A stretch of 64,000 nt of DNA. It comes from Lachnospiraceae bacterium. Lineage in GTDB: Bacteria > Bacillota > Clostridia > Lachnospirales > Lachnospiraceae. A program made the translations under genes and the position numbers. The stretch is taken from NCBI GenBank assembly GCA_015057035.1, contig SVFC01000003.1:1-64000 (forward strand). Reading direction: 5' to 3'. Each line of letters opens with the position of its first letter. The first letter of the stretch is position 1. The notes under the pieces were generated by a model. The model ran no database searches. It saw nothing but the letters and a program-made list of their open reading frames with translations, and was not told where the DNA came from. This document shows, one piece after another, positions 1 through 64,000 of this stretch.

Positions 1-2
1 AT

Positions 3-59
3 CAAGCTTTCTACGGTAATGAAACTTGCAGAGAAGAAGATTGGTACTGGACTGTTTGA
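3..59 (+). CDS. Possible 3' end of an upstream gene (partial)
   Basis: From base 3 a frame reads QAFYGNETCREEDWYWTV and stops at 57-59. The tryptophan- and acid-rich string looks like real protein and runs off the left edge. It overlaps the start of the GH13 frame, which is read one frame over. Either a gene ends here and the GH13 gene starts inside or after it, or one base is missing and both frames are one protein. The family cannot be named from 18 residues. Confidence 0.35.
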   Translation, partial: QAFYGNETCREEDWYWTV

Positions 60-1710
60 AGCATTACTGAATCTGGTGAATTCCGAACCAGATGTGCCAG
101 TGGCAAGCAAAGAGCCAATCACCGAGAAGTGGTGGAAGGAAGCTATTATCTACCAGATTTATCCAAGAAGTTTCTATGATACCAATGGGGATGGAATCGG
201 TGATTTGCGTGGTATTATTGAGAAATTAGATTATTTGGAGAACTTGGGGGTAACCGCTATCTGGATGTCTCCAATTTATGATTCCCCAAATGATGACAAT
301 GGGTACGATATTCGCGATTATCACAAGATTATGCAGGAATTCGGTACCATGGAAGACTTTGATGAACTTCTGGAAAAAGCCCATGGAAAAGGTATGAAGG
401 TGATTATGGACTTAGTAATCAACCATACTTCTGACGAGCACGAATGGTTCCAGAAGGCATTACAGGATCCAGATGGAGAATACGGAAAATTCTATCATTT
501 TAAACCAGGTCATGGTGGTAAGAAGGTTCCAAATAACTGGACTTCTTCTTTCTCAGGACCAGCTTGGAATTATTATGAAGATATTGATAAATGGTGCTTG
601 CATCTGTTCTCTAAGAAGCAGATGGACTTAAACTGGGACAACCCAGCAGTTCGTGAGAAGTTAATCGAAATGATTAACTGGTGGCTGGAAAAAGGTGTTG
701 ATGGCTTCCGTATGGACGTTATCAACTACATCTCCAAGTCAGAAGGCTTGCCAAATGGGGATGAGACCATTGGTGACATGATGGGATATAAAGGAATCGA
801 GCGCTACTATTACGGCCCACATCTTCATGAATATCTTCACGAAGTACGCACCAAGGCATTTGACCTTCACGATGCGTTTTCCGTTGGAGAGACTCCTGGT
901 GTAGGTATGAAGATGGCACAGCTCATTACTGGCGAAGAAAGAAAAGAATTAGACATGGTATTTTCTTTCGACAATCTGGAAACACCAGGACATATCCGTT
1001 GGGATGATTATGAATACGATTTGAACTATTACAAAAAATATATTACAGATTGGATGTTAAACTACGGAAATAACTGTTGGATGTCCTTGTTCTATAACAA
1101 CCACGACAATCCTAAGATGGTAAGCAAAGTTAGCATGAATCCAGAATATACAGTCGCTATTGAGAAACTTCTGGCAGTAATGCAGTTGACCTTAAAGGGA
1201 ACTCCATTTATTTTCCAGGGGGATGAAATGGGACTTACCAACTACCCATTCCAGAGCGTGGAAGAGATCACTGACGTAGAAGTTAAGGGCTATGTGGAAG
1301 AACTTCGCGGAAAAGGCAAAACAGAGGAAGAAATCTTCAAAACCATTCTGGCTGGAACGAGAGAACACGGACGTATTCTTCTTCCTTGGAATGAATTCCC
1401 AGAAGGCTTCCGTGAAGAAATGAAGCAGTCCATTAACGAGTCAATTCTTAGCACCTATAAACAGCTCATTGCTCTGCGTAAGAGTGACAAGACTCTTGTA
1501 TATGGTGAGTTTAAGGTGTTGGATGATAGTCACGACAAATTCGTTTACAGTCGTACTCTGGATGGAACTACTTATGTCATCGACTGTAACCTTGGCAAAA
1601 ATATTAAGAATGCTTATATTCCTGGCGAAGGTTATAAGCCAGTCTACTTATCAAAGAATGAAGTGTCGCATAAACTTTCTCCATACGAAGCAAGAATCTG
1701 GAAGAAGTAA
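19..1710 (+). CDS. GH13 alpha-glucosidase, oligo-1,6-glucosidase type
   Basis: This cytoplasmic glycoside hydrolase probably releases glucose from the ends of short alpha-glucosides such as isomaltose. The TIM-barrel motifs are all present: WWKEAIIYQIYPRSF near residue 38, DLVINHT, GFRMDVIN with nucleophile D233, SVGE with acid/base E291, and NNHDN with D363. A valine after the nucleophile is the known mark of alpha-1,6-preferring members, so isomaltase activity is more likely than maltase; trehalose-6-phosphate hydrolase shares much of this pattern. There is no signal peptide. The start is uncertain: the ATG at 19 has no visible ribosome site and precedes the usual N terminus by about 35 residues; GTG codons at 76, 94 and 100 are alternatives. 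The frame is also open to the left edge. The DUF4422 gene follows 25 bp downstream. Confidence 0.9.
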   Translation: MKLAEKKIGTGLFEALLNLVNSEPDVPVASKEPITEKWWKEAIIYQIYPRSFYDTNGDGIGDLRGIIEKLDYLENLGVTAIWMSPIYDSPNDDNGYDIRDYHKIMQEFGTMEDFDELLEKAHGKGMKVIMDLVINHTSDEHEWFQKALQDPDGEYGKFYHFKPGHGGKKVPNNWTSSFSGPAWNYYEDIDKWCLHLFSKKQMDLNWDNPAVREKLIEMINWWLEKGVDGFRMDVINYISKSEGLPNGDETIGDMMGYKGIERYYYGPHLHEYLHEVRTKAFDLHDAFSVGETPGVGMKMAQLITGEERKELDMVFSFDNLETPGHIRWDDYEYDLNYYKKYITDWMLNYGNNCWMSLFYNNHDNPKMVSKVSMNPEYTVAIEKLLAVMQLTLKGTPFIFQGDEMGLTNYPFQSVEEITDVEVKGYVEELRGKGKTEEEIFKTILAGTREHGRILLPWNEFPEGFREEMKQSINESILSTYKQLIALRKSDKTLVYGEFKVLDDSHDKFVYSRTLDGTTYVIDCNLGKNIKNAYIPGEGYKPVYLSKNEVSHKLSPYEARIWKK

Positions 1711-1735
1711 AATAAGGACATTTGGGATTTAAAAA

Positions 1736-2821
1736 ATGAACATTAAGATATACGCTATGACTCACAAGGCGTTTGAGGTCCCAGATGACCCAATGTACCA
1801 GCCTCTTCACGTAGGACGGGAAGGTAAGGCGGATTTGGGATATCCAGGGGACAATACCGGTGAGAACATATCTCATTTGAACTGTTATTACAGTGAATTA
1901 ACCGGTCTGTACTGGTTATGGAAAAACTGCAAAGATTTAGATTATGTAGGAACCTGCCATTACCGCAGGTTCCTTCTTAACCGTCATGATTTGATGTTTA
2001 CCAAGGCGGAACTGGAAAACCTCTTACAGGAATACGATTTGATTACTACCAAAAGAGTGATATTAAACAATTCCTACCACTATGGTTTTTCCGCAAATCA
2101 TAACATTCACGCCCTTGATACGGCAGGGGAAGTTATCCGTGATCTGTATCCAGATTATTACGATGCATATATTACCCTGGTCCATCAAAATGAGACCTAT
2201 TTTGGCAACATGTTTGTCACCAGTAAGGCATTATTTGATGAGTATTGTGAATGGCTTTTTACAATATTTGCTGAAGTGGAAAAAAGAATAGATTTAGACA
2301 CAGATGAAGATGCTTATCACAAGAGAGTATTAGGGTTTATTTCCGAATTTTTACTTCTGGTCTGGGTTCGCGTCAAAGGCTTAAAAGTCTATGAATGTAA
2401 AGTTGGTATGACCGGAGAAAAAGCTGAGACACGAGAGTTAAAAGAAACGCTAGCTGAGTATTTTCGTAAGAAAGATATCGAAGGCGCAAAGGAATATTTC
2501 TTAAAGCGCAAGGCAGAGCGACCGGACGTTATGATGGAGGCTTCCGATGTGTCGGGAGAACTTCGTATCTGTATGCAGATTATCGCCACTGCGGGGATGG
2601 AGATGGAAGCTTATGGACATTCTATCCTGGATAAGGTGTCGGAATATCGCGAATTGGTGGAAATATTTACACGATTAAATCAGTTGATAACACGACAGAA
2701 GCAATCCCAGTGTGAAAATGCACAGAGGGATGAGCAAATGCAAAACTTTATAGAAAAGAACCACATTTCAGATGTGGCATTGAAGGTGGCGGAGAAGATT
2801 TATGAGTCAGTCAGAACTTGA
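1736..2821 (+). CDS. DUF4422 family putative glycosyltransferase
   Basis: The N-terminal 230 residues match the DUF4422 pattern seen in capsule and polysaccharide clusters: IKIYAMTHK, the PLHVGREGK region, an NCYYSELTGLYWLWKN block and the GTCHYRRFL motif near residue 75. DUF4422 proteins are regarded as sugar-nucleotide glycosyltransferases; the acceptor here is unknown. A C-terminal tail of roughly 100 charged helical residues (about 240-350) is longer than the core domain and may bind a partner. No membrane segment or signal peptide is visible. The gene lies 25 bp after the GH13 gene and overlaps the next gene by 20 bp, so the three are probably co-transcribed. The ribosome site (GGGAT at 1723) is weak, consistent with translation following the upstream gene. 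Confidence 0.75.
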   Translation: MNIKIYAMTHKAFEVPDDPMYQPLHVGREGKADLGYPGDNTGENISHLNCYYSELTGLYWLWKNCKDLDYVGTCHYRRFLLNRHDLMFTKAELENLLQEYDLITTKRVILNNSYHYGFSANHNIHALDTAGEVIRDLYPDYYDAYITLVHQNETYFGNMFVTSKALFDEYCEWLFTIFAEVEKRIDLDTDEDAYHKRVLGFISEFLLLVWVRVKGLKVYECKVGMTGEKAETRELKETLAEYFRKKDIEGAKEYFLKRKAERPDVMMEASDVSGELRICMQIIATAGMEMEAYGHSILDKVSEYRELVEIFTRLNQLITRQKQSQCENAQRDEQMQNFIEKNHISDVALKVAEKIYESVRT

Positions 2822-3329
2822 GAAATGGAATAACAAGAGGAAACGAAAAAATAATATTAGATTTGCGATAGGGTTTCTCTGTATGGCGCTTTTTGTCTAT
2901 ATGGTGGTAAGAGCGACAAGAGAAGGCATTGAAAGTTTAACTCCGTTTGGAATGTTTGTCCTTTCAGTAGGTTTAGGAACTCTGATGATTTGGTTATCCG
3001 TTGACCAGGGATTTCTTCAGAGAGATAGATGCACGACTATCATCAAAGCGGAATGTGTAGATATAAAATATTCCAAAGCTGGTTATCACCCACGATTTTC
3101 TTACGAGTGGAATGGAGAATCCTATGTTGGCGATGTACTAAGATATGCTTCCAAGAGAAAGATGCAAAAAAGATATGTTGTGGGAAAAGAATACGAGATT
3201 CTTATAAATCCAAACAACCCACATGAAATCCGAGTGGACTTTAAAATTGGTATATCAAATATATTTATGCTTTTGATGGGAATTGCTATGGTAGCATTCC
3301 CGATTTACATAGCGTTTTTTGAAAACTAG
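2802..3329 (+). CDS. DUF3592-type membrane protein
   Basis: The 175-residue protein starts with a basic segment (KRKRKNN), has two close membrane segments at about 20-38 and 47-65, a soluble domain of about 85 residues, and a third membrane segment near the C terminus (about 150-172). The soluble part resembles DUF3592: a strand-rich stretch with YEWNGESYVG and an INPNNPHEIR motif late in the domain. Function is unknown for this family. The start codon lies inside the last seven codons of the DUF4422 gene, which suggests translational coupling; the upstream GGAGAAG at about 2791 can serve as ribosome site. The HD gene follows 11 bp downstream. Confidence 0.6.
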   Translation: MSQSELEKWNNKRKRKNNIRFAIGFLCMALFVYMVVRATREGIESLTPFGMFVLSVGLGTLMIWLSVDQGFLQRDRCTTIIKAECVDIKYSKAGYHPRFSYEWNGESYVGDVLRYASKRKMQKRYVVGKEYEILINPNNPHEIRVDFKIGISNIFMLLMGIAMVAFPIYIAFFEN

Positions 3330-3340
3330 AGGTGAAATAG

Positions 3341-3997
3341 ATGTTATACGAAGAAATCAAAAACAACGAAGAAGTTCGTGCTTTAATTGCCAAGGGCAAT
3401 GCGAACCTGGATGTATTAGGTTATACGGACCACTCTGAAGCTCACACGGCTCTTGTGGCAGAGAATGCGGCGAAGATTTTAGCGCAGTTTGGCTACGGAG
3501 AGAAGGAGCAGGAACTAGTAAAAATCGCAGGATTTATGCATGACATTGGCAATGCTATCAACCGTAAGAATCACGCAGAATATGGTGGAATTCTTGCCAA
3601 CGAGATTTTGAGAAACTATGATTTGTCCATTGAAGATAGAGTTACCATTGTGTCTGCCATTAGTAACCACGACGAATCTACAGGACGTGCAGTAGACCCA
3701 GTATCTGCGGCTCTGATTATTGCGGACAAAACCGATGTGCGCCGTAACCGTGTTCGTACCAAAGAGCCAGCTTCTTTTGATATTCATGACAGAGTAAATT
3801 ACGCCGTAACAGGTGCGAATTTAAAGATTGATATGGAAGAACGTTCCATCTCTCTTAACTTGCAGATTGATGAGAAAATCTGTACTATGTATGAGTATTT
3901 TGACATTTTCTTAGGACGTATGCTCATGTGTAGAAGCGCAGCAGACGTGCTTGGAGCGAAGTTTAAGCTACGCGCCAACGGGGTAAAGATTTTATAA
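3341..3997 (+). CDS. HD-domain phosphohydrolase
   Basis: A 218-residue protein with the HD metal-dependent phosphohydrolase fold. Visible metal-ligand motifs are H in DHSEAHT (about residue 34), the HD pair in GFMHDIGN (about 67), and later NHDES with a conserved D in IIADKTDV. These proteins hydrolyse phosphate esters of nucleotides; the substrate cannot be told from sequence. It is compact and has no fused sensor domain. The position between a DUF3592 gene and a HAD nucleotidase/kinase-like fusion suggests a nucleotide or sugar-nucleotide housekeeping role, but this is inference. The ribosome site AGGTGA precedes the ATG by 6 bases. Confidence 0.75.
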   Translation: MLYEEIKNNEEVRALIAKGNANLDVLGYTDHSEAHTALVAENAAKILAQFGYGEKEQELVKIAGFMHDIGNAINRKNHAEYGGILANEILRNYDLSIEDRVTIVSAISNHDESTGRAVDPVSAALIIADKTDVRRNRVRTKEPASFDIHDRVNYAVTGANLKIDMEERSISLNLQIDEKICTMYEYFDIFLGRMLMCRSAADVLGAKFKLRANGVKIL

Positions 3998-4037
3998 CGC
4001 ACTAGCAGCGAAAATATAGAAAAACGAGGAAGAGATT

Positions 4038-5096
4038 ATGTTAAGACCAAAGATTGGATTAGACTGGGATGACGTATTAGCACCATTTAATGATATTGCG
4101 GTGGAGATGGCAAATGAGAAGTATCATATTGACCCACCTCTGACCCTGGAGGACATTACCAGTTGGAATAATACTGGTAGAGCAGCAGTCATCAAGGAAT
4201 TTTATTACAATGACGAGTTGTATCATAGCCAGGTAGTATCAGAAAAAACCAAGCGCTGTGTACGCCAGTTAATGAAGATCGCAGATGTGTATATTATTAC
4301 AGCCGCATATCCTCAGTATATGGGAATCCGCGCAAAACAGATTCTTGAAGAGTTTCCAGAGATTCCAGAGTCTAGAATTATCCTGGGAAGTGCCAAGAGC
4401 CTGGTTCATTTGGATATTATTCTGGATGATGCGATTCACAACGTTATGGAATCACCAGCTACTTATCCAGTACTGATGCGTAAGCCTTGGAACTGGCAGA
4501 TGACAGGTCTGCTGTCTGTAAATAACTTAAGTGAATTTGTACTTCTGGTAAAACAGATTATGAATGCTGCAATGCACAAAACTTCTGAAATCAAAGAGCC
4601 ATCTGTATTGGCGTTGGTAGGACCTTCTGGTTCTGGTAAGAATCAGGTGGTGGAAGAACTGTGCAAGGATTCCAGATTTACTAATCCTAAGAGCTATTGT
4701 ACCAAGGAATCAGACAAGCACATCTATCTTCCTAAGGAAGAATTTGATCAGCAGGATTTCTTTGAGACTACCCGTTATGCGGGCATTCAGTATGGTACCA
4801 AGAAGGAAGATGTTCAGGCGGTGTTAGATGAAGGTCTTTATCCGGTAATGCCACTGGATATGTGTGGTGCCATTGCTATGAAACGTCACTTCCCAACTTC
4901 CATTATTTATATTTCAAAACCTAAGGAAGTTCTGATTCGTGACGTTATTGAAGAAGATTATTCTTTGGATGAAAAGACACTTCGTATTTTATCCTTGGAT
5001 GCAGAAAAGAAAAATAAAGAAATCTGTGATTTTGTTATTGATAATAGCAAGTTGGATGGCGCAGAGAAACTGTTACAGTTAATCGACAGAGACTAA
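4038..5096 (+). CDS. HAD 5'-nucleotidase / guanylate-kinase-like fusion, copy 1
   Basis: Residues 1-180 form a HAD domain of the 5'(3')-deoxyribonucleotidase (NT5C) type: motif I GLDWDDV with D9 and D11, motif II IITAAY, and the late acidic pair in DIILDDAIHN. Residues 190-352 resemble P-loop guanylate kinases: GPSGSGKN at 195-202, an EEF segment, YGTKKEDV, and MDLCGA-like DMCGAIAM. The canonical Ser/Thr after the P-loop lysine is Asn (N202) and the GMP-binding TTRxPRxGE stretch is not recognisable, so kinase activity is doubtful. A second copy lies at 56161-57276 on the other strand with the normal GKS. Start is supported by GAGGAAG upstream. The GH29 gene follows 27 bp downstream. The role is unknown; nucleotide sensing or salvage linked to sugar use is inference. 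Confidence 0.75.
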   Translation: MLRPKIGLDWDDVLAPFNDIAVEMANEKYHIDPPLTLEDITSWNNTGRAAVIKEFYYNDELYHSQVVSEKTKRCVRQLMKIADVYIITAAYPQYMGIRAKQILEEFPEIPESRIILGSAKSLVHLDIILDDAIHNVMESPATYPVLMRKPWNWQMTGLLSVNNLSEFVLLVKQIMNAAMHKTSEIKEPSVLALVGPSGSGKNQVVEELCKDSRFTNPKSYCTKESDKHIYLPKEEFDQQDFFETTRYAGIQYGTKKEDVQAVLDEGLYPVMPLDMCGAIAMKRHFPTSIIYISKPKEVLIRDVIEEDYSLDEKTLRILSLDAEKKNKEICDFVIDNSKLDGAEKLLQLIDRD

Positions 5097-5123
5097 CGTG
5101 ATAAATATATGGGGGATGTAAAA

Positions 5124-6602
5124 ATGTATGACTTGAAGCCTTACTTAAAAGTGATTGATGAGGTCATTGAGAGGGGACCTTATCAGGACAACTGGGATTC
5201 TCTGTCTCAGTATCAAGTGCCAAAATGGTACAAAAATGCTAAGTTTGGTATTTTTATTCACTGGGGAGTGTATAGTGTACCAGCTTTTGGCAATGAATGG
5301 TATTCCAGAAATATGTATATTCCAGACCATCGTGAGTATCAGCACCACATTGATACCTATGGTCCGCACAAGGACTTTGGATACAAAGATTTTATTCCAA
5401 TGTTTAAAGCAGAGAAGTTCGATTCTGATAAGTGGGCAGAACTTTTTGCAAAATCTGGTGCCAAGTACGTAGTTCCTGTATGTGAACATCACGACGGATT
5501 CCAGATGTATAAGAGCGAGATTTCTCATTGGAACGCTTATGAGATGGGGCCAAAGAAGGACGTGGTTGGAAATCTAAAACAGAGCATAGAAGACAAAGGT
5601 CTTACTCTGGGGGCTTCGACCCATCGTTTTGAGCATTGGTTCTTCATGGGCCATGGCAAAGACTTTGACAGTGATGTAAAAGAACCATTACAGCGCGGCG
5701 ATTTTTACTGGCCTGCCATGGCAGAACCGGAAAATACATATGACCTGACCAGTGAACCTTGGCCAACTCAGGAATATATTGAAGACTGGCTGGTTCGTAC
5801 CTGTGAGTTAATTGACAACTACAGACCTAAGGTGTTGTATTTTGACTGGTGGATTCACCATGTTTCTTTGAAAAAGTATTTGCAGAAATTAACTGCCTAC
5901 TATTACAATCGTGCCGCAGAATGGGGCGAAGAAGTCGTGATCTGCTACAAACATGATGCATTTTTGTTTGGAACAGCAGTGCCAGATGTGGAACGCGGTC
6001 AGTTTGCAGACATTAAGCCATATTACTGGCAGACGGATACTTCCATCAACTTGAATTCTTGGTGTTATACAGACAATAACAACAATTTCCGTGATGCCAA
6101 GGGATTGATTCAGGATTTGGTGGACATCGTTAGTAAAAACGGTAACCTGCTCTTAAATGTAGGTCCAAAAGCAGATGGAACGATTACCGAAGACGAGCAG
6201 AGAGTACTGACAGAAATTGGTGATTGGTTGTCCGTGAATGGTGAGGCCATTTATGAATCATCTACCTATCGTGTGGCTGCAGAAGGACCAACCCAGATTG
6301 TGGAAGGTCAGTTTGCAGATGGCAATAAGAAGGAATTCACCTCGGAAGACTTCCGCTTTACAGTAGCCCATGGCAATCTTTATGCCATTGCATTAAATCC
6401 AAGCGAAAACGGCGATTATTGCATCAAAACCCTTGCTGTAAAGGATTTTTCTAAGCAGGCAAACTTCGGTGGAATCATCCACAAGATTAGCGTTCTAGGT
6501 TATGATGGCGAAGTTACTTATACAAGAGATGAAGAAGGTTTGAAGATTCACGCGGATGTGAAGACAGATAAACCGGTGACCTTTAAAATTGAATTATTAT
6601 AA
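5124..6602 (+). CDS. GH29 alpha-L-fucosidase
   Basis: This enzyme should remove terminal alpha-L-fucose from glycans such as mucin or milk oligosaccharides. Family marks are KFGIFIHWGVYSVPAFGNEWYS near the N terminus, CEHHDGFQMY, and LYFDWWIHH with the likely nucleophile D241. A C-terminal beta-sandwich (about 350-492) follows the conserved NGNLLLNVGPKADG. No signal peptide is seen, so it acts on imported oligosaccharides. The ATG at 5124 is preferred over one at 5109 because the GGGGGAT ribosome site at 5111-5117 lies 7 bases before it. It is the last gene of the run that began at the left edge and ends at a strong hairpin at 6625. Confidence 0.92.
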   Translation: MYDLKPYLKVIDEVIERGPYQDNWDSLSQYQVPKWYKNAKFGIFIHWGVYSVPAFGNEWYSRNMYIPDHREYQHHIDTYGPHKDFGYKDFIPMFKAEKFDSDKWAELFAKSGAKYVVPVCEHHDGFQMYKSEISHWNAYEMGPKKDVVGNLKQSIEDKGLTLGASTHRFEHWFFMGHGKDFDSDVKEPLQRGDFYWPAMAEPENTYDLTSEPWPTQEYIEDWLVRTCELIDNYRPKVLYFDWWIHHVSLKKYLQKLTAYYYNRAAEWGEEVVICYKHDAFLFGTAVPDVERGQFADIKPYYWQTDTSINLNSWCYTDNNNNFRDAKGLIQDLVDIVSKNGNLLLNVGPKADGTITEDEQRVLTEIGDWLSVNGEAIYESSTYRVAAEGPTQIVEGQFADGNKKEFTSEDFRFTVAHGNLYAIALNPSENGDYCIKTLAVKDFSKQANFGGIIHKISVLGYDGEVTYTRDEEGLKIHADVKTDKPVTFKIELL

Positions 6603-6624
6603 TGTTTTTTTAGCCATAGAATAA

Positions 6625-6665
6625 AGGAGTGTCAGACATATCACATAGATATGTCTGACACTCCT
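6625..6665. terminator. Bidirectional hairpin terminator between GH29 and XRE genes
   Basis: A perfect 18-bp stem, AGGAGTGTCAGACATATC at 6625-6642 paired with 6648-6665, closes a 5-base loop. T-rich sequence flanks it on both strands. It sits between the 3' ends of the convergent fucosidase and XRE genes. Confidence 0.85.
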
Positions 6666-6704
6666 CTTTATTTGTTAAAATCTTACGATATGGTATCGGG
6701 CAAA

Positions 6705-7187
6705 TTATTCAGCAATACGTCCGTCTGCAATAGCTTTCTGTACCCAAAGCTCCAGAGAATCAATGGCAAGAGAAATCTGCGCTAGCTGATCTTGGATTTT
6801 TTCAAAGTCTTTCATTTCATCTTCGGAAATGACGCCGTCTACTGTAATTTCAATGAGACGGTTTTTCTCTTTTTCCAGAGTGTTCAATGATGCCAGCATT
6901 TCTAAAGTAATCTGGGACAACTCTTTGAATTTTACCTCTGGAACATATTCCTGCCCGATTGGACATTCGTGAGAGCAGTAATAGTTGCAAAGAGATGGAT
7001 TTTTATAACAGTCTGCCATAGCCAAAATCTCATCAGGATGAGGCAGAGATTTTTCACTTTCTATTTTTTCAATTCGATCTGAAGAAATGAATTCTAATTC
7101 TTCCGCCGCAGCTTCGCGGGTAAGCCCCACTTCTTCGCGGCTAATCTGATAAATGTTCTTGTTTTCTTTGGTGGATTTTCTTCCCAT
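6705..7187 (-). CDS. XRE-family helix-turn-helix regulator
   Basis: The first 70 residues form a cI/Xre-type DNA-binding domain: YQISREEVGLTREAAAEEL is the helix-turn-helix and is followed by RIEKIESEKSLPHPDEIL. A cysteine cluster follows (LCNYYCSHECPIGQEY, about residues 86-101), which could bind metal or sense redox. The rest is a predicted helical region rich in E, L and K, probably for dimerisation. The ribosome site GAGGAA precedes the ATG. The upstream region holds AGGGG-AAA-CCCCT at 7294-7306 and a second AGGGGAAA at 7217-7224, candidate binding sites. Regulated genes are unknown; two small genes are divergent from it. Confidence 0.8.
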   Translation of the reverse strand: MGRKSTKENKNIYQISREEVGLTREAAAEELEFISSDRIEKIESEKSLPHPDEILAMADCYKNPSLCNYYCSHECPIGQEYVPEVKFKELSQITLEMLASLNTLEKEKNRLIEITVDGVISEDEMKDFEKIQDQLAQISLAIDSLELWVQKAIADGRIAE

Positions 7188-7293
7188 GACATTCCTCTTT
7201 CTTATTTCGCTTTTTTAGGGGAAATAGGCATATTTAAATCGCTACTTCACATATGTATTCCTAGACCTTATCATTATATACTTTATTTAATCA

Positions 7294-7306
7294 AGGGGAA
7301 ACCCCT
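7294..7306. promoter_or_regulatory. Candidate operator of the XRE regulator
   Basis: AGGGG at 7294-7298 and CCCCT at 7302-7306 form an inverted repeat around AAA. AGGGGAAA occurs again at 7217-7224. Both lie between the XRE start and the divergent small genes, a usual place for an autoregulatory site. No binding evidence exists beyond symmetry and position. Confidence 0.35.
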
Positions 7307-7339
7307 AAATAGGAAATGTTTTTTATAAGGAGAATAATT

Positions 7340-7438
7340 ATGGCGGCAAGGAAAGCAAGAAACACAAACATTATGATTAGTATGGTCTCAATGGTGATTT
7401 TATTCGGTATGTTTTTGTGTATGTTGTCTTGTTTATAA
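7340..7438 (+). CDS. Small single-pass membrane protein, 32 aa
   Basis: An ATG at 7340 is preceded by AAGGAG at 7327-7332 with a 7-base gap, an ideal ribosome site. The 32-residue product has a basic head (MAARKARNTN) and one hydrophobic segment of about 20 residues (IMISMVSMVILFGMFLCMLS) ending in CL. This is the layout of a small membrane protein. It lies 25 bp before a second small gene with an equally good ribosome site, so the two are probably one transcript. I do not recognise the family. Confidence 0.55.
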   Translation: MAARKARNTNIMISMVSMVILFGMFLCMLSCL

Positions 7439-7463
7439 AATCAGAAAACGGAGGAAAACGAAT

Positions 7464-7610
7464 ATGAAGGCAGAACAGAGAGTGCGTATTTGTAGATTGT
7501 TAGAAAAAATCAAATTCCAGGAAGAGTACAGTCATAGAATTGGAATTACAGATGAATCAGTATTTCGCGGAGAATATATAAACGGTAATCGAAAAATGAA
7601 AAACAAATAA
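7464..7610 (+). CDS. Small basic protein, 48 aa, unknown function
   Basis: The ATG at 7464 follows GGAGG (7450-7454) by 9 bases. The product is amphipathic and charged: an N-terminal helix (MKAEQRVRICRLLEKIKFQ) then EEYSHRIGITDESVFRGEY and a lysine-rich tail. The helix and the HRIGI segment look like a folded miniprotein rather than random translation. A hairpin terminator follows 5 bases after the stop. Function is unknown; its neighbour is a small membrane protein and the divergent gene is an XRE regulator. Confidence 0.55.
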   Translation: MKAEQRVRICRLLEKIKFQEEYSHRIGITDESVFRGEYINGNRKMKNK

Positions 7611-7615
7611 ATAAA

Positions 7616-7656
7616 ACTGTCACAAGTGCTTTGACAAGCATTGGTGACAGTTTTTT
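7616..7656. terminator. Bidirectional terminator between small genes and arsR
   Basis: ACTGTCACAAGTGCTT at 7616-7631 pairs with 7636-7651 with 14 of 16 matches. TTTTTT follows on the plus strand and a T-rich stretch on the minus strand, serving both the small genes and the arsR gene. Confidence 0.8.
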
Positions 7657-7671
7657 ATTATCGGTATATTT

Positions 7672-8040
7672 TTATTTATCGCAAAGTGGACAACTAAATT
7701 CAAACTGTTCTTCTAGCATTTCGTGAAGGAGGTGGACCTGTGGTGTGTCAGCGGCTTTGTAATAAACTTCTTTTCCTTCGCGGCGGCTAACAATAAGTCC
7801 TGCTGATTTTAACAGCTTCAGATGGTGTGACAGCGCTGGGCTGGACATCTCCATCATAGCAGATAGGTTGATGACACATTCTTCACAGTGGCAGAGAATC
7901 CAGAAGATTCGTACACGGTTTCCGTCACTTAACTGACGGAATACATCCGCAACTGCCTGAAATCCTTCTGTGTTGGATGCAATATTTAAAAATTCCTCAT
8001 TATGCTCACCATGGTTATGTGGTAAATGAATATGAGACAT
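7672..8040 (-). CDS. ArsR/SmtB-family metal-responsive repressor
   Basis: A 122-residue winged-helix repressor. The DNA-binding part is VINLSAMMEMSSPALSHHLKLLKSAGLIVSRREGKEVYY, typical of ArsR/SmtB. Possible metal ligands are the histidine-rich N terminus (HIHLPHNHGEH), the CHCEEC motif at the start of the recognition unit (like the CxC of ArsR/CadC) and the CPLC pair at the C terminus. It should bind the palindrome at 8182-8207 and release it when zinc, cadmium or lead rises. The start at 8040 is chosen because AAGGAGA lies 7 bases upstream; the longer frame extends through the promoter. It is divergent from the HMA and ATPase genes it most likely controls. Confidence 0.88.
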   Translation of the reverse strand: MSHIHLPHNHGEHNEEFLNIASNTEGFQAVADVFRQLSDGNRVRIFWILCHCEECVINLSAMMEMSSPALSHHLKLLKSAGLIVSRREGKEVYYKAADTPQVHLLHEMLEEQFEFSCPLCDK

Positions 8041-8146
8041 TATGTTTCTCCTTGTGTATGTAACAATAGTTTTGAAAATGCTTTTCTTAAAAATCATTCT
8101 AGCATAGAAAATCGTTAGCGAAAAGAAGAAAATGGAAAATATAAGG

Positions 8147-8175
8147 TTGACATAATAGAAAAAGAGCGTTACAAT
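8147..8175 (+). promoter_or_regulatory. Promoter of the HMA/ATPase genes
   Basis: TTGACA at 8147-8152 and TACAAT at 8170-8175 are separated by 17 bases, a near-consensus vegetative promoter. Predicted transcription would start at about 8182, at the edge of the palindrome next to it. Confidence 0.75.
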
Positions 8176-8181
8176 CAATTT

Positions 8182-8207
8182 AACAATTAAACAACCGTTT
8201 AATCGTT
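8182..8207. promoter_or_regulatory. ArsR-type operator palindrome
   Basis: AACAATTAAAC at 8182-8192 and GTTTAATCGTT at 8197-8207 are inverted repeats with 10 of 11 positions matching around AACC. The site lies just after the -10 box at 8170, where a bound repressor would block initiation. This is the usual geometry for SmtB/CadC operators. Confidence 0.65.
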
Positions 8208-8288
8208 GCGGCATTATAGATATAATAATCTATAAGTAGTACAATAAATATGTGAAAGCATTATATGACAAATAAGGAGATCAGAACT

Positions 8289-8507
8289 ATGAAGAAAACT
8301 TATAAAATCGAAGTGGACTGCGCAAACTGTGCAAACAAAATGGAAGAGGCAGCTAAAAATACAGCCGGAGTAAAGGATGCAGTGGTAAACTTTATGACGC
8401 TTAAGATGAATGTGGAATTCGAAGAGGGTGTTGATCCTAAGGCAGTTATGACAGAAGTTAAGAAGAACTGTAAGATTGTAGAAGACGACTGTGAGATTTA
8501 TTTCTAA
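8289..8507 (+). CDS. Stand-alone heavy-metal-associated (HMA) domain protein
   Basis: The 72-residue ferredoxin-like HMA domain begins KKTYKIEVDCANCANKMEEAA, with the CxxC metal site at the usual place; a CKIVEDDC motif lies near the C terminus. Such domains carry soft metal ions and often form the N terminus of P-type ATPases. Here it is separate and precedes an ATPase that lacks one, so it probably hands metal to that pump. The DxCxxC context with aspartate resembles zinc/cadmium rather than copper carriers. Start 8289 is set by AAGGAG at 8274-8279. Confidence 0.88.
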   Translation: MKKTYKIEVDCANCANKMEEAAKNTAGVKDAVVNFMTLKMNVEFEEGVDPKAVMTEVKKNCKIVEDDCEIYF

Positions 8508-8578
8508 GTAGAAGTAGTTCCAGGACATAGGAGTATCCAGATGTAGAGCGTGGAAGGATACTGTGAAAGGATTAAATT

Positions 8579-10591
8579 ATGAACAAGAAGCAGAAAAAGA
8601 TGCTGACGAGAATCATTATTGCAGCAGTACTAATGATTGTTCTAGCGTTTTTACCAGTAGAAGGCTGGTTGCGGCTCGCCTTATATATGGTGCCATATCT
8701 GACGGTAGGATACGATATTCTTAGAAAAGCATTTAAAGGGATTTGTAATAAGCAGGTGTTTGATGAGAACTTCCTCATGGCAATTGCGACGATTGGAGCA
8801 ATTCTTATTGCTATTACCAGGGATGGAGATTATACCGAAGCGGTAGCGGTAATGCTATTCTATCAGATAGGAGAACTGTTCCAAAGTTATGCAGTTGGAA
8901 AAAGTCGCAAGAACATCAGTGAACTTATGGACATTCGACCAGACTATGCCAATGTGGAAGTGGATGGTCAGTTAGAACAGGTGGACCCTGACGAAGTGGC
9001 AATTGGTTCCTATATTATTGTCCAGCCTGGGGAAAAAGTTCCAATTGACGGTATCGTAGTAGAAGGACATTCCACTTTAAATACAGTGGCACTTACGGGC
9101 GAAAGTATTCCAAGAGATATTGATGAAGGCGGTGAGATTACCAGCGGCTGCATCAATATGACGGGCGTGCTTAAGATTCAAACCACCAAAGAGTTTGGAG
9201 AATCAACAGTTTCTAAGATTCTTGATTTGGTAGAAAATGCCAGCTCCCGTAAATCCCGTTCCGAAGATTTCATTGCGAAATTTGCAAAATACTATACGCC
9301 AATCGTATGTTACAGTGCTTTGGCATTGGCGATTATTCCACCACTGGTGCAGATTTTTGTTATGGGTGTGAGTCCTGAGTGGGGCGATTGGGTGTATCGT
9401 GCTCTGACCTTCCTGGTAATCAGTTGCCCATGTGCGCTGGTAATCAGTATCCCATTGAGTTTTTTCGCAGGTCTCGGTGGGGCAAGTAATGCGGGTGTTT
9501 TGATTAAAGGTTCCAATTATTTGGAGACTCTATCTCAGGTAGATACCGTGGTTTTTGATAAAACAGGAACTCTGACTAAGGGCGCATTTGAAGTGGTTGG
9601 AGTTCATTTAGTTTCGGGTGCTTCTAGTACATTTAGTGACGAAGGAGACCAACATAAGATATTAGAGATAGCTGCACATGCAGAAAGTGCATCTTCTCAT
9701 CCAATTGCCAAAAGCATTCAGAGGGCATATCTATCTTGTCTTGAAGGAAAAATGGATAACGCCAGTGATGCTATGGTGGATAGTTATCGTGAGATGGACA
9801 GAACCAGAGTAACAGATATACGTGAAATCAGCGGCAAAGGTGTTATTGCCTCTGTAGACGGCAAAGAAGTTGCTGCAGGAAACTATCGCTTGATGAACGA
9901 ATTAGGAATCACCTATGAAGAATGTGACGAGGTGGGAACTATAGTTCACATGGCAGTAGACGGTGCATATGTAGGCCACATCTTAATCTCTGACGTAGTA
10001 AAAGAAACATCAAAACAGGCAATGACCGAACTGAAAAAAGCCGGTGTGAAGAATCTTGTAATGTTGACTGGTGACGTAGAACAGGTTGCTAAGAAGGTGG
10101 CAAAAGAATTGGGCATTGATAAAGTGTTTAGTCAGCTTATGCCTGGAGACAAAGTAGCGAAGGTAGAAGAATTACTTGGCGTGGAAAACGCTGTAGAGGA
10201 TGGTGCTTCGAATGTGCAGAATAGCATCTCTACGAAGAAGCGTGGCAAGCTCGCTTTCGCAGGCGACGGAATCAATGATGCTCCAGTGCTTTCCCGTGCA
10301 GACATTGGTATTGCCATGGGAGCCATGGGCTCTGACGCTGCTATTGAAGCCGCAGATGTAGTTTTGATGGACGATGATCCAATGAAGATTGCCAAGGCAA
10401 TTAAGATTTCCCGCAAGTGTATGGGAATCGTATACCAGAACGTAATCTTCGCATTGGGTGTGAAGGGAATCTGCCTGATCTTAGGCGCATTTGGTATCGC
10501 CAATATGTGGCTTGCTATTTTCGCCGATGTAGGTGTTATGGTGATTGCGGTATTGAATGCAATCAGAGCTTTATTTGTGAAGAATTTATAG
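8579..10591 (+). CDS. Zn/Cd/Pb-exporting P1B-type ATPase
   Basis: A 670-residue membrane pump that should expel zinc, cadmium or lead. Motifs in order: actuator loop LTGES, membrane SCPCALVIS with C283 and C285, phosphorylation site DKTGTLT with D327, HP motif in SSHPIAKS, GDGIND at about 562-567. In the last two helices VKG and ANMWLAIFADVG carry the lysine and aspartate that mark ZntA/CadA-type pumps, excluding copper ATPases. The N-terminal metal-binding domain of most family members is missing and is supplied as the separate gene upstream. Length is short for the family for that reason. AAAGGA precedes the ATG. Regulated by the divergent ArsR gene by position. Confidence 0.92.
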   Translation: MNKKQKKMLTRIIIAAVLMIVLAFLPVEGWLRLALYMVPYLTVGYDILRKAFKGICNKQVFDENFLMAIATIGAILIAITRDGDYTEAVAVMLFYQIGELFQSYAVGKSRKNISELMDIRPDYANVEVDGQLEQVDPDEVAIGSYIIVQPGEKVPIDGIVVEGHSTLNTVALTGESIPRDIDEGGEITSGCINMTGVLKIQTTKEFGESTVSKILDLVENASSRKSRSEDFIAKFAKYYTPIVCYSALALAIIPPLVQIFVMGVSPEWGDWVYRALTFLVISCPCALVISIPLSFFAGLGGASNAGVLIKGSNYLETLSQVDTVVFDKTGTLTKGAFEVVGVHLVSGASSTFSDEGDQHKILEIAAHAESASSHPIAKSIQRAYLSCLEGKMDNASDAMVDSYREMDRTRVTDIREISGKGVIASVDGKEVAAGNYRLMNELGITYEECDEVGTIVHMAVDGAYVGHILISDVVKETSKQAMTELKKAGVKNLVMLTGDVEQVAKKVAKELGIDKVFSQLMPGDKVAKVEELLGVENAVEDGASNVQNSISTKKRGKLAFAGDGINDAPVLSRADIGIAMGAMGSDAAIEAADVVLMDDDPMKIAKAIKISRKCMGIVYQNVIFALGVKGICLILGAFGIANMWLAIFADVGVMVIAVLNAIRALFVKNL

Positions 10592-10640
10592 AGATATATA
10601 CATCATTTGAAAGAGAAAATAACTTGATGTAGGAATGTAC

Positions 10641-10884
10641 GGGTGTAAGGCTCGCTTTTGAGCCTTACACCCATATTTTTTTGAAAAAACTAACAAAAAA
10701 TAATGAGAAAATAAAATTACGGGTGCATAATAAGTGTTTTCATTATGCACCCGAGAATTCTGTAAAATCGTGGGTGTATAGGAATATTTCAAAATACACA
10801 CCCAGTAATATGAAAAATAGCTTTCTTTTTGAAGCAAAAATGAATAAAAATGGGGTGTAGGAAGCAAACGGCTTTCCTACACCC
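10641..10884. repeat. Four-hairpin array, copy 1 (elements of 32 bp)
   Basis: Four inverted-repeat elements lie at 10641-10672, 10721-10752, 10772-10803 and 10853-10884. Each is exactly 32 bp, starts GGGTG and ends ACCC, and pairs with itself in register, but the inner sequences differ. Starts are 80, 51 and 81 bp apart. The first has a 13-bp stem followed by a T run and probably terminates the ATPase gene; the last, read on the minus strand, is also followed by T-rich sequence and may terminate the SDR gene. A matching array with nearly the same spacing is at 63395-63639. The region lies between the 3' ends of two convergent genes. I do not recognise the element. Confidence 0.8.
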
Positions 10885-10909
10885 GACTATTACACTACAC
10901 CCGACTATT
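10877..10909. repeat. 15-bp direct repeat at the edge of hairpin array 1
   Basis: CTACACCCGACTATT occurs at 10877-10891 and again at 10895-10909, three bases apart. The first copy contains the right end of the fourth hairpin; the second is an extra half-site, so the array edge was duplicated in tandem. Confidence 0.7.
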
Positions 10910-10924
10910 GCGCAAAATCAAATC

Positions 10925-11725
10925 CTATTCAAAGAAATTTCTCTTATTAAATCCAGCTGTCATGAATCTCCAAGCGGCTTTACCATTTGTAAGCCATTCA
11001 ATCTTGGCATTGTTCTTGGTGTTTTTCAGCATTCCTGCTACTAAGAATTCAGCAACAACGTCTGGATAGTCACCGAGGATGTTGTAAACCTTCTTGGTTT
11101 TTTCTGGAAGGTCGATGGCTTCTTTGTCGCCAAGGGCTTTTACGGTGAAGTCTGTAATCATGATACCAGGGCTGATAAGTCCAACGAGAACATTGGTGTT
11201 ACGTTCAGCACTTTCTAAAGCCAGAGCCTGTGTAAAGTGAGTCACGGCTCTCTTAGAGGTTCCGTAAAGGTTCAGACCGAGCATCTTGGCATCGTTGCTG
11301 CCGTAGCCTTCTACGTTGTAGATGGCACCATGTCCCTGTTCAATCATTTTCTGCATAGCGAGGCGAGACCCCATAATTGCGCCACGAAGGTCAATGTCAA
11401 GAACTGCATTGATTTCTCCTTCAGTTAATTCCCAAATGGCACGCATTGGCTGGTTTACACCAGCATTGTTAATCCAGATGTCAACAGTGCCAAATGCTTC
11501 TACTGCAGAATCCCATAATTTGCCCAAATCTTCATTGGATGCGATATTTGCGACGCAGATATGTACTTTGCCTTCGCCAGGCATAGCAGCGAGTTCCTTC
11601 TGCGCATCTAAAAGTCTCTGTTCATTAATATCATTTAATACAACATTGTAATTATTTCTGTGGAACACTTTTGCCATTTCGAATCCAAGGCCACGTCCAC
11701 TACCTGTAATAACAACAGTTTTCAT
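10925..11725 (-). CDS. Short-chain dehydrogenase/reductase
   Basis: A classical SDR of 266 residues: the dinucleotide motif TGSGRGLG near the N terminus, NNAG near 90, and the catalytic YGTSK near 155. LNDI at the end of the second strand places an aspartate where NAD-preferring members have it, so NAD is the likelier cofactor. The catalytic serine region reads NVEGYGSN, less usual than the common S of the triad, so activity may be altered. Substrate cannot be assigned. It is transcribed alone from the promoter at 11799-11827, which overlaps a palindrome, so repression by an unlinked regulator is likely. Confidence 0.85.
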   Translation of the reverse strand: MKTVVITGSGRGLGFEMAKVFHRNNYNVVLNDINEQRLLDAQKELAAMPGEGKVHICVANIASNEDLGKLWDSAVEAFGTVDIWINNAGVNQPMRAIWELTEGEINAVLDIDLRGAIMGSRLAMQKMIEQGHGAIYNVEGYGSNDAKMLGLNLYGTSKRAVTHFTQALALESAERNTNVLVGLISPGIMITDFTVKALGDKEAIDLPEKTKKVYNILGDYPDVVAEFLVAGMLKNTKNNAKIEWLTNGKAAWRFMTAGFNKRNFFE

Positions 11726-11786
11726 TTTGAAACCCTCCTTGTTTTTGAATATATAATTTTAAAATAAAATTTTACATAAGTATATT

Positions 11787-11827
11787 ATGAACATGTTCAT
11801 TTTAAGCCAAAAAGAAGGCTATGTCAA
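11787..11827 (-). promoter_or_regulatory. SDR promoter with overlapping 14-bp palindrome
   Basis: On the minus strand TTGACA (11827-11822) and TAAAAT (11804-11799) are 17 bases apart. The perfect palindrome ATGAACATGTTCAT at 11787-11800 abuts and overlaps the -10 box. It has the form of a TetR- or MarR-type operator. The -35 box lies inside the terminator of the upstream permease gene. Confidence 0.7.
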
Positions 11828-11853
11828 GTTTTTAACAAACAGGACATAGCCTT
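11815..11853 (-). terminator. Terminator of the EamA permease gene
   Basis: AAGGCTATGTC at 11815-11825 pairs perfectly with 11843-11853 around a 17-base loop. Read on the minus strand CTTTTT follows. Its 3' arm contains the -35 box of the SDR promoter. Confidence 0.7.
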
Positions 11854-11857
11854 AAAA

Positions 11858-12820
11858 TTAGTTGTTTTTATGAGCGCTGAAAGGTTTTTTTAGATTTCCT
11901 AGAGGTAGTTGTGTCAGTATTACTGCGACAAATACCAGAACACAACCGAGTAATTCTTTTTCAGATAATATCTCATGCAGAATGACCCATCCGGCCAAGG
12001 CGGCAATCACGGATTCTAGACTCATAATGAGAGAGGCAACAGTGGCAGAAAGCATTTTCTGTCCCACAATCTGTAACGTGTAGCCTACCCCACTGGAGAT
12101 AGCGCCTGCGTAGAGCAAAGGAATGGCAGCATTAACAATATCCGATAAACTTGGAAGTCCAGTGAACAGCATGCCAATTCCAGATAGGACAGCGGTTACA
12201 AAAAACTGCATAATGCTCAGTGCAACGCCATCTACTTTTTGTACATAATGGTCCACACAGAGAATCTGAATGGTAAAAAATAATGCGCACAGAATCAGAT
12301 AGATGTCACCAATGCCAAGTACGAAGACTTCGTTTTTCATACAAAGTAAAAATAAACCAATCATAGCCAGCACCACGCTAATCCAAACCTGCAAGGATAC
12401 CTTTTTTTTGAAGAAAAGCCCCATAACAGGCACCAAAACGATATAGAGTGTGGTAATAAATGCGGATTTTCCTACGGTGGAGTGTTCTATGCCAAGTTGT
12501 TGTAGATTAGAGGCAATGCAGAGAGCCACGCCACACAGGGTACCACCAATAAATAAATCCCTAGTAAAGAGTGGTTGTTGTTTTTCCAGTTCGACAGGAG
12601 ATGAAACACCTTCCGGAGTGGCGTTTTTTCTGCGCCTATTTATTCTACGTGTTGTGGCTAGTACTGGCAGTAAAACGATTACACCAATAGCATTTCTTAT
12701 AGAGTTAAAAGCAAAGGCATTCAAATGATTCATCCCAACGCTTTGTGCCACAAAGGCCACGCCCCAGACAGAAGCAGCGATGAGAAGCAAAAGCATACCA
12801 AGAATATTTTGTTTTTTCAT
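11858..12820 (-). CDS. EamA/DMT-family permease
   Basis: About 320 residues with ten predicted membrane helices in two homologous halves, as in drug/metabolite transporters of the EamA group. The first half contains the ASVWGVAFVAQSVG start typical of this family; the second half contains LLYAGAISSGVGYTLQIVGQK and a late ALAGWVILHE motif. A charged cytoplasmic loop (RRINRRRKNATPEG, about 60-95) is longer than usual. Substrate is unknown; relatives move amino acids or metabolites. The start at 12820 (MKKQNI) is preferred because GGAAG lies just upstream and the longer frame adds a poor leader. Confidence 0.85.
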   Translation of the reverse strand: MKKQNILGMLLLLIAASVWGVAFVAQSVGMNHLNAFAFNSIRNAIGVIVLLPVLATTRRINRRRKNATPEGVSSPVELEKQQPLFTRDLFIGGTLCGVALCIASNLQQLGIEHSTVGKSAFITTLYIVLVPVMGLFFKKKVSLQVWISVVLAMIGLFLLCMKNEVFVLGIGDIYLILCALFFTIQILCVDHYVQKVDGVALSIMQFFVTAVLSGIGMLFTGLPSLSDIVNAAIPLLYAGAISSGVGYTLQIVGQKMLSATVASLIMSLESVIAALAGWVILHEILSEKELLGCVLVFVAVILTQLPLGNLKKPFSAHKNN

Positions 12821-12905
12821 AAGTCTTCCTTTTTTAAGAGATAGGATTTTGACAGCGACAACCGTCAACTTCCTTATTGTATTTGAAATAATACTTAATT
12901 ACAAC

Positions 12906-12934
12906 TTGTTTTTCAAAGCAAACGGGTATAAAAT
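12906..12934 (+). promoter_or_regulatory. Candidate pta promoter
   Basis: TTGTTT at 12906-12911 and TAAAAT at 12929-12934 are 17 bases apart, 50 bases before the pta start. The -35 box is a partial match. Confidence 0.4.
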
Positions 12935-12984
12935 CTAAGTTAGTTAGACATAGTAAAATAATACCAAAAAAGGAGAAGCGTACA

Positions 12985-13962
12985 ATGTTTACAAAAATGA
13001 TTAACATCTTAAAAGAAAACCCAAGAAAGATCGTTTTCCCAGAAGGAAGCGATCCACGTATCTTGGAAGCATCTGCTCGTTTACTTGCAGACGGAATCTT
13101 AACACCAATCCTTGTAGGCAATAAAGAAGAAATCGAAGCAGCTGCTAAGGCCGGTAACTTCGACATTACAGGCGCAGAAATCATCGATCCAGCTAACTAT
13201 GATGGATTTGAAGAAATGGTTGATATGTACTGTGAACTTCGTAAGAAAAAAGGTGTTACACCAGAAGAAGCTCGTAAAGTTTTATCAGCATCTAACTACT
13301 TCGGTACAATGCTTGTTAAAATGGGCAAAGCAGAAAGCTTACTCGGTGGTGCAACATATTCAACAGCTGATACAGTACGTCCAGCATTACAGCTTATCAA
13401 AACAAAACCAGGCAACACAATCGTATCTTCTTGCTTCATCTTAGCTCGTCCAGATGGCAACGGTGGCAATGAAATGTTAGCAATGGGTGACTGTGCTATC
13501 AACTTATTCCCAACAGATGACGAATTAGTTGAAATCGCTGGCGAAACAGCAAAATGTGCTGAAATCTTCGGTATCGATCCTAAGGTTGCATTCCTCAGCT
13601 ACTCAACACTTGGCTCTGGAAAAGGCGAAGCAGTTGATAAAGTTCGTTCTGCTGCTAACAAAGCAAAAGAAAAATATCCAGAACTTGCTATCGATGGCGA
13701 ATTACAGTTTGACGCAGCAGTTTCTCCAACAGTTGCTAAGACAAAATGTCCAGACAGCAAGGTAGCAGGACAGGCTAATACATTCGTATTCCCAGATATC
13801 AATGCTGGTAACATTGGTTACAAGATTGCACAGAGACTTGGTGGATTCGATGCATATGGTCCAATCCTTTTAGGTTTAAATGCACCAATCAACGACTTAT
13901 CTCGTGGATGTAACGCAGAAGAAGTTTACGCAATGGCTATTATTACAGCAGCTCTTGCATAA
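12985..13962 (+). CDS. pta: Phosphate acetyltransferase
   Basis: Converts acetyl-CoA and phosphate to acetyl phosphate, the first step of acetate formation in fermentation. The 325-residue length fits the short Pta type. Visible family signatures are KIVFPEGSDPRILEA at the N terminus, GGATYSTADTVRPALQ, the SYSTLGSG segment and GELQFDAA with the catalytic arginine region, then QANTFVFPDINAGNIGYK. Codon use is biased to the forms seen in highly expressed genes, unlike its neighbours. The ribosome site AAAGGAG is 9 bases before the ATG. It is a single gene with its own hairpin terminator; the usual partner ackA is not adjacent. Confidence 0.95.
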   Translation: MFTKMINILKENPRKIVFPEGSDPRILEASARLLADGILTPILVGNKEEIEAAAKAGNFDITGAEIIDPANYDGFEEMVDMYCELRKKKGVTPEEARKVLSASNYFGTMLVKMGKAESLLGGATYSTADTVRPALQLIKTKPGNTIVSSCFILARPDGNGGNEMLAMGDCAINLFPTDDELVEIAGETAKCAEIFGIDPKVAFLSYSTLGSGKGEAVDKVRSAANKAKEKYPELAIDGELQFDAAVSPTVAKTKCPDSKVAGQANTFVFPDINAGNIGYKIAQRLGGFDAYGPILLGLNAPINDLSRGCNAEEVYAMAIITAALA

Positions 13963-14002
13963 TTCACTTCGAAAACGAAGATGTAACAAAACATAAGAAT
14001 AC

Positions 14003-14045
14003 AATCCCTCGATATACAGAAAACTGTATTTCGAGGGATTTTTAT
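14003..14045 (+). terminator. pta terminator
   Basis: AATCCCTCGATATACAG at 14003-14019 pairs with 14024-14040 at 16 of 17 positions around AAAA, followed by a T run. Confidence 0.88.
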
Positions 14046-14203
14046 ATATTTTTAAGTGTTTTTCCATAAAAAAGGGCTATATTTTTGAAAGGGTTTCATA
14101 TATAATGGAAAAGTCGGTGTGTTGAACACGAAAAAAACACATTTTTTTACTAGAATGATACAATCCGATAAAATATAGGAAGTATGAAAAGAGGAAATTC
14201 AAA

Positions 14204-15343
14204 ATGAAAAAGAAATTAGCATTATTACTTGCAGGAGTTATGTGTGTTACATGTCTTTTTACAGGATGTAACAATGCAGATCCAAATGGAACAGGTTCAG
14301 AAAGTGGAGCAACAGAATCTGGAACAGACAAGGAAACAGAAAAGGTTGATATTACAGAGCTGTACAACAAAGGAAAATATGAAGAGGCAGATATGTCAGA
14401 GTATCTCACATTAGGCGATTACGCAGGAATCATTACTTTAAAAGAATCTGATTACGTTGTAACTCAGGAAGAGATTCAGGAAGAAATCGATGGCTACAGA
14501 GAAGCATATGGTACAGCGGAAGAAGTAAAAGACCGTGACACTGTACAGGATGGAGATATCGTTAATATTGACTATGTAGGACGTTGTAGTTGCGGGATCA
14601 AGTTTGAAGGTGGTTCTGCAGAAGGATTTGACTTAACGATTGGTTCTGGCTCATTTATCGATGGTTTTGAATCAGGTTTAATTGGCGCTAAGAAAGGCTC
14701 TACAGTAAAGATTAAAGTAACGTTTCCTGAAAAATATCAGGATGCTGATATTGCAGGTAAGGAAGTAGAGTTTACTGTAACTATTAACAAAATTAGTGCA
14801 CTTGTATTAGCAGAATACAATGACGCATTAGTTTCAAAAATTACAAATAAAGCGATGTCTACAGTTGCCGAATTTAATAAATACGTTGAAACTGAGTTAA
14901 AAATCAACAAAAAGGGTGCGGTATTAGAAAAATTCCTTGAAGAGTTAACAAAGAAAGCAACCTTTACAGAAAAAACCAATGCTCTTGTAGAAGAAAACTA
15001 CAAAGAGTCTTTAAAATACTATGAAGATTATGCTGCAATGTATAAATACACCTTTGATCAGTTCGCAACAGCTTTAGGATTTGAAAGCGCAGACAAATTA
15101 CGTGAAGTGATTAAAAAGGATGCAACTACTGAAGTGCAAAATGAACTGTTGATGTACGCATATGGCACAGCTGTTGGATTTACTCTGTCAAATGAGACTG
15201 CGCTGGCTATTCTGGATGAAATTGTACTCTTACAGGGTTCTGGAACAAGAGAAGATGTATTAACAGAGTTTGGTGCAGAAATGATTCGTTCAGAAGTTTA
15301 CACAGAAGCTCTTGCAGATGTAATTATTAACAATTACAAATAA
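14204..15343 (+). CDS. Trigger-factor-like FKBP peptidyl-prolyl isomerase lipoprotein
   Basis: The 379-residue protein starts with a lipoprotein signal peptide ending in LFTGC, so it should be anchored outside the membrane through a cysteine near residue 22. After an S/T/E-rich linker there is an FKBP-type domain (about 105-200) with DGDIVNIDYVGR and FIDGFESGLIGAKKG, then a long helical C-terminal region (about 205-379) like the chaperone arms of trigger factor. The ribosome-binding N domain of true trigger factor is absent. It probably folds secreted proteins at the cell surface, like PrsA in other Firmicutes; this is inference from domain order. AGAGGAAA precedes the ATG. Confidence 0.85.
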   Translation: MKKKLALLLAGVMCVTCLFTGCNNADPNGTGSESGATESGTDKETEKVDITELYNKGKYEEADMSEYLTLGDYAGIITLKESDYVVTQEEIQEEIDGYREAYGTAEEVKDRDTVQDGDIVNIDYVGRCSCGIKFEGGSAEGFDLTIGSGSFIDGFESGLIGAKKGSTVKIKVTFPEKYQDADIAGKEVEFTVTINKISALVLAEYNDALVSKITNKAMSTVAEFNKYVETELKINKKGAVLEKFLEELTKKATFTEKTNALVEENYKESLKYYEDYAAMYKYTFDQFATALGFESADKLREVIKKDATTEVQNELLMYAYGTAVGFTLSNETALAILDEIVLLQGSGTREDVLTEFGAEMIRSEVYTEALADVIINNYK

Positions 15344-15395
15344 AATTAAAAAGTGAAATTGTACTTTCTGGGAAATAGGAGTATACTTAAGTATT

Positions 15396-16778
15396 ATGAA
15401 GACAGCAAGTACAACATTAACAGAGGGGTCTATTCCAAAGCAGTTAATTGCATTTGCGATACCCCTCTTTTTAGGTCAATTATTCCAACAACTTTATAAT
15501 ATGGCAGATTCTCTGATTGTGGGGAATTTTCTAGGGGATGCAGCGCTGGCAGCAGTAACATCCACAGGAAGTCTGATGTTCTTACTGGTGGGATTCTTCA
15601 GTGGAACAGCTATGGGTGCGGGCGTGGTAATCTCCCGTTATTTTGGTGCAAAGGATTATGAAAAAGTAAGAATTGCGATTCATACCAATCTGGCCTTTGG
15701 CATATTGTGTGGTATTGCCATGAGCATCATCGGCGTTTTGTTTACTCCACAGATTCTGCAATGGATGGGAACGCCAGAGGATGTGTTCCCTAATTCTGTT
15801 TTATATTTGAGAGTGTTTTTCTGTGGCTCCATTGCCACAGTTATGTATAATGTTTGTAGGGGAATCCTGCAGGCGGTGGGAGACAGTAAACGCCCCTTAT
15901 ACTATTTGATTTTTTCTTCGATTGTGAATATTATTTTGGACCTGATATTCTGCGGCGTATTTCGCTTGGGTGTGGAATTTGCAGCCCTTGCCACAGTATT
16001 ATCCCAGTTTTTAAGCGTGATTCTGTGTATGTATCGTTTGATACATACCACGGAAGTCTATAAAGTAACAGTAAGTGAGATTCGCATTGATCCACAGATG
16101 GTTCGTCAGATTGTGAGTTTGGGATTACCATCGGGAGTGCAGAATTCTATTATCTCCATTGCTAATGTGGTAGTGCAGTCCAATATTAATGCTTTTGGCA
16201 CTGCAGCTATGGCTGGATGTGGATCTTATGGCAAAATCGAAGGATTTGGATTTTTGCCGATTACTTGTTTCACCATGGCACTTACCACTTTTGTGGGGCA
16301 GAATCTTGGAGCGCGACAGTATGAACGTGTGAAAAAAGGCGTTGTGTTTGGCTTAGGTTGTTTGCTTTTGTTAGCAGAGATTATGGGAATTCTTATTTGC
16401 CTTTTTGCACCACAGGCAATTGCAATGTTCGGTGGAGATGCCGAGACGATTGCTTACGGGGTGTTACAGGCGCGAACCTGTACACTGTTTTACTTTTTGC
16501 TGGCATTTTCTCATGGAGCTGCGGCAATTATGCGTGGTGCAGGCAAGTCTACAGTGCCGATGCTGGTTATGCTGGTGTCCTGGTGTGCAATTCGTATCAC
16601 ATATATTACCATTGTAGGCAATCTATTTGATGATATTCAGTTGATTTTCTGGGCATATCCAATTACGTGGAGTATTAGTTCAGTGATTTTCTTCGTTTAC
16701 CTTATGAAGGCAGACTGGATGCATAATTTTGAGCGCCAGGAGCAAAAACAATTAGAGAAAGAATTAAGAAAATTATAG
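15396..16778 (+). CDS. MATE-family multidrug efflux protein
   Basis: Twelve predicted membrane helices in two halves and 460 residues fit the MATE cation/drug antiporters. The N-terminal motif PKQLIAFAIPLFLGQLFQQLYNMADSLIVG and the second-half GLPSGVQNSIISIANVVVQSNINAFG are characteristic of the DinF/NorM-like Gram-positive branch. Substrate is unknown. It follows the isomerase gene by 52 bp without a visible terminator between them. A second MATE gene lies at 51362-52708. The ribosome site TAGGAG is 13 or so bases upstream, a long spacing. Confidence 0.9.
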   Translation: MKTASTTLTEGSIPKQLIAFAIPLFLGQLFQQLYNMADSLIVGNFLGDAALAAVTSTGSLMFLLVGFFSGTAMGAGVVISRYFGAKDYEKVRIAIHTNLAFGILCGIAMSIIGVLFTPQILQWMGTPEDVFPNSVLYLRVFFCGSIATVMYNVCRGILQAVGDSKRPLYYLIFSSIVNIILDLIFCGVFRLGVEFAALATVLSQFLSVILCMYRLIHTTEVYKVTVSEIRIDPQMVRQIVSLGLPSGVQNSIISIANVVVQSNINAFGTAAMAGCGSYGKIEGFGFLPITCFTMALTTFVGQNLGARQYERVKKGVVFGLGCLLLLAEIMGILICLFAPQAIAMFGGDAETIAYGVLQARTCTLFYFLLAFSHGAAAIMRGAGKSTVPMLVMLVSWCAIRITYITIVGNLFDDIQLIFWAYPITWSISSVIFFVYLMKADWMHNFERQEQKQLEKELRKL

Positions 16779-16830
16779 AAAGTAAGGGCTGTTTTGGAGA
16801 AGCGGCTTTAAAATAGGAGGATGTATAAGA

Positions 16831-17358
16831 ATGAGAGTTGGATTAGGATATGATGTTCACAAGTTAGTGGAGGGTAGAGATTTGATCCTTGGTGGGGTTA
16901 CAGTTCCACATACCCTTGGACTTTTAGGACATTCTGACGCGGATGTGTTAACCCATGCAATTATGGATGCGTTGCTTGGCGCAGCGGCATTAGGAGATAT
17001 TGGAAAGCACTTCCCAGATACCGACCCTGAATATAAGGGTGCAGATAGCATGAAGCTCATGGCTCACGTGAGAGACTTGATTGAAGAAAAAGGCTATGTG
17101 ATTGAGAATATTGATGCAACAGTGATTGCTCAGAAACCAAAACTTCGTCCATATATTGACCAGATGGAGGAAAACATTGCTAAGGTTCTTCGAATTGAAA
17201 GAGATCAGATTAATGTGAAAGCAACTACAGAGGAACATCTTGGCTTTACAGGACGTGAAGAAGGTATGGCAGCACAGGCCATCTGTTCACTGGCAACATT
17301 TTATGAAGCAAGTATGCCAGTTGGATGTGACGGTGGCTGTGGCGGTTGTGGGAGATAG
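16831..17358 (+). CDS. ispF: 2-C-methyl-D-erythritol 2,4-cyclodiphosphate synthase
   Basis: Catalyses ring closure to MEcPP in the non-mevalonate isoprenoid pathway. D8, H10 and H42, the metal ligands, are in GYDVHKL and [28 protein letters not shown] and [19 protein letters not shown] are family signatures. The core ends near residue 158. A further tail of about 15 residues contains [10 protein letters not shown], three cysteines among glycines, not part of the standard enzyme. GGAGG is 9 bases before the ATG. The PIG-L gene starts 3 bp after the stop. Confidence 0.95.
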
Positions 17359-17361
17359 ACT

Positions 17362-18135
17362 ATGGGCCTTACAAAAGTAATATTAAATTTTGCAGCACCA
17401 ATTCCAAAAATTGAAAAAATGGACCGTTTTCTGTTTATTGGTCCTCATCCAGATGACATTGAAATCGGAGCTGGAGCCACTGCGGCAAAATTAGTTGCAG
17501 CAGGCAAGACAGTTCGTTTTCTGGTGTGTATAGATGGTAGATTTGGTACAGGCAATGCGCCAGAAGGCGTGTCTGGTGATAAATTAGTGGAATTACGTCA
17601 GATTGAAGCAAGGAATTCCGCACTGAAGCTGGGAGTGAAGGATGTGCAGTTTCTAGGCTTCTGTGATGGTGGATTTTATGAGCAAAAAGATCTCATTGTG
17701 GAGATTGCCAAAGTGGTTGGAGAATTTCAGCCAGATGTGATTTTTGCGCCGGACCCATGTGTTACCAGCGAGTGTCATATAGACCACTTGAATGTAGGCA
17801 ATGCTGCAAAGCAGATTGCGTATTTTGCGCCATACAAGGAGATTATGGAGCAATATGGTGCAGTTGCTGCACCAGTAAAGGCTCTGGCATATTATATGAC
17901 AGCCAAGCCTACGCAGTATATTAAGACATCTGGTTATTTGAAAAAACAGATTGATGCAATTTTTAGCTGCCATCTTAGCCAATTCCCAGAAGGATGTGGG
18001 GATGCGCAGTCTATACCACTATACTTGAGATTGCGCGCGATAGATTTTGGCCTTCGTTCTTTGAAAGGATGCGCAGAAGGATTTCGAGTATTAGGAGTTA
18101 CGCAAATGCATTGTTTACCTGAGGCTGGAAAATAG
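17362..18135 (+). CDS. PIG-L/LmbE-family deacetylase
   Basis: The 257-residue enzyme carries the zinc motif GPHPDDIEIGAGA (about 30-42) and the later histidine pair in SECHIDHLNVG, both diagnostic of the PIG-L N-acetylglucosamine deacetylase superfamily. Members remove acetyl groups from GlcNAc-containing substrates such as GlcNAc-inositol or bacillithiol precursors. The substrate here is not evident. It has no signal peptide. The gene begins 3 bp after ispF with GGGAG as ribosome site, so the two are likely co-transcribed with the EEP-family gene downstream. Confidence 0.87.
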   Translation: MGLTKVILNFAAPIPKIEKMDRFLFIGPHPDDIEIGAGATAAKLVAAGKTVRFLVCIDGRFGTGNAPEGVSGDKLVELRQIEARNSALKLGVKDVQFLGFCDGGFYEQKDLIVEIAKVVGEFQPDVIFAPDPCVTSECHIDHLNVGNAAKQIAYFAPYKEIMEQYGAVAAPVKALAYYMTAKPTQYIKTSGYLKKQIDAIFSCHLSQFPEGCGDAQSIPLYLRLRAIDFGLRSLKGCAEGFRVLGVTQMHCLPEAGK

Positions 18136-18154
18136 AATTGATTTGGGGGAAGAT

Positions 18155-19081
18155 ATGAAACTGGGAAAAATTATTAAGAGGATTTTGGTCGGGATTGGAA
18201 TTGCTGTTTTAGTAATTTTGCTTGTTTGGGCAGTGCTTATGTTTTGGCATTTTCCTGGATATGTACAGAAGACTGCACCAAAGGAAATGGCTGCACAGAC
18301 CAGCAGTCTTCGTGTCATGAGCTATAACATCCGATGCTTAAGTCCTTTGGACTTGGGAGAAAAGAACTGGTTTTACAGAGCGGACTTGGTGATTGACACC
18401 ATCGCGAAGGAAGTCCCTGGAGTCATTGGCTTTCAGGAGGTTACCACCTGGCAGTATGATTATCTCTGCGAGACACTGCAGGACTATGATTCTATTCTTA
18501 CCTTTCGAGATGATTCTCTGATTGCAGAGGCTTGTCCAATCTTTTATCGTACAGATATGTACACCTTGATTGATAAGGATTCCTTCTGGTTATCAGAAAC
18601 ACCAGAAGTGATGAGTAAGGGCTGGGGCGCGGCTCACAATCGTATCTGTAGTTATGTGATTCTTAAGGATAATGCATCTGGTGTGGAGTTTGTAGTATTC
18701 AATACCCATCTGGATCATGAAAGTGAGGAAGCGCGTATTAATGGAATCAAAGTTGTGTTGGATAAGATTCAGGAATTTGGATCTATCCCAGCGGTTCTCA
18801 TGGGAGATTTAAATGCAAAAGAAAATTCTGCAACCTATGCGAGTGCTGTAGAATCCTTTGACGATGTAAAATACCAGACGGAAAACACCATGACCAGCTG
18901 TACCTATCAGAAGTGGGGAGAAGCCCTGGATAGAGATTGTATAGACTACATTATGATTTCCAAGACAGGATTTGAGGTCAACTATTATAAGGTATTAACC
19001 CACACTTATGATGGTGTGTATTCCAGTGACCATTTTCCATTGTGTGCGGAGTTGGTATTTGTCGAAGAAAAAATCAATTAG
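18155..19081 (+). CDS. Membrane-anchored endonuclease/exonuclease/phosphatase-family protein
   Basis: After an N-terminal membrane helix (about 8-30) comes an EEP fold: SLRVMSYNIRC, VIGFQEVT with the metal-binding glutamate, NTHLDHES, MGDLNAKEN and the terminal SDHFPL histidine motif. These residues match Mg-dependent phosphodiesterases such as sphingomyelinase- and synaptojanin-like enzymes. The catalytic domain would face outside the cell if the helix is an anchor. Substrate is unknown; lipid or nucleic acid phosphodiesters are possible. Start 18155 is chosen because GGGGGAAG lies just before it. Confidence 0.8.
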   Translation: MKLGKIIKRILVGIGIAVLVILLVWAVLMFWHFPGYVQKTAPKEMAAQTSSLRVMSYNIRCLSPLDLGEKNWFYRADLVIDTIAKEVPGVIGFQEVTTWQYDYLCETLQDYDSILTFRDDSLIAEACPIFYRTDMYTLIDKDSFWLSETPEVMSKGWGAAHNRICSYVILKDNASGVEFVVFNTHLDHESEEARINGIKVVLDKIQEFGSIPAVLMGDLNAKENSATYASAVESFDDVKYQTENTMTSCTYQKWGEALDRDCIDYIMISKTGFEVNYYKVLTHTYDGVYSSDHFPLCAELVFVEEKIN

Positions 19082-19139
19082 TATTTGACAAATCAATAGA
19101 TTTTGCATAAACTAAAACATAAGTTTTATAAGAAAAAGG

Positions 19140-19420
19140 CTTTGAACAGAAAGAGTAGAGGGTATACTAAGACGAAAGAGAGAAGTTGTCACCGGCTGAA
19201 AGCAACTTTAGTGTTAGTCTTCGAAAGTGCATCTGGGAGCTGATCTGGTAAGGGTAACTAAGCCAGGTACGTTTTGCACACGTTACGTGTTTGAGGAATT
19301 CCTGCGCAAGTGTAGTTGTTTTGCGTGAACGTAGTAAAATATGCTAGGCATTGTGTAGGGGATTCAAATTAGAGTGGAACCACGGATTACTTCGTCTCTA
19401 GGGACGGGGTAATCCGTTTT
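19140..19420 (+). ncRNA. T-box riboswitch, cysteine-specific
   Basis: The 280-base leader ends with the T-box sequence AGAGTGGAACCACGG at 19371-19385 and a terminator whose stem is ACGGATTAC (19382-19390) with GTAATCCGT (19409-19417) followed by T-rich sequence. Upstream is a Stem I with GGCTGAAAGCAAC. TGC at 19228-19230, after the distal stem, is the best candidate for the specifier codon and means cysteine. Uncharged tRNA-Cys would favour the antiterminator and switch on cysE and cysS. The downstream genes support this. Confidence 0.88.
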
Positions 19421-19453
19421 GTGTTTTATATGCAATTAAAAGGAGGACGCGCA

Positions 19454-20140
19454 ATGGGATTCATTCAGGACATCAAGGAAGAAATCAATATAATACGCGA
19501 AAGAGACCCTGCAATTCACTCCAACTGGGAAGTGTTTTTGTACCCAAGCTTTAAGGCAGTTATGATGTACAGAGTGGCTCACAAATGGTATATCAAGGGC
19601 CATTACTTCTGGGCTCGCTGGTTATCCCAGAAAGCAGTAAGAAAAACTGGAATTGAAATACATCCAGGTGCACAAATTGGAAAAGGACTATTTATTGACC
19701 ACGGTTCTGGTGTTATAATAGGAGAGACAACAATTATTGGCGACAACTGTACTCTGTATCAGGGTGTGACCCTGGGTGGTACAGGAAAGGAACAGGGTAA
19801 GAGACATCCAACCTTGGGCAATAACGTAATGGTCAGTGCTGGTGCCAAAGTTCTGGGCTCTTTTACCATAGGCGATAATTGTAAGATTGGTGCAGGAAGT
19901 GTGGTACTGCAAGAGGTTCCAGCAAACTGTACTGTAGTTGGTATTCCAGGTCGCATTGTGAAGAGAAACAAGCAGAATGTGCCACAGGAAGACTTAGATC
20001 ATGGACATTTACCTGACCCAATTCATGAAGAGATGGATCAGTTAGGACAGCAGGAAGAGAAACTGGAACAGAAGGTTGCATCGATGGAAAAAGAAATAAA
20101 AGAATTGCGAGATGCTATTAAAACCATAATTCAGAATTAG
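19454..20140 (+). CDS. cysE: Serine O-acetyltransferase
   Basis: Makes O-acetylserine from serine and acetyl-CoA for cysteine synthesis. The catalytic core contains the hexapeptide-repeat left-handed helix: IEIHPGAQIGKGLFIDHGSG, GVTLGGTGKEQGKRHP and later NCTVVGIPGRIVK. The C terminus ends in a coiled coil (about 190-228) after the usual end of short CysE proteins. Start 19454 is supported by AGGAGG 7 bases upstream. Placed directly after the T-box and 12 bp before cysS, as in Bacillus. Confidence 0.94.
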   Translation: MGFIQDIKEEINIIRERDPAIHSNWEVFLYPSFKAVMMYRVAHKWYIKGHYFWARWLSQKAVRKTGIEIHPGAQIGKGLFIDHGSGVIIGETTIIGDNCTLYQGVTLGGTGKEQGKRHPTLGNNVMVSAGAKVLGSFTIGDNCKIGAGSVVLQEVPANCTVVGIPGRIVKRNKQNVPQEDLDHGHLPDPIHEEMDQLGQQEEKLEQKVASMEKEIKELRDAIKTIIQN

Positions 20141-20152
20141 AAGGAGAACACA

Positions 20153-21592
20153 ATGGAAAACAAATTCAAGTTTTACAACACATTAACAAGAAATATTGAT
20201 ACGGTAATTCCAAACGAAGAGGGAAAGATCGCTATGTACACCTGTGGACCAACCGTATATCATTTTGCACATATCGGCAATCTTCGCAGCTATATTATGG
20301 AAGACGTTTTGGAAAAATCCCTTCGTTACATCGGCTATGATGTAAAACGAGTTATGAACATTACAGACGTTGGGCACTTATCCAGTGACGCAGATACTGG
20401 CGAAGACAAAATGTTAAAGGGCGCAAAACGTGAAAATAAAACCGTTATGGAAATTGCGCAGTTCTATACAGATGCATTTTTCAGTGACTGCCAGAAGTTA
20501 AATATTAAGCGTCCTGACGTAGTAGAACCAGCAACCAACTGCATTCCAGAATTTATTCATATGGTAGAAGTGCTTCTGGAAAAAGGGTTTGCCTATGAAG
20601 CAGGCGGCAACGTGTATTTTGATACCAGCAAGTTGACAGATTACTATGTTTTTTCTTCTGCAGTAGAAAAAGAACAGTTGTTAGAAGGCGTACGTGATGA
20701 CGTAGAAGCCGATGCAAATAAGAAAAATTCCAACGACTTCGTTCTCTGGTTCACCAAATCTAAATTCGAAGACCAGGCATTAAAATGGGATAGCCCATGG
20801 GGCGTTGGTTACCCTGGATGGCATATTGAATGCTCCTGCATCAGTATGAAGCACCTTGGAGAATATATGGATATCCACTGTGGCGGTGTAGATAACATTT
20901 TCCCACATCATACCAACGAGATTGCTCAGTCAGAAAGCTATACCGGACACAAATGGTGTAACCACTGGTTCCATGTAAACCACTTAAACGACCAGTCCGG
21001 TAAGATGAGCAAGTCAAAAGGAGATTTCCTGACAGTTTCTTTATTAGAAAGCAAAGGATATAATCCACTCGTGTATAGAATGTTCTGCTTGCAGTCACAT
21101 TATCGTAAGCCATTGGTATTTTCTTATGAAGCCTTAGACAATATGGTAGCAGCTTACAACAAGTTGGCGAAGAAGGTGGCAGAATTAAAGAATGAAGGCG
21201 ACGTGGATGTGAACAATGCCGTTTATGCAGAGTTAAAGGCTAAATTCGAGGATGCACTTTGCAATGACCTGAATACATCTATGGCAATTACCATTCTCTA
21301 TGATGTATTAAAAGCAGATGTGAACGATGCAACCAAACTTGCATTAATCAACGATTTTGACTACGTTTTATCGCTTGACCTTTACAATCAGGGCGTTAAA
21401 CTTGCAAATCAGAGTGAAAATGCAGGAATTGATGCAGAATTAGAAGCCTTCGTACTTGCAAAAATCGAAGAGCGTGCAGCCGCTAAGAAAGAAAAAGACT
21501 TTGCGAAAGCAGATGCTATTCGTGATGAACTCCTGGCAAAAGGTGTTGCAATCAAAGATACCAGAGAAGGCGTAAAATGGGAGCTTGTTTAA
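20153..21592 (+). CDS. cysS: Cysteinyl-tRNA synthetase
   Basis: Class I synthetase of 479 residues. Signatures: TCGPTVYHFAHIGNLRSY (HIGH-like, with the zinc-binding cysteine), the GWHIECS zinc motif, HCGGVDNIFPHHTNEIAQSE, and KMSKSKG for ATP. The C-terminal DALR-like helical domain is present, so the gene is complete. AAGGAG is 7 bases upstream. Its stop codon overlaps the start of the mini-RNase III gene by one base (TAATG), indicating coupled translation. Controlled by the T-box upstream. Confidence 0.96.
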   Translation: MENKFKFYNTLTRNIDTVIPNEEGKIAMYTCGPTVYHFAHIGNLRSYIMEDVLEKSLRYIGYDVKRVMNITDVGHLSSDADTGEDKMLKGAKRENKTVMEIAQFYTDAFFSDCQKLNIKRPDVVEPATNCIPEFIHMVEVLLEKGFAYEAGGNVYFDTSKLTDYYVFSSAVEKEQLLEGVRDDVEADANKKNSNDFVLWFTKSKFEDQALKWDSPWGVGYPGWHIECSCISMKHLGEYMDIHCGGVDNIFPHHTNEIAQSESYTGHKWCNHWFHVNHLNDQSGKMSKSKGDFLTVSLLESKGYNPLVYRMFCLQSHYRKPLVFSYEALDNMVAAYNKLAKKVAELKNEGDVDVNNAVYAELKAKFEDALCNDLNTSMAITILYDVLKADVNDATKLALINDFDYVLSLDLYNQGVKLANQSENAGIDAELEAFVLAKIEERAAAKKEKDFAKADAIRDELLAKGVAIKDTREGVKWELV

Positions 21593-22026
21593 TGGACAAA
21601 AAGATTAATTCCTATATTAAAGAACAATTTGACATCGCAGATGTAGATATCAAGACCTATTCCCCATTGGCGCTTGCCTATATTGGGGATGGGATTTTTG
21701 AACTGGTGATTCGCTCCATTGTGGTTGGCAAAGGCAATACCAAAGCCAGCCAGTTGCACCAGCACACCAGTCATATCGTAAAAGCCGCCAGCCAGGCCAA
21801 GATGATTGAGGCGTTGGAAGATGATTTAACAGAGGAAGAGGCGGATGTGTATCGCAGAGGCCGTAACGCCAAGTCTCCAACCATGGCAAAAAATGCCAGC
21901 ATGGCAGATTACCGTAAGGCTACAGGTTTTGAGGCGCTGATGGGGTATCTGTATCTGAAGGATGATTTTGAGAGAATTGTGGAACTGACCAAGCTTGGCC
22001 TTGAGAAGGCGAAGATATTACATTAG
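21592..22026 (+). CDS. mrnC: Mini-ribonuclease III
   Basis: A 144-residue RNase III catalytic domain without the dsRNA-binding domain. PLALAYIGDGIFELVIRS is the RNase III signature box with the conserved acidic residues; the second acidic site is in GFEALMGYLYL. In Bacillus this enzyme matures 23S rRNA and sits between cysS and rlmB, as here. The start at 21592 overlaps the cysS stop; GGGAG at 21579 serves as ribosome site. An ATG 15 bases upstream in frame is less likely. Confidence 0.93.
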   Translation: MDKKINSYIKEQFDIADVDIKTYSPLALAYIGDGIFELVIRSIVVGKGNTKASQLHQHTSHIVKAASQAKMIEALEDDLTEEEADVYRRGRNAKSPTMAKNASMADYRKATGFEALMGYLYLKDDFERIVELTKLGLEKAKILH

Positions 22027-22096
22027 ATGCAGATGCACGAAGATGGAACAAGTATTTTCATCGACAAAGTATACAATTATAGAAAGAGGAGAACGC

Positions 22097-22873
22097 ATGG
22101 GATTCGAACATAACGAAAACGAGAGCAAGGGCTTTGTGGAAAATAAAATCGAAGGGCGTAACGCTGTACTTGAGGCATTTCGTTCGGGAAAAACCATTGA
22201 TAAATTATTCGTTTTAGATGGCTGTCAGGATGGACCAGTAAAATCCATTACCAGAGAAGCAAGAAAAGGCGACACCATCATCAACTATGTAACCAAGGAA
22301 CGCTTGGACCAGATTTCTGAAACAGGAAAACATCAGGGGGTTATCGCTATTTCCGCTGCATATGATTACGCAGAAGTAGAGGATATCCTTGCCAACGCAG
22401 AGAAGAAAGGCGAAGCACCATTTATCATTATCCTGGATGGTATCGAGGACCCACATAACCTGGGTGCGATTATCCGTACTGCGAATCAGGCTGGTGCTCA
22501 CGGCATCATTATTCCAAAACGTCGTGCAGTAGGATTAACTCCAACGGTTGCTAGAACATCAGCAGGCGCCATCAACTACACACCAGTAGCAAAGGTAACC
22601 AACATCAGCCAGACCATCAAGGAACTGAAAGATAGAGGTATGTGGTTCGTTTGTGCAGATATGGATGGCACACCAATGTATGACTTAAACCTTACAGGTT
22701 CTATCGGTCTCGTTATTGGGAACGAAGGTGACGGCGTAAGCAAATTGGTAAAAGAGAACTGCGATATGATTGCAACCATTCCAATGAAGGGGGATATCGA
22801 TTCCCTGAATGCATCTGTAGCAACAGGTGTATTGGCTTATGAAATCGTGCGTCAGAGATTGGGTAAGAAGTAG
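22097..22873 (+). CDS. rlmB: TrmH/SpoU-family 23S rRNA 2'-O-methyltransferase (RlmB type)
   Basis: Methylates the ribose of a guanosine in 23S rRNA. The N-terminal substrate-binding domain includes EGRNAVLEAFRSGK; the SPOUT knot carries LDGIEDPHNLGAIIRTANQAGAHGI, VIGNEGDGVSKL and IPMKGDIDSLNASVA, the three family motifs. Length is normal at 258 residues. The start at 22097 follows GAGGAGA; a frame upstream of it overlaps mrnC and has no ribosome site. Neighbouring mrnC and sigH match the Bacillus order. Confidence 0.92.
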   Translation: MGFEHNENESKGFVENKIEGRNAVLEAFRSGKTIDKLFVLDGCQDGPVKSITREARKGDTIINYVTKERLDQISETGKHQGVIAISAAYDYAEVEDILANAEKKGEAPFIIILDGIEDPHNLGAIIRTANQAGAHGIIIPKRRAVGLTPTVARTSAGAINYTPVAKVTNISQTIKELKDRGMWFVCADMDGTPMYDLNLTGSIGLVIGNEGDGVSKLVKENCDMIATIPMKGDIDSLNASVATGVLAYEIVRQRLGKK

Positions 22874-22960
22874 TTTTCGAACAGAAAAGAATTATCATAG
22901 ATAGGAAGTTCCTCTTGAAAAGGGGCGCCTTCTTAAGAGAGATCAAGTGGAGAGATAAGC

Positions 22961-23557
22961 ATGAATTACACCACATATACCGACGAAGAACTGATTCGAA
23001 TGCTTCGTGGAGGACAGACGGATATTACGGACTTCCTCATGGAAAAGTACAAACCATTGGTACGTAAAAAAACCAATGCTATGTACTTAATCGGGGGAGA
23101 AACAGAAGACCTGATTCAGGAAGGCATGATTGGCCTTTTTAAGGCGATGCGAGATTATAAAGAAGACAAGGAAACATCCTTTTTCTCCTTTGCAGACTTG
23201 TGTATCAGCCGCCAGTTATATTCGGCACTGGAAGCCTCTAACCGAAAAAAACATATGCCTCTAAACACATACATTTCTTTTTCAGCAGAAGAGGGAGAAG
23301 ATGGTAGGACTTTAGAGCAGATGGTAACAGAACAGACCATCAGTCCAGAGCAGATGTTAATCGAGCAGGAAGGAAAAGAAGAATTTTTCCACAGATTGCA
23401 AGAAAATTTAAGTGCAATGGAGAAAACTGTGTTATACTTATACTTAGAAGGTAACAGTTATACCAAGATTGCGGAGATTTTAAGCAAGACTCCAAAATCC
23501 ATTGATAACACTCTACAGAGAATTCGTGGTAAGATAAAACAGATGAAGAGTGAGTAG
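22961..23557 (+). CDS. sigH: RNA polymerase sigma factor, SigH type
   Basis: A 198-residue sigma-70 family protein with region 2 (MEKYKPLVRKKTNAMYLIGGETEDLIQEGMIGLFKAM) and region 4 (LSAMEKTVLYLYLEGNSYTKIAEIL then a recognition helix). The region 2 core DLIQEGMIGLFKA is typical of SigH. Position after rlmB matches Bacillus, where yacP lies between them; yacP is absent here. SigH directs early stationary-phase, sporulation or competence genes in Firmicutes. The ribosome site GGAGAG lies about 6 bases before the ATG. Confidence 0.9.
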   Translation: MNYTTYTDEELIRMLRGGQTDITDFLMEKYKPLVRKKTNAMYLIGGETEDLIQEGMIGLFKAMRDYKEDKETSFFSFADLCISRQLYSALEASNRKKHMPLNTYISFSAEEGEDGRTLEQMVTEQTISPEQMLIEQEGKEEFFHRLQENLSAMEKTVLYLYLEGNSYTKIAEILSKTPKSIDNTLQRIRGKIKQMKSE

Positions 23558-23622
23558 ATTGCAGTTCTGCAAGTGATTTTTAGAGAAATGCAACATATTA
23601 TAGAGAAAGGAGAGTGACATGT

Positions 23623-24363
23623 ATGGAATTTAGTCGTGACGGACAGCACACCATTCGTTGTGTGATTACAGAGGACGAAATCTTAGAACTGGGATTTACC
23701 ATTGATGAGATTGTCAGCAATGGCGCCCGCACCCAGGAATTCATGAACCAGATTTTTGATCTGGCTGAGCAGGAATTCCAGACCAAATTTGATATGGGCA
23801 TTAAAACTGTACGTGCAGATATACTGCCAGACCATACGTTGTCCTTGACTTTTTCAGAGCATCCAGGAACCGAGGGTATGATGGAACACCTGAAGGACAT
23901 CGTCAATGGTCTTCTTAGTTCCATTCCTCAGAAGAAATTGGAGGAAGCGAAAAGTAAGATGAACCTGGCGGATATGGCAGGATTTGGTCCAAATGCACAG
24001 AGCGTAGAGAAGAAGAAAGTAGATACAGAACAGAAAACGGAAGATGCTGACAACACAAAAGTCGTAGAACCAATTAAGATTATCGCACTGTTTGCCTTTG
24101 AAGAATTAGAAACCGTAATGCGCTATGCAAAGCAGGTAAAATTAGACAATCTTCCATTCAATCAGTTGTATCGCTTTGAAGATGCATATTTCCTTATGAT
24201 GGATATGACAGGATGTGAAGAAAGCGAAGTAAGAAGTCTTTCGGCCCTTACCGACGAATATTCCGCAGACGTATTTGTAGGCTCTGAAAAACGCGCCTTC
24301 ATCTACGAACACGGCAAATGCATCTTGAAGGAACGCGCGATAGAACAGTTGAGAGAAGTGTAA
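23623..24363 (+). CDS. mecA: Adaptor protein MecA
   Basis: MecA delivers substrates to the ClpC/ClpP protease. The N-terminal domain (about 1-85) starts MEFSRDGQHTIRCVITEDEILELG and the C-terminal domain (about 150-246) contains IALFAFEELETVMRYAKQ and YFLMMD, joined by a charged linker of about 50 residues (KKVDTEQKTEDADN). The two-domain layout and length are those of the family. Start 23623 gives a better spacing to AAAGGAG than the GTG at 23614. A terminator follows 30 bp after the stop. Confidence 0.92.
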   Translation: MEFSRDGQHTIRCVITEDEILELGFTIDEIVSNGARTQEFMNQIFDLAEQEFQTKFDMGIKTVRADILPDHTLSLTFSEHPGTEGMMEHLKDIVNGLLSSIPQKKLEEAKSKMNLADMAGFGPNAQSVEKKKVDTEQKTEDADNTKVVEPIKIIALFAFEELETVMRYAKQVKLDNLPFNQLYRFEDAYFLMMDMTGCEESEVRSLSALTDEYSADVFVGSEKRAFIYEHGKCILKERAIEQLREV

Positions 24364-24393
24364 TTTTAAAACGAAATAAAGAAGTATATAAGG

Positions 24394-24426
24394 TGCCAGA
24401 GAATAATTCATTCTCTGGCATTTTTA
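24394..24426 (+). terminator. mecA terminator
   Basis: TGCCAGAGAAT at 24394-24404 pairs perfectly with 24410-24420 around AATTC, followed by TTTTTAT. Confidence 0.88.
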
Positions 24427-24589
24427 TATAAAAAAACGAAAAGTTGCCAACTCTGTCCCTTTTTTTGTGAGAAATATCAATGATAAAATAAAATGATACA
24501 GAGAGAAGGGAGGGCTAGTCCATTGTACATATGGGGAATTAAAGTAACAAGATAGTAAATTATCTATATATGGGGAAAGGAACACAAAT

Positions 24590-27550
24590 ATGAGGAAAAA
24601 ATTAAATAATGTATTATCATTTGTATTAGCAATTGTGCTTTTTTGGGTTGAATTAGGAAGTTTATTTGAGATTACATTGTATAATGCGAAGGAGATTGAA
24701 AATTCAAAGGAAGATACCTATAGTAGCGAAAGGGTGTTAGAACCAACAGAAATAAAGGTGGAAAATACGCTAGAACCTAAGAATAGCATCAATAAAAAAG
24801 AGGATAAATATAAAAAGAAGGAAGTAAAGGTTTACTCAGCAAATACAGAGCATCATATTAAAGATAACCGTCGTATAGAAAGGGAATTTGTTCTTGAGTT
24901 TGATGACGATGAATATGATGCTGTAACGGTTTCCTACAGTAATACAGATGGTATACAAATAGAGGAACAGGATATAGTAACGCAAAAGAAAGATAAAAAG
25001 GTAAAGATATCATTTGAACCTAAAAACTCTAAATTGAAGGATAAGCACAAAGATGTGCGTAATATTCAGGAAGAGCGTGTTTCTATAGATATCGAAATGT
25101 GGAAGGATGATGCAATAGCGCAGAAGGAAAAACAAGATGTATGGGTGCTGTCAACCCCATATGGAGAGTTTGTTTCTGATGTGGACCAGATTATCAATAA
25201 GAGAAATTATAATAAATATCTATTGGAAAATGGAATTATTGACGAGACGACATACGAGGATTTAGACAGGGAATTTCATTGCTATAGCGATAGTTTAGAT
25301 ACCACTATGAATGAAGTTAGTGTTGGAACCGAAGCGAGAGCTATGTCAACTTCAACGGCTGCTACTTTATATGCAGATTACGTTGAAATAAAGTATGGCA
25401 TTACGGTAAGCAACTCGGGAAAAACGCTTGAAGTATATGGGAATGTTCTATGGTATGACTCAAATAATAAAATGCATCAAGCCCAAGAAGTAAAAATTGA
25501 AATTTGGGATGATGATGCGGTGCTTGATGATAAGATTGCAACTATAAAAACACTTTCAAGCGGATACTTTTATTGTTCTTTTGATAATGAAACTGATTTA
25601 ATTGAAAATGGGCGAGATATCTATTTGAAGGTTTATCCGGGGAATGATGATACTATGGTATATGATTGCGGAAATTTATCTACAATTTTGGTACCTACGC
25701 TTACGCCAGGTGTGACTACAGTTCCAGTTTTTTATTATGAACCATACTATTTTACAACATCAGTATCATCAAATATTATGAAATCTGTTACAGGATGTTA
25801 TAGTTATGCACCATCAGGAAGCGTTGTGGCTAAGACCTTCTCTATTGGAAATGCTTTATATTATGGTAGAAAGTATGAAATGTATATCAATGGAGGAGCT
25901 TGCTTAAATAATACTCCAGTAACAGCACATTATCCATTGGGGGTTATTCCAACATCATTTACATTACCTGTTATTGACAAGGGAACAATGTTTATTGCAG
26001 ATGGAGACTATGGTAATTGGGGAACAATTCTTCATGAGTATGGACATGCTGTTGAAGATAAGCTAGATATTTTTGTCGGGTATGAGAGTTTGTTTACAAA
26101 ACACGGATTTGTGCATGATGCAGATTATAGTTTAACGGATTATTATGACAAGGATAAGTCTAAGGCTCTAAAAATATCATGGAATGAAGGATGGGCATCA
26201 TATTATAGTTTGTGTGTACAAAGAAAATATCAGTTAACAAATTATAATTTTCCAGGAACAGATTTGCAATCTATATGGTCAAGAAATTTGATAACAGGGC
26301 AGTGGTATGGAGAAGATCATGAACTGGCGGTCGCGACAGTTCTGGCGTGCGCAGTATATGAGGGTATCTTGACAGAAAAAGACTTATGGAATATGGTTAA
26401 AATATATAAACCACAGAATTTTTCGGGATTAGTTAATCTTATTGTTGCACAATTGGAAAGTAGAATTGAAACGGGGGAATACTCTATTGAAGATATGAAT
26501 GCTTTTTTGGAGATTTTAGAGAATCAAAATATGGCAGCAAAGGAGCTGACTTTTTTAAATAAGAATTCTTCATATACGCCTAGTTTTCAATGGAAGAAAC
26601 CAATGAAGAATACAAATACTATGAGTGATTTTGAGTACGAGTATGTTTACAATCTTGTAATTAAGGGGATTGATACAGAATATGAATATGTTTCATCTGA
26701 TATAAGAGGGACATCTTATACAGTACCGTATGAATTATGGAAAGAAGTTTTAAAGGAGTGTCCAAATGGATTTTTCTGGACAATTAGAACAAAGGAGAGC
26801 CATACGCCGAGAACGAGTGGATATTATTCACAGATTAATCGAATAGATTATCAGTTAGGAAATATGACAATTTCATCATCCGAACGATGTAGGGAACAAA
26901 GGGTATATATGTCGGCAGGAGAATTTTGTGATTATGAGATATCATTTCAAACAAGTGGTAATAAAGTAATTCAGACCTTTGGGCAATTGGACACAGTGCT
27001 TGAACTCTATTCGGCGGATGGAGCATTATTAAAGGGAAGAAGTTCGACCGATGATTTGGGGTATTCTAGAAATGCTTTAATATCATATAATTTTAGTGCT
27101 GGTACGAAATATATTCTTCGTGTTAAGTTTTATTCTACAAATACTACGGGATATACAAAAATTGTAATTGTACCAACGTACCACCATAGTGAATTTGAAG
27201 ATGCATATGGACCATATGGAATCACTAAGGTGAGTTGGAGTCTTAGTACGGATAGAGTTGCTTTATTTAGATATCAATTTAGTTCGTCAGGGGATGTAAC
27301 GTTTACGATGTCTTCAAGTACAAACACAGATACATACTTATATATAATTGATCCAGGTTCTACAGAGTTGACGACTCTTTATCTGGGAAACAATGCGGAA
27401 GAAGCAAATCTGAGGAATGATGATGGAGCAGGAAACTTACAGGCTGAAGTAACTAAGACGGTTGTAGCAAATAAGGAGTATTTAGTTATTATTTCATTTT
27501 ATAATCCGCATACGATGTCAGGTTCTTTTTCGATAACAACTAGCAAGTAG
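24590..27550 (+). CDS. Large secreted zinc metalloprotease (HEXXH) with C-terminal beta domains
   Basis: A 986-residue secreted protein. Residues 1-35 form a signal peptide. A charged, lysine/glutamate-rich region (about 35-170) may be a propeptide. The catalytic part carries LHEYGHAVE with H482, E483 and H486, and WNEGWASYY with E533 as a likely third zinc ligand, so a gluzincin-type site. Two beta-sandwich repeats at about 755-865 and 870-986 resemble bacterial pre-peptidase C-terminal domains (SAGTKYILRV and ANKEYLVIIS are equivalent strands). No sortase motif or transmembrane tail is seen, so it is probably released. The gene is more AT-rich and has poorer codon use than its neighbours. 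A lipoprotein gene follows 17 bp after it. The family is not recognised; substrate unknown. Confidence 0.7.
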   Translation: MRKKLNNVLSFVLAIVLFWVELGSLFEITLYNAKEIENSKEDTYSSERVLEPTEIKVENTLEPKNSINKKEDKYKKKEVKVYSANTEHHIKDNRRIEREFVLEFDDDEYDAVTVSYSNTDGIQIEEQDIVTQKKDKKVKISFEPKNSKLKDKHKDVRNIQEERVSIDIEMWKDDAIAQKEKQDVWVLSTPYGEFVSDVDQIINKRNYNKYLLENGIIDETTYEDLDREFHCYSDSLDTTMNEVSVGTEARAMSTSTAATLYADYVEIKYGITVSNSGKTLEVYGNVLWYDSNNKMHQAQEVKIEIWDDDAVLDDKIATIKTLSSGYFYCSFDNETDLIENGRDIYLKVYPGNDDTMVYDCGNLSTILVPTLTPGVTTVPVFYYEPYYFTTSVSSNIMKSVTGCYSYAPSGSVVAKTFSIGNALYYGRKYEMYINGGACLNNTPVTAHYPLGVIPTSFTLPVIDKGTMFIADGDYGNWGTILHEYGHAVEDKLDIFVGYESLFTKHGFVHDADYSLTDYYDKDKSKALKISWNEGWASYYSLCVQRKYQLTNYNFPGTDLQSIWSRNLITGQWYGEDHELAVATVLACAVYEGILTEKDLWNMVKIYKPQNFSGLVNLIVAQLESRIETGEYSIEDMNAFLEILENQNMAAKELTFLNKNSSYTPSFQWKKPMKNTNTMSDFEYEYVYNLVIKGIDTEYEYVSSDIRGTSYTVPYELWKEVLKECPNGFFWTIRTKESHTPRTSGYYSQINRIDYQLGNMTISSSERCREQRVYMSAGEFCDYEISFQTSGNKVIQTFGQLDTVLELYSADGALLKGRSSTDDLGYSRNALISYNFSAGTKYILRVKFYSTNTTGYTKIVIVPTYHHSEFEDAYGPYGITKVSWSLSTDRVALFRYQFSSSGDVTFTMSSSTNTDTYLYIIDPGSTELTTLYLGNNAEEANLRNDDGAGNLQAEVTKTVVANKEYLVIISFYNPHTMSGSFSITTSK

Positions 27551-27567
27551 ACGTGGAGGTGCTCTTA

Positions 27568-28170
27568 ATGAAAATTACAAAAAGTAGATTATGCATTTTT
27601 CTTTTGATTGGAATTATGTGTATGCTTTGTGCGTGTCAACAAGCAGAATCTGAAGAGCCGGATGCTGCCTATTATGTGAAGTCAAGAAAGGCTGACGGCT
27701 CAGGTGAAAAGGATAATGTAATCGAGATTGTTGTTCCGAGTAAAAGGATTACATTGGCTGAAGAGTTAAAAGTAACTATGCAACTTGGTATAGGTGGACG
27801 AGGGAAAAAAGTACTTGATGGTACAGAAAAAATCTGGTTAGAAATCGAGGCGGAGAATTGCGTGATAAATAGTTTGGAGAATTATTTAAAAAAGGACTAT
27901 GAAGATTTTTTCATTAATGATATTTATCGCCCAGATATAGTGGAGCATTATTGGGGCTATCCAGATAAAACACCAAATTATTATGAAGACTTAGAAATTA
28001 CCTTTCCAGATGGAGAATGTAGCGGAAGGATAGAGTTCACGCTATATGAGGTGGTTAATATTGATTCATATGATTTGACGACAGTTACATTGTATTATGC
28101 TAAAACAGATACGATTATAGTATTCAGTGCTGACTCAGAAACTGATGCATATCAAAAACTGGAATCATGA
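27568..28170 (+). CDS. Lipoprotein of unknown function downstream of the protease
   Basis: Residues 1-22 make a lipoprotein signal peptide with lipobox LCAC. The mature 178 residues are acidic and beta-rich, with a Y/D-rich segment (about 110-140: YKNDIYRPD-like and PDKTPNYYEDLEITFPDGE) but no recognisable domain. Start 27568 is set by GGAGGT 7 bases upstream. The gene follows the protease by 17 bp and shares its AT richness, so it may help anchor, fold or inhibit the protease. That role is inference. Confidence 0.65.
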   Translation: MKITKSRLCIFLLIGIMCMLCACQQAESEEPDAAYYVKSRKADGSGEKDNVIEIVVPSKRITLAEELKVTMQLGIGGRGKKVLDGTEKIWLEIEAENCVINSLENYLKKDYEDFFINDIYRPDIVEHYWGYPDKTPNYYEDLEITFPDGECSGRIEFTLYEVVNIDSYDLTTVTLYYAKTDTIIVFSADSETDAYQKLES

Positions 28171-28185
28171 GCAACACAAGAATAA

Positions 28186-28209
28186 ATTATATGCTATATA
28201 GCATATAAT
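28186..28209. repeat. 24-bp perfect palindrome
   Basis: ATTATATGCTAT at 28186-28197 is followed at once by its exact reverse complement at 28198-28209. It sits between the lipoprotein stop and the terminator and has no loop, so it is unlikely to act as an RNA hairpin alone; a protein-binding or recombination site is possible. Confidence 0.7.
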
Positions 28210-28211
28210 GC

Positions 28212-28247
28212 AAAAAGACAAGGGAACAAAGTGTCCCTTGTCTTTTT
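28212..28247. terminator. Bidirectional terminator between lipoprotein and cheY genes
   Basis: AAAAAGACAAGGGA at 28212-28225 pairs perfectly with 28234-28247 around an 8-base loop, with A/T runs on both sides. Confidence 0.85.
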
Positions 28248-28294
28248 CACTTCTTGATAGATATTCCGAAATATACTATGTAGAATAATAATAA

Positions 28295-28657
28295 TTAACC
28301 AAGTACTTTGCGAATAGACTCGATTACGCGGTCAGCCTGGAAAGGTTTTACGATGAAATCCTTAGCGCCAGCCTGGATAGCTTCGATAACCATTGACTGC
28401 TGTCCCATAGCAGAACACATAACGCATAATGCGCTTGGATCAAATGCTTTGATATCCTTTAATGCAGCAATACCATCTTTGTTAGGCATTGTGATGTCAA
28501 GTGTTACGAGGTCTGGTTTTAATTCCTGATATTTGGTAAGAGCTTCTACACCGTCAGCTGCTTCACCAACAACTTCATAACCACCTTTTGTAAGGATGTC
28601 TTTGAGCATCATTCTCATAAATGCTGCGTCGTCTACTACTAAAATCTTCTGTGCCAT
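28295..28657 (-). CDS. cheY: CheY-like single-domain response regulator
   Basis: A 120-residue receiver domain with no output domain. The acidic pair is in ILVVDDAAFMRMML, the phosphorylated aspartate in DLVTLDITMPNKDG, the switch threonine position is a serine in CVMCSAMGQQ, and the conserved lysine is in FIVKPFQ. Start 28657 follows AGGAGGGA. It lies just downstream of a CheC-type phosphatase gene on the same strand, the classic regulator and phosphatase pair. No other flagellar or chemotaxis gene is in the window. It could control the flagellar motor or another process. Confidence 0.88.
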   Translation of the reverse strand: MAQKILVVDDAAFMRMMLKDILTKGGYEVVGEAADGVEALTKYQELKPDLVTLDITMPNKDGIAALKDIKAFDPSALCVMCSAMGQQSMVIEAIQAGAKDFIVKPFQADRVIESIRKVLG

Positions 28658-28659
28658 TA

Positions 28660-29241
28660 TTATAGTCCCTCCTGAGCTAAAATCTGTTTTACAATACTGA
28701 GTGGATACAGCTGCCACAATGCGCTGTTGATTAATCCATCAATTGATAATCGAAATGTTACTTTGACAATATCAGTTCCGTTACACAATTCATCTGGAAT
28801 TTCAAATGTTGTTTTGTACTGAGAATTGATAAGTGGGAAACCGATGTCTGTTGGGGTACGAAGTAACTGGGACATCGAGGTTGCAATGCGTCCACACATC
28901 TGATTCATAGCTTCAGATACAGCAGACAAGGTAATCTCGTCAAATGTCATATTCGACACGTCAGTTCCGTCGCCTCCCATCATAAGGTTGGCAATTACAA
29001 GTGCGTCATGCTCCTTCAGTACCATCAAGTTGGTTCCATCAAGGCCCTTGGTATAAGGAACCTTAACCAAAATGCGGTCAGGCTTTGCAAGCGCATCTTC
29101 TTTCGCAAGAACTTCTACGATTGGAGTCGTAATGTTAGTTCTGCGATTGGTCATCAGGCTAAGTGCGGTAGCTGCATTCCCCGTGCAGATATTCGCAACC
29201 TCACCGATGATATCGGCTTGTTCTTTTGTAATTGAATTCAT
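28660..29241 (-). CDS. CheC/FliY-type CheY phosphatase
   Basis: A 193-residue CheC-family domain. Two active-site helices are visible: EQADIIGEVANICTGNAATALS near the N terminus and TLSAVSEAMNQMCGRIATSMS near the middle, each with the E-x-x-N pattern used for CheY-P hydrolysis. The C-terminal SpoA (FliN) domain of full FliY is absent, so it is closer to CheC or a truncated FliY. It ends 2 bp before the cheY start, which uses a ribosome site inside it. Role: reset of the adjacent CheY. Confidence 0.85.
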   Translation of the reverse strand: MNSITKEQADIIGEVANICTGNAATALSLMTNRRTNITTPIVEVLAKEDALAKPDRILVKVPYTKGLDGTNLMVLKEHDALVIANLMMGGDGTDVSNMTFDEITLSAVSEAMNQMCGRIATSMSQLLRTPTDIGFPLINSQYKTTFEIPDELCNGTDIVKVTFRLSIDGLINSALWQLYPLSIVKQILAQEGL

Positions 29242-29369
29242 GGTTTCCCTCCATAGTACCTATTTCCTACAGACCATTATATCAAACATATTCAAGGAAT
29301 GGAAGAAAATATTTTTATTTTTTTCGGAATGTGTTAGAATAAGAACACAATACAAGAATGAGGTGCAAA

Positions 29370-31280
29370 ATGGGAGATTTAGAATATCAGGAAGCGCTTA
29401 AATTAGGAAAAAAAGAACAGAAAAATTGTCTGGCACAGGGACGTTCCCCATATCTGCCAGTTTTGGATGAGATATTAACACATCAGGAGATTCAGACGGA
29501 GCAGGTACTGGGACTTGTAAATGTTCCTCTGGAATTTGTGGTGGGAACCAGTACCAGAGGTAGAACTTATTCCTTTGCGGCAAACTTTATGCCGATTTTG
29601 GAAACGGGTACTGAATTTTCGACCAAGTGGGCAAACTTGGCAGATGCTCAGGTAGAAGAGGGGATTCGAGACCCGATTATCGCCTATGAATTTATGAATC
29701 GTTATTATGTGGTGGAAGGTAATAAACGTGTCAGTGTCCTGAAATACTTCAAGGCAGACTCAGTGGTGGCCAATGTCACCCGTAAGATTCCGAAACTTAC
29801 CGAAGACGAAGATATAAAAATCTACTATGAATATATGAAATTCCAGGAACAAACAGGCTTGAATACCGTGGAGTTCCGTCGATTGGGTAATGCAGAAAAA
29901 CTTATTGAGCATATAGGAATTGAGGAAAAATGGGATAAAGAAACAAGAGATAATTTTGATATGTTACTTTTCCATTTTTCCAAAGCCTTCGAAGCAAAGG
30001 GCGGAAATAAACTGGGAATTACCATGGGGGATGCGATTGTAACCTTCCTGGACGTATATGGTTACGACAAGGTGTCTACTATGTCCAGAGGCGACATGGA
30101 GACCAGTATTGCAAAATGCTGGAGTGAGTTTGTGGTGCTGACGGAGAAGGACAATGTGGATTTGGTTATGGATCCAAAGAAGGTAGAAGACAAGAAAAAT
30201 CTCTTAAGTTTCTTCCTTCCAACCACCGCTAAGAAATTCACGGTGGCATTTTTGTATCCAACCTCAGCTGAGGCATCAGATTGGACCTACGCTCATGATT
30301 TGGGATGCAGCTATCTGGAGGAATCCTTCCCAGAACAGATTAGTACCATTCGCGTGGAAAACGTTACGGAAGATAGCATCGAAGAAGTATTAAACGAAGT
30401 GATTGCCAAAGGGGCACGCATTATTTTCGAAGTTGGTCCACAACTTATGAAAGGGTCGTTGAAGGTAGCAGTAGAGCATCCGGAAGTAAAAATACTCAAC
30501 TGTTCACTGAACGAGCCTTCAAAACACATTCGAACCTATTATGCCAGAATGTATGAAGCCAAATTCATCTCTGGTATGGTGGCAGGAGCCATGGCAGAAA
30601 ATGACAAGATAGCATATGTAGCAGACTATCCAATCTATGGAATGATTGCAAATATTAACGCTTTTGCCTTAGGTGCTAACTGCGTGAATCCAAGAGCAAA
30701 GGTATATCTGGTATGGTCTACAAAAAAAGACTACGACTTAGATAGATTTTTACAGGAAAATGATATTCATTATGTATCAAATCAGGATATGATTACGCCA
30801 TCCAATGCTTCCAGACAATTTGGGCTGTATCGTTACGAGAACGGTGAACCAGTGAACCTTGTAATGCCGGTGTGGAACTGGGGAATTTTCTATGAAAAGA
30901 TGATTCACAGTATTCTTGCTGGAGCATATCAGTCAGAAGGAGAGTCAGAAGCGAAGGCATTGAATTACTGGTGGGGTATGTCTGCAGGTGTGATTGATTT
31001 GATTTGTTCAAAGCATGTTCCAGTGGGCGTGCAGCGCTTGGTGGCACACATGAAGTATGACTTGTGTGGCGGACATATTGAACCATTTTTCGGTGAGATT
31101 TATTCGCAAAATGGAGAACAGAAAAATATTGATGAAGAAGGTATGCGACCAGAAGATATTATGAAAATGGACTGGCTGGTGGACAATGTAATAGGGGATA
31201 TTCCATCCATTGACGAGTTGATTGAAGGTGCAAAACCGGTTGTTGAACTAAAGGGTGTAGAGGAAAGCAGAGAAGAATGA
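29370..31280 (+). CDS. Cytosolic ParB/Srx-like domain fused to a BMP-type ligand-binding domain
   Basis: The 636-residue protein has no signal peptide. The N-terminal third contains RDPIIAYEFMNRYYVVEGNKRVSVLKYF, which matches the ParB/sulfiredoxin-like core in which GNKR (117-120) replaces the usual GHRR; related domains bind or cleave nucleotides and DNA. The C-terminal half (about 290-590) looks like a periplasmic-binding protein of the BMP/Med (PnrA) type: KFTVAFLYPTSAEASDWTYAHDLG, RIIFEVGPQLM, FISGMVAGAMAENDKIAYVADYPIYG. Such domains bind nucleosides in exported proteins; here it would sense in the cytosol. Start 29370 follows GAGGTG. The next gene overlaps by 4 bp. Function unknown; nucleoside sensing is inference. 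Confidence 0.65.
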   Translation: MGDLEYQEALKLGKKEQKNCLAQGRSPYLPVLDEILTHQEIQTEQVLGLVNVPLEFVVGTSTRGRTYSFAANFMPILETGTEFSTKWANLADAQVEEGIRDPIIAYEFMNRYYVVEGNKRVSVLKYFKADSVVANVTRKIPKLTEDEDIKIYYEYMKFQEQTGLNTVEFRRLGNAEKLIEHIGIEEKWDKETRDNFDMLLFHFSKAFEAKGGNKLGITMGDAIVTFLDVYGYDKVSTMSRGDMETSIAKCWSEFVVLTEKDNVDLVMDPKKVEDKKNLLSFFLPTTAKKFTVAFLYPTSAEASDWTYAHDLGCSYLEESFPEQISTIRVENVTEDSIEEVLNEVIAKGARIIFEVGPQLMKGSLKVAVEHPEVKILNCSLNEPSKHIRTYYARMYEAKFISGMVAGAMAENDKIAYVADYPIYGMIANINAFALGANCVNPRAKVYLVWSTKKDYDLDRFLQENDIHYVSNQDMITPSNASRQFGLYRYENGEPVNLVMPVWNWGIFYEKMIHSILAGAYQSEGESEAKALNYWWGMSAGVIDLICSKHVPVGVQRLVAHMKYDLCGGHIEPFFGEIYSQNGEQKNIDEEGMRPEDIMKMDWLVDNVIGDIPSIDELIEGAKPVVELKGVEESREE

Positions 31281-31864
31281 AAATACTATTTTTATCAGAC
31301 GAGGAATCGCCAGCATATTGGGATTATTTCCAAAAAGAAACCTTTGAGGATATCGACCTCATTGTTTCCTGCGGAGATTTAAAGGCAGAATATTTGAGCT
31401 TTTTAACCACAATGACTTCGATTCCTGTGCTGTATGTTAAGGGGAATCACGACAAGTACGAAGTCAATGTGCCAGAAGGCTGCATCAGTATTGAAGATGA
31501 TATCTACGAATTTGAAGGCGTACGCCTTCTGGGATTAGGTGGTTGCCAGCGTTATAATCGTGGGGATAATCAGTATACGGAGAAAGAAATGCACAGAAGA
31601 ATCTCCAAACTCAGATGGAAACTCTTCTGGAAAAAAGGGTTTGATATTCTGGTAACCCATGCGCCAGCTCTTGGAGTAAATGATGGAGAGGATTTGTGCC
31701 ATAGAGGGTTTGCGTGTTTCCATGACTTGATTAAAAAATATAAGCCAAAGTACTTCGTCCATGGCCATCTGCATCTGTCTTATGGAAGTCAGATTAAGAG
31801 AGAAGCTCAAATGGGAGAAACAAAGGTAATTAATGCTTATAATCATTACATAATAGAAATCTAA
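31277..31864 (+). CDS. Calcineurin-like metallophosphoesterase
   Basis: A 195-residue phosphoesterase with DLIVSCGDLKAEYL, VKGNHDKYE, LVTHAPALG and FVHGHLHLSYG in the usual order. The first metal motif, normally D-x-H, reads LSDEES, so the histidine is replaced by glutamate. Members hydrolyse phosphodiesters, often cyclic nucleotides. The ATGA overlap with the ParB/BMP fusion shows tight coupling, so the fusion may control it or share its ligand. Confidence 0.82.
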   Translation: MKILFLSDEESPAYWDYFQKETFEDIDLIVSCGDLKAEYLSFLTTMTSIPVLYVKGNHDKYEVNVPEGCISIEDDIYEFEGVRLLGLGGCQRYNRGDNQYTEKEMHRRISKLRWKLFWKKGFDILVTHAPALGVNDGEDLCHRGFACFHDLIKKYKPKYFVHGHLHLSYGSQIKREAQMGETKVINAYNHYIIEI

Positions 31865-31880
31865 AATGGGAAATTTGATG

Positions 31881-31909
31881 TTGACATTTGAAATCTGGTA
31901 TAGTATGAT
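31881..31909 (+). promoter_or_regulatory. tRNA-Thr promoter and leader inverted repeat
   Basis: TTGACA at 31881-31886 and TATGAT at 31904-31909 are 17 bases apart. Seven bases on, GTTGAC-TCG-GTCAAC at 31916-31930 forms a small palindrome in the leader before the tRNA. Confidence 0.75.
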
Positions 31910-31938
31910 TTAACAGTTGACTCGGTCAACGTCATAGT

Positions 31939-32011
31939 GCTGATATAGCTCAGGTGGTAGAGCGCTACATTGGTAATGTAGAGGTCACGGGTCCGACTCC
32001 CGTTATCAGCT
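31939..32011 (+). tRNA. tRNA-Thr (anticodon GGT)
   Basis: Cloverleaf: acceptor GCTGATA with TATCAGC, anticodon stem CTACA/TGTAG with loop TTGGTAA, T stem ACGGG/CCCGT. Reads ACC and ACT. The T loop is TCCGACT, with C where position 55 is normally T. Discriminator is T and no CCA is encoded. Confidence 0.93.
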
Positions 32012-32017
32012 TAATTT

Positions 32018-32051
32018 AAGGCTTAAAACCATATGGTTTTAGGCCTTTTTT
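32018..32051 (+). terminator. tRNA-Thr terminator
   Basis: AAGGCTTAAAACC at 32018-32030 pairs with 32035-32047 (one G-T pair) around ATAT, followed by T's. Confidence 0.85.
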
Positions 32052-32143
32052 GTCGTTTTGCGTCGATTTTTTTTGACATAATATGTCAAAAGGACTAATA
32101 TGTTTATATATGTGAAAAATATCACAATTCAGGAGGAATAGAT

Positions 32144-34237
32144 ATGGTTACATGTCCAAATTGTAAAAAGGAACTAGCTGACGGAACCAGATTCTGTATT
32201 GGCTGTGGAACGAAGCTGGAGGAAGCGCCAGTAGCGGAAGAAACACCAGTGGAAGTTGTGCCAGCAGAGAAAAAAGCCCCTGCATTCGATGTATCTAAGA
32301 TTGTGGATACAATTAAGAATGTACCTAAGAAAATGTGGGCTATTGGTGGAGGAATCCTTGCAGCAATAGTGGTAGTTATTGTGGCAGTTGTTGTGATTCT
32401 TGGTATGGCACCAAGGGCTAAACATGTAGTGTATTTAAAAGACGGTGAACTGTATCTTAGTATGTTAGATGGCAAGGAGCCAATTGAACTTACTTCAAAA
32501 TTTTCCAGTGGAGATGTTGGTAAGGACTCGGTAGCAGTTTGGTTAGCAAGACAGTATGTGAAGTTTTCAGAAGATGGCAAGAGAGTTTTCTATCCAGACA
32601 AGTGGGATAGGGATAGCTATTCTTTTGATCTGTATTACTGTAATACTTCTGGCAATGCAGAAGCAGAAAGAATTGCGAAAAATATTACAGGTTATGCAAT
32701 TACACCAGATGGAAAAACTGTATATTACGTAAGCGATGAAACTTTATATTCTCATAACTTAAAAGAAGAAACTGAGATTGAAGATGATGTTCAAGGCTTT
32801 TGGGTTTCAGAAGACGCAAAAAGAATTGTGTTTTTAGACCAGGATTATGATTTATATCAGTTGAAAAATGGAAAAGAGCCAGAAAAAATTGCAAGAGCAA
32901 TAGAACTCTGCCACGTAAATGAAGATGTGAGCAACGTATTTTACAAGGACAGAGAGGGAGACCTCTATGTTTGGAAATATGGTGCAGAAGAAGCAGAGAA
33001 GATTGATGATTCTGTATATTCTATGATTACAGGATATAACAATGGCGGTGCTTATTATGTGAAGATGAAAACCGTTACCACTACAATGGCAGACTACATT
33101 ATAGATGATTACAAAGATGCAGATGCTGCAATAGTAAAACCTGTATATCCAGATTATGATAGTTATTCATGGCCTGTAGCACCAGATTATCCATATAGCT
33201 GGGATTATGCTACATATGAAGAATACGAAGCTGCATATGCACAGTATCAGTTGGATTACGAAAAATATCAGACGGATTATGATGCAATGTACGCACAGTA
33301 TCAGAATGATATTGATCAATACTACAAGGATTATGATGCTTGGTATGCAAAGAGCGACCGTGATTATTATCGCGAACGTTTTGTAAATTATCAGTATGAT
33401 ATTAGTATGCTTGAATTGTATTATTATGATGGTACAGAATCAAAACTTGTTGTAGATAATATGGATGTGTCTTCACATAGTAATGGTCAATATTCGTTCT
33501 TGTTTGATGATATGCCACCAGTACTTACATTCTATGTATCAGAGATGGTAGGCGAAAGCGTTAAGATCAACATTAGCGAGATTTCTAGCTTAAGCACTAC
33601 AAACCGATTAATTAAAGAGTCTTTGGAAAGCAATAGACGTTTTGCAGTTGCAAGTGGAGCGGAAAGCAATGTTTTTGATGCGGGATTGGTAGAGAATTTA
33701 CACATTGCAGAAGATGGAAAACACGTATACTATTCTCCATCGGACAATACGATAACAGATACATTATACGAGATTTCTACAGATGGTTCAGTTTCCGATG
33801 CAGTAGAATATGATACTGAAGTTGGTTTTGTATGGGGCACACTCAGCAATGGTAAACCTGTGTACTTCAAAGATTATGATTATGAAGATGCAGAAGGTAC
33901 ACTATACATTGCAAAAGAAAAAATTGAAAAAGATGTTCATGATATCATTGTGCCAGTAAACGGTGGAGAGGGAATTTTCCTTTGGACAGATTCCAACGGT
34001 GATGAAGGAAATCTGTGCTATTATGATGGCAAGGATGTAGAAGAACTCCAGGATGATGTAAGTCTGTTTGATTATGGAGTAACAGAAAAAGGCGGATTTA
34101 TCGGATTAGTAGATTACAGCTATTCAAAAGAAGAAGGTAAACTGTACTACTTTGAAGGAACCAAGGAAGGTAAAGAAATTGATGAGGATGTAATCACAAT
34201 TATTACACCTTATGGATTGGTGCTAGAATATCGTTAA
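32144..34237 (+). CDS. Zinc-ribbon membrane protein with large extracellular repeat domain
   Basis: The 697-residue protein begins with a zinc ribbon (CPNCKKELADGTRFCIGCG, residues 4-23), then a Pro/Glu linker, one membrane helix at about 65-88 and a large outer domain. The domain has repeated strands of the DGKTVYYVSDETLYSHN and DGKHVYYSPSDNT kind spaced by 30-45 residues, like a beta propeller. A tyrosine/aspartate-rich helical insert (about 325-410, YEEYEAAYAQYQLDYEKYQ) splits it. The order cytosolic zinc ribbon, membrane helix, outer sensor is common in Clostridia but without a known role. AGGAGG precedes the ATG. A strong terminator follows. Confidence 0.7.
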   Translation: MVTCPNCKKELADGTRFCIGCGTKLEEAPVAEETPVEVVPAEKKAPAFDVSKIVDTIKNVPKKMWAIGGGILAAIVVVIVAVVVILGMAPRAKHVVYLKDGELYLSMLDGKEPIELTSKFSSGDVGKDSVAVWLARQYVKFSEDGKRVFYPDKWDRDSYSFDLYYCNTSGNAEAERIAKNITGYAITPDGKTVYYVSDETLYSHNLKEETEIEDDVQGFWVSEDAKRIVFLDQDYDLYQLKNGKEPEKIARAIELCHVNEDVSNVFYKDREGDLYVWKYGAEEAEKIDDSVYSMITGYNNGGAYYVKMKTVTTTMADYIIDDYKDADAAIVKPVYPDYDSYSWPVAPDYPYSWDYATYEEYEAAYAQYQLDYEKYQTDYDAMYAQYQNDIDQYYKDYDAWYAKSDRDYYRERFVNYQYDISMLELYYYDGTESKLVVDNMDVSSHSNGQYSFLFDDMPPVLTFYVSEMVGESVKINISEISSLSTTNRLIKESLESNRRFAVASGAESNVFDAGLVENLHIAEDGKHVYYSPSDNTITDTLYEISTDGSVSDAVEYDTEVGFVWGTLSNGKPVYFKDYDYEDAEGTLYIAKEKIEKDVHDIIVPVNGGEGIFLWTDSNGDEGNLCYYDGKDVEELQDDVSLFDYGVTEKGGFIGLVDYSYSKEEGKLYYFEGTKEGKEIDEDVITIITPYGLVLEYR

Positions 34238-34255
34238 ACTTCAGTTATAAAAAGA

Positions 34256-34300
34256 GGGTGTTATAACTACTTGAAAGAGTAGTTATAGCACCCTTAATTT
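34256..34300. terminator. Terminator between zinc-ribbon and SLT genes
   Basis: GGGTGTTATAACTACT at 34256-34271 pairs with 34278-34293 (one G-T pair) around a 6-base loop, followed by TTAATTTTG. It is 38 bases long, so distinct from the 32-bp hairpin elements although the ends look similar. Confidence 0.8.
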
Positions 34301-34316
34301 TGTGTGAGCAATGTTT

Positions 34317-34958
34317 TTATGAATTGTAATATTTCAATACTTTATTGATATAGCTTCTGGTGTATTCAGGTACGCCACCAGCTTTTTTTACATTGCCAGG
34401 CCCAGCATTGTATGCAGCCAGAGTCTTCTCGATGTCGCCATCATAACGTTTTAAGAAGGTGGAAAGAATCTTGGCTCCAGCCATAATGTTTTGGCGTGGG
34501 TCATATGGATTCTTGGCACCGTATTGTTTTGCTGCAGATGGCATCAGCTGCATGATTCCCATGGCACCGCATTTGCTGGTAGCATTTGGACGGAAACTGG
34601 ACTCGATGAAGGCTACAGATTTTAATAATTTTACATCAATGTTGTATTTTTCTGCCGCTTCTTTAAAGTAGGAATTCAGCTCGTCGCTACAGCATAATTT
34701 GCCTTCGTTATATACGCCTTCAGAATTGTAGGTGGTTGGAATTCGGTTGGCTTTGTCAGCTCCAGAATAGATTGGTTCCAGAGACTGGGCGCTGGCAACC
34801 TCTGCTTCTAAAAAGGCGTCTTGAATCGCAGCAATCTTACTCTCCAAATCAGTAGCAAACTCTGAACGGTCTGCTTCAATCGTAGGATTGGAAAGCTTGC
34901 TGGTAAAACGTGTGGATGCTTTTACAGATGAAATTGTCTGGTAGTCTTGAATCGTCAT
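34317..34958 (-). CDS. Lytic transglycosylase (SLT domain) without signal peptide
   Basis: The C-terminal 110 residues are a soluble lytic transglycosylase domain: AFIESSFRPNATSKCGAMG with the catalytic glutamate, GIMQLMPSAAKQYG, and AYNAGPGNVKKAGG. It cuts peptidoglycan glycan strands. The N-terminal 100 residues are polar without a signal peptide or membrane helix, so export must use another route, for example flagellar-type export or cell lysis. Start 34958 follows GGAGGTGG. It is a single gene convergent with the zinc-ribbon gene. Confidence 0.85.
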   Translation of the reverse strand: MTIQDYQTISSVKASTRFTSKLSNPTIEADRSEFATDLESKIAAIQDAFLEAEVASAQSLEPIYSGADKANRIPTTYNSEGVYNEGKLCCSDELNSYFKEAAEKYNIDVKLLKSVAFIESSFRPNATSKCGAMGIMQLMPSAAKQYGAKNPYDPRQNIMAGAKILSTFLKRYDGDIEKTLAAYNAGPGNVKKAGGVPEYTRSYINKVLKYYNS

Positions 34959-35084
34959 ATTTCCACCTCCACCATACTTTTTCACCATTATAACACAAAA
35001 TAATCTTGAAATAAATCCCAAGTTGTTGTAGTCTTAAAACTATATTTTGTTAGGAATGACCTTACGAAAGTGAAGGAGCAATAT

Positions 35085-36359
35085 ATGATGGAAAAAAATA
35101 TGGAAAAATTACCATTTGTTACAAAAGAACAGGTGGAAGAAATTGTAAAAACATATCCAACACCATTTCATCTCTATGATGAAGTGGGAATCCGTGCCAA
35201 TGCAAAAGCCGTTTGCGAAGCTTTTTCCTGGAACCCGGGATTTCGTGAGTATTTTGCAGTAAAGGCAACTCCAAATCCATTTTTGCTGGATATTTTAAAA
35301 GAATACGATATGGGCTGTGACTGTTCCTCTATGACAGAGCTTATGATGGCAAAAGCATGTGGTTTCGACGGAGCACACATTATGTTTTCTTCTAATGACA
35401 CTCCATTAGAAGAGTTTGCTTATGCCAACGAGCTTGGTGCAATCATTAACCTGGATGATTTTACTCACATCACTTGTCTGGAAGAAACCTTAGGCTATAT
35501 TCCAGAAACTATCAGCTGCCGTTACAATCCAGGCGGCGTATTTGAGATGAGTAATGGAATTATGGACAACCCTGGAGATTCCAAATATGGTATGACCAAA
35601 GAACAGCTCATTGAAGGCTTTAAGATTTTAAAAGAAAAAGGTGCAAAACACTTTGGTGTTCATGCTTTTCTTGCAAGTAATACAGTAACTAACGAATATT
35701 ATCCACAGCTTGCAAAACAATTGTTTGAATTGGTTGTGGAATTAAAAGAATTAACAGGATGCCACATTGCATTTGTAAATCTCTCTGGTGGTGTTGGTGT
35801 GCCATACCTTCCAGGTCAGGCTTCCAACGATATCTACGCCATCGGCGAAGGTGTTCACAAAGCATATGATGAAGTGTTAGTTCCAGCAGGAATGGGAGAT
35901 GTATCTATTTTTGCAGAAATGGGACGTTTTATGATGGCACCATACGGATGCCTTGTAACTCAGGCCATCCACGAGAAACATATCTATAAAGAATACATCG
36001 GTGTTGATGCCTGCGCAGTAAATCTGATGCGCCCAGCAATGTATGGTTCTTACCACCACATTACAGTTCTTGGAAAAGAAAATGCACCATGTACTGAAAC
36101 TTACGATGTAGTTGGTTCTCTCTGCGAAAACAACGACAAGTTTGCTATCGACCGTAAACTTCCTAAGATCGACAAGGGAGACTACCTTGTAATTCATGAC
36201 ACTGGCGCTCATGGTTTTGCTATGGGATACAGCTATAATGGCAAGTTGAAATCGGCAGAATTACTGCTTCAGGAAGATGGAAGTGTAAAAATGATTCGTA
36301 GAGCGGAGACACCAGCAGATTATTTTGCTACATTTGATTGTTTTGATTATAAATTCTAG
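35085..36359 (+). CDS. lysA: Diaminopimelate decarboxylase-type PLP enzyme
   Basis: A fold-III PLP decarboxylase of 424 residues. The PLP lysine is in YFAVKATPNP, the glycine motif in NLSGGVGVPY, and the C-terminal GSLCENNDKFA carries the active-site cysteine shared by decarboxylases of this group. LysA makes lysine from meso-diaminopimelate. The sequence deviates from standard LysA in several blocks (for example LASNTVTNEYYP), so a related amino-acid decarboxylase is possible. Start 35085 follows AAGGAG by 6 bases. No lysine riboswitch is seen in the 125-bp upstream gap. A terminator follows. Confidence 0.8.
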   Translation: MMEKNMEKLPFVTKEQVEEIVKTYPTPFHLYDEVGIRANAKAVCEAFSWNPGFREYFAVKATPNPFLLDILKEYDMGCDCSSMTELMMAKACGFDGAHIMFSSNDTPLEEFAYANELGAIINLDDFTHITCLEETLGYIPETISCRYNPGGVFEMSNGIMDNPGDSKYGMTKEQLIEGFKILKEKGAKHFGVHAFLASNTVTNEYYPQLAKQLFELVVELKELTGCHIAFVNLSGGVGVPYLPGQASNDIYAIGEGVHKAYDEVLVPAGMGDVSIFAEMGRFMMAPYGCLVTQAIHEKHIYKEYIGVDACAVNLMRPAMYGSYHHITVLGKENAPCTETYDVVGSLCENNDKFAIDRKLPKIDKGDYLVIHDTGAHGFAMGYSYNGKLKSAELLLQEDGSVKMIRRAETPADYFATFDCFDYKF

Positions 36360-36369
36360 CCAAGAAATA

Positions 36370-36406
36370 AAGCGGTAGAGGAGTGAGAAGTCCTTTACCG
36401 CTTTTG
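36370..36406 (+). terminator. lysA terminator
   Basis: AAGCGGTAGAGGA at 36370-36382 pairs with 36391-36403 at 12 of 13 positions, followed by TTTT. Confidence 0.8.
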
Positions 36407-36574
36407 CTCATTTAATCTCCTTTTTCCATACGAATTCATTTGATAAACCTCGTCCATTTTCCCATTTTGCAACTGCACTTTGGCTTACAAAAAGTGGTTT
36501 GATAGGGAGTAGGGTGTATTCACTTTTGATACAAGGAATGATAGAATAAGAAAAAAGAAAGGAAATTCGTAGAT

Positions 36575-37669
36575 ATGGCAAATCAAGTTATTACAATAAT
36601 ATTGGGCGTGGCATATATCATTTTATGTATCTGCTGCTTGATAGAATGCCGACGCAGAAGAAAAAATGAAACAAAGTTCATATTTTTACCACAAATTATG
36701 CTATGGATTGGCCTTATCTGTAGCGGGATGTTCTTGGTTTGTGCCTGTTTTGCTATGAAATATGAGGAAAACATCGGAGTAGTCCTATGTTTTGGATTTT
36801 TTGTTTTGCTCGGGATGTCGTTAATGCTTGGGTGGAAAAATTGTTTTATTATGTATGATAATGTTGGATTTACTCAAAAAACATTATGGGGAAAGGAACG
36901 TTATTTTACATATGACCAGGTAACTGCATTGCAAAAAGAGAGACGTAATCCGATAGATGATGTAATACTGTTTGTAAATGAGAAAAAAGTAACTTTTTCG
37001 TCGAGAACTGAAAATGCAGATTATTTTATGATGATACTGCAGTCGAGGTACAGACAGATTCATGGAAAGAAGACAATTCCTGAATTCCCGAAGCATATTC
37101 AGGAACGCGGTGGATTTAGAGCACATGTTTATAATCCGGGACAATATCTTGTTATTTTGATTGTGTTCATTGTTATGATTGTGGGAGTAGGTGCGTGGAT
37201 TGTTGTTGACAACTTGCAACCTGTTAGCGAGAACGATTGTGAGATGTATACAGTGAGCTTTTCCGCATGGGAGATTGATGACGCTGAACTGATTCTAACC
37301 ACGCCACAGATGAAGGAAAAATTTGAGATTAGAGGCTATAGAGAATATCTGTCTGGCTATAATCAGTTAACCGCAAAGTGTGATGGCCAGGTATATTTTA
37401 CGGTGTGGGCAAAGCGTATTAAGCCGAGAAGTGGACCAGCATACTTTCGTGTGGATGCTATTTCATCCGGAGAGGAGGTCTATCGTACATTTGAGGATTC
37501 CACTGCATACAACATATCAAATATTCCGTTCTATATAGGAGTTTTTGGAGTTTTCTTGATAATAGTGCTAGTAATGGCAATCCTTACTTATTTTGTAGGA
37601 AGCAATCCACAAAAATTTCCGAGATGGGTGGTTCACGTTTTCTTTAGGGAAGGTGCGATTGATATATAA
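36575..37669 (+). CDS. Membrane protein of unknown function, 364 aa
   Basis: Five or so membrane segments: two or three near the N terminus (about 5-23, 40-60, 66-85), one at about 190-212, and one near 312-340. A soluble PH-like stretch follows the first group (NCFIMYDNVGFTQKTLWGKERYFTYDQV), and a second soluble domain lies between the last two helices. No family is recognised. A GC-rich hairpin element starts 2 bases after the stop. AAAGGAAATT precedes the ATG at a slightly long distance. Confidence 0.6.
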   Translation: MANQVITIILGVAYIILCICCLIECRRRRKNETKFIFLPQIMLWIGLICSGMFLVCACFAMKYEENIGVVLCFGFFVLLGMSLMLGWKNCFIMYDNVGFTQKTLWGKERYFTYDQVTALQKERRNPIDDVILFVNEKKVTFSSRTENADYFMMILQSRYRQIHGKKTIPEFPKHIQERGGFRAHVYNPGQYLVILIVFIVMIVGVGAWIVVDNLQPVSENDCEMYTVSFSAWEIDDAELILTTPQMKEKFEIRGYREYLSGYNQLTAKCDGQVYFTVWAKRIKPRSGPAYFRVDAISSGEEVYRTFEDSTAYNISNIPFYIGVFGVFLIIVLVMAILTYFVGSNPQKFPRWVVHVFFREGAIDI

Positions 37670-37670
37670 A

Positions 37671-37748
37671 CACGGTGGACCTTTTTCCGTCGAACCGCGA
37701 CCGACGAAGCCACTTTGCGCCGACGTTCGCGGAGCCAAGACAACCGTG
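37671..37748. repeat. GC-rich structured element of about 78 bp
   Basis: The stretch is much more GC-rich than the surrounding sequence. CACGGT at 37671-37676 pairs with ACCGTG at 37743-37748; inside, CCGCGA (37695-37700) pairs with TCGCGG (37727-37732), and CCGACG occurs twice. It begins directly after the membrane-gene stop and precedes the tRNA-Leu terminator. Nested symmetry and base composition suggest an inserted repeat or structured RNA. Family not recognised. Confidence 0.55.
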
Positions 37749-37778
37749 AAACCTGGTTTCAAGGAACTGCTCGGCATA

Positions 37779-37824
37779 AAAAAGAAACGACCCTGACGTT
37801 TATACGTCAAGGTCGTTTCTTTTT
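37779..37824 (-). terminator. tRNA-Leu terminator
   Basis: A 21-base arm at 37779-37799 (starting AAAAAGAAACGACC) pairs with 37804-37824 with one mismatch around TTAT. The minus-strand reading ends in a T run just after the tRNA. Confidence 0.82.
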
Positions 37825-37826
37825 CA

Positions 37827-37909
37827 TGCAGGAGATGGGACTTGAACCCACACATAGTCACCTACGTCAGATTTTGAGTCTGATGCGTCTGCCATTCCGC
37901 CACTCCTGC
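37827..37909 (-). tRNA. tRNA-Leu (anticodon CAA)
   Basis: Minus-strand cloverleaf: acceptor GCAGGAG with CTCCTGC, anticodon stem TCAGA/TCTGA with loop CTCAAAA, a long variable arm as in class II tRNAs, T loop TTCAAGT and discriminator A. No CCA encoded. It reads TTG. Confidence 0.93.
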
Positions 37910-37930
37910 GCGTTCATTCGGAACGTATCT

Positions 37931-37959
37931 ATATTAGCATAAGACACCCTTGAATGCAA
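37931..37959 (-). promoter_or_regulatory. tRNA-Leu promoter
   Basis: On the minus strand TTGCAT (37959-37954) and TAATAT (37936-37931) are 17 bases apart, about 20 bases before the tRNA. Confidence 0.65.
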
Positions 37960-38030
37960 GAAGAAAATTTAGAAAAACCGAAAAGACTCGAAAATCTGGA
38001 GAACCACTAGTCATTGCTCTAAAATCCTAG

Positions 38031-38047
38031 TATAATACAATTGTGTT
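38031..38047 (+). promoter_or_regulatory. Candidate promoter and operator of the GGDEF gene
   Basis: TATAAT at 38031-38036 is a good -10 box; a weak -35 (TAGTCA) lies 17 bases upstream. ACAATTGT follows within an AT-rich imperfect palindrome, a possible regulator site. The mRNA leader to the start codon would be about 65 bases. Confidence 0.35.
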
Positions 38048-38111
38048 ATTATGTGCTAGCGTTAGGCTATGCATAAGATTACGTACAGAGAATGCAACAA
38101 GGAGACCTCAC

Positions 38112-40016
38112 ATGAGAAAACTTGCTATTTTTTCCGATGGCTGGAGAAAGTTTTTTAACTTTTCCTGGGTAGATGGATGCCACCAGTATGTTGTGGATCA
38201 TAATCTGGATGTGCAGATTTATGTATTCAACAGTTTTGGCGATTTTAGTGTAGATGAAAAATTCAACATTGGTGAGTTTAATATCTTCAATCTGCCAAAC
38301 TTGAAGGAGTTTGACGGGGCAATTGTGGACTTGAATAATATTCGTGATGATGAGATTCGAGAAGGAATTCTCTGGAAGATTCGTAATGCAGGAATTGCAA
38401 CCATTTCTCTTATAAATGAGATTCCAGGATTATACTATGCAGGAATCGATGATTATGCTGCAATGTATACGATTGTGGAGCATGTCATCAAAGAACACGG
38501 ATGTACCAAGTTGAATTTTGTAGGTGGTCCAATTGACAATTATCAGAATAAGGAACGTCTTCGTGCATATAAGGCAGCGTTAGAGGAGTATGGAATCGCT
38601 TACGAGGAGGAACGTGTATATCACAAAGATTACACGATTACCACAGGAGAAGCGGGTTTTCACCATTTCTTGAAACAGGGGAATATGCCAGAGGCGTTTA
38701 TTTGTGCCAATGACAACATTGCGGTTGGTTTGTGTCATACTGCGAAGATGGAAGGATATAAAATCCCAGAAGATTTGATTGTGACAGGTTTTGATAATCT
38801 GGACAAGGCTTCTTATTTTGTTCCTAAGATTACAACCGCAGGCTTTGAACGTGGGGATATCGCGTATAATGCTATGAAGCTGATGCACAACATTTGGGAG
38901 GGCCATACCGAGGAGCATTCGATTCTTGCGGAGGTAACGCATGTATTCCAGGATAGTTGCGGTTGCAAGAATGATGCTGTGCAGGTAGACCATGGCGCAT
39001 ATGTGGAAAACCATATCTTGAATGAAGACAGAGATGTTCGTATGGACAGTGCCATGATGGAATTGAAACGCGAACTGTTAGAATGTCAGTCCTTCCAGGA
39101 AATGGGCAAGCGCTTGCCAAAACATTTGGATAAGTTGAAATGTGATGCTATTTATATGATGGTGAATCCAGAAATCGCCCATTGTCAGGATTATGCCAAT
39201 GCCAGTGTGCAAGGTGAAGTGCAAAAACGCATCGTGGGATATCCTAAGGATATGGATGTAGTTATGGCGTATGTGAATGGAGAACTCATAGAAGAAATAG
39301 AACGTGTGGATGGAACTCTTCTTCCAGATATAGAGAACTCCAATGTAAATGATATCTATGTATTTTCACCGTTGCATTTTAGAGAGCATGAGGTTGGATA
39401 TCTGGCATTTAAGAACTGTGATTATTTGCTGGATAGCCAGTTGATTTTTGAGATTATGAATGTGCTTCTGGAGTCTATGGAGAATATGTATCACAGACTT
39501 CTTCTGAGCCATTTGAATGAAGAGTTGTCTCAGTTGTATGTTATGGACTCCCTGACGGGATTATATAACCGTATGGCATATAATCGTTATGCGGTACCAA
39601 TGTATCAGAATTGCATGTTGAACAAAGAAAACCTAATGGTTATGTTCGTGGATGTGGACCGTCTGAAATATATTAATGATAATTTTGGACATGATACTGG
39701 AAACGTTGCAATCAAAACCATTGCAATTGCCACATCTGGCCAGGTTCCAGAAGGTGGAATCGTAATTCGTTATGGCGGTGACGAATTCGTAGTTTTGGCT
39801 CCAAATGTGAAGCCGGAAGAGGCGGATGGAATTGTGGAGAGAATACATGCTCATATTCAAAAAATGTCAGAGGCACTAGCGTTGGGATTTGATATTACCG
39901 CAAGTATTGGATATGTAGTTGCGGATGATCCAGCGAAGAGCCTGGCAGAATATATCAATGATGCAGATGCAAAAATGTACGATATCAAACGTGAACATCA
40001 CGCAAAGAAAGCCTGA
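38112..40016 (+). CDS. Cytosolic LacI-type sensor fused to GGDEF diguanylate cyclase
   Basis: The 634-residue protein has no signal peptide, no membrane helix and no helix-turn-helix. Residues 1-290 resemble LacI/PurR ligand-binding domains: KLAIFSDGWRKFFN, GAIVDLNNI, KLNFVGGPIDNYQNKERLRAYKAAL, FICANDNIAVGL and IVTGFDNLDKA. A middle region (about 320-460) looks like a GAF-type linker. The C terminus is a GGDEF domain with DSLTGLYNRMAYN, FVDVDRLKYINDNFGHDTGN and IRYGGDEFVVL, so the active site is intact; no RxxD inhibitory site is evident. It should make cyclic di-GMP in response to an intracellular sugar or similar ligand. Start 38112 follows AAGGAG. This links a nutrient to c-di-GMP signalling. 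Confidence 0.87.
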   Translation: MRKLAIFSDGWRKFFNFSWVDGCHQYVVDHNLDVQIYVFNSFGDFSVDEKFNIGEFNIFNLPNLKEFDGAIVDLNNIRDDEIREGILWKIRNAGIATISLINEIPGLYYAGIDDYAAMYTIVEHVIKEHGCTKLNFVGGPIDNYQNKERLRAYKAALEEYGIAYEEERVYHKDYTITTGEAGFHHFLKQGNMPEAFICANDNIAVGLCHTAKMEGYKIPEDLIVTGFDNLDKASYFVPKITTAGFERGDIAYNAMKLMHNIWEGHTEEHSILAEVTHVFQDSCGCKNDAVQVDHGAYVENHILNEDRDVRMDSAMMELKRELLECQSFQEMGKRLPKHLDKLKCDAIYMMVNPEIAHCQDYANASVQGEVQKRIVGYPKDMDVVMAYVNGELIEEIERVDGTLLPDIENSNVNDIYVFSPLHFREHEVGYLAFKNCDYLLDSQLIFEIMNVLLESMENMYHRLLLSHLNEELSQLYVMDSLTGLYNRMAYNRYAVPMYQNCMLNKENLMVMFVDVDRLKYINDNFGHDTGNVAIKTIAIATSGQVPEGGIVIRYGGDEFVVLAPNVKPEEADGIVERIHAHIQKMSEALALGFDITASIGYVVADDPAKSLAEYINDADAKMYDIKREHHAKKA

Positions 40017-40029
40017 AAAGGCTTTTTTT
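40008..40029 (+). terminator. GGDEF gene terminator
   Basis: AAAGCC (40008-40013) and GGCTTT (40020-40025) form a short stem spanning the stop codon, followed by a run of T. Confidence 0.6.
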
Positions 40030-40035
40030 GTTGAC

Positions 40036-40061
40036 AAAAGTTATCGTATATGATAACTTTT
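40036..40061. promoter_or_regulatory. Inverted repeat upstream of the XRE gene
   Basis: AAAAGTTATC and GATAACTTTT, 10 bp each, flank GTATAT; TTGACA overlaps the left end at 40031-40036. This fits an operator for the small XRE protein encoded 84 bases downstream. Confidence 0.55.
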
Positions 40062-40144
40062 AGGATAGACAGAGTATCAAAAGGCAGAAAATGCTGTATT
40101 AGGGGATAGTCTGCCCAAAAACGCAAAATAAGGGAGAATTGTTT

Positions 40145-40366
40145 GTGAGTAGAAGTACAACGCCCAGAGAAGAGGTTGTGCGTCAGCTGAAGGAAGTCCG
40201 TAAGGCGGAGGGAATGACGCAGGAACATCTGGCAGAATTAGTGGGCACGAAGAAATCCAACATATCCCGTTTGGAGAGCGGTAGATATAATCCGAGTCTG
40301 GATTTTTTGGTCAAGGTTGCAGATGGCTTGGGGAAGCAGATTACGGTGAAGGTAATGTCCAAATAG
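40145..40366 (+). CDS. Small XRE-family DNA-binding protein
   Basis: A 73-residue protein consisting of one helix-turn-helix domain: QLKEVRKAEGMTQEHLAELVGTKKSNISRLESGRYNPSLDFLVKVADGLG. This is the antitoxin/repressor form of XRE. GTG at 40145 is chosen as start because GGGAG lies 7 bases upstream. An inverted repeat upstream may be its binding site. A 93-residue gene follows 35 bp downstream. Confidence 0.82.
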   Translation: MSRSTTPREEVVRQLKEVRKAEGMTQEHLAELVGTKKSNISRLESGRYNPSLDFLVKVADGLGKQITVKVMSK

Positions 40367-40401
40367 GGAAGTAAGAATGAAGGTACAAAGGGGTAATGCA
40401 T

Positions 40402-40683
40402 ATGGCAGCGAAGAAACTAGGGAATTTCACAGGGAACGATATTGAATTATGTAGAACAACCAATCATAATGCAGGAAATCAAACGGTGCAGGCATTAATG
40501 GATGCCAGTATCCCGTTTACCAAGAATTGCAAGAAGATTCCGTTTTTTAAACGTCTACAATATAATGGTGCAGATCAGATGTGGGTGATTAGTATTAACC
40601 CTCACAGATACGGTCAGGCGAGAAGAGTAATTGACCAGATTGACCTGATGTATCGTAAGAGATTAATGCTTACAAATTATTAA
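40402..40683 (+). CDS. Small protein of unknown function, paired with the XRE gene
   Basis: The 93-residue product (MAAKKLGNFTGNDIELCRTT...) is rich in N, Q, R and Y, with IPFTKNCKKIPFFKRLQYNG and WVISINPHRYGQARRVIDQID. No domain is recognised. AGGGG precedes the start by about 9 bases. It follows the XRE gene on the same strand and ends before a terminator, so the two form a unit. A regulator plus small effector or toxin-antitoxin pair is possible but not shown. Confidence 0.6.
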   Translation: MAAKKLGNFTGNDIELCRTTNHNAGNQTVQALMDASIPFTKNCKKIPFFKRLQYNGADQMWVISINPHRYGQARRVIDQIDLMYRKRLMLTNY

Positions 40684-40701
40684 ATATTTTCATTTAAAAA
40701 C

Positions 40702-40750
40702 AAGGACAGATGTGATAGAATTTAATCTAGCACAATTTGTCCTTTTTTTA
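40702..40750 (+). terminator. Terminator after the XRE/small protein pair
   Basis: AAGGACA (40702-40708) pairs with TGTCCTT (40738-40744), with inner paired blocks, then a run of T. Confidence 0.8.
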
Positions 40751-40824
40751 TGGAGGAAAGGGAAAACCTTTTACCAGGAAAGACGTGTTTCAAAATAGGA
40801 TGAATCAGAAATGGGAGATTTAAA

Positions 40825-42609
40825 ATGTTTCAAATTAAATTAAATATTAAACCAAATATTAAACCATATATCAAAAATGTAATTCATATCGCATTGTTTA
40901 TATTGATTCCAGCCATTACTTTTTATACCATGGAGAGTTACGAGCATAATGCATTCTGGGATGTGTACCTAACAGCACAGATGTTGAATATTCTTATGTT
41001 TGAGTTGATTGCGCTTTTCTTTTTCTTTTTATTTGGCTCTGCGCGCGTTGCGCTAAGCGTTGAGATTGGGATTGCAATGGTGTATGGACTGGTAAATCAT
41101 TATGTTATGGCATTTCGTTCCACACCATTTGTTCCATGGGATATCTTCTCTATTGAGACAGCTGCTAGCGTGGTGGGCAATTATGATTTAACACCAACAA
41201 AAGAGGTGATTTTCGCCACAGTTGTGTTGGTTATATTATTTGTTGCGGTACAGTTTTTGGATGTGAAATTCCCATATAAGCTTCCAATTCGTCTGATTCC
41301 AGTGCTTTGTGTTTCATTCTGTTTGGGTGGTTTTACGGGAATGCTTCAAAACGATGCATGGCAGAGTAAATGGGGACTGTATCCATATCTTTTCACCCCT
41401 GCATATATGACAAAAGTAAATGGCATGGCGGTGACTTTTGCTATGGACTTAGAATATATTTTCGTGGAAAAACCGGCAGGTTATAATCCGGAAGAAGTGG
41501 AGGAGATTCTGAAGGAATATGAGAGTACAGATGTGAGCATGGGTGGCACGAACCCAGAGGAATTGCCAAATATTATTGTGATTATGAATGAGGCTTTTTC
41601 TGATTTGGCGGTTCTTGGAGATTTTACTTCAAGTGAGGATTATATGCCATTCATCCATTTTCTGCAGGAGGGATATGAAGATACAATTACAGGGATGCTG
41701 GATGTATCGGTAGTTGGTGGCAACACAGCCAACTCGGAATTCGAATTCCTAACAGGACATTCTATGGACTTTTTCCCAGTGGGAAGTATTCCATATCAGC
41801 AGTATATTAAGGGAGAGATTCCAAACTTAACCTCTCATCTTCTTGAGATGGGATATGAGACCCATGGTATGCATCCATATGGGGCATCTGGTTGGAACCG
41901 AGACAAGGTCTATCCATGGTTTGGATTTGAACATACATATTTTATAAAAGATTTTAGATATCGTTCATACATAAGAGATTATGTAAGCGACAAATCTGCG
42001 TTTAATCAGATTATCTATACATATGAGAATATGGAGTCAGACAAACCGTTATTCCTATTTGAAGTAACGATGCAAAATCATGGTAGCTATTCAGACTTAC
42101 ATGATAATTTTACGCCATACATTACAGTTGATGGTGTAAGGAACAATGCTTTGCAACAGTACCTGTCTTTAGTGAAGGAGACAGACATAGAATTCCAGCG
42201 TTTGATTGAATATTTTGAAACGGTAGAGGAAAACACAATTGTAGTATTCTTTGGGGATCATCAGCCAAATGATTATGTGGCGAACCAGATTCTTCGATTA
42301 AGCGGCAAGCATACTTCAAAGCTAACACCGGAAGAAGCATTGCTTCGATACAAAGTACCATATGTCATCTGGGCAAATTACGATATTGCGGAAGGTTCCA
42401 ATAAGGATATGGACATTAATTTCCTGGCGGCAAATGTATTAATGTATGCAGGAATGGAGACAACTCCATATCATAATTTCTTGTTAGAGTATCAGGCTGT
42501 ATTAGATGCAGATGACGGTACCGAGAAGTATCATAAAAAAATAGAAGAGTATCAGAAACTCCATCAAAAATTACAGTATTATTTTATGTATGATTATCAG
42601 GAAGACTAA
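40825..42609 (+). CDS. LTA synthase-family membrane phosphoglycerol transferase
   Basis: Four or five N-terminal membrane helices (residues 1-195) are followed by an outer alkaline-phosphatase-fold domain. Family marks: NIIVIMNEAFSDL near 250, GGNTANSEFEFLTGHS with catalytic T301, W/H motifs in GMHPYGASGWNRD, and VVFFGDHQPND near the C terminus. LtaS enzymes build polyglycerol-phosphate lipoteichoic acid outside the membrane. It is followed 2 bp later by a YfhO gene and then a CsbB-type gene, which supports teichoic acid function. GGGAG precedes the ATG. Confidence 0.85.
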   Translation: MFQIKLNIKPNIKPYIKNVIHIALFILIPAITFYTMESYEHNAFWDVYLTAQMLNILMFELIALFFFFLFGSARVALSVEIGIAMVYGLVNHYVMAFRSTPFVPWDIFSIETAASVVGNYDLTPTKEVIFATVVLVILFVAVQFLDVKFPYKLPIRLIPVLCVSFCLGGFTGMLQNDAWQSKWGLYPYLFTPAYMTKVNGMAVTFAMDLEYIFVEKPAGYNPEEVEEILKEYESTDVSMGGTNPEELPNIIVIMNEAFSDLAVLGDFTSSEDYMPFIHFLQEGYEDTITGMLDVSVVGGNTANSEFEFLTGHSMDFFPVGSIPYQQYIKGEIPNLTSHLLEMGYETHGMHPYGASGWNRDKVYPWFGFEHTYFIKDFRYRSYIRDYVSDKSAFNQIIYTYENMESDKPLFLFEVTMQNHGSYSDLHDNFTPYITVDGVRNNALQQYLSLVKETDIEFQRLIEYFETVEENTIVVFFGDHQPNDYVANQILRLSGKHTSKLTPEEALLRYKVPYVIWANYDIAEGSNKDMDINFLAANVLMYAGMETTPYHNFLLEYQAVLDADDGTEKYHKKIEEYQKLHQKLQYYFMYDYQED

Positions 42610-42611
42610 GT

Positions 42612-45197
42612 ATGAAGAAGTTGAAATTGTTACTTGAGAAAAACTGGATATGGTATGTACTGGCTTTTGCAATTCCTTTTGTAGTAAGTGTGTGCATCTG
42701 TGCAGGAGCAGGGATTTATCCTTTTGGAGATAACTGTATTCTGCATGTGGATATGTACCATCAGTATTGTCCTTTCTTCATGGAATTACGTGAGAAACTA
42801 ACTACTGGCGGAAGCCTTCTGTATTCCTGGAACTTAGGTCTGGGAGCAGATTTTGTGTCCTTGTTTGCATATTATTTATCCAGCCCAATGAACTGGCTTT
42901 TGGTGATTTGTCCAAAAGGACTGGTAATTGAGTTTATGACCTTTACCACATGGGTAAAGATTGCTTTGGCGGGATTGTTTTTCTTCATTTATCTAAAGGA
43001 ACATTTTCAGTTAATTGGAAAAGATAAAAAGTTCCATTTGATTACAGTAATGCCAGCGTTGATTTTCTCTACAGCCTATGCGTTTTCTGGCTTTGTGGCA
43101 ACTTACAGCTGGAATATTATGTGGATGGATTCCATTGCGCTTCTGCCACTGATTATTCTTGGTGTAGAACGTCTGGTGAAACAGAACAAGCCAATGCTAT
43201 ATTATATTTCTCTGGCAGCGTCGATTCTGTGTAACTACTACATTTCTGTAATGATTTGTATGTTTTTATGCTTGTACTTTGTTATTTTATTCCTTGAACA
43301 GAAAAAGGGCAAAATCAAAGCAGTGCTCAATTTTGCGTGGTATTCCTTATTAGCAGGGGGAACTGGCGCAGTACTGATTATTCCAACTGCCATTACCCTT
43401 GGAATTAGTGGATCGGGAAATGAGCTTCCAGAGAAAATGGAATGGTATTTTGGCATTGTTGAAGAGTTGTCCCGTATGTGCACATTGGCGGCTCCTTATA
43501 CAGGCAATGATCACTGGCCAAGCCTTTACTGTGGCGCTTTTACGGTATTCCTGGTTGTGATGTATGTGTTTAATAAACGAATTAAATGGTATCACAAAAT
43601 TCCAAGAGTATTACTTTTGGCATTCTTTATTGTAAGCTTTGCAAATAATTATCTGGATTATATCTGGCATGGACTTCGTTTTCCAACCTCTCTGCCAGGA
43701 CGTCAGGCCTTTTTGTTTATTTTCCTTATGCTGATAGTGGGCTTTGAAACCTATCGCAAACGCAAGGGCAATGAAATCTGGCATGCAGTTGTAGCAACGG
43801 CAGCATGTGTGCTGACGGTAGTGCTTAGTATGCAGAAAATGGAAGCGGTTGCTCCAGACACAGATTTAAAGATTGATTCCTATGCATTTATTGTAACGGA
43901 GATTTTCTTAATTGCTTATATGCTCTGTTTTGCAATCAATAAATTAGCGGGCAGAAAACTTCGCCCAATTATTCGAGGCATGGCATTTACCATTGCTATG
44001 GCGGAAGTGATTCTGAACATGGCAGTCACAGGATTTTATTCCTTAAGCAGATCTTCTTATCTGGCCAAGATGGATGATTATGAAGTGCTGATTGATATGG
44101 CAGAACAGGATGCAGCGGCAGAGTCTGTCAATGGGGAGAAGATTTTCTTCCGTATAGAGGATTTTGAACGTAAGACCAAAAACGATGACTGCCTGTATGG
44201 ATATCCATCAGCAACGGTATTTTCCACACTTATGAATATCGACGTCAGTCGTTTCTATCAGAAAATGTATATGGAAGGTGGTAAAAACTATTATTGCTAT
44301 AATGGTGCGACACCTTTGATATCCTCTATGATGAACGTAAAATATATGCTGTCTGATAATGACAAGGGCGAAAACATGCTTCGAACTCTGGTGGGACAGT
44401 CGGGCAATTATTATCTCTATGAGAATAAGTACTGTCTTCCAATGGGCTTTATGATGAGCGAAGAGGCCATTGAGACCTGGGACTTAGATCTGGGCAATAA
44501 GATTAATCAGATTAACTCTTTGGCGACGGCCCTTGGTGCTGAGGATTACATGATGGTTCGAATTAGTAATCCAACCATGGAAGTAACACCAGGAAAAACC
44601 ACCTTCACTTTGAAATCAGATGGTTATTTCTTCGTGCGTCATCAGGGCTGTAGTGCCAGCACATTAAGTGTGCGTGTGAATGATGGTCCGATTACAAGAT
44701 ATAACAAAGCTTCTCACAGTTATCTGTTTGAGATTGGCGAGTGTAAAGCAGGAGATGTGATTACTCTTAGCAATAGTTCTAAGGCGTCCGTTCATTTCTA
44801 TTTGTACCGCATGAAACCAGAAGTAGTGGATCAAGCTTACGAGACACTTACTCAGCAGACTATGGTTACAGAAGTTTTTGAAGATACTTACATCAAAGGA
44901 ACCATTGATGTAAAAGAAGCTGGACGTTTAATCTTCTCCATTGCAGACGAACCAGGATGGACCCTGTATGTAGATGGAAAAGAAACCGAAAGCGAAGCAT
45001 TGAAAAATGCGTTTATTAGTGTGCATCTGGAAGAAGGACAGCACACCATAGAACTAAAATATATGTCACCTGGACTTCCGGAAGGTGCGCTTATTAGCGT
45101 AGTATGTGTGGCGTTATTTGCTTTCACTATGTTCCTTCGTAAAAAACTAGCTGAGGCAAAAGCTGCAAAACTTCAGGAACTTCCAACAGAGGAATAG
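42612..45197 (+). CDS. YfhO-family GT-C membrane glycosyltransferase
   Basis: An 861-residue membrane protein with about twelve helices in the first 490 residues and a C-terminal outer beta domain (about 620-830), ending with one more helix. HVDMYHQYCPFF in the first outer loop, with acidic and histidine residues, is the GT-C-type active-site region of YfhO. In Bacillus, YfhO moves sugar from undecaprenyl phosphate to lipoteichoic acid, with CsbB and GtcA. The upstream LtaS and downstream GT2 genes fit. It starts 2 bp after the LtaS-like stop. Confidence 0.85.
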   Translation: MKKLKLLLEKNWIWYVLAFAIPFVVSVCICAGAGIYPFGDNCILHVDMYHQYCPFFMELREKLTTGGSLLYSWNLGLGADFVSLFAYYLSSPMNWLLVICPKGLVIEFMTFTTWVKIALAGLFFFIYLKEHFQLIGKDKKFHLITVMPALIFSTAYAFSGFVATYSWNIMWMDSIALLPLIILGVERLVKQNKPMLYYISLAASILCNYYISVMICMFLCLYFVILFLEQKKGKIKAVLNFAWYSLLAGGTGAVLIIPTAITLGISGSGNELPEKMEWYFGIVEELSRMCTLAAPYTGNDHWPSLYCGAFTVFLVVMYVFNKRIKWYHKIPRVLLLAFFIVSFANNYLDYIWHGLRFPTSLPGRQAFLFIFLMLIVGFETYRKRKGNEIWHAVVATAACVLTVVLSMQKMEAVAPDTDLKIDSYAFIVTEIFLIAYMLCFAINKLAGRKLRPIIRGMAFTIAMAEVILNMAVTGFYSLSRSSYLAKMDDYEVLIDMAEQDAAAESVNGEKIFFRIEDFERKTKNDDCLYGYPSATVFSTLMNIDVSRFYQKMYMEGGKNYYCYNGATPLISSMMNVKYMLSDNDKGENMLRTLVGQSGNYYLYENKYCLPMGFMMSEEAIETWDLDLGNKINQINSLATALGAEDYMMVRISNPTMEVTPGKTTFTLKSDGYFFVRHQGCSASTLSVRVNDGPITRYNKASHSYLFEIGECKAGDVITLSNSSKASVHFYLYRMKPEVVDQAYETLTQQTMVTEVFEDTYIKGTIDVKEAGRLIFSIADEPGWTLYVDGKETESEALKNAFISVHLEEGQHTIELKYMSPGLPEGALISVVCVALFAFTMFLRKKLAEAKAAKLQELPTEE

Positions 45198-45206
45198 GGG
45201 AAAAGA

Positions 45207-46163
45207 ATGAGCAAAAAGTTAATTAGTATTGTGGTTCCTTGCTATAACGAGGAACCAACACTTCCAATTTTATATCCAGAGTTGAATAAGGTTGCGGAGC
45301 AGATGTCAGATTATGATTTTGAATATGTTTTCGTGAATGACGGTTCTAAGGATAATACGCTGGCAATGTTAAAAGATATGGCAGCAAAGGATACTAGAGT
45401 AAAATATGTATCCTTCTCCCGTAATTTTGGAAAAGAAGCAGGTCTTTTGGCGGGATTGAAAAATGCCAAGGGAGATCTGGTCGCTACTATGGATGCAGAT
45501 ATGCAGGATCCACCTGCGCTTTTGCCAGAATTGATAAGTTATGTGGAATCTGGAGAATATGACAATGCAGCTACCCGACGTGTGACACGTAAGGGAGAGC
45601 CTGTGATTCGTAGTTTTTTTGCCAGAACTTTCTATAAACTGATGCGTCGTATGACGGACATTGATATTGTGGATGGCGCTCGAGATTATCGTGTTATGAG
45701 CAGAGCCATGGTAGATAGCATTATTGCGTTGCCAGAAGTGAATCGCTTCTCCAAAGGGATTTTTGCGTGGGTTGGCTATGAGACCAAATGGGTAGAATTT
45801 GAGAACGTGGAACGTTCTGCAGGAGAGACTAAGTGGAGTTTTTGGAAACTGTTCCGTTACTCTATTGAAGGGATTGTGAGTTTTTCCAATACACCAATCC
45901 ATATGGCGTCTTATATGGGGATTGGTCTGACCGGTTTATCTGCCTTGGCGTTAATTTTTGTTGTGGTGCGTGCTCTTATCTTTGGAGATGAGGTGGCAGG
46001 CTGGCCATCACTGGTATGTATCATCACTTTCCTTGGTGGGGTGCAGTTATTTGTGATGGGTATTATGGGACAGTATATTTCCAAGACTTATCTGGAAGTA
46101 AAACAGCGTCCACATTATATTATTAAGGATACAAACTGTGAGGATAGCCAGTTAAACGGCTAA
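45207..46163 (+). CDS. GT2 polyprenyl-phosphate glycosyltransferase (CsbB/GtrB type)
   Basis: A 318-residue glycosyltransferase: N-terminal GT-A fold with SIVVPCYNEEPTLP, FVNDGSKDNT, and ATMDADMQDPP (DAD metal motif), then two C-terminal membrane helices (about 235-258 and 265-290). This layout makes undecaprenyl-phosphate sugar on the inner face. In the CsbB-GtcA-YfhO system the sugar is GlcNAc. No GtcA gene is adjacent; it may lie elsewhere. Ribosome site GGGGAAAAG. The gene begins 9 bp after YfhO. Confidence 0.9.
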   Translation: MSKKLISIVVPCYNEEPTLPILYPELNKVAEQMSDYDFEYVFVNDGSKDNTLAMLKDMAAKDTRVKYVSFSRNFGKEAGLLAGLKNAKGDLVATMDADMQDPPALLPELISYVESGEYDNAATRRVTRKGEPVIRSFFARTFYKLMRRMTDIDIVDGARDYRVMSRAMVDSIIALPEVNRFSKGIFAWVGYETKWVEFENVERSAGETKWSFWKLFRYSIEGIVSFSNTPIHMASYMGIGLTGLSALALIFVVVRALIFGDEVAGWPSLVCIITFLGGVQLFVMGIMGQYISKTYLEVKQRPHYIIKDTNCEDSQLNG

Positions 46164-46171
46164 GATAAAAT

Positions 46172-47365
46172 ATGCTACAGAGAATTAAAGGCAGCTTTGA
46201 ACACACAATTTATGCCAGTTACATCGGGTATATTACCCAGGCCATTATTAATAATTTTGTGCCACTTTTGTTTTTAACTCTGGCAACGGATTATGATTTG
46301 ACTCTGGACAAAATTACCCTGATTACTACGGTGAATTTTGCGGTGCAGTTGTGTGTGGACTTCCTTGCTGCAAAATATATTGATAAAATTGGATATCGTC
46401 GCGCAGTAATCATTGCGCATATAACGGCTACCATAGGGCTTATTGGATTGGCAATATTCCCTTCTCTGTTTGGCGATGCCTATCTGGGAATTATGGTTTC
46501 CGTGGTGCTCTATGCCATTGGTGGTGGTATTATAGAGGTGCTAATCAGTCCTATAGTAGAAGCCTGTCCAACGGAGAAAAAAGAAGCTGCTATGAGCCTT
46601 CTTCATTCCTTTTATTGTTGGGGGCATGTGGCAGTGGTGCTATTGTCTACAGCATTTTTCCATTTCTTTGGAATAGGGAATTGGAAAATTATGGCGTGTA
46701 TCTGGGCATTGGTGCCATTATTCAATATTTGGTATTTTAGTCAGGTACCAATTTATCCAATCACAGGAGAGCAGGAAGCTTTGTCTGTGAAAGGCCTTTT
46801 AAAGCAGAAGGTATTTTGGCTGTTGATTGTTCTAATGATTTGCGCGGGTGCCAGTGAACAGGCAGTAAGCCAGTGGGTATCTACCTTTGCAGAATCGGCT
46901 CTTCAAGTGTCCAAGACCGTGGGGGATTTGGCGGGAACCTGTGCCTTTGCAATCTGTATGGGAACGGCACGTGCGCTTTATGGAAAATACAGTGATTACA
47001 TACCACTTAAGAAAATGATGATAGGAAGTGCAGGGTTGTGCATTCTGTGTTATCTGACGGCAATTCTGTCTGACAACCCAGTTATGGGTCTTATCGCATG
47101 TGCCTTATGTGGCTTTTCCGTGGGCATTTTCTGGCCGGGAACTTTTAGTATTGCTGCGATGCGACTTCCGGCGGGAGGAACCGCTATGTACGCATTTATG
47201 GCTTTAGCAGGAGATGTAGGATGTTCTTCAGGACCATCGGTGGTGGGATTTGTGGCAAATGCTTTTGAAGGAGACTTAAAAGCCGGACTTAGCGTGGCGA
47301 TTTTGTTCCCGATAGTGATGTTATTGGGGATTATGTTTATGAAGATTCGTAAAAACACAGCGTAA
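46172..47365 (+). CDS. MFS transporter
   Basis: Twelve predicted helices in 397 residues. The first-half loop KYIDKIGYRRAVI is a variant of the MFS motif A. The start is 8 bp after the GT2 stop with a poor ribosome site, so translation may follow from upstream. Substrate is not evident; similarity to sugar or drug carriers of the FucP type is possible. Whether it belongs to the teichoic acid unit is unclear. Confidence 0.82.
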   Translation: MLQRIKGSFEHTIYASYIGYITQAIINNFVPLLFLTLATDYDLTLDKITLITTVNFAVQLCVDFLAAKYIDKIGYRRAVIIAHITATIGLIGLAIFPSLFGDAYLGIMVSVVLYAIGGGIIEVLISPIVEACPTEKKEAAMSLLHSFYCWGHVAVVLLSTAFFHFFGIGNWKIMACIWALVPLFNIWYFSQVPIYPITGEQEALSVKGLLKQKVFWLLIVLMICAGASEQAVSQWVSTFAESALQVSKTVGDLAGTCAFAICMGTARALYGKYSDYIPLKKMMIGSAGLCILCYLTAILSDNPVMGLIACALCGFSVGIFWPGTFSIAAMRLPAGGTAMYAFMALAGDVGCSSGPSVVGFVANAFEGDLKAGLSVAILFPIVMLLGIMFMKIRKNTA

Positions 47366-47467
47366 ATGCAGAGGGAAGTTACTTGTTTTTTCCATAGCAC
47401 AGTGATAGTATAGAAAAAAATAATTTTGCAAAAATTATAAAATATACATAGAGTTAGGAGATTTATC

Positions 47468-48745
47468 ATGAAAAGAGAAACTATGTGTATCCAGGCTGGA
47501 TACGAACCAAAAAACGGTGAATCACGTATGATTCCAATTGTACAGAGTACAACCTTCAAATACGACACCAGTGAGGATATGGGCAAGTTATTTGACCTTG
47601 AAGCAAGCGGATATTTTTATTCCCGTCTTCAGAACCCAACCAACGATTATGTAGCAGCAAAAATCTGCGCATTAGAAGGTGGTACTGCAGCGATGCTTAC
47701 ATCTTCAGGTCAGGCAGCAAGCTTTTTCTCTATTTTCAATATCTGTGGAAACGGAGATCATGTAGTATGCTCTTCAACCATTTATGGTGGTACATATAAC
47801 CTTTTTGCAGTAACTATGAAGCGTATGGGTATCGAATTTACCTTCGTTGATCCAGATTGTTCTGATGAAGAATTAGAAGCGGCATTTCAGGAGAACACTA
47901 AGGCTGTATTCGGTGAAACCATCGCTAACCCAGCATTAATCGTATTCGATATTGAACGTTTTGCTAATGCTGCTCATGCACATGGCGTTCCACTTATCGT
48001 AGATAATACTTTTGCAACACCAATCAACTGCCGTCCAATCGAATGGGGAGCAGACATCGTAATCCATTCTACAACCAAATACTTAGACGGACATGATGCA
48101 ACTGTTGGTGGATGTATCGTTGACTCTGGTAAATTTGACTGGATGGCTCACGCAGACAAATTCCCAGGACTCACCACTCCAGATGATTCTTATCATGGAG
48201 TTACTTATGCAGAAAAATTCGGTTTGGAAGGTGCATTTATTACAAAGGCTACTGCACAGTTGATGCGTGACCTTGGTGCAATTCAGTCACCAATGAATGC
48301 TTACCTTTTGAACCTTGGTATTGAATCCCTTCATGTTCGTATGCCTCGCCACTGCGAAAATGCACAGAAAGTGGCTGAATTCTTAGAAGCACATGAATGT
48401 GTTACATGGGTAAATTATCCAGGACTTCCAGGAAACAAATACTATGAAAGAGCAAAGAAATATATGCCAGATGGAACTTGTGGCGTTATTTCCTTCGGCG
48501 TAAAAGGTGGTCGCGCAGCAGCTGAGAAATTTATGAAACAGCTGAAAGTTGCTATGATTGCAACTCATGTAGCTGACGCACATACCTGCGTACTTCATCC
48601 AGCATCAGCAACTCATCGTCAGATGAACGATGCAGAACTGATTGCGGCGGGAGTAGGACCAGACCTTATCCGTTTGTCTGTAGGTATCGAAAACGTAGAT
48701 GATATCTTAGCTGACGTAGCACAGGCTCTGGAGGCTTGTAAATAA
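47468..48745 (+). CDS. O-acetylhomoserine sulfhydrylase (MetY type)
   Basis: A Cys/Met metabolism PLP enzyme of 425 residues. PLP lysine in HSTTKYLDGH (about 209), IPIVQSTTFKYD at the N terminus, SSGQAASFFSIFNI and VDNTFATPINCRP are typical of MetY, which makes homocysteine from O-acetylhomoserine and sulfide. Length and motifs distinguish it from shorter MetB/MetC proteins. The 102-bp leader is too short for a SAM riboswitch. GTTAGGAG precedes the ATG. It has its own terminator. Confidence 0.92.
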   Translation: MKRETMCIQAGYEPKNGESRMIPIVQSTTFKYDTSEDMGKLFDLEASGYFYSRLQNPTNDYVAAKICALEGGTAAMLTSSGQAASFFSIFNICGNGDHVVCSSTIYGGTYNLFAVTMKRMGIEFTFVDPDCSDEELEAAFQENTKAVFGETIANPALIVFDIERFANAAHAHGVPLIVDNTFATPINCRPIEWGADIVIHSTTKYLDGHDATVGGCIVDSGKFDWMAHADKFPGLTTPDDSYHGVTYAEKFGLEGAFITKATAQLMRDLGAIQSPMNAYLLNLGIESLHVRMPRHCENAQKVAEFLEAHECVTWVNYPGLPGNKYYERAKKYMPDGTCGVISFGVKGGRAAAEKFMKQLKVAMIATHVADAHTCVLHPASATHRQMNDAELIAAGVGPDLIRLSVGIENVDDILADVAQALEACK

Positions 48746-48780
48746 TAGGCGAGCATGACTCGTAAAAAATAAGAAATGAG

Positions 48781-48820
48781 AAAGGTAGCATCTAGATGAT
48801 TTGAGATGCTACCTTTTTTG
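48781..48820 (+). terminator. metY-type gene terminator
   Basis: AAAGGTAGCATCT at 48781-48793 pairs perfectly with 48804-48816 around 10 bases, then T's. Confidence 0.88.
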
Positions 48821-48910
48821 TAGATTGCTTAAAACTAGTGCTTAAAAAATTGTGGAGAATGCAAGATTATTTCGTTTTCAATCGTATATTAGATGAAAGG
48901 AGGCGAAGAT

Positions 48911-49441
48911 ATGAGTATTTATAGTCGCGACGAAATAGAAGGGATACTCAAAAGATATGGAGATATGATTTACCGTATGGCTTATATACAAGTCAAGAAT
49001 CGTGATGTCGCAGATGATATATATCAGGAAGTCTGTATGCGTTTGGTTCGACAGAAAACGCGCATTGAACCAGAAGAACATCTAAAAGCATGGTTACTTC
49101 GAATAACAATTAATTGTTGTAAGGATTACTGGAAGTCTTCCTGGGTGCAGAGAATTACTTGGTATCAGACGGATGATGCTAATGCGGAAGAAGAGGCTAC
49201 ATTTGAGCAAATTGATATGTCAGAAAATCAGTCTATGGGTTATGTTACGGAATGTGTGCAAAGACTTTCGCAGAAGTATCGTGTGGTAATACATCTCTAT
49301 TATTATGAGGATTATAGTCAGAAGGAAATAGCTAGATTGCTTGGGAAAAAAGAAAGTACCATTGCAAGCTGGCTAAGACGAGGGCGAGAACAACTGAAAA
49401 CTATTTTGAATGAAAGAGAGGCATGTATGTATGAATTTTGA
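48911..49441 (+). CDS. ECF-type sigma factor
   Basis: A 176-residue group-4 sigma factor. Region 2 contains YGDMIYRMAYIQVKNRDVADDIYQEVCMRL; region 4 contains LSQKYRVVIHLYYYEDYSQKEIARLLGKKESTIASWLRRGREQL. Start 48911 follows AAAGGAGG. The next gene overlaps by 11 bp and encodes a single-pass membrane protein, probably its anti-sigma factor, so the signal is likely outside the cell. It may promote its own transcription. Confidence 0.9.
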   Translation: MSIYSRDEIEGILKRYGDMIYRMAYIQVKNRDVADDIYQEVCMRLVRQKTRIEPEEHLKAWLLRITINCCKDYWKSSWVQRITWYQTDDANAEEEATFEQIDMSENQSMGYVTECVQRLSQKYRVVIHLYYYEDYSQKEIARLLGKKESTIASWLRRGREQLKTILNEREACMYEF

Positions 49442-50207
49442 AAAAGAATATCGTAGAGAAATGGATTGTGTTCTGCATAATGCGGAATTGGATAAAGAGA
49501 TATTAGACATCACAATAAAGGAAAACGAGATAAAGCGAGGTGATTTTTTAAGATGGAGAGCGGTTGCTGCAGGTGTAGCAATAGTGTTGGTTGTTGCGGC
49601 AGCGATGAATTGGGGAAATGTTATAACATATGCAGAATCGCTTTATGGCTCTTTTAGTTTTTCTCTTAATGGAGATGTAATCTTGCTTGATGAGATAACA
49701 CCATTGGATTTTAATTATGAGATGTTTTCTGCAAAAACAGAGCCTGTAAATCATCAGTTTGGGGATGTATATGTAACGGACGGTAGTGTTTATGGTGGGG
49801 CATATGAGAATGAAGATAGCCTTTTGGAAGAGACTGGTATCGAGTTGCCAGGTGCAAAACAGTTGGATTACGGAATCATTATGATGTCTTTGTCTGATAG
49901 CCGAACGGTAGGTCATATTTCGACAAATGTCATTTGGAATGGAACCAAAAATACAATCAATGCTTATTTTCTAACAGAGTTATATAACGATGGGAAAGTA
50001 GGATATGGTGAGCGTTTTGGAATATGTACAGCATATGAGTATGCGGATGGAAAATGGGCGTATTTTACGACTGGTAATGGTTATGAGCCAGGAACCGTAC
50101 AAAGGGTGTATTTTTCAATGGATGGATTCGTTTTCCAGTTATTCGTGGAGGATTCACAAGAAGGAACTTCCATTGCTAAGGAAATTTTAAAGGCTATGTC
50201 AGAATAG
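49431..50207 (+). CDS. Putative membrane anti-sigma factor
   Basis: The 258-residue protein has a short acidic cytosolic segment (about 1-45), one membrane helix (AVAAGVAIVLVVAAAMNWG) and an outer domain of about 180 residues with a DUF4367-like C terminus (VYFSMDGFVFQLFVEDS). Overlap with the ECF sigma gene and this topology support an anti-sigma or co-sensor role. The cytosolic part lacks a clear zinc-type anti-sigma motif. The ATG at 49431 has GAGAGG upstream. Confidence 0.72.
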   Translation: MNFEKEYRREMDCVLHNAELDKEILDITIKENEIKRGDFLRWRAVAAGVAIVLVVAAAMNWGNVITYAESLYGSFSFSLNGDVILLDEITPLDFNYEMFSAKTEPVNHQFGDVYVTDGSVYGGAYENEDSLLEETGIELPGAKQLDYGIIMMSLSDSRTVGHISTNVIWNGTKNTINAYFLTELYNDGKVGYGERFGICTAYEYADGKWAYFTTGNGYEPGTVQRVYFSMDGFVFQLFVEDSQEGTSIAKEILKAMSE

Positions 50208-50216
50208 TATAAAAAG

Positions 50217-50248
50217 GCAAGAAAGATTATCTCTTTCTTGCTTTTTTT
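50217..50248 (+). terminator. Terminator after anti-sigma gene
   Basis: GCAAGAAAGA at 50217-50226 pairs perfectly with 50232-50241 around TTATC, followed by a run of T. Confidence 0.85.
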
Positions 50249-50305
50249 CTTTGCTTGTGTGTTAGAATGTATTATAATATTAATTAAAATACACGGAGGA
50301 AATAT

Positions 50306-51274
50306 ATGAGCGACTGGAAAGAAATTAGCATACACGATATAAAAGGCATTAAAATTGGTCACGCCCAGGATGAAGAGAATGCCACAGGCTGTTCTGTTAT
50401 TATTTGCGATAAAAAAGCAATTTGTGGTGTAGATGTTCGTGGAGGCGGACCTGCGTCCAGAGAAACAGAACTACTTAATCCAATGATGAGTAATGACGGA
50501 ATTAATGGACTTTTTCTTAGTGGCGGAAGTGCATACGGACTTGACGTTGCAGGTGGAATTATGAAGTATCTGGAAGAAAAAGGACAGGGGGTTAAGGTAG
50601 GAAATGAAATCGTTCCTATCGTCGTGGGTTCCTGCATTTTCGACTTGGGATGCGTAAATGGCAAAGTGCGTCCAGATGCCAAGATGGGCTATGAGGCTTG
50701 TTTAGATAGTGAGAAAAACATCGAGCGTAATGGTAACGTGGGCGCTGGAATGGGGGCCACCGTCGGCAAAATGCATGGCGCAGAACATTCTATGAAGTCT
50801 GGATTGGGTTGTTATGCGATTCAGGTGGGAAGTATTCAGGTTGGCGCTATCGTGTCTGTAAATGCCATTGGCGATGTGTTTGAGATGGATTCCCAGAAGC
50901 AGTTGGCGGGACTCCTGAATAAAGAGAAAGACGGCATGATTTCCAGTGAGATTGAAGCGGTGAAGTTGTTACAGTTAGCAAGTCTGTTTTCTTTTAACAC
51001 GACGATTGGTGCGATTGTCACCAATGCGAAATTGGATAAAGCCGATATGAATAAGGTGGCGGCTATGGCCAGCAACGGTGTTGCAAGAACCATCCGTCCA
51101 GTAAACACCTCTATGGATGGAGATTCTGTCTATGCTCTTGCTACAGGCAAGGTGAAGAGTAGTGCAGACGTGGTGGGAACATTGGCGGCTCATGTGATGG
51201 GCAAAGCCATCAACCGTGCTGTGTTGGAGACGGAAGAGAAGTACGGATATAAATCTGCACAGAGTTTTTTATAA
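50306..51274 (+). CDS. P1-family (DmpA/S58-type) peptidase
   Basis: A 322-residue N-terminal-nucleophile hydrolase. VRGGGPASRETELL, FLSGGSAYGLDVAGG and FNTTIGAIVTNAKLDK are family blocks; self-cleavage is expected before the nucleophile in the last. Members cleave beta- or D-aminopeptides. No signal peptide. The role in the cell is not known; salvage of peptidoglycan or foreign peptides is possible. GGAGG precedes the ATG by 8 bases. Confidence 0.88.
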   Translation: MSDWKEISIHDIKGIKIGHAQDEENATGCSVIICDKKAICGVDVRGGGPASRETELLNPMMSNDGINGLFLSGGSAYGLDVAGGIMKYLEEKGQGVKVGNEIVPIVVGSCIFDLGCVNGKVRPDAKMGYEACLDSEKNIERNGNVGAGMGATVGKMHGAEHSMKSGLGCYAIQVGSIQVGAIVSVNAIGDVFEMDSQKQLAGLLNKEKDGMISSEIEAVKLLQLASLFSFNTTIGAIVTNAKLDKADMNKVAAMASNGVARTIRPVNTSMDGDSVYALATGKVKSSADVVGTLAAHVMGKAINRAVLETEEKYGYKSAQSFL

Positions 51275-51361
51275 ACTGTGTTATACATATAGTAGAGTGT
51301 GAAGTGTTGCAAAGAATATAATATTACGTAAGAAATATAAGATTAAGAAGGCGAAACTGAC

Positions 51362-52708
51362 GTGAGTAATAGTAGCAAACAACAAATGAGCCATTATGAT
51401 AAGATGACTCAGACGCCTCTGGTGAAGTTAATAGTCTCTCTTGGTATTCCAACCACCATATCGATGCTGGTAACCAGTATCTACAATATGGCAGATACAT
51501 ATTTTGTTGGAACATTGGGAGAAAGTCAGCAGGGGGCCACAGGAATTCTGTTTACTTTGCAGGCAATCATTCAGGCGATTGCATTTATGCTGGGCCAAGG
51601 TTCAGGAACTATGGTTTCCAAGGCACAGGCAGACAGAAACGATGAAGAAGCAAATGAATATGTATCCACAGGCTTTTATACAGCATTGGCATTTGGCTTG
51701 GTGCTGATGGCAGGTGGTTTGGTATTCTTAAAACCGTTTATGAGACTTTTAGGAAGTACAGAAACAATTTTGCCATATGCAATGCAGTATGGCGCATGTG
51801 TGCTTCTCAGTTGTCCTATGGTTATGGGCTCATTTGTGTTGAATAACAACTTAAGGTATGAGGGAAAAGCTTTTTTCTCAATGATTGGTTTGGTATCAGG
51901 TAGTTTGATTAATATTCTGGGAGATTATTTGTTAGTAATAGTATTCCCATTTGGAGTATTAGGTGCCGGTATTTCGACGGCGATATCACAGACGATTAGT
52001 TTTTGTGTATTACTGTTTTTCTATCGAAGAAGAGCCCTTGGAAAAATTCGTTTTTCTTCCATTAGTAGAAATTTCAAAGTTTATGCAACGATTTGCAAGG
52101 TCGGTTTCCCAGCACTGGTTCGTCAGGGACTTACATCCATTTCCAATGGTTTGTTAAACAATCTGACAAGACCATACGGCGACGCTGCGATTGCGGCAAT
52201 GAGTGTTGTAAATCGTTTCAGTGCATTTGTGATGTGTGTAGGATTAGGAATTGGCCAAGGATACCAGCCTGTAGCATCCTTCAACTATCAGGCAAAGAAA
52301 TTGGATCGTGTAAAGAAGGGCTTACTTGTTACGATGGCAATTAGTGTGGCGCTTGTGGCAATGCTAGCGATTCCAGGTTTTATTTTCGCAGAACAGATTG
52401 TGTGGATGTTCCAAAAGAGTGAAGCGGTAGCAGAGATTGGCGTTTTTGCATTGCGATGTGCCTGTGTAGGAACCTTGTTCCTGCCATTATCAGTACCGGT
52501 AAATATGTTGTATCAGAGTACGAGACAAGTAATGGCATCTACACTGTTGTCATTGCTTCGTTCAGGACTTATGTTTATTCCAACATTGATTATTACAACA
52601 AGCTTGTGGGGCATTACGGGCATTCAGATTTCCCAGCCGTTGGCAGATATATTGACAGGATTTGCGACTATACCATTTATTGTGGCATTTATGCGCAGGA
52701 AAGAATAG
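51362..52708 (+). CDS. MATE-family efflux protein, second copy
   Basis: 448 residues and twelve predicted helices. LVKLIVSLGIPTTISMLVTSIYNMADTYFVGTLG is the MATE start; GFPALVRQGLTSISNGLLNN begins the second half. It is distantly related to the copy at 15396. GTG is the start, with AAGAAGG upstream. Substrate unknown. The dCMP deaminase gene follows 27 bp downstream, but no link in function is evident. Confidence 0.9.
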   Translation: MSNSSKQQMSHYDKMTQTPLVKLIVSLGIPTTISMLVTSIYNMADTYFVGTLGESQQGATGILFTLQAIIQAIAFMLGQGSGTMVSKAQADRNDEEANEYVSTGFYTALAFGLVLMAGGLVFLKPFMRLLGSTETILPYAMQYGACVLLSCPMVMGSFVLNNNLRYEGKAFFSMIGLVSGSLINILGDYLLVIVFPFGVLGAGISTAISQTISFCVLLFFYRRRALGKIRFSSISRNFKVYATICKVGFPALVRQGLTSISNGLLNNLTRPYGDAAIAAMSVVNRFSAFVMCVGLGIGQGYQPVASFNYQAKKLDRVKKGLLVTMAISVALVAMLAIPGFIFAEQIVWMFQKSEAVAEIGVFALRCACVGTLFLPLSVPVNMLYQSTRQVMASTLLSLLRSGLMFIPTLIITTSLWGITGIQISQPLADILTGFATIPFIVAFMRRKE

Positions 52709-52735
52709 ATAGGAAATATACAAGGAGAAGATATT

Positions 52736-53224
52736 ATGGAAAGAAGAGATAAGGTTAACTACTATTTAGATTTGGCAGATGTGGTATCCCAGAGAGGCAC
52801 CTGTCTTCGTAGACGTTATGGTGCAGTTATCGTAAAAAATGATGAAGTTATTTCTACAGGTTATGTAGGGGCGCCTCGAGGCAGACAGAACTGTTCGGAT
52901 TTGGGGTACTGTATTCGCCAGAAATTGAATATCCCTCGTGGAGAACGCTATGAATTATGCCGTAGTGTTCATGCAGAAGCCAATGCCATCATCAGCGCCG
53001 AACGTGAGAAAATGATTGGTAGTACGATTTATCTTTCAGGCCGTGAAGTGGATACGGGAGAGATTATTTATCATTCCAATAGTTGTTCTATGTGTAAACG
53101 AATGATTATCAATGCTGGCATTGAAAAGGTAGTAATTCGCGACACTATGGAGGAGTATCGAATTGTGAATGTTCAAGATTGGATTGATGATGATGAATCA
53201 TTGATTGGAACTTTTGGGTATTAA
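52736..53224 (+). CDS. Deoxycytidylate deaminase (ComEB type)
   Basis: A 162-residue zinc deaminase: VHAEANAI carries the catalytic histidine and glutamate and SNSCSMCKRMI the two zinc cysteines. GAPRGRQNCSDLGYC with cysteines is typical of dCMP deaminases of the ComEB group. It converts dCMP to dUMP for thymidylate synthesis. AAGGAG is 8 bases before the ATG. A terminator follows. Confidence 0.92.
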   Translation: MERRDKVNYYLDLADVVSQRGTCLRRRYGAVIVKNDEVISTGYVGAPRGRQNCSDLGYCIRQKLNIPRGERYELCRSVHAEANAIISAEREKMIGSTIYLSGREVDTGEIIYHSNSCSMCKRMIINAGIEKVVIRDTMEEYRIVNVQDWIDDDESLIGTFGY

Positions 53225-53238
53225 AAAGAGTTTTTGTG

Positions 53239-53275
53239 AAGAGACAGGTTGTAGAAAAACCTGTCTCTTATTTTG
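53239..53275 (+). terminator. dCMP deaminase terminator
   Basis: AAGAGACAGGTT at 53239-53250 pairs perfectly with 53258-53269 around 7 bases, followed by ATTTTG. Confidence 0.82.
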
Positions 53276-53380
53276 TGCAAAATATATAAATTTCTGTAAA
53301 AATGCAAGGAACACTTGTTCGAACGGAAGGGGCGAGGTATAATTAATGTGTGCAACTTGGGGAGAAAGAAAGGGGCACAT

Positions 53381-54388
53381 ATGAAAAATGACGTAATGAA
53401 ACCAGTAATTAATGAGGTTAAGGAGGTGCTAGAAAAAGCGCGAAGTAATGTAGCAATCACGGTTAATCGTGAATTGTTAGTGTCTTACTGGAAAATAGGA
53501 GAGATTATTGTTCGTTATGAACAGAATGAACAGATTCGTGCTGCGTATGGAGAACAGACGTTGAAATTATTGGCGAAGAGATTAACAAAAGAGTTTGGGA
53601 AGGGTTTTTCAAGATCAAACTTGCAGAATATGAGATTATTTTACTTGAATTATCAAATTTGCCAGACAGTGTCTGGCAAATTGAGTTGGTCGCATTATTG
53701 TGAATTATTATCCATCTCAGATAATAACAAAAGAACTTTTTATGAAAAGGAAGCAATTAATTCAAACTGGTCGGTTCGAGAATTAAAGCGGCAAATCAGT
53801 ACATCTCTTTATGAGAGGGTGTTGTTGTCAAAGGGGGAGATGAATAAGCAAGAGGTGTTGAATTTATCTTCGAAAGGGATTGAGATGACTCAGCCAAGCG
53901 ATATTATCAAAGATCCGTATGTGTTTGAATTTCTAGGAATACCAGAGAATAAGACGATGCAAGAGGCGGATTTGCAAAGAGCATTGGTGAATCAGATTGA
54001 AAAGTTTTTACTTGAGCTAGGCAGAGGTTTTATGTTTGTCGGTGTGCAGCAGAGGATAAGCATTAATAATACGCACTATTATGCGGACATGGTTTTTTAT
54101 AATAAACCACTAAAGGCATATGTTATTGTAGAACTTAAGACGAGCAAATTATTACCAGAAGCAGTTGGGCAACTGAATATGTATTTGAACTATTATGAAA
54201 ATGAAGTAAATGACGAAGATGATAATAAGCCGATCGGTATTATTTTGTGTACGGATAAGGACTCTGTGGCGGCGGAATATGCACTTGGAGGATTATCTAA
54301 TAATATTTTTGCTTCAAAATATACATATTATATCCCCGATAAGGAGCGTTTAATTGCGGAGGTGGAGAAAGTTATTAATAGAAAATAG
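53381..54388 (+). CDS. DUF1016 (YhcG-type) PDDEXK nuclease-family protein
   Basis: The 335-residue protein has the two DUF1016 parts: an N-terminal helical domain (about 5-155; ITVNRELLVSYWKIGEIIV, FSRSNLQNMRLFY, LSWSHYCELLSI) and a C-terminal PDDEXK nuclease domain with ADMVFYNKPLKAYVIVELKT, giving the D-E-K catalytic set. Relatives are found beside type I restriction systems and in mobile DNA; none is adjacent here. The gene is AT-rich compared with neighbours, suggesting later acquisition. Start 53381 has AAAGGGG upstream. Activity and role unknown. Confidence 0.85.
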   Translation: MKNDVMKPVINEVKEVLEKARSNVAITVNRELLVSYWKIGEIIVRYEQNEQIRAAYGEQTLKLLAKRLTKEFGKGFSRSNLQNMRLFYLNYQICQTVSGKLSWSHYCELLSISDNNKRTFYEKEAINSNWSVRELKRQISTSLYERVLLSKGEMNKQEVLNLSSKGIEMTQPSDIIKDPYVFEFLGIPENKTMQEADLQRALVNQIEKFLLELGRGFMFVGVQQRISINNTHYYADMVFYNKPLKAYVIVELKTSKLLPEAVGQLNMYLNYYENEVNDEDDNKPIGIILCTDKDSVAAEYALGGLSNNIFASKYTYYIPDKERLIAEVEKVINRK

Positions 54389-54457
54389 TTATATTTCTGG
54401 GAAAAATGGTAATCATAGTACAAGAATAATCGCGCGGTATTGCGAGGAGGAGATACT

Positions 54458-55837
54458 ATGACAAAACCATTTGGATTTCGAGATAAGCTAGGATATTTGT
54501 TGGGAGACATCGGAAACGATTTTACGTTTGTGTTGTCTTCCACTTTTTTGCTCAAATTTTATACGGATGTAATGGGCGTTCCTGCAGCTGTGGTGGGAAC
54601 GATACTTATGATAGCTCGATTTGTGGACGCTTTTACAGATGTTACTATGGGGCGAATCTGTGATAAGAGCAAGGTTACAAAAAATGGAAAGTTTAAGCCA
54701 TGGATTCTCAGAATGTGTGGTCCTGTGGCATTATCTTCTTTTTTGATATATCAGAGTAGTCTTGCAGATATGCCCTTGCCATTTAAGATTGGATATTTGT
54801 TTGTAACTTATATTTTATGGGGCTCAATTTTTTACACTACTATCAATATTCCGTACGGTTCTATGGCATCTGCAATTTCAGCAGAACCAGGGGATAGACA
54901 GTCCTTATCTACTTATCGAAGTGTAGGCGCATCGGTAGCTGGTGTGGTAGTAGGTGCGTTGATTCCGTTAATCGCCTACGAGGAAGTAAATGGGATTATG
55001 GTATTAAATGGTGAGATTTTCACCTCGATAGCAGGAGTATTCTCTGTGCTGGCGATTTTGTCCTATATTGGATGTTATTATCTGGTAACGGAGCGTGTGG
55101 AGATTCCTTCCAGTGCTTCGGAAAAAGGCAATAATGTCATTGTCATGTTAAAAAATGCTATTACCAATAAGGCTTTAGTATCTATTATTGCAGCATCTAT
55201 AGTAATGTTGTTGGCACAGATGACGCTTCAATCCATGGCAAATTATGTGTTCCCAATCTATTATGGTAACACTACAGCACAGTCGGTATCCATGCTAATT
55301 ATGTTAGCTGGCTCTCTTCTTGTGGCTGCCATTGCAAAACCGATTGCTGCCCGATTTGGTAAGGCAGAAGTAGCGGTTGTGGCAAGTTTTATTGCAGCGG
55401 GGGTATGCTTGCTGCTGTTCTTCCTTCGACCAGGCAATGTGTGGGCTTATGTGGCGTTACAGTCGGTATGCTGGTTGTCCCTTGGGGTATTTGCTATGAT
55501 ATCCTGGGCGTTAATTACGGATGTAATAGACTATTCTGAAATCAAAAATGGCGTGAGAGAAGATGGTTCTGTCTATGCTTTATATTCTTTTGCGCGTAAA
55601 TTAGGGCAGGCTGGAGCTGCAGGACTCGTGGGTGCAATGCTCACTGGCATAGGATATTCCGAGTTGAACGCTGTTCAAGATAGTGTAAAAGAGGGGATTT
55701 TTAATATTTCAACCTTGATTCCTGCCATCGGATTCACTCTTTTGGCGTTAGTATTATGGTTCTGGTATCCACTTCATAAAAAGCAGGTAGATGAGAATGT
55801 GAAGATCTTAAGAGAGCGTAGAACTGGGGGTAAATAG
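54458..55837 (+). CDS. GPH-family sugar:cation symporter (MelB-like)
   Basis: 459 residues with twelve helices. RDKLGYLLGDIGNDFTFVLSSTFLLKFYTDVMG is the start motif of glycoside-pentoside-hexuronide symporters, with the cation-binding aspartates in helix 2 (RFVDAFTDVTMGRICDKS). Likely imports a di- or oligosaccharide with Na+ or H+. The GH2 gene about 2 kb away could act on the imported sugar. Start 54458 follows GAGGAGG. Confidence 0.9.
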   Translation: MTKPFGFRDKLGYLLGDIGNDFTFVLSSTFLLKFYTDVMGVPAAVVGTILMIARFVDAFTDVTMGRICDKSKVTKNGKFKPWILRMCGPVALSSFLIYQSSLADMPLPFKIGYLFVTYILWGSIFYTTINIPYGSMASAISAEPGDRQSLSTYRSVGASVAGVVVGALIPLIAYEEVNGIMVLNGEIFTSIAGVFSVLAILSYIGCYYLVTERVEIPSSASEKGNNVIVMLKNAITNKALVSIIAASIVMLLAQMTLQSMANYVFPIYYGNTTAQSVSMLIMLAGSLLVAAIAKPIAARFGKAEVAVVASFIAAGVCLLLFFLRPGNVWAYVALQSVCWLSLGVFAMISWALITDVIDYSEIKNGVREDGSVYALYSFARKLGQAGAAGLVGAMLTGIGYSELNAVQDSVKEGIFNISTLIPAIGFTLLALVLWFWYPLHKKQVDENVKILRERRTGGK

Positions 55838-55896
55838 AGTTAACGCTGGGGTGGTTTCGAATGTCGGATGCTACTCCAGTTTTATTTTTTAAAAGA

Positions 55897-55942
55897 AAAA
55901 ACAGGACCTCGCAAAGCGAATAGCCTTACGAAGTCCTGTTTT
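55897..55942. terminator. Terminator between GPH carrier and small Asn-rich gene
   Basis: AAAAACAGGAC at 55896-55906 pairs with GTCCTGTTTT at 55933-55942 around a 26-base loop with partial inner pairing. A/T runs on both sides suit both strands. Confidence 0.7.
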
Positions 55943-55959
55943 GCTACCATAGTAATATA

Positions 55960-56103
55960 TTATCTACAGTTACTTGTGCTGTTTTTAGAACTGTCTTTGT
56001 AGCTATCTTTGTAGCTGTTCTTAGAGTTGTTCTGGTTGTTAGCATTTTTTGTGCTGTTGTTTGTAGAGTTTTTAGATTCGTTGTTTGTGTTTTTTGTTGA
56101 CAT
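55960..56103 (-). CDS. Small Asn/Ser/Lys-rich protein, 47 aa
   Basis: The minus-strand ATG at 56103 is preceded by GAAAGGAAGG, a good ribosome site. The product (MSTKNTNNESKNS...) is mostly N, S, K and T, contains SYKDSYKDSSKNS and ends SNCR. It is hydrophilic and low in complexity, likely disordered, with no acidic or hydrophobic core. A terminator follows. Its promoter lies in the 57-bp gap after the HAD/kinase fusion gene, which runs the same way. Function unknown; spore-associated or RNA-binding small proteins can look like this, but no family is recognised. Confidence 0.55.
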   Translation of the reverse strand: MSTKNTNNESKNSTNNSTKNANNQNNSKNSYKDSYKDSSKNSTSNCR

Positions 56104-56160
56104 ATCTTACACCTTCCTTTCGCAATTAGAATGTGTAAAGAAGAATTTTTTATGCCACAA

Positions 56161-57276
56161 TTATTTAATATCAAGAATCTGACAAATTTGGTTAACAGCT
56201 TCCTCATATGTGGAAAATTTTACTACATAATCGCAAATTTCAGCATTTTGTTTTTCGCTATCGATGGCGATAAGTCGGTTAACTTTATCTTCGATGGAAG
56301 AGTTCTTGCGTAGGATAGAAGACATGAGAAGCTTCTTGTCGCGCTTAATGTATATGGTTGTTACATTTTTGAAATTTGTTTTTAAAGACATTGCGCCACA
56401 GATATCCATCGTGGTCAGGACGTGTTTGCCAGAAGAAAGGATTTTTTCTACGTCGGCTTTCTTGGAACCATAGCCGTGACCTGCGTACATGGTTGACTGG
56501 AACATTTCGCCGCTTTCGCACATCTGCCGAAAGTCTTCTAATGGAACATAGTTATACCATTCGTTCTTTTCCACAGCTGTAGGGTCGTTGGTGGTGTAGC
56601 TCATCAGCTTTTCAAAACGGTCAGTTTTGGACAGAACCTGAGTAGCAATCTTGGATTTACCACTACCAGATGGTCCAACGAGAACCACAATGTTTGGTTC
56701 ATCCAAAGAGAACTGTTTTGGCTGGGTGCTGTAACTGTCGGCGATGCATTCTACTACTTTTAAGAATTCGTCGTAGGTATTTACGGACAGCATTCCGGTA
56801 GCATCTTTGTTCCAAGGACGACGCATCAGTACTGGATAGGTTGCATTGGAATCTAAGATGTTGTGCATTCCGTCGTCAAAGAGAATGTCTACGTGGATTT
56901 TTTCTTTGCTGGAGCCCATGTAGATGTGGTCTGCAGGAATTTCAGGAAATTCTTCCATAATTCTCTTGGCACGAATCCCCATAAATTCTGGTGGAATGGC
57001 AGTACATACATAGACTTCTGTCATCTGTGCAAGTTTGCGGACGAACTCTTTGGCTCCTTTGATGACAGGTTGCGTGCGGTAGAATTCTGGATCATTGAAA
57101 AATTCAAAGATTACGTCAATTCTTGTGCCATGTTTTCCCCAGTGTTCCTGTTCATAAATGGTAAGTGGCGGATCAAAGTTGTATTTTTCGTTAGCTAACT
57201 GCACTGCATAACTGGTGCATTCCATCAATAAGTCATCCACATCCAAAGCTGTTGATAAGCGATATTTTCTGTTCAT
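56161..57276 (-). CDS. HAD 5'-nucleotidase / guanylate-kinase-like fusion, copy 2
   Basis: 371 residues, same domain order as the protein at 4038. HAD motif I reads ALDVDDLL (D12, D14), motif II VCTAIPPE, and DILFDDGMHN holds the late acidic pair. The C-terminal domain has GPSGSGKSKIA with a normal Ser, LMSYTTNDP, YAGHGYGSKKADVEKIL and MDICGAMSL. Long matched blocks (FMGIRAKRIMEEFPEIP, NATYPVLMRRPWN) show clear paralogy. Copy 1 has Asn at the Walker A position, so the two may differ in kinase activity. It follows the GH2 gene on the same strand but beyond a terminator. GGGAGGG precedes the ATG. Confidence 0.78.
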   Translation of the reverse strand: MNRKYRLSTALDVDDLLMECTSYAVQLANEKYNFDPPLTIYEQEHWGKHGTRIDVIFEFFNDPEFYRTQPVIKGAKEFVRKLAQMTEVYVCTAIPPEFMGIRAKRIMEEFPEIPADHIYMGSSKEKIHVDILFDDGMHNILDSNATYPVLMRRPWNKDATGMLSVNTYDEFLKVVECIADSYSTQPKQFSLDEPNIVVLVGPSGSGKSKIATQVLSKTDRFEKLMSYTTNDPTAVEKNEWYNYVPLEDFRQMCESGEMFQSTMYAGHGYGSKKADVEKILSSGKHVLTTMDICGAMSLKTNFKNVTTIYIKRDKKLLMSSILRKNSSIEDKVNRLIAIDSEKQNAEICDYVVKFSTYEEAVNQICQILDIK

Positions 57277-57345
57277 AATAATTCCCTCCCTTGTATTATA
57301 TTAGTATGAAATTCCATAAGCGGAATTTTAACTGCGATGGTATAA

Positions 57346-57388
57346 AAAGAGCTTCCCGCATTTGATACAGAAACACGGAAAGCTCTTT
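57346..57388. terminator. GH2 terminator (bidirectional)
   Basis: AAAGAGCTTCCCG at 57346-57358 pairs with 57376-57388 at 12 of 13 positions. Minus-strand T's follow for the GH2 gene; the plus side has ATTTTTT. Confidence 0.78.
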
Positions 57389-57464
57389 ATTTTTTGATAC
57401 TATATTATATTACAGGGTTAAAGTCAAGGGACACTTGAGCATTTTTACCCATTTTCCAGGGAAA

Positions 57465-59705
57465 TTATGCCATAGGAATTTCGTTTAACTTAGCGTTGAT
57501 TGCTAATAACTGTTCCTTGGTAACAGCTGGAGCACCTTCCTGTTTTGGAAGCATTCCGATAAGACGAAGAATTGTAAAGCTTCCTAACATCTTAAGCATA
57601 TCAGAAGTCATGCCCTGAGCCTGCGCAGCCACATCACCGCCGCCCATCATAGCGCCCATGAATTCTCCAAAGATTGCCATGCCGGCAGGAGTCTTCATGA
57701 TTTCATCTAATCTGGAGTTGATTGACAGGTGGCCTTCGATTTCGGTTACGTCGAACCAGTTGAGGATGGCTCCCTGTTCTTTTAATCTGTAGTCTTCGTT
57801 GAAGGTATCAACCTTGCGAATGTGTCCTTCATCCTTGAAGTCACCAGCAACAGCAACGAGAGTTGTTTCTCCTTTGTTTGGAACATTGAAGTAGAAGAAG
57901 TGATCTTCTGCTTTTACCTTACCAAGGCTTACTCCGTTAGCGAATAATTCAACTTCTGGAAGGTTAGAGTATACAGTAACCTTTGTAACATCTTCTACAC
58001 GGTCTACATAACGTTTTCCACAGAGATGTACGAATGGGTCGTCGGATAACCAAGCTTTGTAAGCATAGAAGGAATCCTTTTTGTATTTTCTGTCGAAAGT
58101 AACAAGACCCTTGTGGTTCTGTCCGTTTTCGCCACCTTCGTTACGTGAGTCAGCACCGAAGTCAAACATATTCCATACGTGAGTAGCCCAGAGGTATTTT
58201 CTTGTGAAGAGCTGTTTGATGAGTTCTTCATGGTAGTATGCCTGATATTCTTCTGTGTAGTCACCCTGTTTTGGATCAGAGGTATGCCAGTTCAACGCTT
58301 CGCATCCATACTCGGAACATCCAACAGGAAGGTTAGGATATTTTGCATGGAAATTATCGAACCAAGGCCCGTTGTCAGCTACGTCGCCACCGTACCATCC
58401 GAAGTAGTGGTTCCAAGATACAGTGTCAGGAACCTGAATATATGGGTCATCTATAGGACACATAGAAACGATTGCCATTGTGGTCAAACGTGTTTTGTCC
58501 ATTTCATGAACTAAGTCATTTAATACTTTGTGGTTGTCGATTAAGTCATCGCTGGAACCCTGCATGCTGATTTCGTTTGAAAGACCCCAAACAACGATGG
58601 ATGGGTGGTTGTAATTCTGGATTACAAGTTCTTTCATCTGAGAGATCGTGTTTTCTCTACCAGTTGGCATATGGTTTGAGATATATGGGATTTCAGCCCA
58701 GATGACCATACCTCTTTCATCACATAAATCATAGAAATACTGGTCATGCTGATAATGTGCAAGACGGATGGTTGTTGCACCAACTTCGCAAATCAGGTCC
58801 ATATCTTCGTCATGGTGTTCTGGAAGAAGAGCGTTACCAATTCCCCATCTGTCCTGATGACGGGATACACCACGAAGTGGATATTCCTCGCCGTTTAAGA
58901 TAAATCCTCTGTTAGGATCGATTTCATAGGAACGGCAACCAAAACGTGTAGATACGTTATCAATAGTTGTGCCATTGTCTACTAAGCAAACATCTGCTGT
59001 GTAGAGATATGGATCTTTGCGGCCATGCCAGAGATGTGCGTTTTTGATACGGAAGGTTACGCTTGTTTCGTCAGCACCTACTTTGTCAGCAGCAACAACC
59101 TTGCCTTCAGCGTCTTTTAATGTGTACATAAGTTCCTGACCAGCTTTAGCATTGGTAAGGTATACGTCTACTTTTACAGTAGCGTCTGCACCGTCGATTT
59201 CAGGTGTTACGGCAATACCAGGGCCACCATAGTAATCAAGATCAAAATGAGAATCATTTACAGCAATAATGTTAACATTACGGTAAAGACCACCATAGAA
59301 GGTGAAGTCGGCCATCTGTGGGTAAACAGTCTGGTTTGCTGCGTTGTCAACTTCTACTACGATTAAAGTTTCGTCTGTTAATTCCTCTGTAATATTTACT
59401 CTCCAGGTTGAGTAACCACCATCGTGAGATGCAACGTTCTTTCCGTTGATGTAAACCTTGGCAGAAGAATTTGCCCCATTGAATTCTAAGTAGTACTGAT
59501 CTGCCTTTGGAAGGTCAACTTTAGAAACTTTCTTAGCATAGTAAGCAGTTCCACGATATAAATCGTTGCCACCATCCTGACCATCAATGTCATTCCAGGT
59601 ATGTGGAAGTGTTACCCAGTACCATTTTTCAGGCATTGTAGCTGGTACGGAAGTAGCTTCTTTGGAAAATGCCCATTTTGTGTTCAGATTGTAAATCTGT
59701 CTCAT
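57465..59705 (-). CDS. GH2 beta-galactosidase-type glycosidase
   Basis: 746 residues without signal peptide. The N-terminal sandwich has WYWVTLPHTWNDIDGQDGGNDLYRGTAYY; the barrel has SRHQDRWGIGNAL, WGLSNEIS with acid/base E378, and PVGCSEYG with nucleophile E465. It likely hydrolyses beta-galactosides in the cytosol. A C-terminal tail of about 110 residues after the family core (about 640-746) includes a Met/Gly-rich stretch (FMGAMMGGGDVAAQAQG) and helices, perhaps for oligomer contact. AAGGAGG precedes the ATG. The promoter has an operator-like repeat, so it is probably repressed without substrate. Confidence 0.9.
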   Translation of the reverse strand: MRQIYNLNTKWAFSKEATSVPATMPEKWYWVTLPHTWNDIDGQDGGNDLYRGTAYYAKKVSKVDLPKADQYYLEFNGANSSAKVYINGKNVASHDGGYSTWRVNITEELTDETLIVVEVDNAANQTVYPQMADFTFYGGLYRNVNIIAVNDSHFDLDYYGGPGIAVTPEIDGADATVKVDVYLTNAKAGQELMYTLKDAEGKVVAADKVGADETSVTFRIKNAHLWHGRKDPYLYTADVCLVDNGTTIDNVSTRFGCRSYEIDPNRGFILNGEEYPLRGVSRHQDRWGIGNALLPEHHDEDMDLICEVGATTIRLAHYQHDQYFYDLCDERGMVIWAEIPYISNHMPTGRENTISQMKELVIQNYNHPSIVVWGLSNEISMQGSSDDLIDNHKVLNDLVHEMDKTRLTTMAIVSMCPIDDPYIQVPDTVSWNHYFGWYGGDVADNGPWFDNFHAKYPNLPVGCSEYGCEALNWHTSDPKQGDYTEEYQAYYHEELIKQLFTRKYLWATHVWNMFDFGADSRNEGGENGQNHKGLVTFDRKYKKDSFYAYKAWLSDDPFVHLCGKRYVDRVEDVTKVTVYSNLPEVELFANGVSLGKVKAEDHFFYFNVPNKGETTLVAVAGDFKDEGHIRKVDTFNEDYRLKEQGAILNWFDVTEIEGHLSINSRLDEIMKTPAGMAIFGEFMGAMMGGGDVAAQAQGMTSDMLKMLGSFTILRLIGMLPKQEGAPAVTKEQLLAINAKLNEIPMA

Positions 59706-59744
59706 GCTGTAAAATCCTCCTTATAATAAAAATCGTTCTGTTCT

Positions 59745-59796
59745 GTCACACACGTGACCTTAGTCCTATTATAAGGGGTGAAAAAGGACAGGTCAA
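59745..59796 (-). promoter_or_regulatory. GH2 promoter with operator-like repeat
   Basis: On the minus strand TTGACC (59796-59791) and TATAAT (59773-59768) are 17 bases apart. GTCAC-ACAC-GTGAC at 59745-59758 lies just downstream of the predicted start, where a bound repressor would block transcription. Confidence 0.7.
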
Positions 59797-59930
59797 TAGT
59801 TGTATACAAGTTAAAGCCGATTTTATAAAAAGTTCATTTTTATTTGTGAAAAATAGCAGAATAGTATCTATACGACAGCAGTTTTTTCTGTTATAATCAT
59901 TGTATACTATGTACACAAGGGAGAAGATGT

Positions 59931-61136
59931 ATGAAGTATGATTTTACAACGATTATGAATCGTGGGGGAAGAAACACGCTTGCGGTGGACGGTTACGGAA
60001 TGATGCTTGGGGAATGCCAGGTGCGAGAAGGTGTTACACCGATTCCAATGTGGGTGGCAGATATGAGTTTTGCCACAGTGCCAACGGTGCCACAGGCGAT
60101 TATGGAACGTGTTAATCATCCAGAATATGGATATTTTTTTGAACCAGAAGAATATTACAATAAGATTATAGAGTGGCATTCCACCCGTAATAAAGTGACA
60201 GGACTCACCAAGGAATGCATTGGCTACGAGAACGGGGTGTTAGGTGGCGTGGTATCTGCCTTGAACATTTTGTGCTCTAGGGGAGACAAGGTGCTGTTAC
60301 ACTCACCAACCTATATTGGTTTTACTATGAGCCTTGAAAATAACGGCTACGACATTATACATAGTCCGCTGGTGAAAGATGCAGACGGAATCTACCGAAT
60401 GGATTTTGAAGACATGGAGAAGAAGATTGTGGAGAACAACATTCATGTCACAGTATTCTGCTCGCCACATAATCCATCAGGACGTGTTTGGGAACGTTGG
60501 GAGTTGGAAAAGGCTATGGAGCTTTTCAAAAAACACGATGTGATGGTGGTGTCTGACGAAATCTGGTCTGATCTTATATTAGAAGGATACGAACACATTC
60601 CAGTACAGTCGGTTAGTGAGGATGCAAAGATGCGTACACTTGCTATGTATGCACCTTCTAAGACTTTTAACCTGGCGGGACTGGTTGGAAGTTACCACAT
60701 TATTTACAACAAGCATTTACGTGACCGCATCAGAAAAGAATCTTCTCTAGGCCATTATAATAATATGAATCTTTTGTCCATGCATGCACTTCTTGGGGCG
60801 TACAAGCCAGAAGGATATGAATGGGTGGACGAGCTGTGTCAGGTCATTACAAAAAACGTAGATTATGCATGTGCGTTTTTTGCTGACAATTTTGAAGGAA
60901 TTGCCATTTCAAAACCACAGGGCACTTATATGATTTTCCCTGATTTCACCGAATGGTGTGAGAAAAATGGCAAGACCATTGATGATGTATTTAAGGCTGG
61001 TATTTACGAGGGCGTTATCTGGCAGCGTGGAGATATGTTCCACGGAGAGAATTGCATTCGTATGAATCTGGCTTTGCCATATAGTCTGTTGGTGGAAGCA
61101 CTGGACAGAATCAAAGTGGCTTTAAATAATTTATAA
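59931..61136 (+). CDS. MalY/PatB-type PLP enzyme (aminotransferase or cystathionine beta-lyase)
   Basis: A fold-I class I/II PLP enzyme of 401 residues. PIPMWVADMSFATVP and YGYFFEPEEYYNKIIEWH are the MalY/PatB N-terminal blocks; the PLP lysine is in YAPSKTFNLAGLVGSY (about 240). PatB-type proteins are C-S lyases acting on cystathionine; some regulate sugar genes like MalY. GGGAGAAG precedes the ATG. It is followed by DUF1292 (17 bp) and GH3 (33 bp) genes, so a shared transcript is likely. Confidence 0.88.
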   Translation: MKYDFTTIMNRGGRNTLAVDGYGMMLGECQVREGVTPIPMWVADMSFATVPTVPQAIMERVNHPEYGYFFEPEEYYNKIIEWHSTRNKVTGLTKECIGYENGVLGGVVSALNILCSRGDKVLLHSPTYIGFTMSLENNGYDIIHSPLVKDADGIYRMDFEDMEKKIVENNIHVTVFCSPHNPSGRVWERWELEKAMELFKKHDVMVVSDEIWSDLILEGYEHIPVQSVSEDAKMRTLAMYAPSKTFNLAGLVGSYHIIYNKHLRDRIRKESSLGHYNNMNLLSMHALLGAYKPEGYEWVDELCQVITKNVDYACAFFADNFEGIAISKPQGTYMIFPDFTEWCEKNGKTIDDVFKAGIYEGVIWQRGDMFHGENCIRMNLALPYSLLVEALDRIKVALNNL

Positions 61137-61153
61137 TTAATATGGAGGACAAT

Positions 61154-61435
61154 ATGGAAAACGAACAGTTATTAGAATTTGACACATTTAACCTGGAGTT
61201 AAATGGCAAGGAAATCGAATTTGCAATCACAGAAGAATTTGATTTTGAAGGAAAACACTACATCCTTTGTGGTGAAGTAAATGGAGACGAAATCAATGAT
61301 GAAGAAGTATATCTGTTCCGTGCAGTAATGGAAGACACTGAGATTACTGTAGAAAGCATTGAAACAGAAGAAGAATACGATCGCATTGTTGAAGCATATT
61401 ATGAACAGAACGTAGAAATGGAAACTGAAGAGTAA
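61154..61435 (+). CDS. DUF1292 small acidic protein
   Basis: 93 residues, very acidic (E/D in about a third of positions). The block GKEIEFAITEEFDFEGKHYILCGEV and EEVYLFRAVMEDTEITVESIETEEEYDRI matches DUF1292, a family with no known function common in Firmicutes. It usually sits beside ruvX-like genes; here it is between a PLP enzyme and GH3. Start 61154 follows GGAGG. Confidence 0.85.
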   Translation: MENEQLLEFDTFNLELNGKEIEFAITEEFDFEGKHYILCGEVNGDEINDEEVYLFRAVMEDTEITVESIETEEEYDRIVEAYYEQNVEMETEE

Positions 61436-61468
61436 TTATTTTATAAAAACTTAGGGGGTAAAACAAAC

Positions 61469-63235
61469 ATGGTTGATTTGAAAGCAAAACCTTATAACCT
61501 GTCAGAAGAAGATATTAAATGGGTAGAAGAAACTATTGCGTCTTTATCTGACGAAGAAAAAGTTGGACAGTTATTCTTCCAGCTGACACAGTCCAAAGAG
61601 GAAGACTATATCAAGGATTTACTTGGAAAGTATCACTTAGGTGGTTTACGTTACAATCCAGGTCGTCCAGATGAACTGCAGAATCAGAACCGTTATATCC
61701 AGAAATATTCCAAGGTTCCTGCATTTATCGCATGTAATACCGAAAAAGGTGGCGATGGTGCAACACCTGGCGGAACAGAAATAGGTGCTGGTATCAAGAT
61801 TGGCGCAACAAGAAAACCTGAATATGCTCGTGCATTAGGTAAAATGTCTAACGAAGAAGCAAAACTGATTGGTTGTAATATGGCATTTGCTCCTGTTGTA
61901 GATATTGCTTACAACTGGCAGAACACAGAAATCATTTCCCGTGCATTTGGTAATGATCCAAAGGTTGTTGCAGAAATGGGTGTTCAGTATTTAGAAGGTG
62001 CTCACGAACTTGGTGGATTTGCATGTGCTGCAAAACATTACCCAGGTAACGGTCTTGATTTTAGAGATGCTCATCTTTCTAACAACATCAACGATATGTC
62101 TGTAGAAGAATGGGATGCATCTTACGGATATGTTTATAAAGAACTCATCGATGCTGGTTTGGATGCAATTATGGGTGGACACATTATGATGCCTACTTAC
62201 ACAAGAGCATTAAATCCAGAAATCAAAGATGATGATATGATGCCAGCTACTTTATCTTATGACCTTATGACAACACTTCTTCGTGATAAATTAGGTTTCA
62301 ATGGTATGGTAGTAACAGACGCTTCTCATATGGTAGGTATGACAGACCGTATGAAACGTGTAGACATGCTTCCACTTGCAATTAACGCAGGTTGTGATAT
62401 GTTCTTATTCTTCAATGATCCGGAAGAAGACTTCACAACAATGTTAAATGCATACAAGAATGGAATCATTTCCGAAGAACGTATGACAGAAGCTCTTACA
62501 AGAATCATCGGCTTAAAAGCTAAGATGGGTCTTCATAAAATGGACAGAGATGCTATGGTTCCAGGACCAGAAGCCCTTATGGGACTTGGTGCTCAGGAAC
62601 GCAAGGATATGCAGAAAGCTATCGCTGAAGATGCTATCACTCTTGTTAAATACAAAGATGCTGATGTATTACCAATCACTCCAGAAAAATATAAGAGAAT
62701 CATGATTGTTAACATCAAACCAGCTCCAGGACCAATGGATTCTATTATGAAGCTTATGGGATTTGCTGGTGGTGTAGGTGCAGCTGAAAAACTGAAAGAC
62801 CGTCTTGTAGCAAAAGGTTTTGATGCATTTATCTACGAAAGCCCAATCGATGCTATGGCAAAGAAAGCTGCAGCAGGTGAAAAGGTTTCTATCGACATGT
62901 ACTTTGCAGGAAAGAATGCAATTGCTGACTTCGTAGCAGGACAGGACCTCATTCTTACGGTATGTGATGTTCCTAACGGAAGACCTTCCTTTGGTATGTC
63001 TAAGGGTGGTGGAGAAATTCCTTGGTATGTATTCGAACTTCCAGTAGTAGTAATTGGTGTTGGTGCACCTACAATGCTTGCGGATATGCCTCAGGCTCGT
63101 ACTTACATCAACACATATGACAAATTAGATACAACAATGGATGCGTTAGTAGAACAGCTTATGGCTGGACCAGATGCTTTCAAGGGACAGGATCCTATCG
63201 ATAGCTTCTGTGGACTCTTCGACGCAAGATTATAA
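61469..63235 (+). CDS. GH3 beta-glycosidase, N-acetylhexosaminidase (NagZ-like)
   Basis: 588 residues without signal peptide. The GH3 barrel carries KHYPGNGLDFRDAHLS, the KH and D-x-H motif that in NagZ-type enzymes forms the His/Asp acid/base, and VVTDASHM with nucleophile D284. A C-terminal alpha/beta domain (about 380-588) follows. These features favour beta-N-acetylglucosaminidase or phosphorylase over beta-glucosidase. Cytosolic location fits use on imported amino-sugar saccharides or wall turnover. Codon use resembles highly expressed genes (compare pta). AGGGGGT lies 8 bases upstream. Confidence 0.9.
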   Translation: MVDLKAKPYNLSEEDIKWVEETIASLSDEEKVGQLFFQLTQSKEEDYIKDLLGKYHLGGLRYNPGRPDELQNQNRYIQKYSKVPAFIACNTEKGGDGATPGGTEIGAGIKIGATRKPEYARALGKMSNEEAKLIGCNMAFAPVVDIAYNWQNTEIISRAFGNDPKVVAEMGVQYLEGAHELGGFACAAKHYPGNGLDFRDAHLSNNINDMSVEEWDASYGYVYKELIDAGLDAIMGGHIMMPTYTRALNPEIKDDDMMPATLSYDLMTTLLRDKLGFNGMVVTDASHMVGMTDRMKRVDMLPLAINAGCDMFLFFNDPEEDFTTMLNAYKNGIISEERMTEALTRIIGLKAKMGLHKMDRDAMVPGPEALMGLGAQERKDMQKAIAEDAITLVKYKDADVLPITPEKYKRIMIVNIKPAPGPMDSIMKLMGFAGGVGAAEKLKDRLVAKGFDAFIYESPIDAMAKKAAAGEKVSIDMYFAGKNAIADFVAGQDLILTVCDVPNGRPSFGMSKGGGEIPWYVFELPVVVIGVGAPTMLADMPQARTYINTYDKLDTTMDALVEQLMAGPDAFKGQDPIDSFCGLFDARL

Positions 63236-63268
63236 TTGATTTATAATTAAGGTTGTTATATTTTTATT

Positions 63269-63301
63269 AAAAACAGAGTGCCCTATAGCACTCTGTTTTT
63301 G
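63269..63301 (+). terminator. GH3 terminator
   Basis: AAAAACAGAGTGC at 63269-63281 pairs perfectly with 63288-63300 around CCTATA and ends in a T run. Confidence 0.88.
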
Positions 63302-63337
63302 TGTGCTATAAAATCATATAGGCCAAATTATAGGCCC

Positions 63338-63359
63338 ATCATATACCAATCATATACCA
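63338..63359. repeat. 11-bp tandem duplication
   Basis: ATCATATACCA is repeated twice without a gap at 63338-63348 and 63349-63359. Confidence 0.7.
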
Positions 63360-63394
63360 ATCTTAGACATCGAAGGGGGAGTTGGTGAAATGTC

Positions 63395-63639
63395 GGGTGT
63401 GAAACGAAGTGAATCTTTCTACACCCGTGCATTGCGCTGAAAAGTGGTGTGTTCTGACTCCTCTGATGAGTTTTCGGGTGTGAGTAAGGCGATTTTTGTA
63501 TATACCCATAAATTATACAGATTCTATGGGTGTATTATAAATTGCTCGATTATATACCCACAATCCAGAAATAACGCGCATTTAGTGTCTAAAAAAAGAA
63601 ATTAAAAGGGTGTAGGCGAGAATTTTCTAGCCTACACCC
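63395..63639. repeat. Four-hairpin array, copy 2 (elements of 32 bp)
   Basis: Elements lie at 63395-63426, 63476-63507, 63528-63559 and 63608-63639. Each is exactly 32 bp, starts GGGTGT and ends ACCC, and self-pairs in register. Start spacing is 81, 52 and 80 bp, against 80, 51 and 81 in the array at 10641. Linkers of 49, 20 and 48 bp are not similar in sequence to those of copy 1. The second and third elements are weaker and use G-T pairs. The last, read on the minus strand, is followed by T-rich sequence and may end the dinB gene. The array is the only content of the 450-bp gap between GH3 and dinB apart from the GH3 terminator and the short tandem repeat. Confidence 0.8.
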
Positions 63640-63686
63640 AAAGATTCATATCTTTCGATAAATTTCCTGAGTATCCAGAGGGAGTC

Positions 63687-64000
63687 TTATGGTTTATGCG
63701 TATCTTCTTCCTTTTTCACAAAGGACGCTCTCTTCACAGAGTCTTCCCCATATTTAGAGCGAATGGCATCAATGGCAGAGTCTAATTTGGACAGCTTCTC
63801 CACATTCTTCTCCTCAAAAAGAGAATACTGACGATGCTGTTCGGTGGTTGCTTTGCTGGTGTGAACACCTAACAAACGAATTGGATTCCCAGTCCAAAGT
63901 TGATCAAATAATTTGCAAACATAATCATAGATTTCGTCGGTTACGTTGGTAGAAGAGGTAAGCGTTGCCTGACGGGAAGTGTGTTTGAACTCATTGTCTA
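63687..64000 (-). CDS. dinB: DNA polymerase IV, C-terminal part (runs off the window)
   Basis: The frame has its stop at 63687 and is open to the right edge. The visible 104 residues include KLFDQLWTGNPIRLLGVHTSK and RQYSLFEEKNVEKLSKLDSAIDAIRSKYGEDSVKRAS, which match the little-finger domain and tail of DinB/UmuC Y-family polymerases. These copy past damaged bases. The tail ends in a charged segment instead of the usual clamp-binding end; YSLFE earlier is a plausible beta-clamp motif. The catalytic part is outside the window. Confidence 0.9.
   Translation of the reverse strand, partial: DNEFKHTSRQATLTSSTNVTDEIYDYVCKLFDQLWTGNPIRLLGVHTSKATTEQHRQYSLFEEKNVEKLSKLDSAIDAIRSKYGEDSVKRASFVKKEEDTHKP

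Follow-up and report, generated by a model that had tools for sequence, protein, structure and literature searches.

Four-Site Arrays of Inverted Repeats with Near-Helical Spacing in Lachnospiraceae: Candidate Architectural DNA Elements

Introduction

Four inverted repeats of equal length stand in a row behind a P-type ATPase gene in the genome of a Lachnospiraceae bacterium. Are they hairpins of an RNA, stacked terminators, mobile repeats, or protein-binding sites in double-stranded DNA? We analyzed the window (i.e., the whole 64,000-nucleotide stretch in which they lie, contig 7 of a 2.4-Mb, 40-contig assembly with a completeness of 84.7%), the rest of this genome, and the genomes of its relatives. 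The first-pass annotation of the window had left two readings side by side, a structured non-coding RNA and a DNA element read as hairpins or inverted sites.

Results

Two arrays in the window

On re-measurement, the four elements start at 10641, 10721, 10772, and 10853, are each exactly 32 bp long, and have start spacings of 80/51/81 bp, all as claimed in the first-pass annotation. Its 13-bp stem for the first element and the changes that it described at pairs 6/27 and 8/25 were also correct. The features, on the forward strand, are as follows.

10641..10672: site S1, 32 bp, 13-bp stem
10673..10720: linker 1, 48 bp, without conserved sequence; A/T phased at ~10 bp when averaged over arrays
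10721..10752: site S2, stem of 11 to 12 bp (12 including one outer C-G); arms GGGTGCA/TGCACCC
10753..10771: central linker, 19 bp; the start spacing of 51 is ~5 helical turns
10772..10803: site S3, 6-bp stem; imperfect arms GGGTGTA/CACACCC
10804..10852: linker 3, 49 bp; the start spacing of 81 is ~8 helical turns
10853..10884: site S4, 11-bp stem
10877..10909: direct duplication of 15 bp, CTACACCCGACTATT twice, 18 bp apart; repeats the S4 right arm
63395..63426: second array, S1
63476..63507: second array, S2
63528..63559: second array, S3
63608..63639: second array, S4

S1, S2, and S4 are strong hairpins; S3 is weakly paired because of an A-C mismatch at pair 7/26, and the copy of the S4 right arm at 10877..10909 is a solitary extra half-site. 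The second array, whose match in spacing was mentioned in the first-pass annotation, starts at 63395, 63476, 63528, and 63608 (81/52/80 bp) and is flanked by convergent genes for a glycosyl hydrolase family 3 protein and a Y-family DNA polymerase.

Three other structures were observed in the window: a single 38-bp hairpin at 34256-34293 (GGGTGTTATAACTACTTGAAAGAGTAGTTATAGCACCC), which is not part of any array; a perfect 18-bp stem with a 5-base loop at 6625-6665, between two convergent open reading frames (ORFs); and a T-box leader at 19133-19402 (Rfam RF00230, 95.6 bits).

An array family within one genome

Searches of the whole window genome recovered 31 sites of the form GGGTG-N20-24-CACCC (3 for the reversed control). 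The pattern GGGTGTA-N18-TACACCC had 37 matches with at most one mismatch (0 in the control) and 96 with at most three (58 in the control). Twelve stretches around the pattern matches were retrieved, and arrays were scored there. The genome contains 12 four-site arrays and 2 irregular or partial ones, built from inverted 32-bp sites (GGGTGTA-18N-TACACCC), and 55 sites were called in total. Start spacings in the 12 four-site arrays are 80-81/51-52/80-82 bp, with means of 80.7/51.2/80.7 bp and standard deviations of 0.49/0.39/0.65 bp. Further copies with the same spacing, on which the first-pass annotation had made its reading depend, are thus present in this genome. The third site of one of the 12 (C13, at 78964) is decayed, retaining 10 of 14 arm letters; the array at C31:42217 has three sites, and that at C5:66784 has four spaced 51, 79, and 80 bp. 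Five arrays (C5, C13 twice, C21, and C31) have a fifth site, or a remnant of one, 59 to 60 bp outside an outer site.

The linkers of aligned half-arrays in this genome have a mean pairwise identity of 0.338 (maximum, 0.542; shuffled mean, 0.298) and are not homologous. Identity among site interiors is 0.33, compared with 0.71 in the related genome G022. The earlier claim that sequence drifts while structure and spacing persist holds within this genome, where unrelated linkers are combined with spacing deviations of only 0.39 to 0.65 bp. These data bear on a reading as mobile repeats similar to REPs or REPINs, in which palindromes spread by a transposase would keep the geometry of their founder without any cellular role. 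We regard this reading as unlikely: linkers with an identity of 0.34 against 0.30 after shuffling are unrelated, yet the spacing is held within 1 to 2 bp, and founder descent without selection is insufficient because the linkers are non-homologous while the spacing is fixed.

To the right of one array (L094, G000:C5, ~5357-5560), a ~38-bp unit that includes a right arm (CCATACACCCGCGCAGACCATTTCAAGCCC) is tandemly repeated.

Diverged arrays in other species

Arrays with exactly these arms were found in the window genome only, among 62 genomes of the genus; allowing one mismatch, the other genomes of this set have at most 2 matches each, and in a set of 397 family genomes the others stay at 3 or fewer. 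The idea that the arrays are confined to this species proved true only for these arms and this site length, since diverged arrays with other GGG-YRYR arms are present in other species.

The nearest relative by rpoB (G011) is 92% identical in that gene and ~67 to 82% in other stretches. Six array loci were compared with it, and two of them are occupied in G011 by a four-site array whose arms differ. One lies between apgM and hom (71/51/70); the other immediately follows the P-type ATPase gene that precedes the window array (71/51/71). By reading, no array is present in G011 at the other four (rplL-rpoB, glpK, rpiB, and pflA-pflB); the rpiB locus there has a different neighbor, and the pflA-pflB gap is ~23 bp. 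The existence of these orthologous arrays led us to drop the idea that arrays arise by templated synthesis or by acquisition of foreign spacers. Presence and absence between species would suit mobile repeats, an example being the rplL-rpoB stretch of 420 bp in the window genome and 88 bp in G011. A solitary site (C13:80127; L097 3328-3359) lies between apgM and a 259-amino-acid gene, upstream of the latter, and G011 has a corresponding site in this gap. The 259-amino-acid gene sits between two arrays, and its product had no Pfam match at E ≤ 0.001.

Counts for the pattern GGGYRYR-N18-19-YRYRCCC and its control were 48 and 2 in the window genome and 27 and 3 in G022; the excess was smaller in G012 (11 and 4), G011 (9 and 2), G018 (8 and 1), and G028 (7 and 0); the remaining genomes were at most 3 above control. 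In G022, similar 33-bp sites are numerous and are arranged head to head (S> S> S< S<). They resemble GGGCATATACAAAAAAATTGCTTTCCTATGCCC, with a mostly constant left interior, a variable right interior, and arms that were set by the search pattern. Their spacings are 81/52/81 (twice), 52/80, 81/51/92, 92/51/81, 81, and 82/82/82 bp, and their linkers are of several unrelated kinds, some homologous or duplicated. The similar head-to-head sites and the homologous or duplicated linkers of G022 also favor mobile repeats.

Three loci have unusual layouts. In the 82/82/82 array (L189, G022:C249, 2070-2348), two successive linkers are near copies, which suggests that it may have grown by tandem duplication. 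A second palindrome family in G022 (L190, G022:C7, 1198-1323) consists of three tandem hairpins, GGGACGTAGGATTTTCT.GAAAAA.ATACGTCCC, at 46-bp spacing. Six sites stand in a row at 62, 62, 83, 62, and 83 bp in G017 (L259, G017:C48, 670-1056), i.e., a longer array made of 6- and 8-turn steps.

Survey across the family

The first-pass annotation had proposed a covariance-model search of the family. We ran it with a model of half an array (R1), which recovered the known arrays, including some that were not in its training set. Over 394 relatives, at least 53 genomes matched at E ≤ 0.001 (without a control model), comprising at least 19 of the genus, at least 19 from the rest of the family, and at least 15 of other families. 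The last matches (E, 1.2e-5 to 8.3e-4) are taken as chance. Among good genomes, at least 40 of 293 matched, and matches below 1e-6 occurred in at least 12 genus members, including the window genome, and at least 8 genomes of other genera. These counts are lower bounds because only nine candidates per genome were scored.

We retrieved 60 regions from 28 genomes around the R1 matches listed. The training data of R1 had spacings of 71 and 81 bp and arms of the YRYR type, and R1 was also used to choose the 60 loci. A strict site caller independent of the model found clusters of at least two sites in 29 of the 60 regions and none in 31. In 86 sites from genomes outside the discovery set, positions 4 to 7 of the left arm were Y, R, Y, and R in 87, 88, 86, and 72%, respectively, at loci that the model, itself carrying YRYR arms, had picked. 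The commonest arm differs by species: TGTA in the window genome and in G017 (with longer sites), CATA in G022 and G111, and TATA/TATT in G067. Transitions keep the pyrimidine-purine steps, and the arms may therefore be read partly by DNA flexibility.

A two-site pattern was also searched in a genome collection and viral contigs, yielding 66 and 3 stretches. Suitably spaced pairs, with a looser arm score, were present in 5 of the 69, and by eye we judged them to be chance or local duplications (records closest to the window genome were possibly outside this search). Titles and beginnings of abstracts of open-licence papers contained no description of such arrays.

Spacings cluster near whole helical turns

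The surveyed loci and those of the window genome, G022, and G011 gave 123 consecutive site pairs, 113 of them at 40 to 100 bp, distributed as follows.

46 bp: 2 pairs (the different G022 repeat)
50-53 bp: 27 pairs
59-62 bp: 9 pairs
67 bp: 1 pair
69-73 bp: 25 pairs
79-83 bp: 47 pairs
92 bp: 2 pairs

The spacings cluster near 51, 62, 71, 81, and 92 bp, i.e., ~5 to 9 helical turns. The other ten pairs are at 107, 121-122, 131-133, 139, and 140 bp; gaps of 121-122 and 131-133 bp fit a missed middle site, and 67, 107, 139, and 140 bp are outliers. The best period of the 113 spacings was 10.0 bp (R, 0.79 start to start and 0.82 center to center; P < 1/500 versus uniform), at which the spacings are offset by 1.1 bp from whole turns. 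Genomes outside the discovery set (n = 53) gave a period of 10.25 bp (R, 0.83) with an offset of about -0.2 bp.

The test was repeated on pairs that the model had not matched because the model knew the 71- and 81-bp spacings. The 28 pairs outside the model matches listed had an R of 0.89 at 10.3 bp (P < 1/5000), and those unique per genome (n = 21) had an R of 0.885 (P < 1/5000). Twelve of these 28 belong to the 7- and 8-turn classes on which R1 was trained and 16 have spacings close to 51 or 62 bp, so that the test removes much, not all, of the model-selection bias. Between species, the spacing differs by about whole turns (8-5-8 in the window genome and 7-5-7 in its nearest relative), which also argues against mobile repeats with inherited geometry.

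Linkers are A/T phased

In aligned linkers, A+T recurs once per helical turn and in phase with the sites, with a period of 10.0 bp in the window genome (n = 23) and 10.75 bp in G022 (n = 8, of which fewer are independent because three linker pairs are 73 to 91% alike; P < 1/2000 for each genome by row shuffles). With fixed geometry and no aligner, the period was 10.5 bp for linker 1 and 10.25 bp for linker 3, and the whole array with masked arms had a best A/T period of 10.0 bp (P < 1/1000). Outside the discovery set, 38-bp linkers (n = 14) gave 10.5 bp and 48-bp linkers (n = 13) gave 10.75 bp (P < 1/2000 each); these linkers were selected by the model, whose linker columns hold weak A/T preferences. 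Two segments do not fit: the S1 interior alone gives 12.25 bp, and the best period of the 19-bp central linker is 8.0 bp, the edge of the scan. Periodicity in the flanks is weak (P, 0.019 near left, 0.007 near right, and 0.016 far right) and was not detected in the far left flank (P = 0.79).

The quantization of spacings near helical turns across species and the helix-phased A/T of the linkers support the DNA element read as inverted sites over the structured RNA that the first-pass annotation had placed beside it. A protein-bound duplex that is bent or wrapped would require both regularities, and an RNA predicts neither.

Arm covariation and the RNA reading

The covarying stems noted earlier were borne out. 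In alignment A1 (35 half-arrays), 82.3% of cells were paired versus 76.7% after shuffling, and 81 cells were altered on both sides versus 42; none of 500 shuffles was as high in either measure. Two other covariation measures on A1 were equalled in 47 and 29 of 500 shuffles. In 51 sites, the two arms matched better than after shuffling of the right arms, with P values of 0.004 at pair 4/29, 0.016 at 6/27, 0.022 at 8/25, 0.0008 at 9/24, 0.008 at 10/23, and 0.013 at 11/22, and with no excess at the near-invariant pairs 1 to 3 or at 5/28, 7/26, and 12 to 16. The seven outermost pairs of the 55 sites comprise 385 cells, of which 46 were non-Watson-Crick (33 A-C or G-T and 13 other).

One explanation is a structured RNA or an mRNA 3'-end element of four hairpins. 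The covariation between left and right arms speaks for it, as do the 33 of 46 outer-arm departures that would be G-U compatible on one strand, the preference for one such strand in most arrays, and the position of arrays mostly behind genes. Covariation is, however, also possible for palindromic DNA and is thus shared by both readings. Against an RNA stand, besides the spacing and A/T phasing, the mixed G-U strand in C5a, C5b, C8, and C21, a G-U strand opposite to both genes in C31b and C2, and the lack of excess pairing at interior pairs 12 to 16. The window genome lacks conserved linkers and has little conserved interior, and Rfam returned nothing relevant for the whole window at the gathering threshold or for 10500-11000 at E ≤ 1 (best E, 0.15). 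We consider the RNA explanation very unlikely. The covariation does support a capacity to form hairpins or cruciforms, or the correction of quasi-palindromes by mutation, and it speaks against a model of dimer sites alone, since a hairpin requires it and a plain dimer site does not.

Gene context and terminators

All 14 arrays of the window genome are intergenic, 6 between convergent and 8 between tandem genes, with none between divergent genes. Of 55 clusters (one being the other G022 repeat), 51 were scored with ORFs taken by length only, leaving out 3 at contig ends and 1 overlapping a long ORF; 33 were tandem, 17 convergent, and 1 divergent. At most one divergent cluster among 51 has a probability of 0.0025 if the share of divergent gaps is assumed to be 15%. 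The convergent gene ends at which the first-pass annotation had proposed to look for other copies account for 6 of the 14 arrays and 17 of the 51 clusters; the majority of clusters, 33, are flanked by tandem genes.

A further explanation is stacked intrinsic terminators serving neighboring genes. S1, on the plus strand and followed by a T run, is terminator-like for the upstream P-type ATPase gene, and S2, on the minus strand, is terminator-like for the convergent dehydrogenase gene. Between 10400 and 11100, there are four terminator-like places versus 0.4 in shuffles, two of the four lying inside the ATPase coding region. S3 and S4, however, were not called terminators, and terminators need no fixed spacing, common arms, or helical phasing. 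At rplL-rpoB, the array is preceded, by eye, by a separate terminator-like hairpin common to G011. Terminators are already insufficient as a full explanation, and we hold it highly improbable that they account for the arrays; single palindromes may have been co-opted as terminators.

Comparison with known systems

REP and BIME elements are extragenic palindromes of 20 to 40 bp, often grouped and in opposite orientations, and gyrase and IHF are reported to bind BIME-2 and BIME-1, respectively (PMC2817692, PMC3733652). Array sites are likewise palindromes (31 to 35 bp) and extragenic (1 of 55 clusters overlaps a long ORF), and this match in size and position is a further point for mobile repeats. 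In the window genome, little of the interior or linker sequence is conserved, and site interiors in G022 have an identity of 0.71. Unlike REP and BIME elements, the arrays have spacings near whole helical turns and A/T-phased linkers. The REP foot tags were nearly absent within 6 nucleotides of 178 sites (GTAG, 1; CTAC, 6; CGTC, 2; GACG, 0): at least 171 sites have neither GTAG nor CTAC, and 176 have neither CGTC nor GACG, a finding that weighs against REP-like mobile repeats and for which we did not file the arrays as REPs. No transposase was found by Pfam among 10 proteins adjoining arrays, and 200 kb of Escherichia coli sequence contained only two same-orientation REP pairs, at 89 and 90 bp. 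By analogy, the arrays may work like REP/BIME elements, as a variant of extragenic palindrome arrays set apart by absent foot tags. Mobile spread and architectural retention are compatible; arrays could spread and then be kept for their architecture.

The E. coli gyrase motif, according to the accessible part of its description, has a 36-bp center, two 47-bp flanks, and a G/C periodicity of 10.75 bp that is attributed to wrapping (PMC6379681). The arrays are similar in their 32- to 35-bp sites, many linkers of 37 to 49 bp, and periodicity of 10.0 to 10.75 bp. The gyrase motif differs in being 130 bp long and degenerate, and that part of the report mentions neither inverted GGG-YRYR arms nor a four-site layout (PMC6379681). 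Compared with the strong gyrase site as presented there, the array linkers are periodic, and the flanks outside S1 and S4 are weakly so. For RemA and LrpC, nucleosome-like wrapping has been proposed, and the AT-rich patches protected by RemA are 7 bp long and separated by 3 bp, giving a 10-bp period (PMC8481266). These RemA sites activate promoters (PMC8481266), whereas divergent gaps rarely contain an array (1 of 51) and the palindromic arms of the arrays are conserved.

Discussion

We think it fairly probable that the arrays are architectural elements of double-stranded DNA, each bent or wrapped by a putative protein and serving DNA topology or chromosome structure. A dimeric DNA-binding protein would recognize the inverted GGG-YRYR arms of each 32- to 35-bp site. 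With sites near whole turns apart (~10.0 to 10.3 bp per turn), the bound proteins would face the same side of the DNA, and the once-per-turn A/T patches would let the linkers bend, so that wrapping or folding could pack ~245 bp into a single compact nucleoprotein complex. Wrapping would fit no better than short, phased DNA loops that join repressor-like dimers. Because most arrays follow genes and few are found at divergent promoters, a topological or structural role, like that of the E. coli BIME elements, is the most likely.

Inverted sites or phased A/T patches in wrapped complexes have precedents, which the arrays resemble in one or the other feature: the four inverted iterons of the phage lambda O-some, and nucleosome positioning DNA. 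With 14 loci in one genome, replication origins are unlikely. Our leading guess for the protein that reads the arrays is gyrase or a wrapping nucleoid protein; RemA- and LrpC-type proteins and a new family are candidates.

More tentatively, the arrays may form a class of sequence-programmed bacterial chromatin elements of ~24 helical turns, with conserved rotational geometry and an arm specificity that shifts between species. A wrapping protein would then read the geometry, and the arms would change genome-wide while the geometry stays or shifts by whole turns.

To our knowledge, bacterial elements whose sequence programs wrapping are few, apart from certain promoters, origins, and gyrase sites. 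If the architectural reading is true, a set of elements conserved more in geometry than in sequence, present in many species of one bacterial family and varying among them by whole helical turns, would constitute a natural in vivo assay of DNA wrapping and offer a route to the protein that reads the arrays. Searches based on spacing can reveal elements that are missed by sequence-repeat tools.
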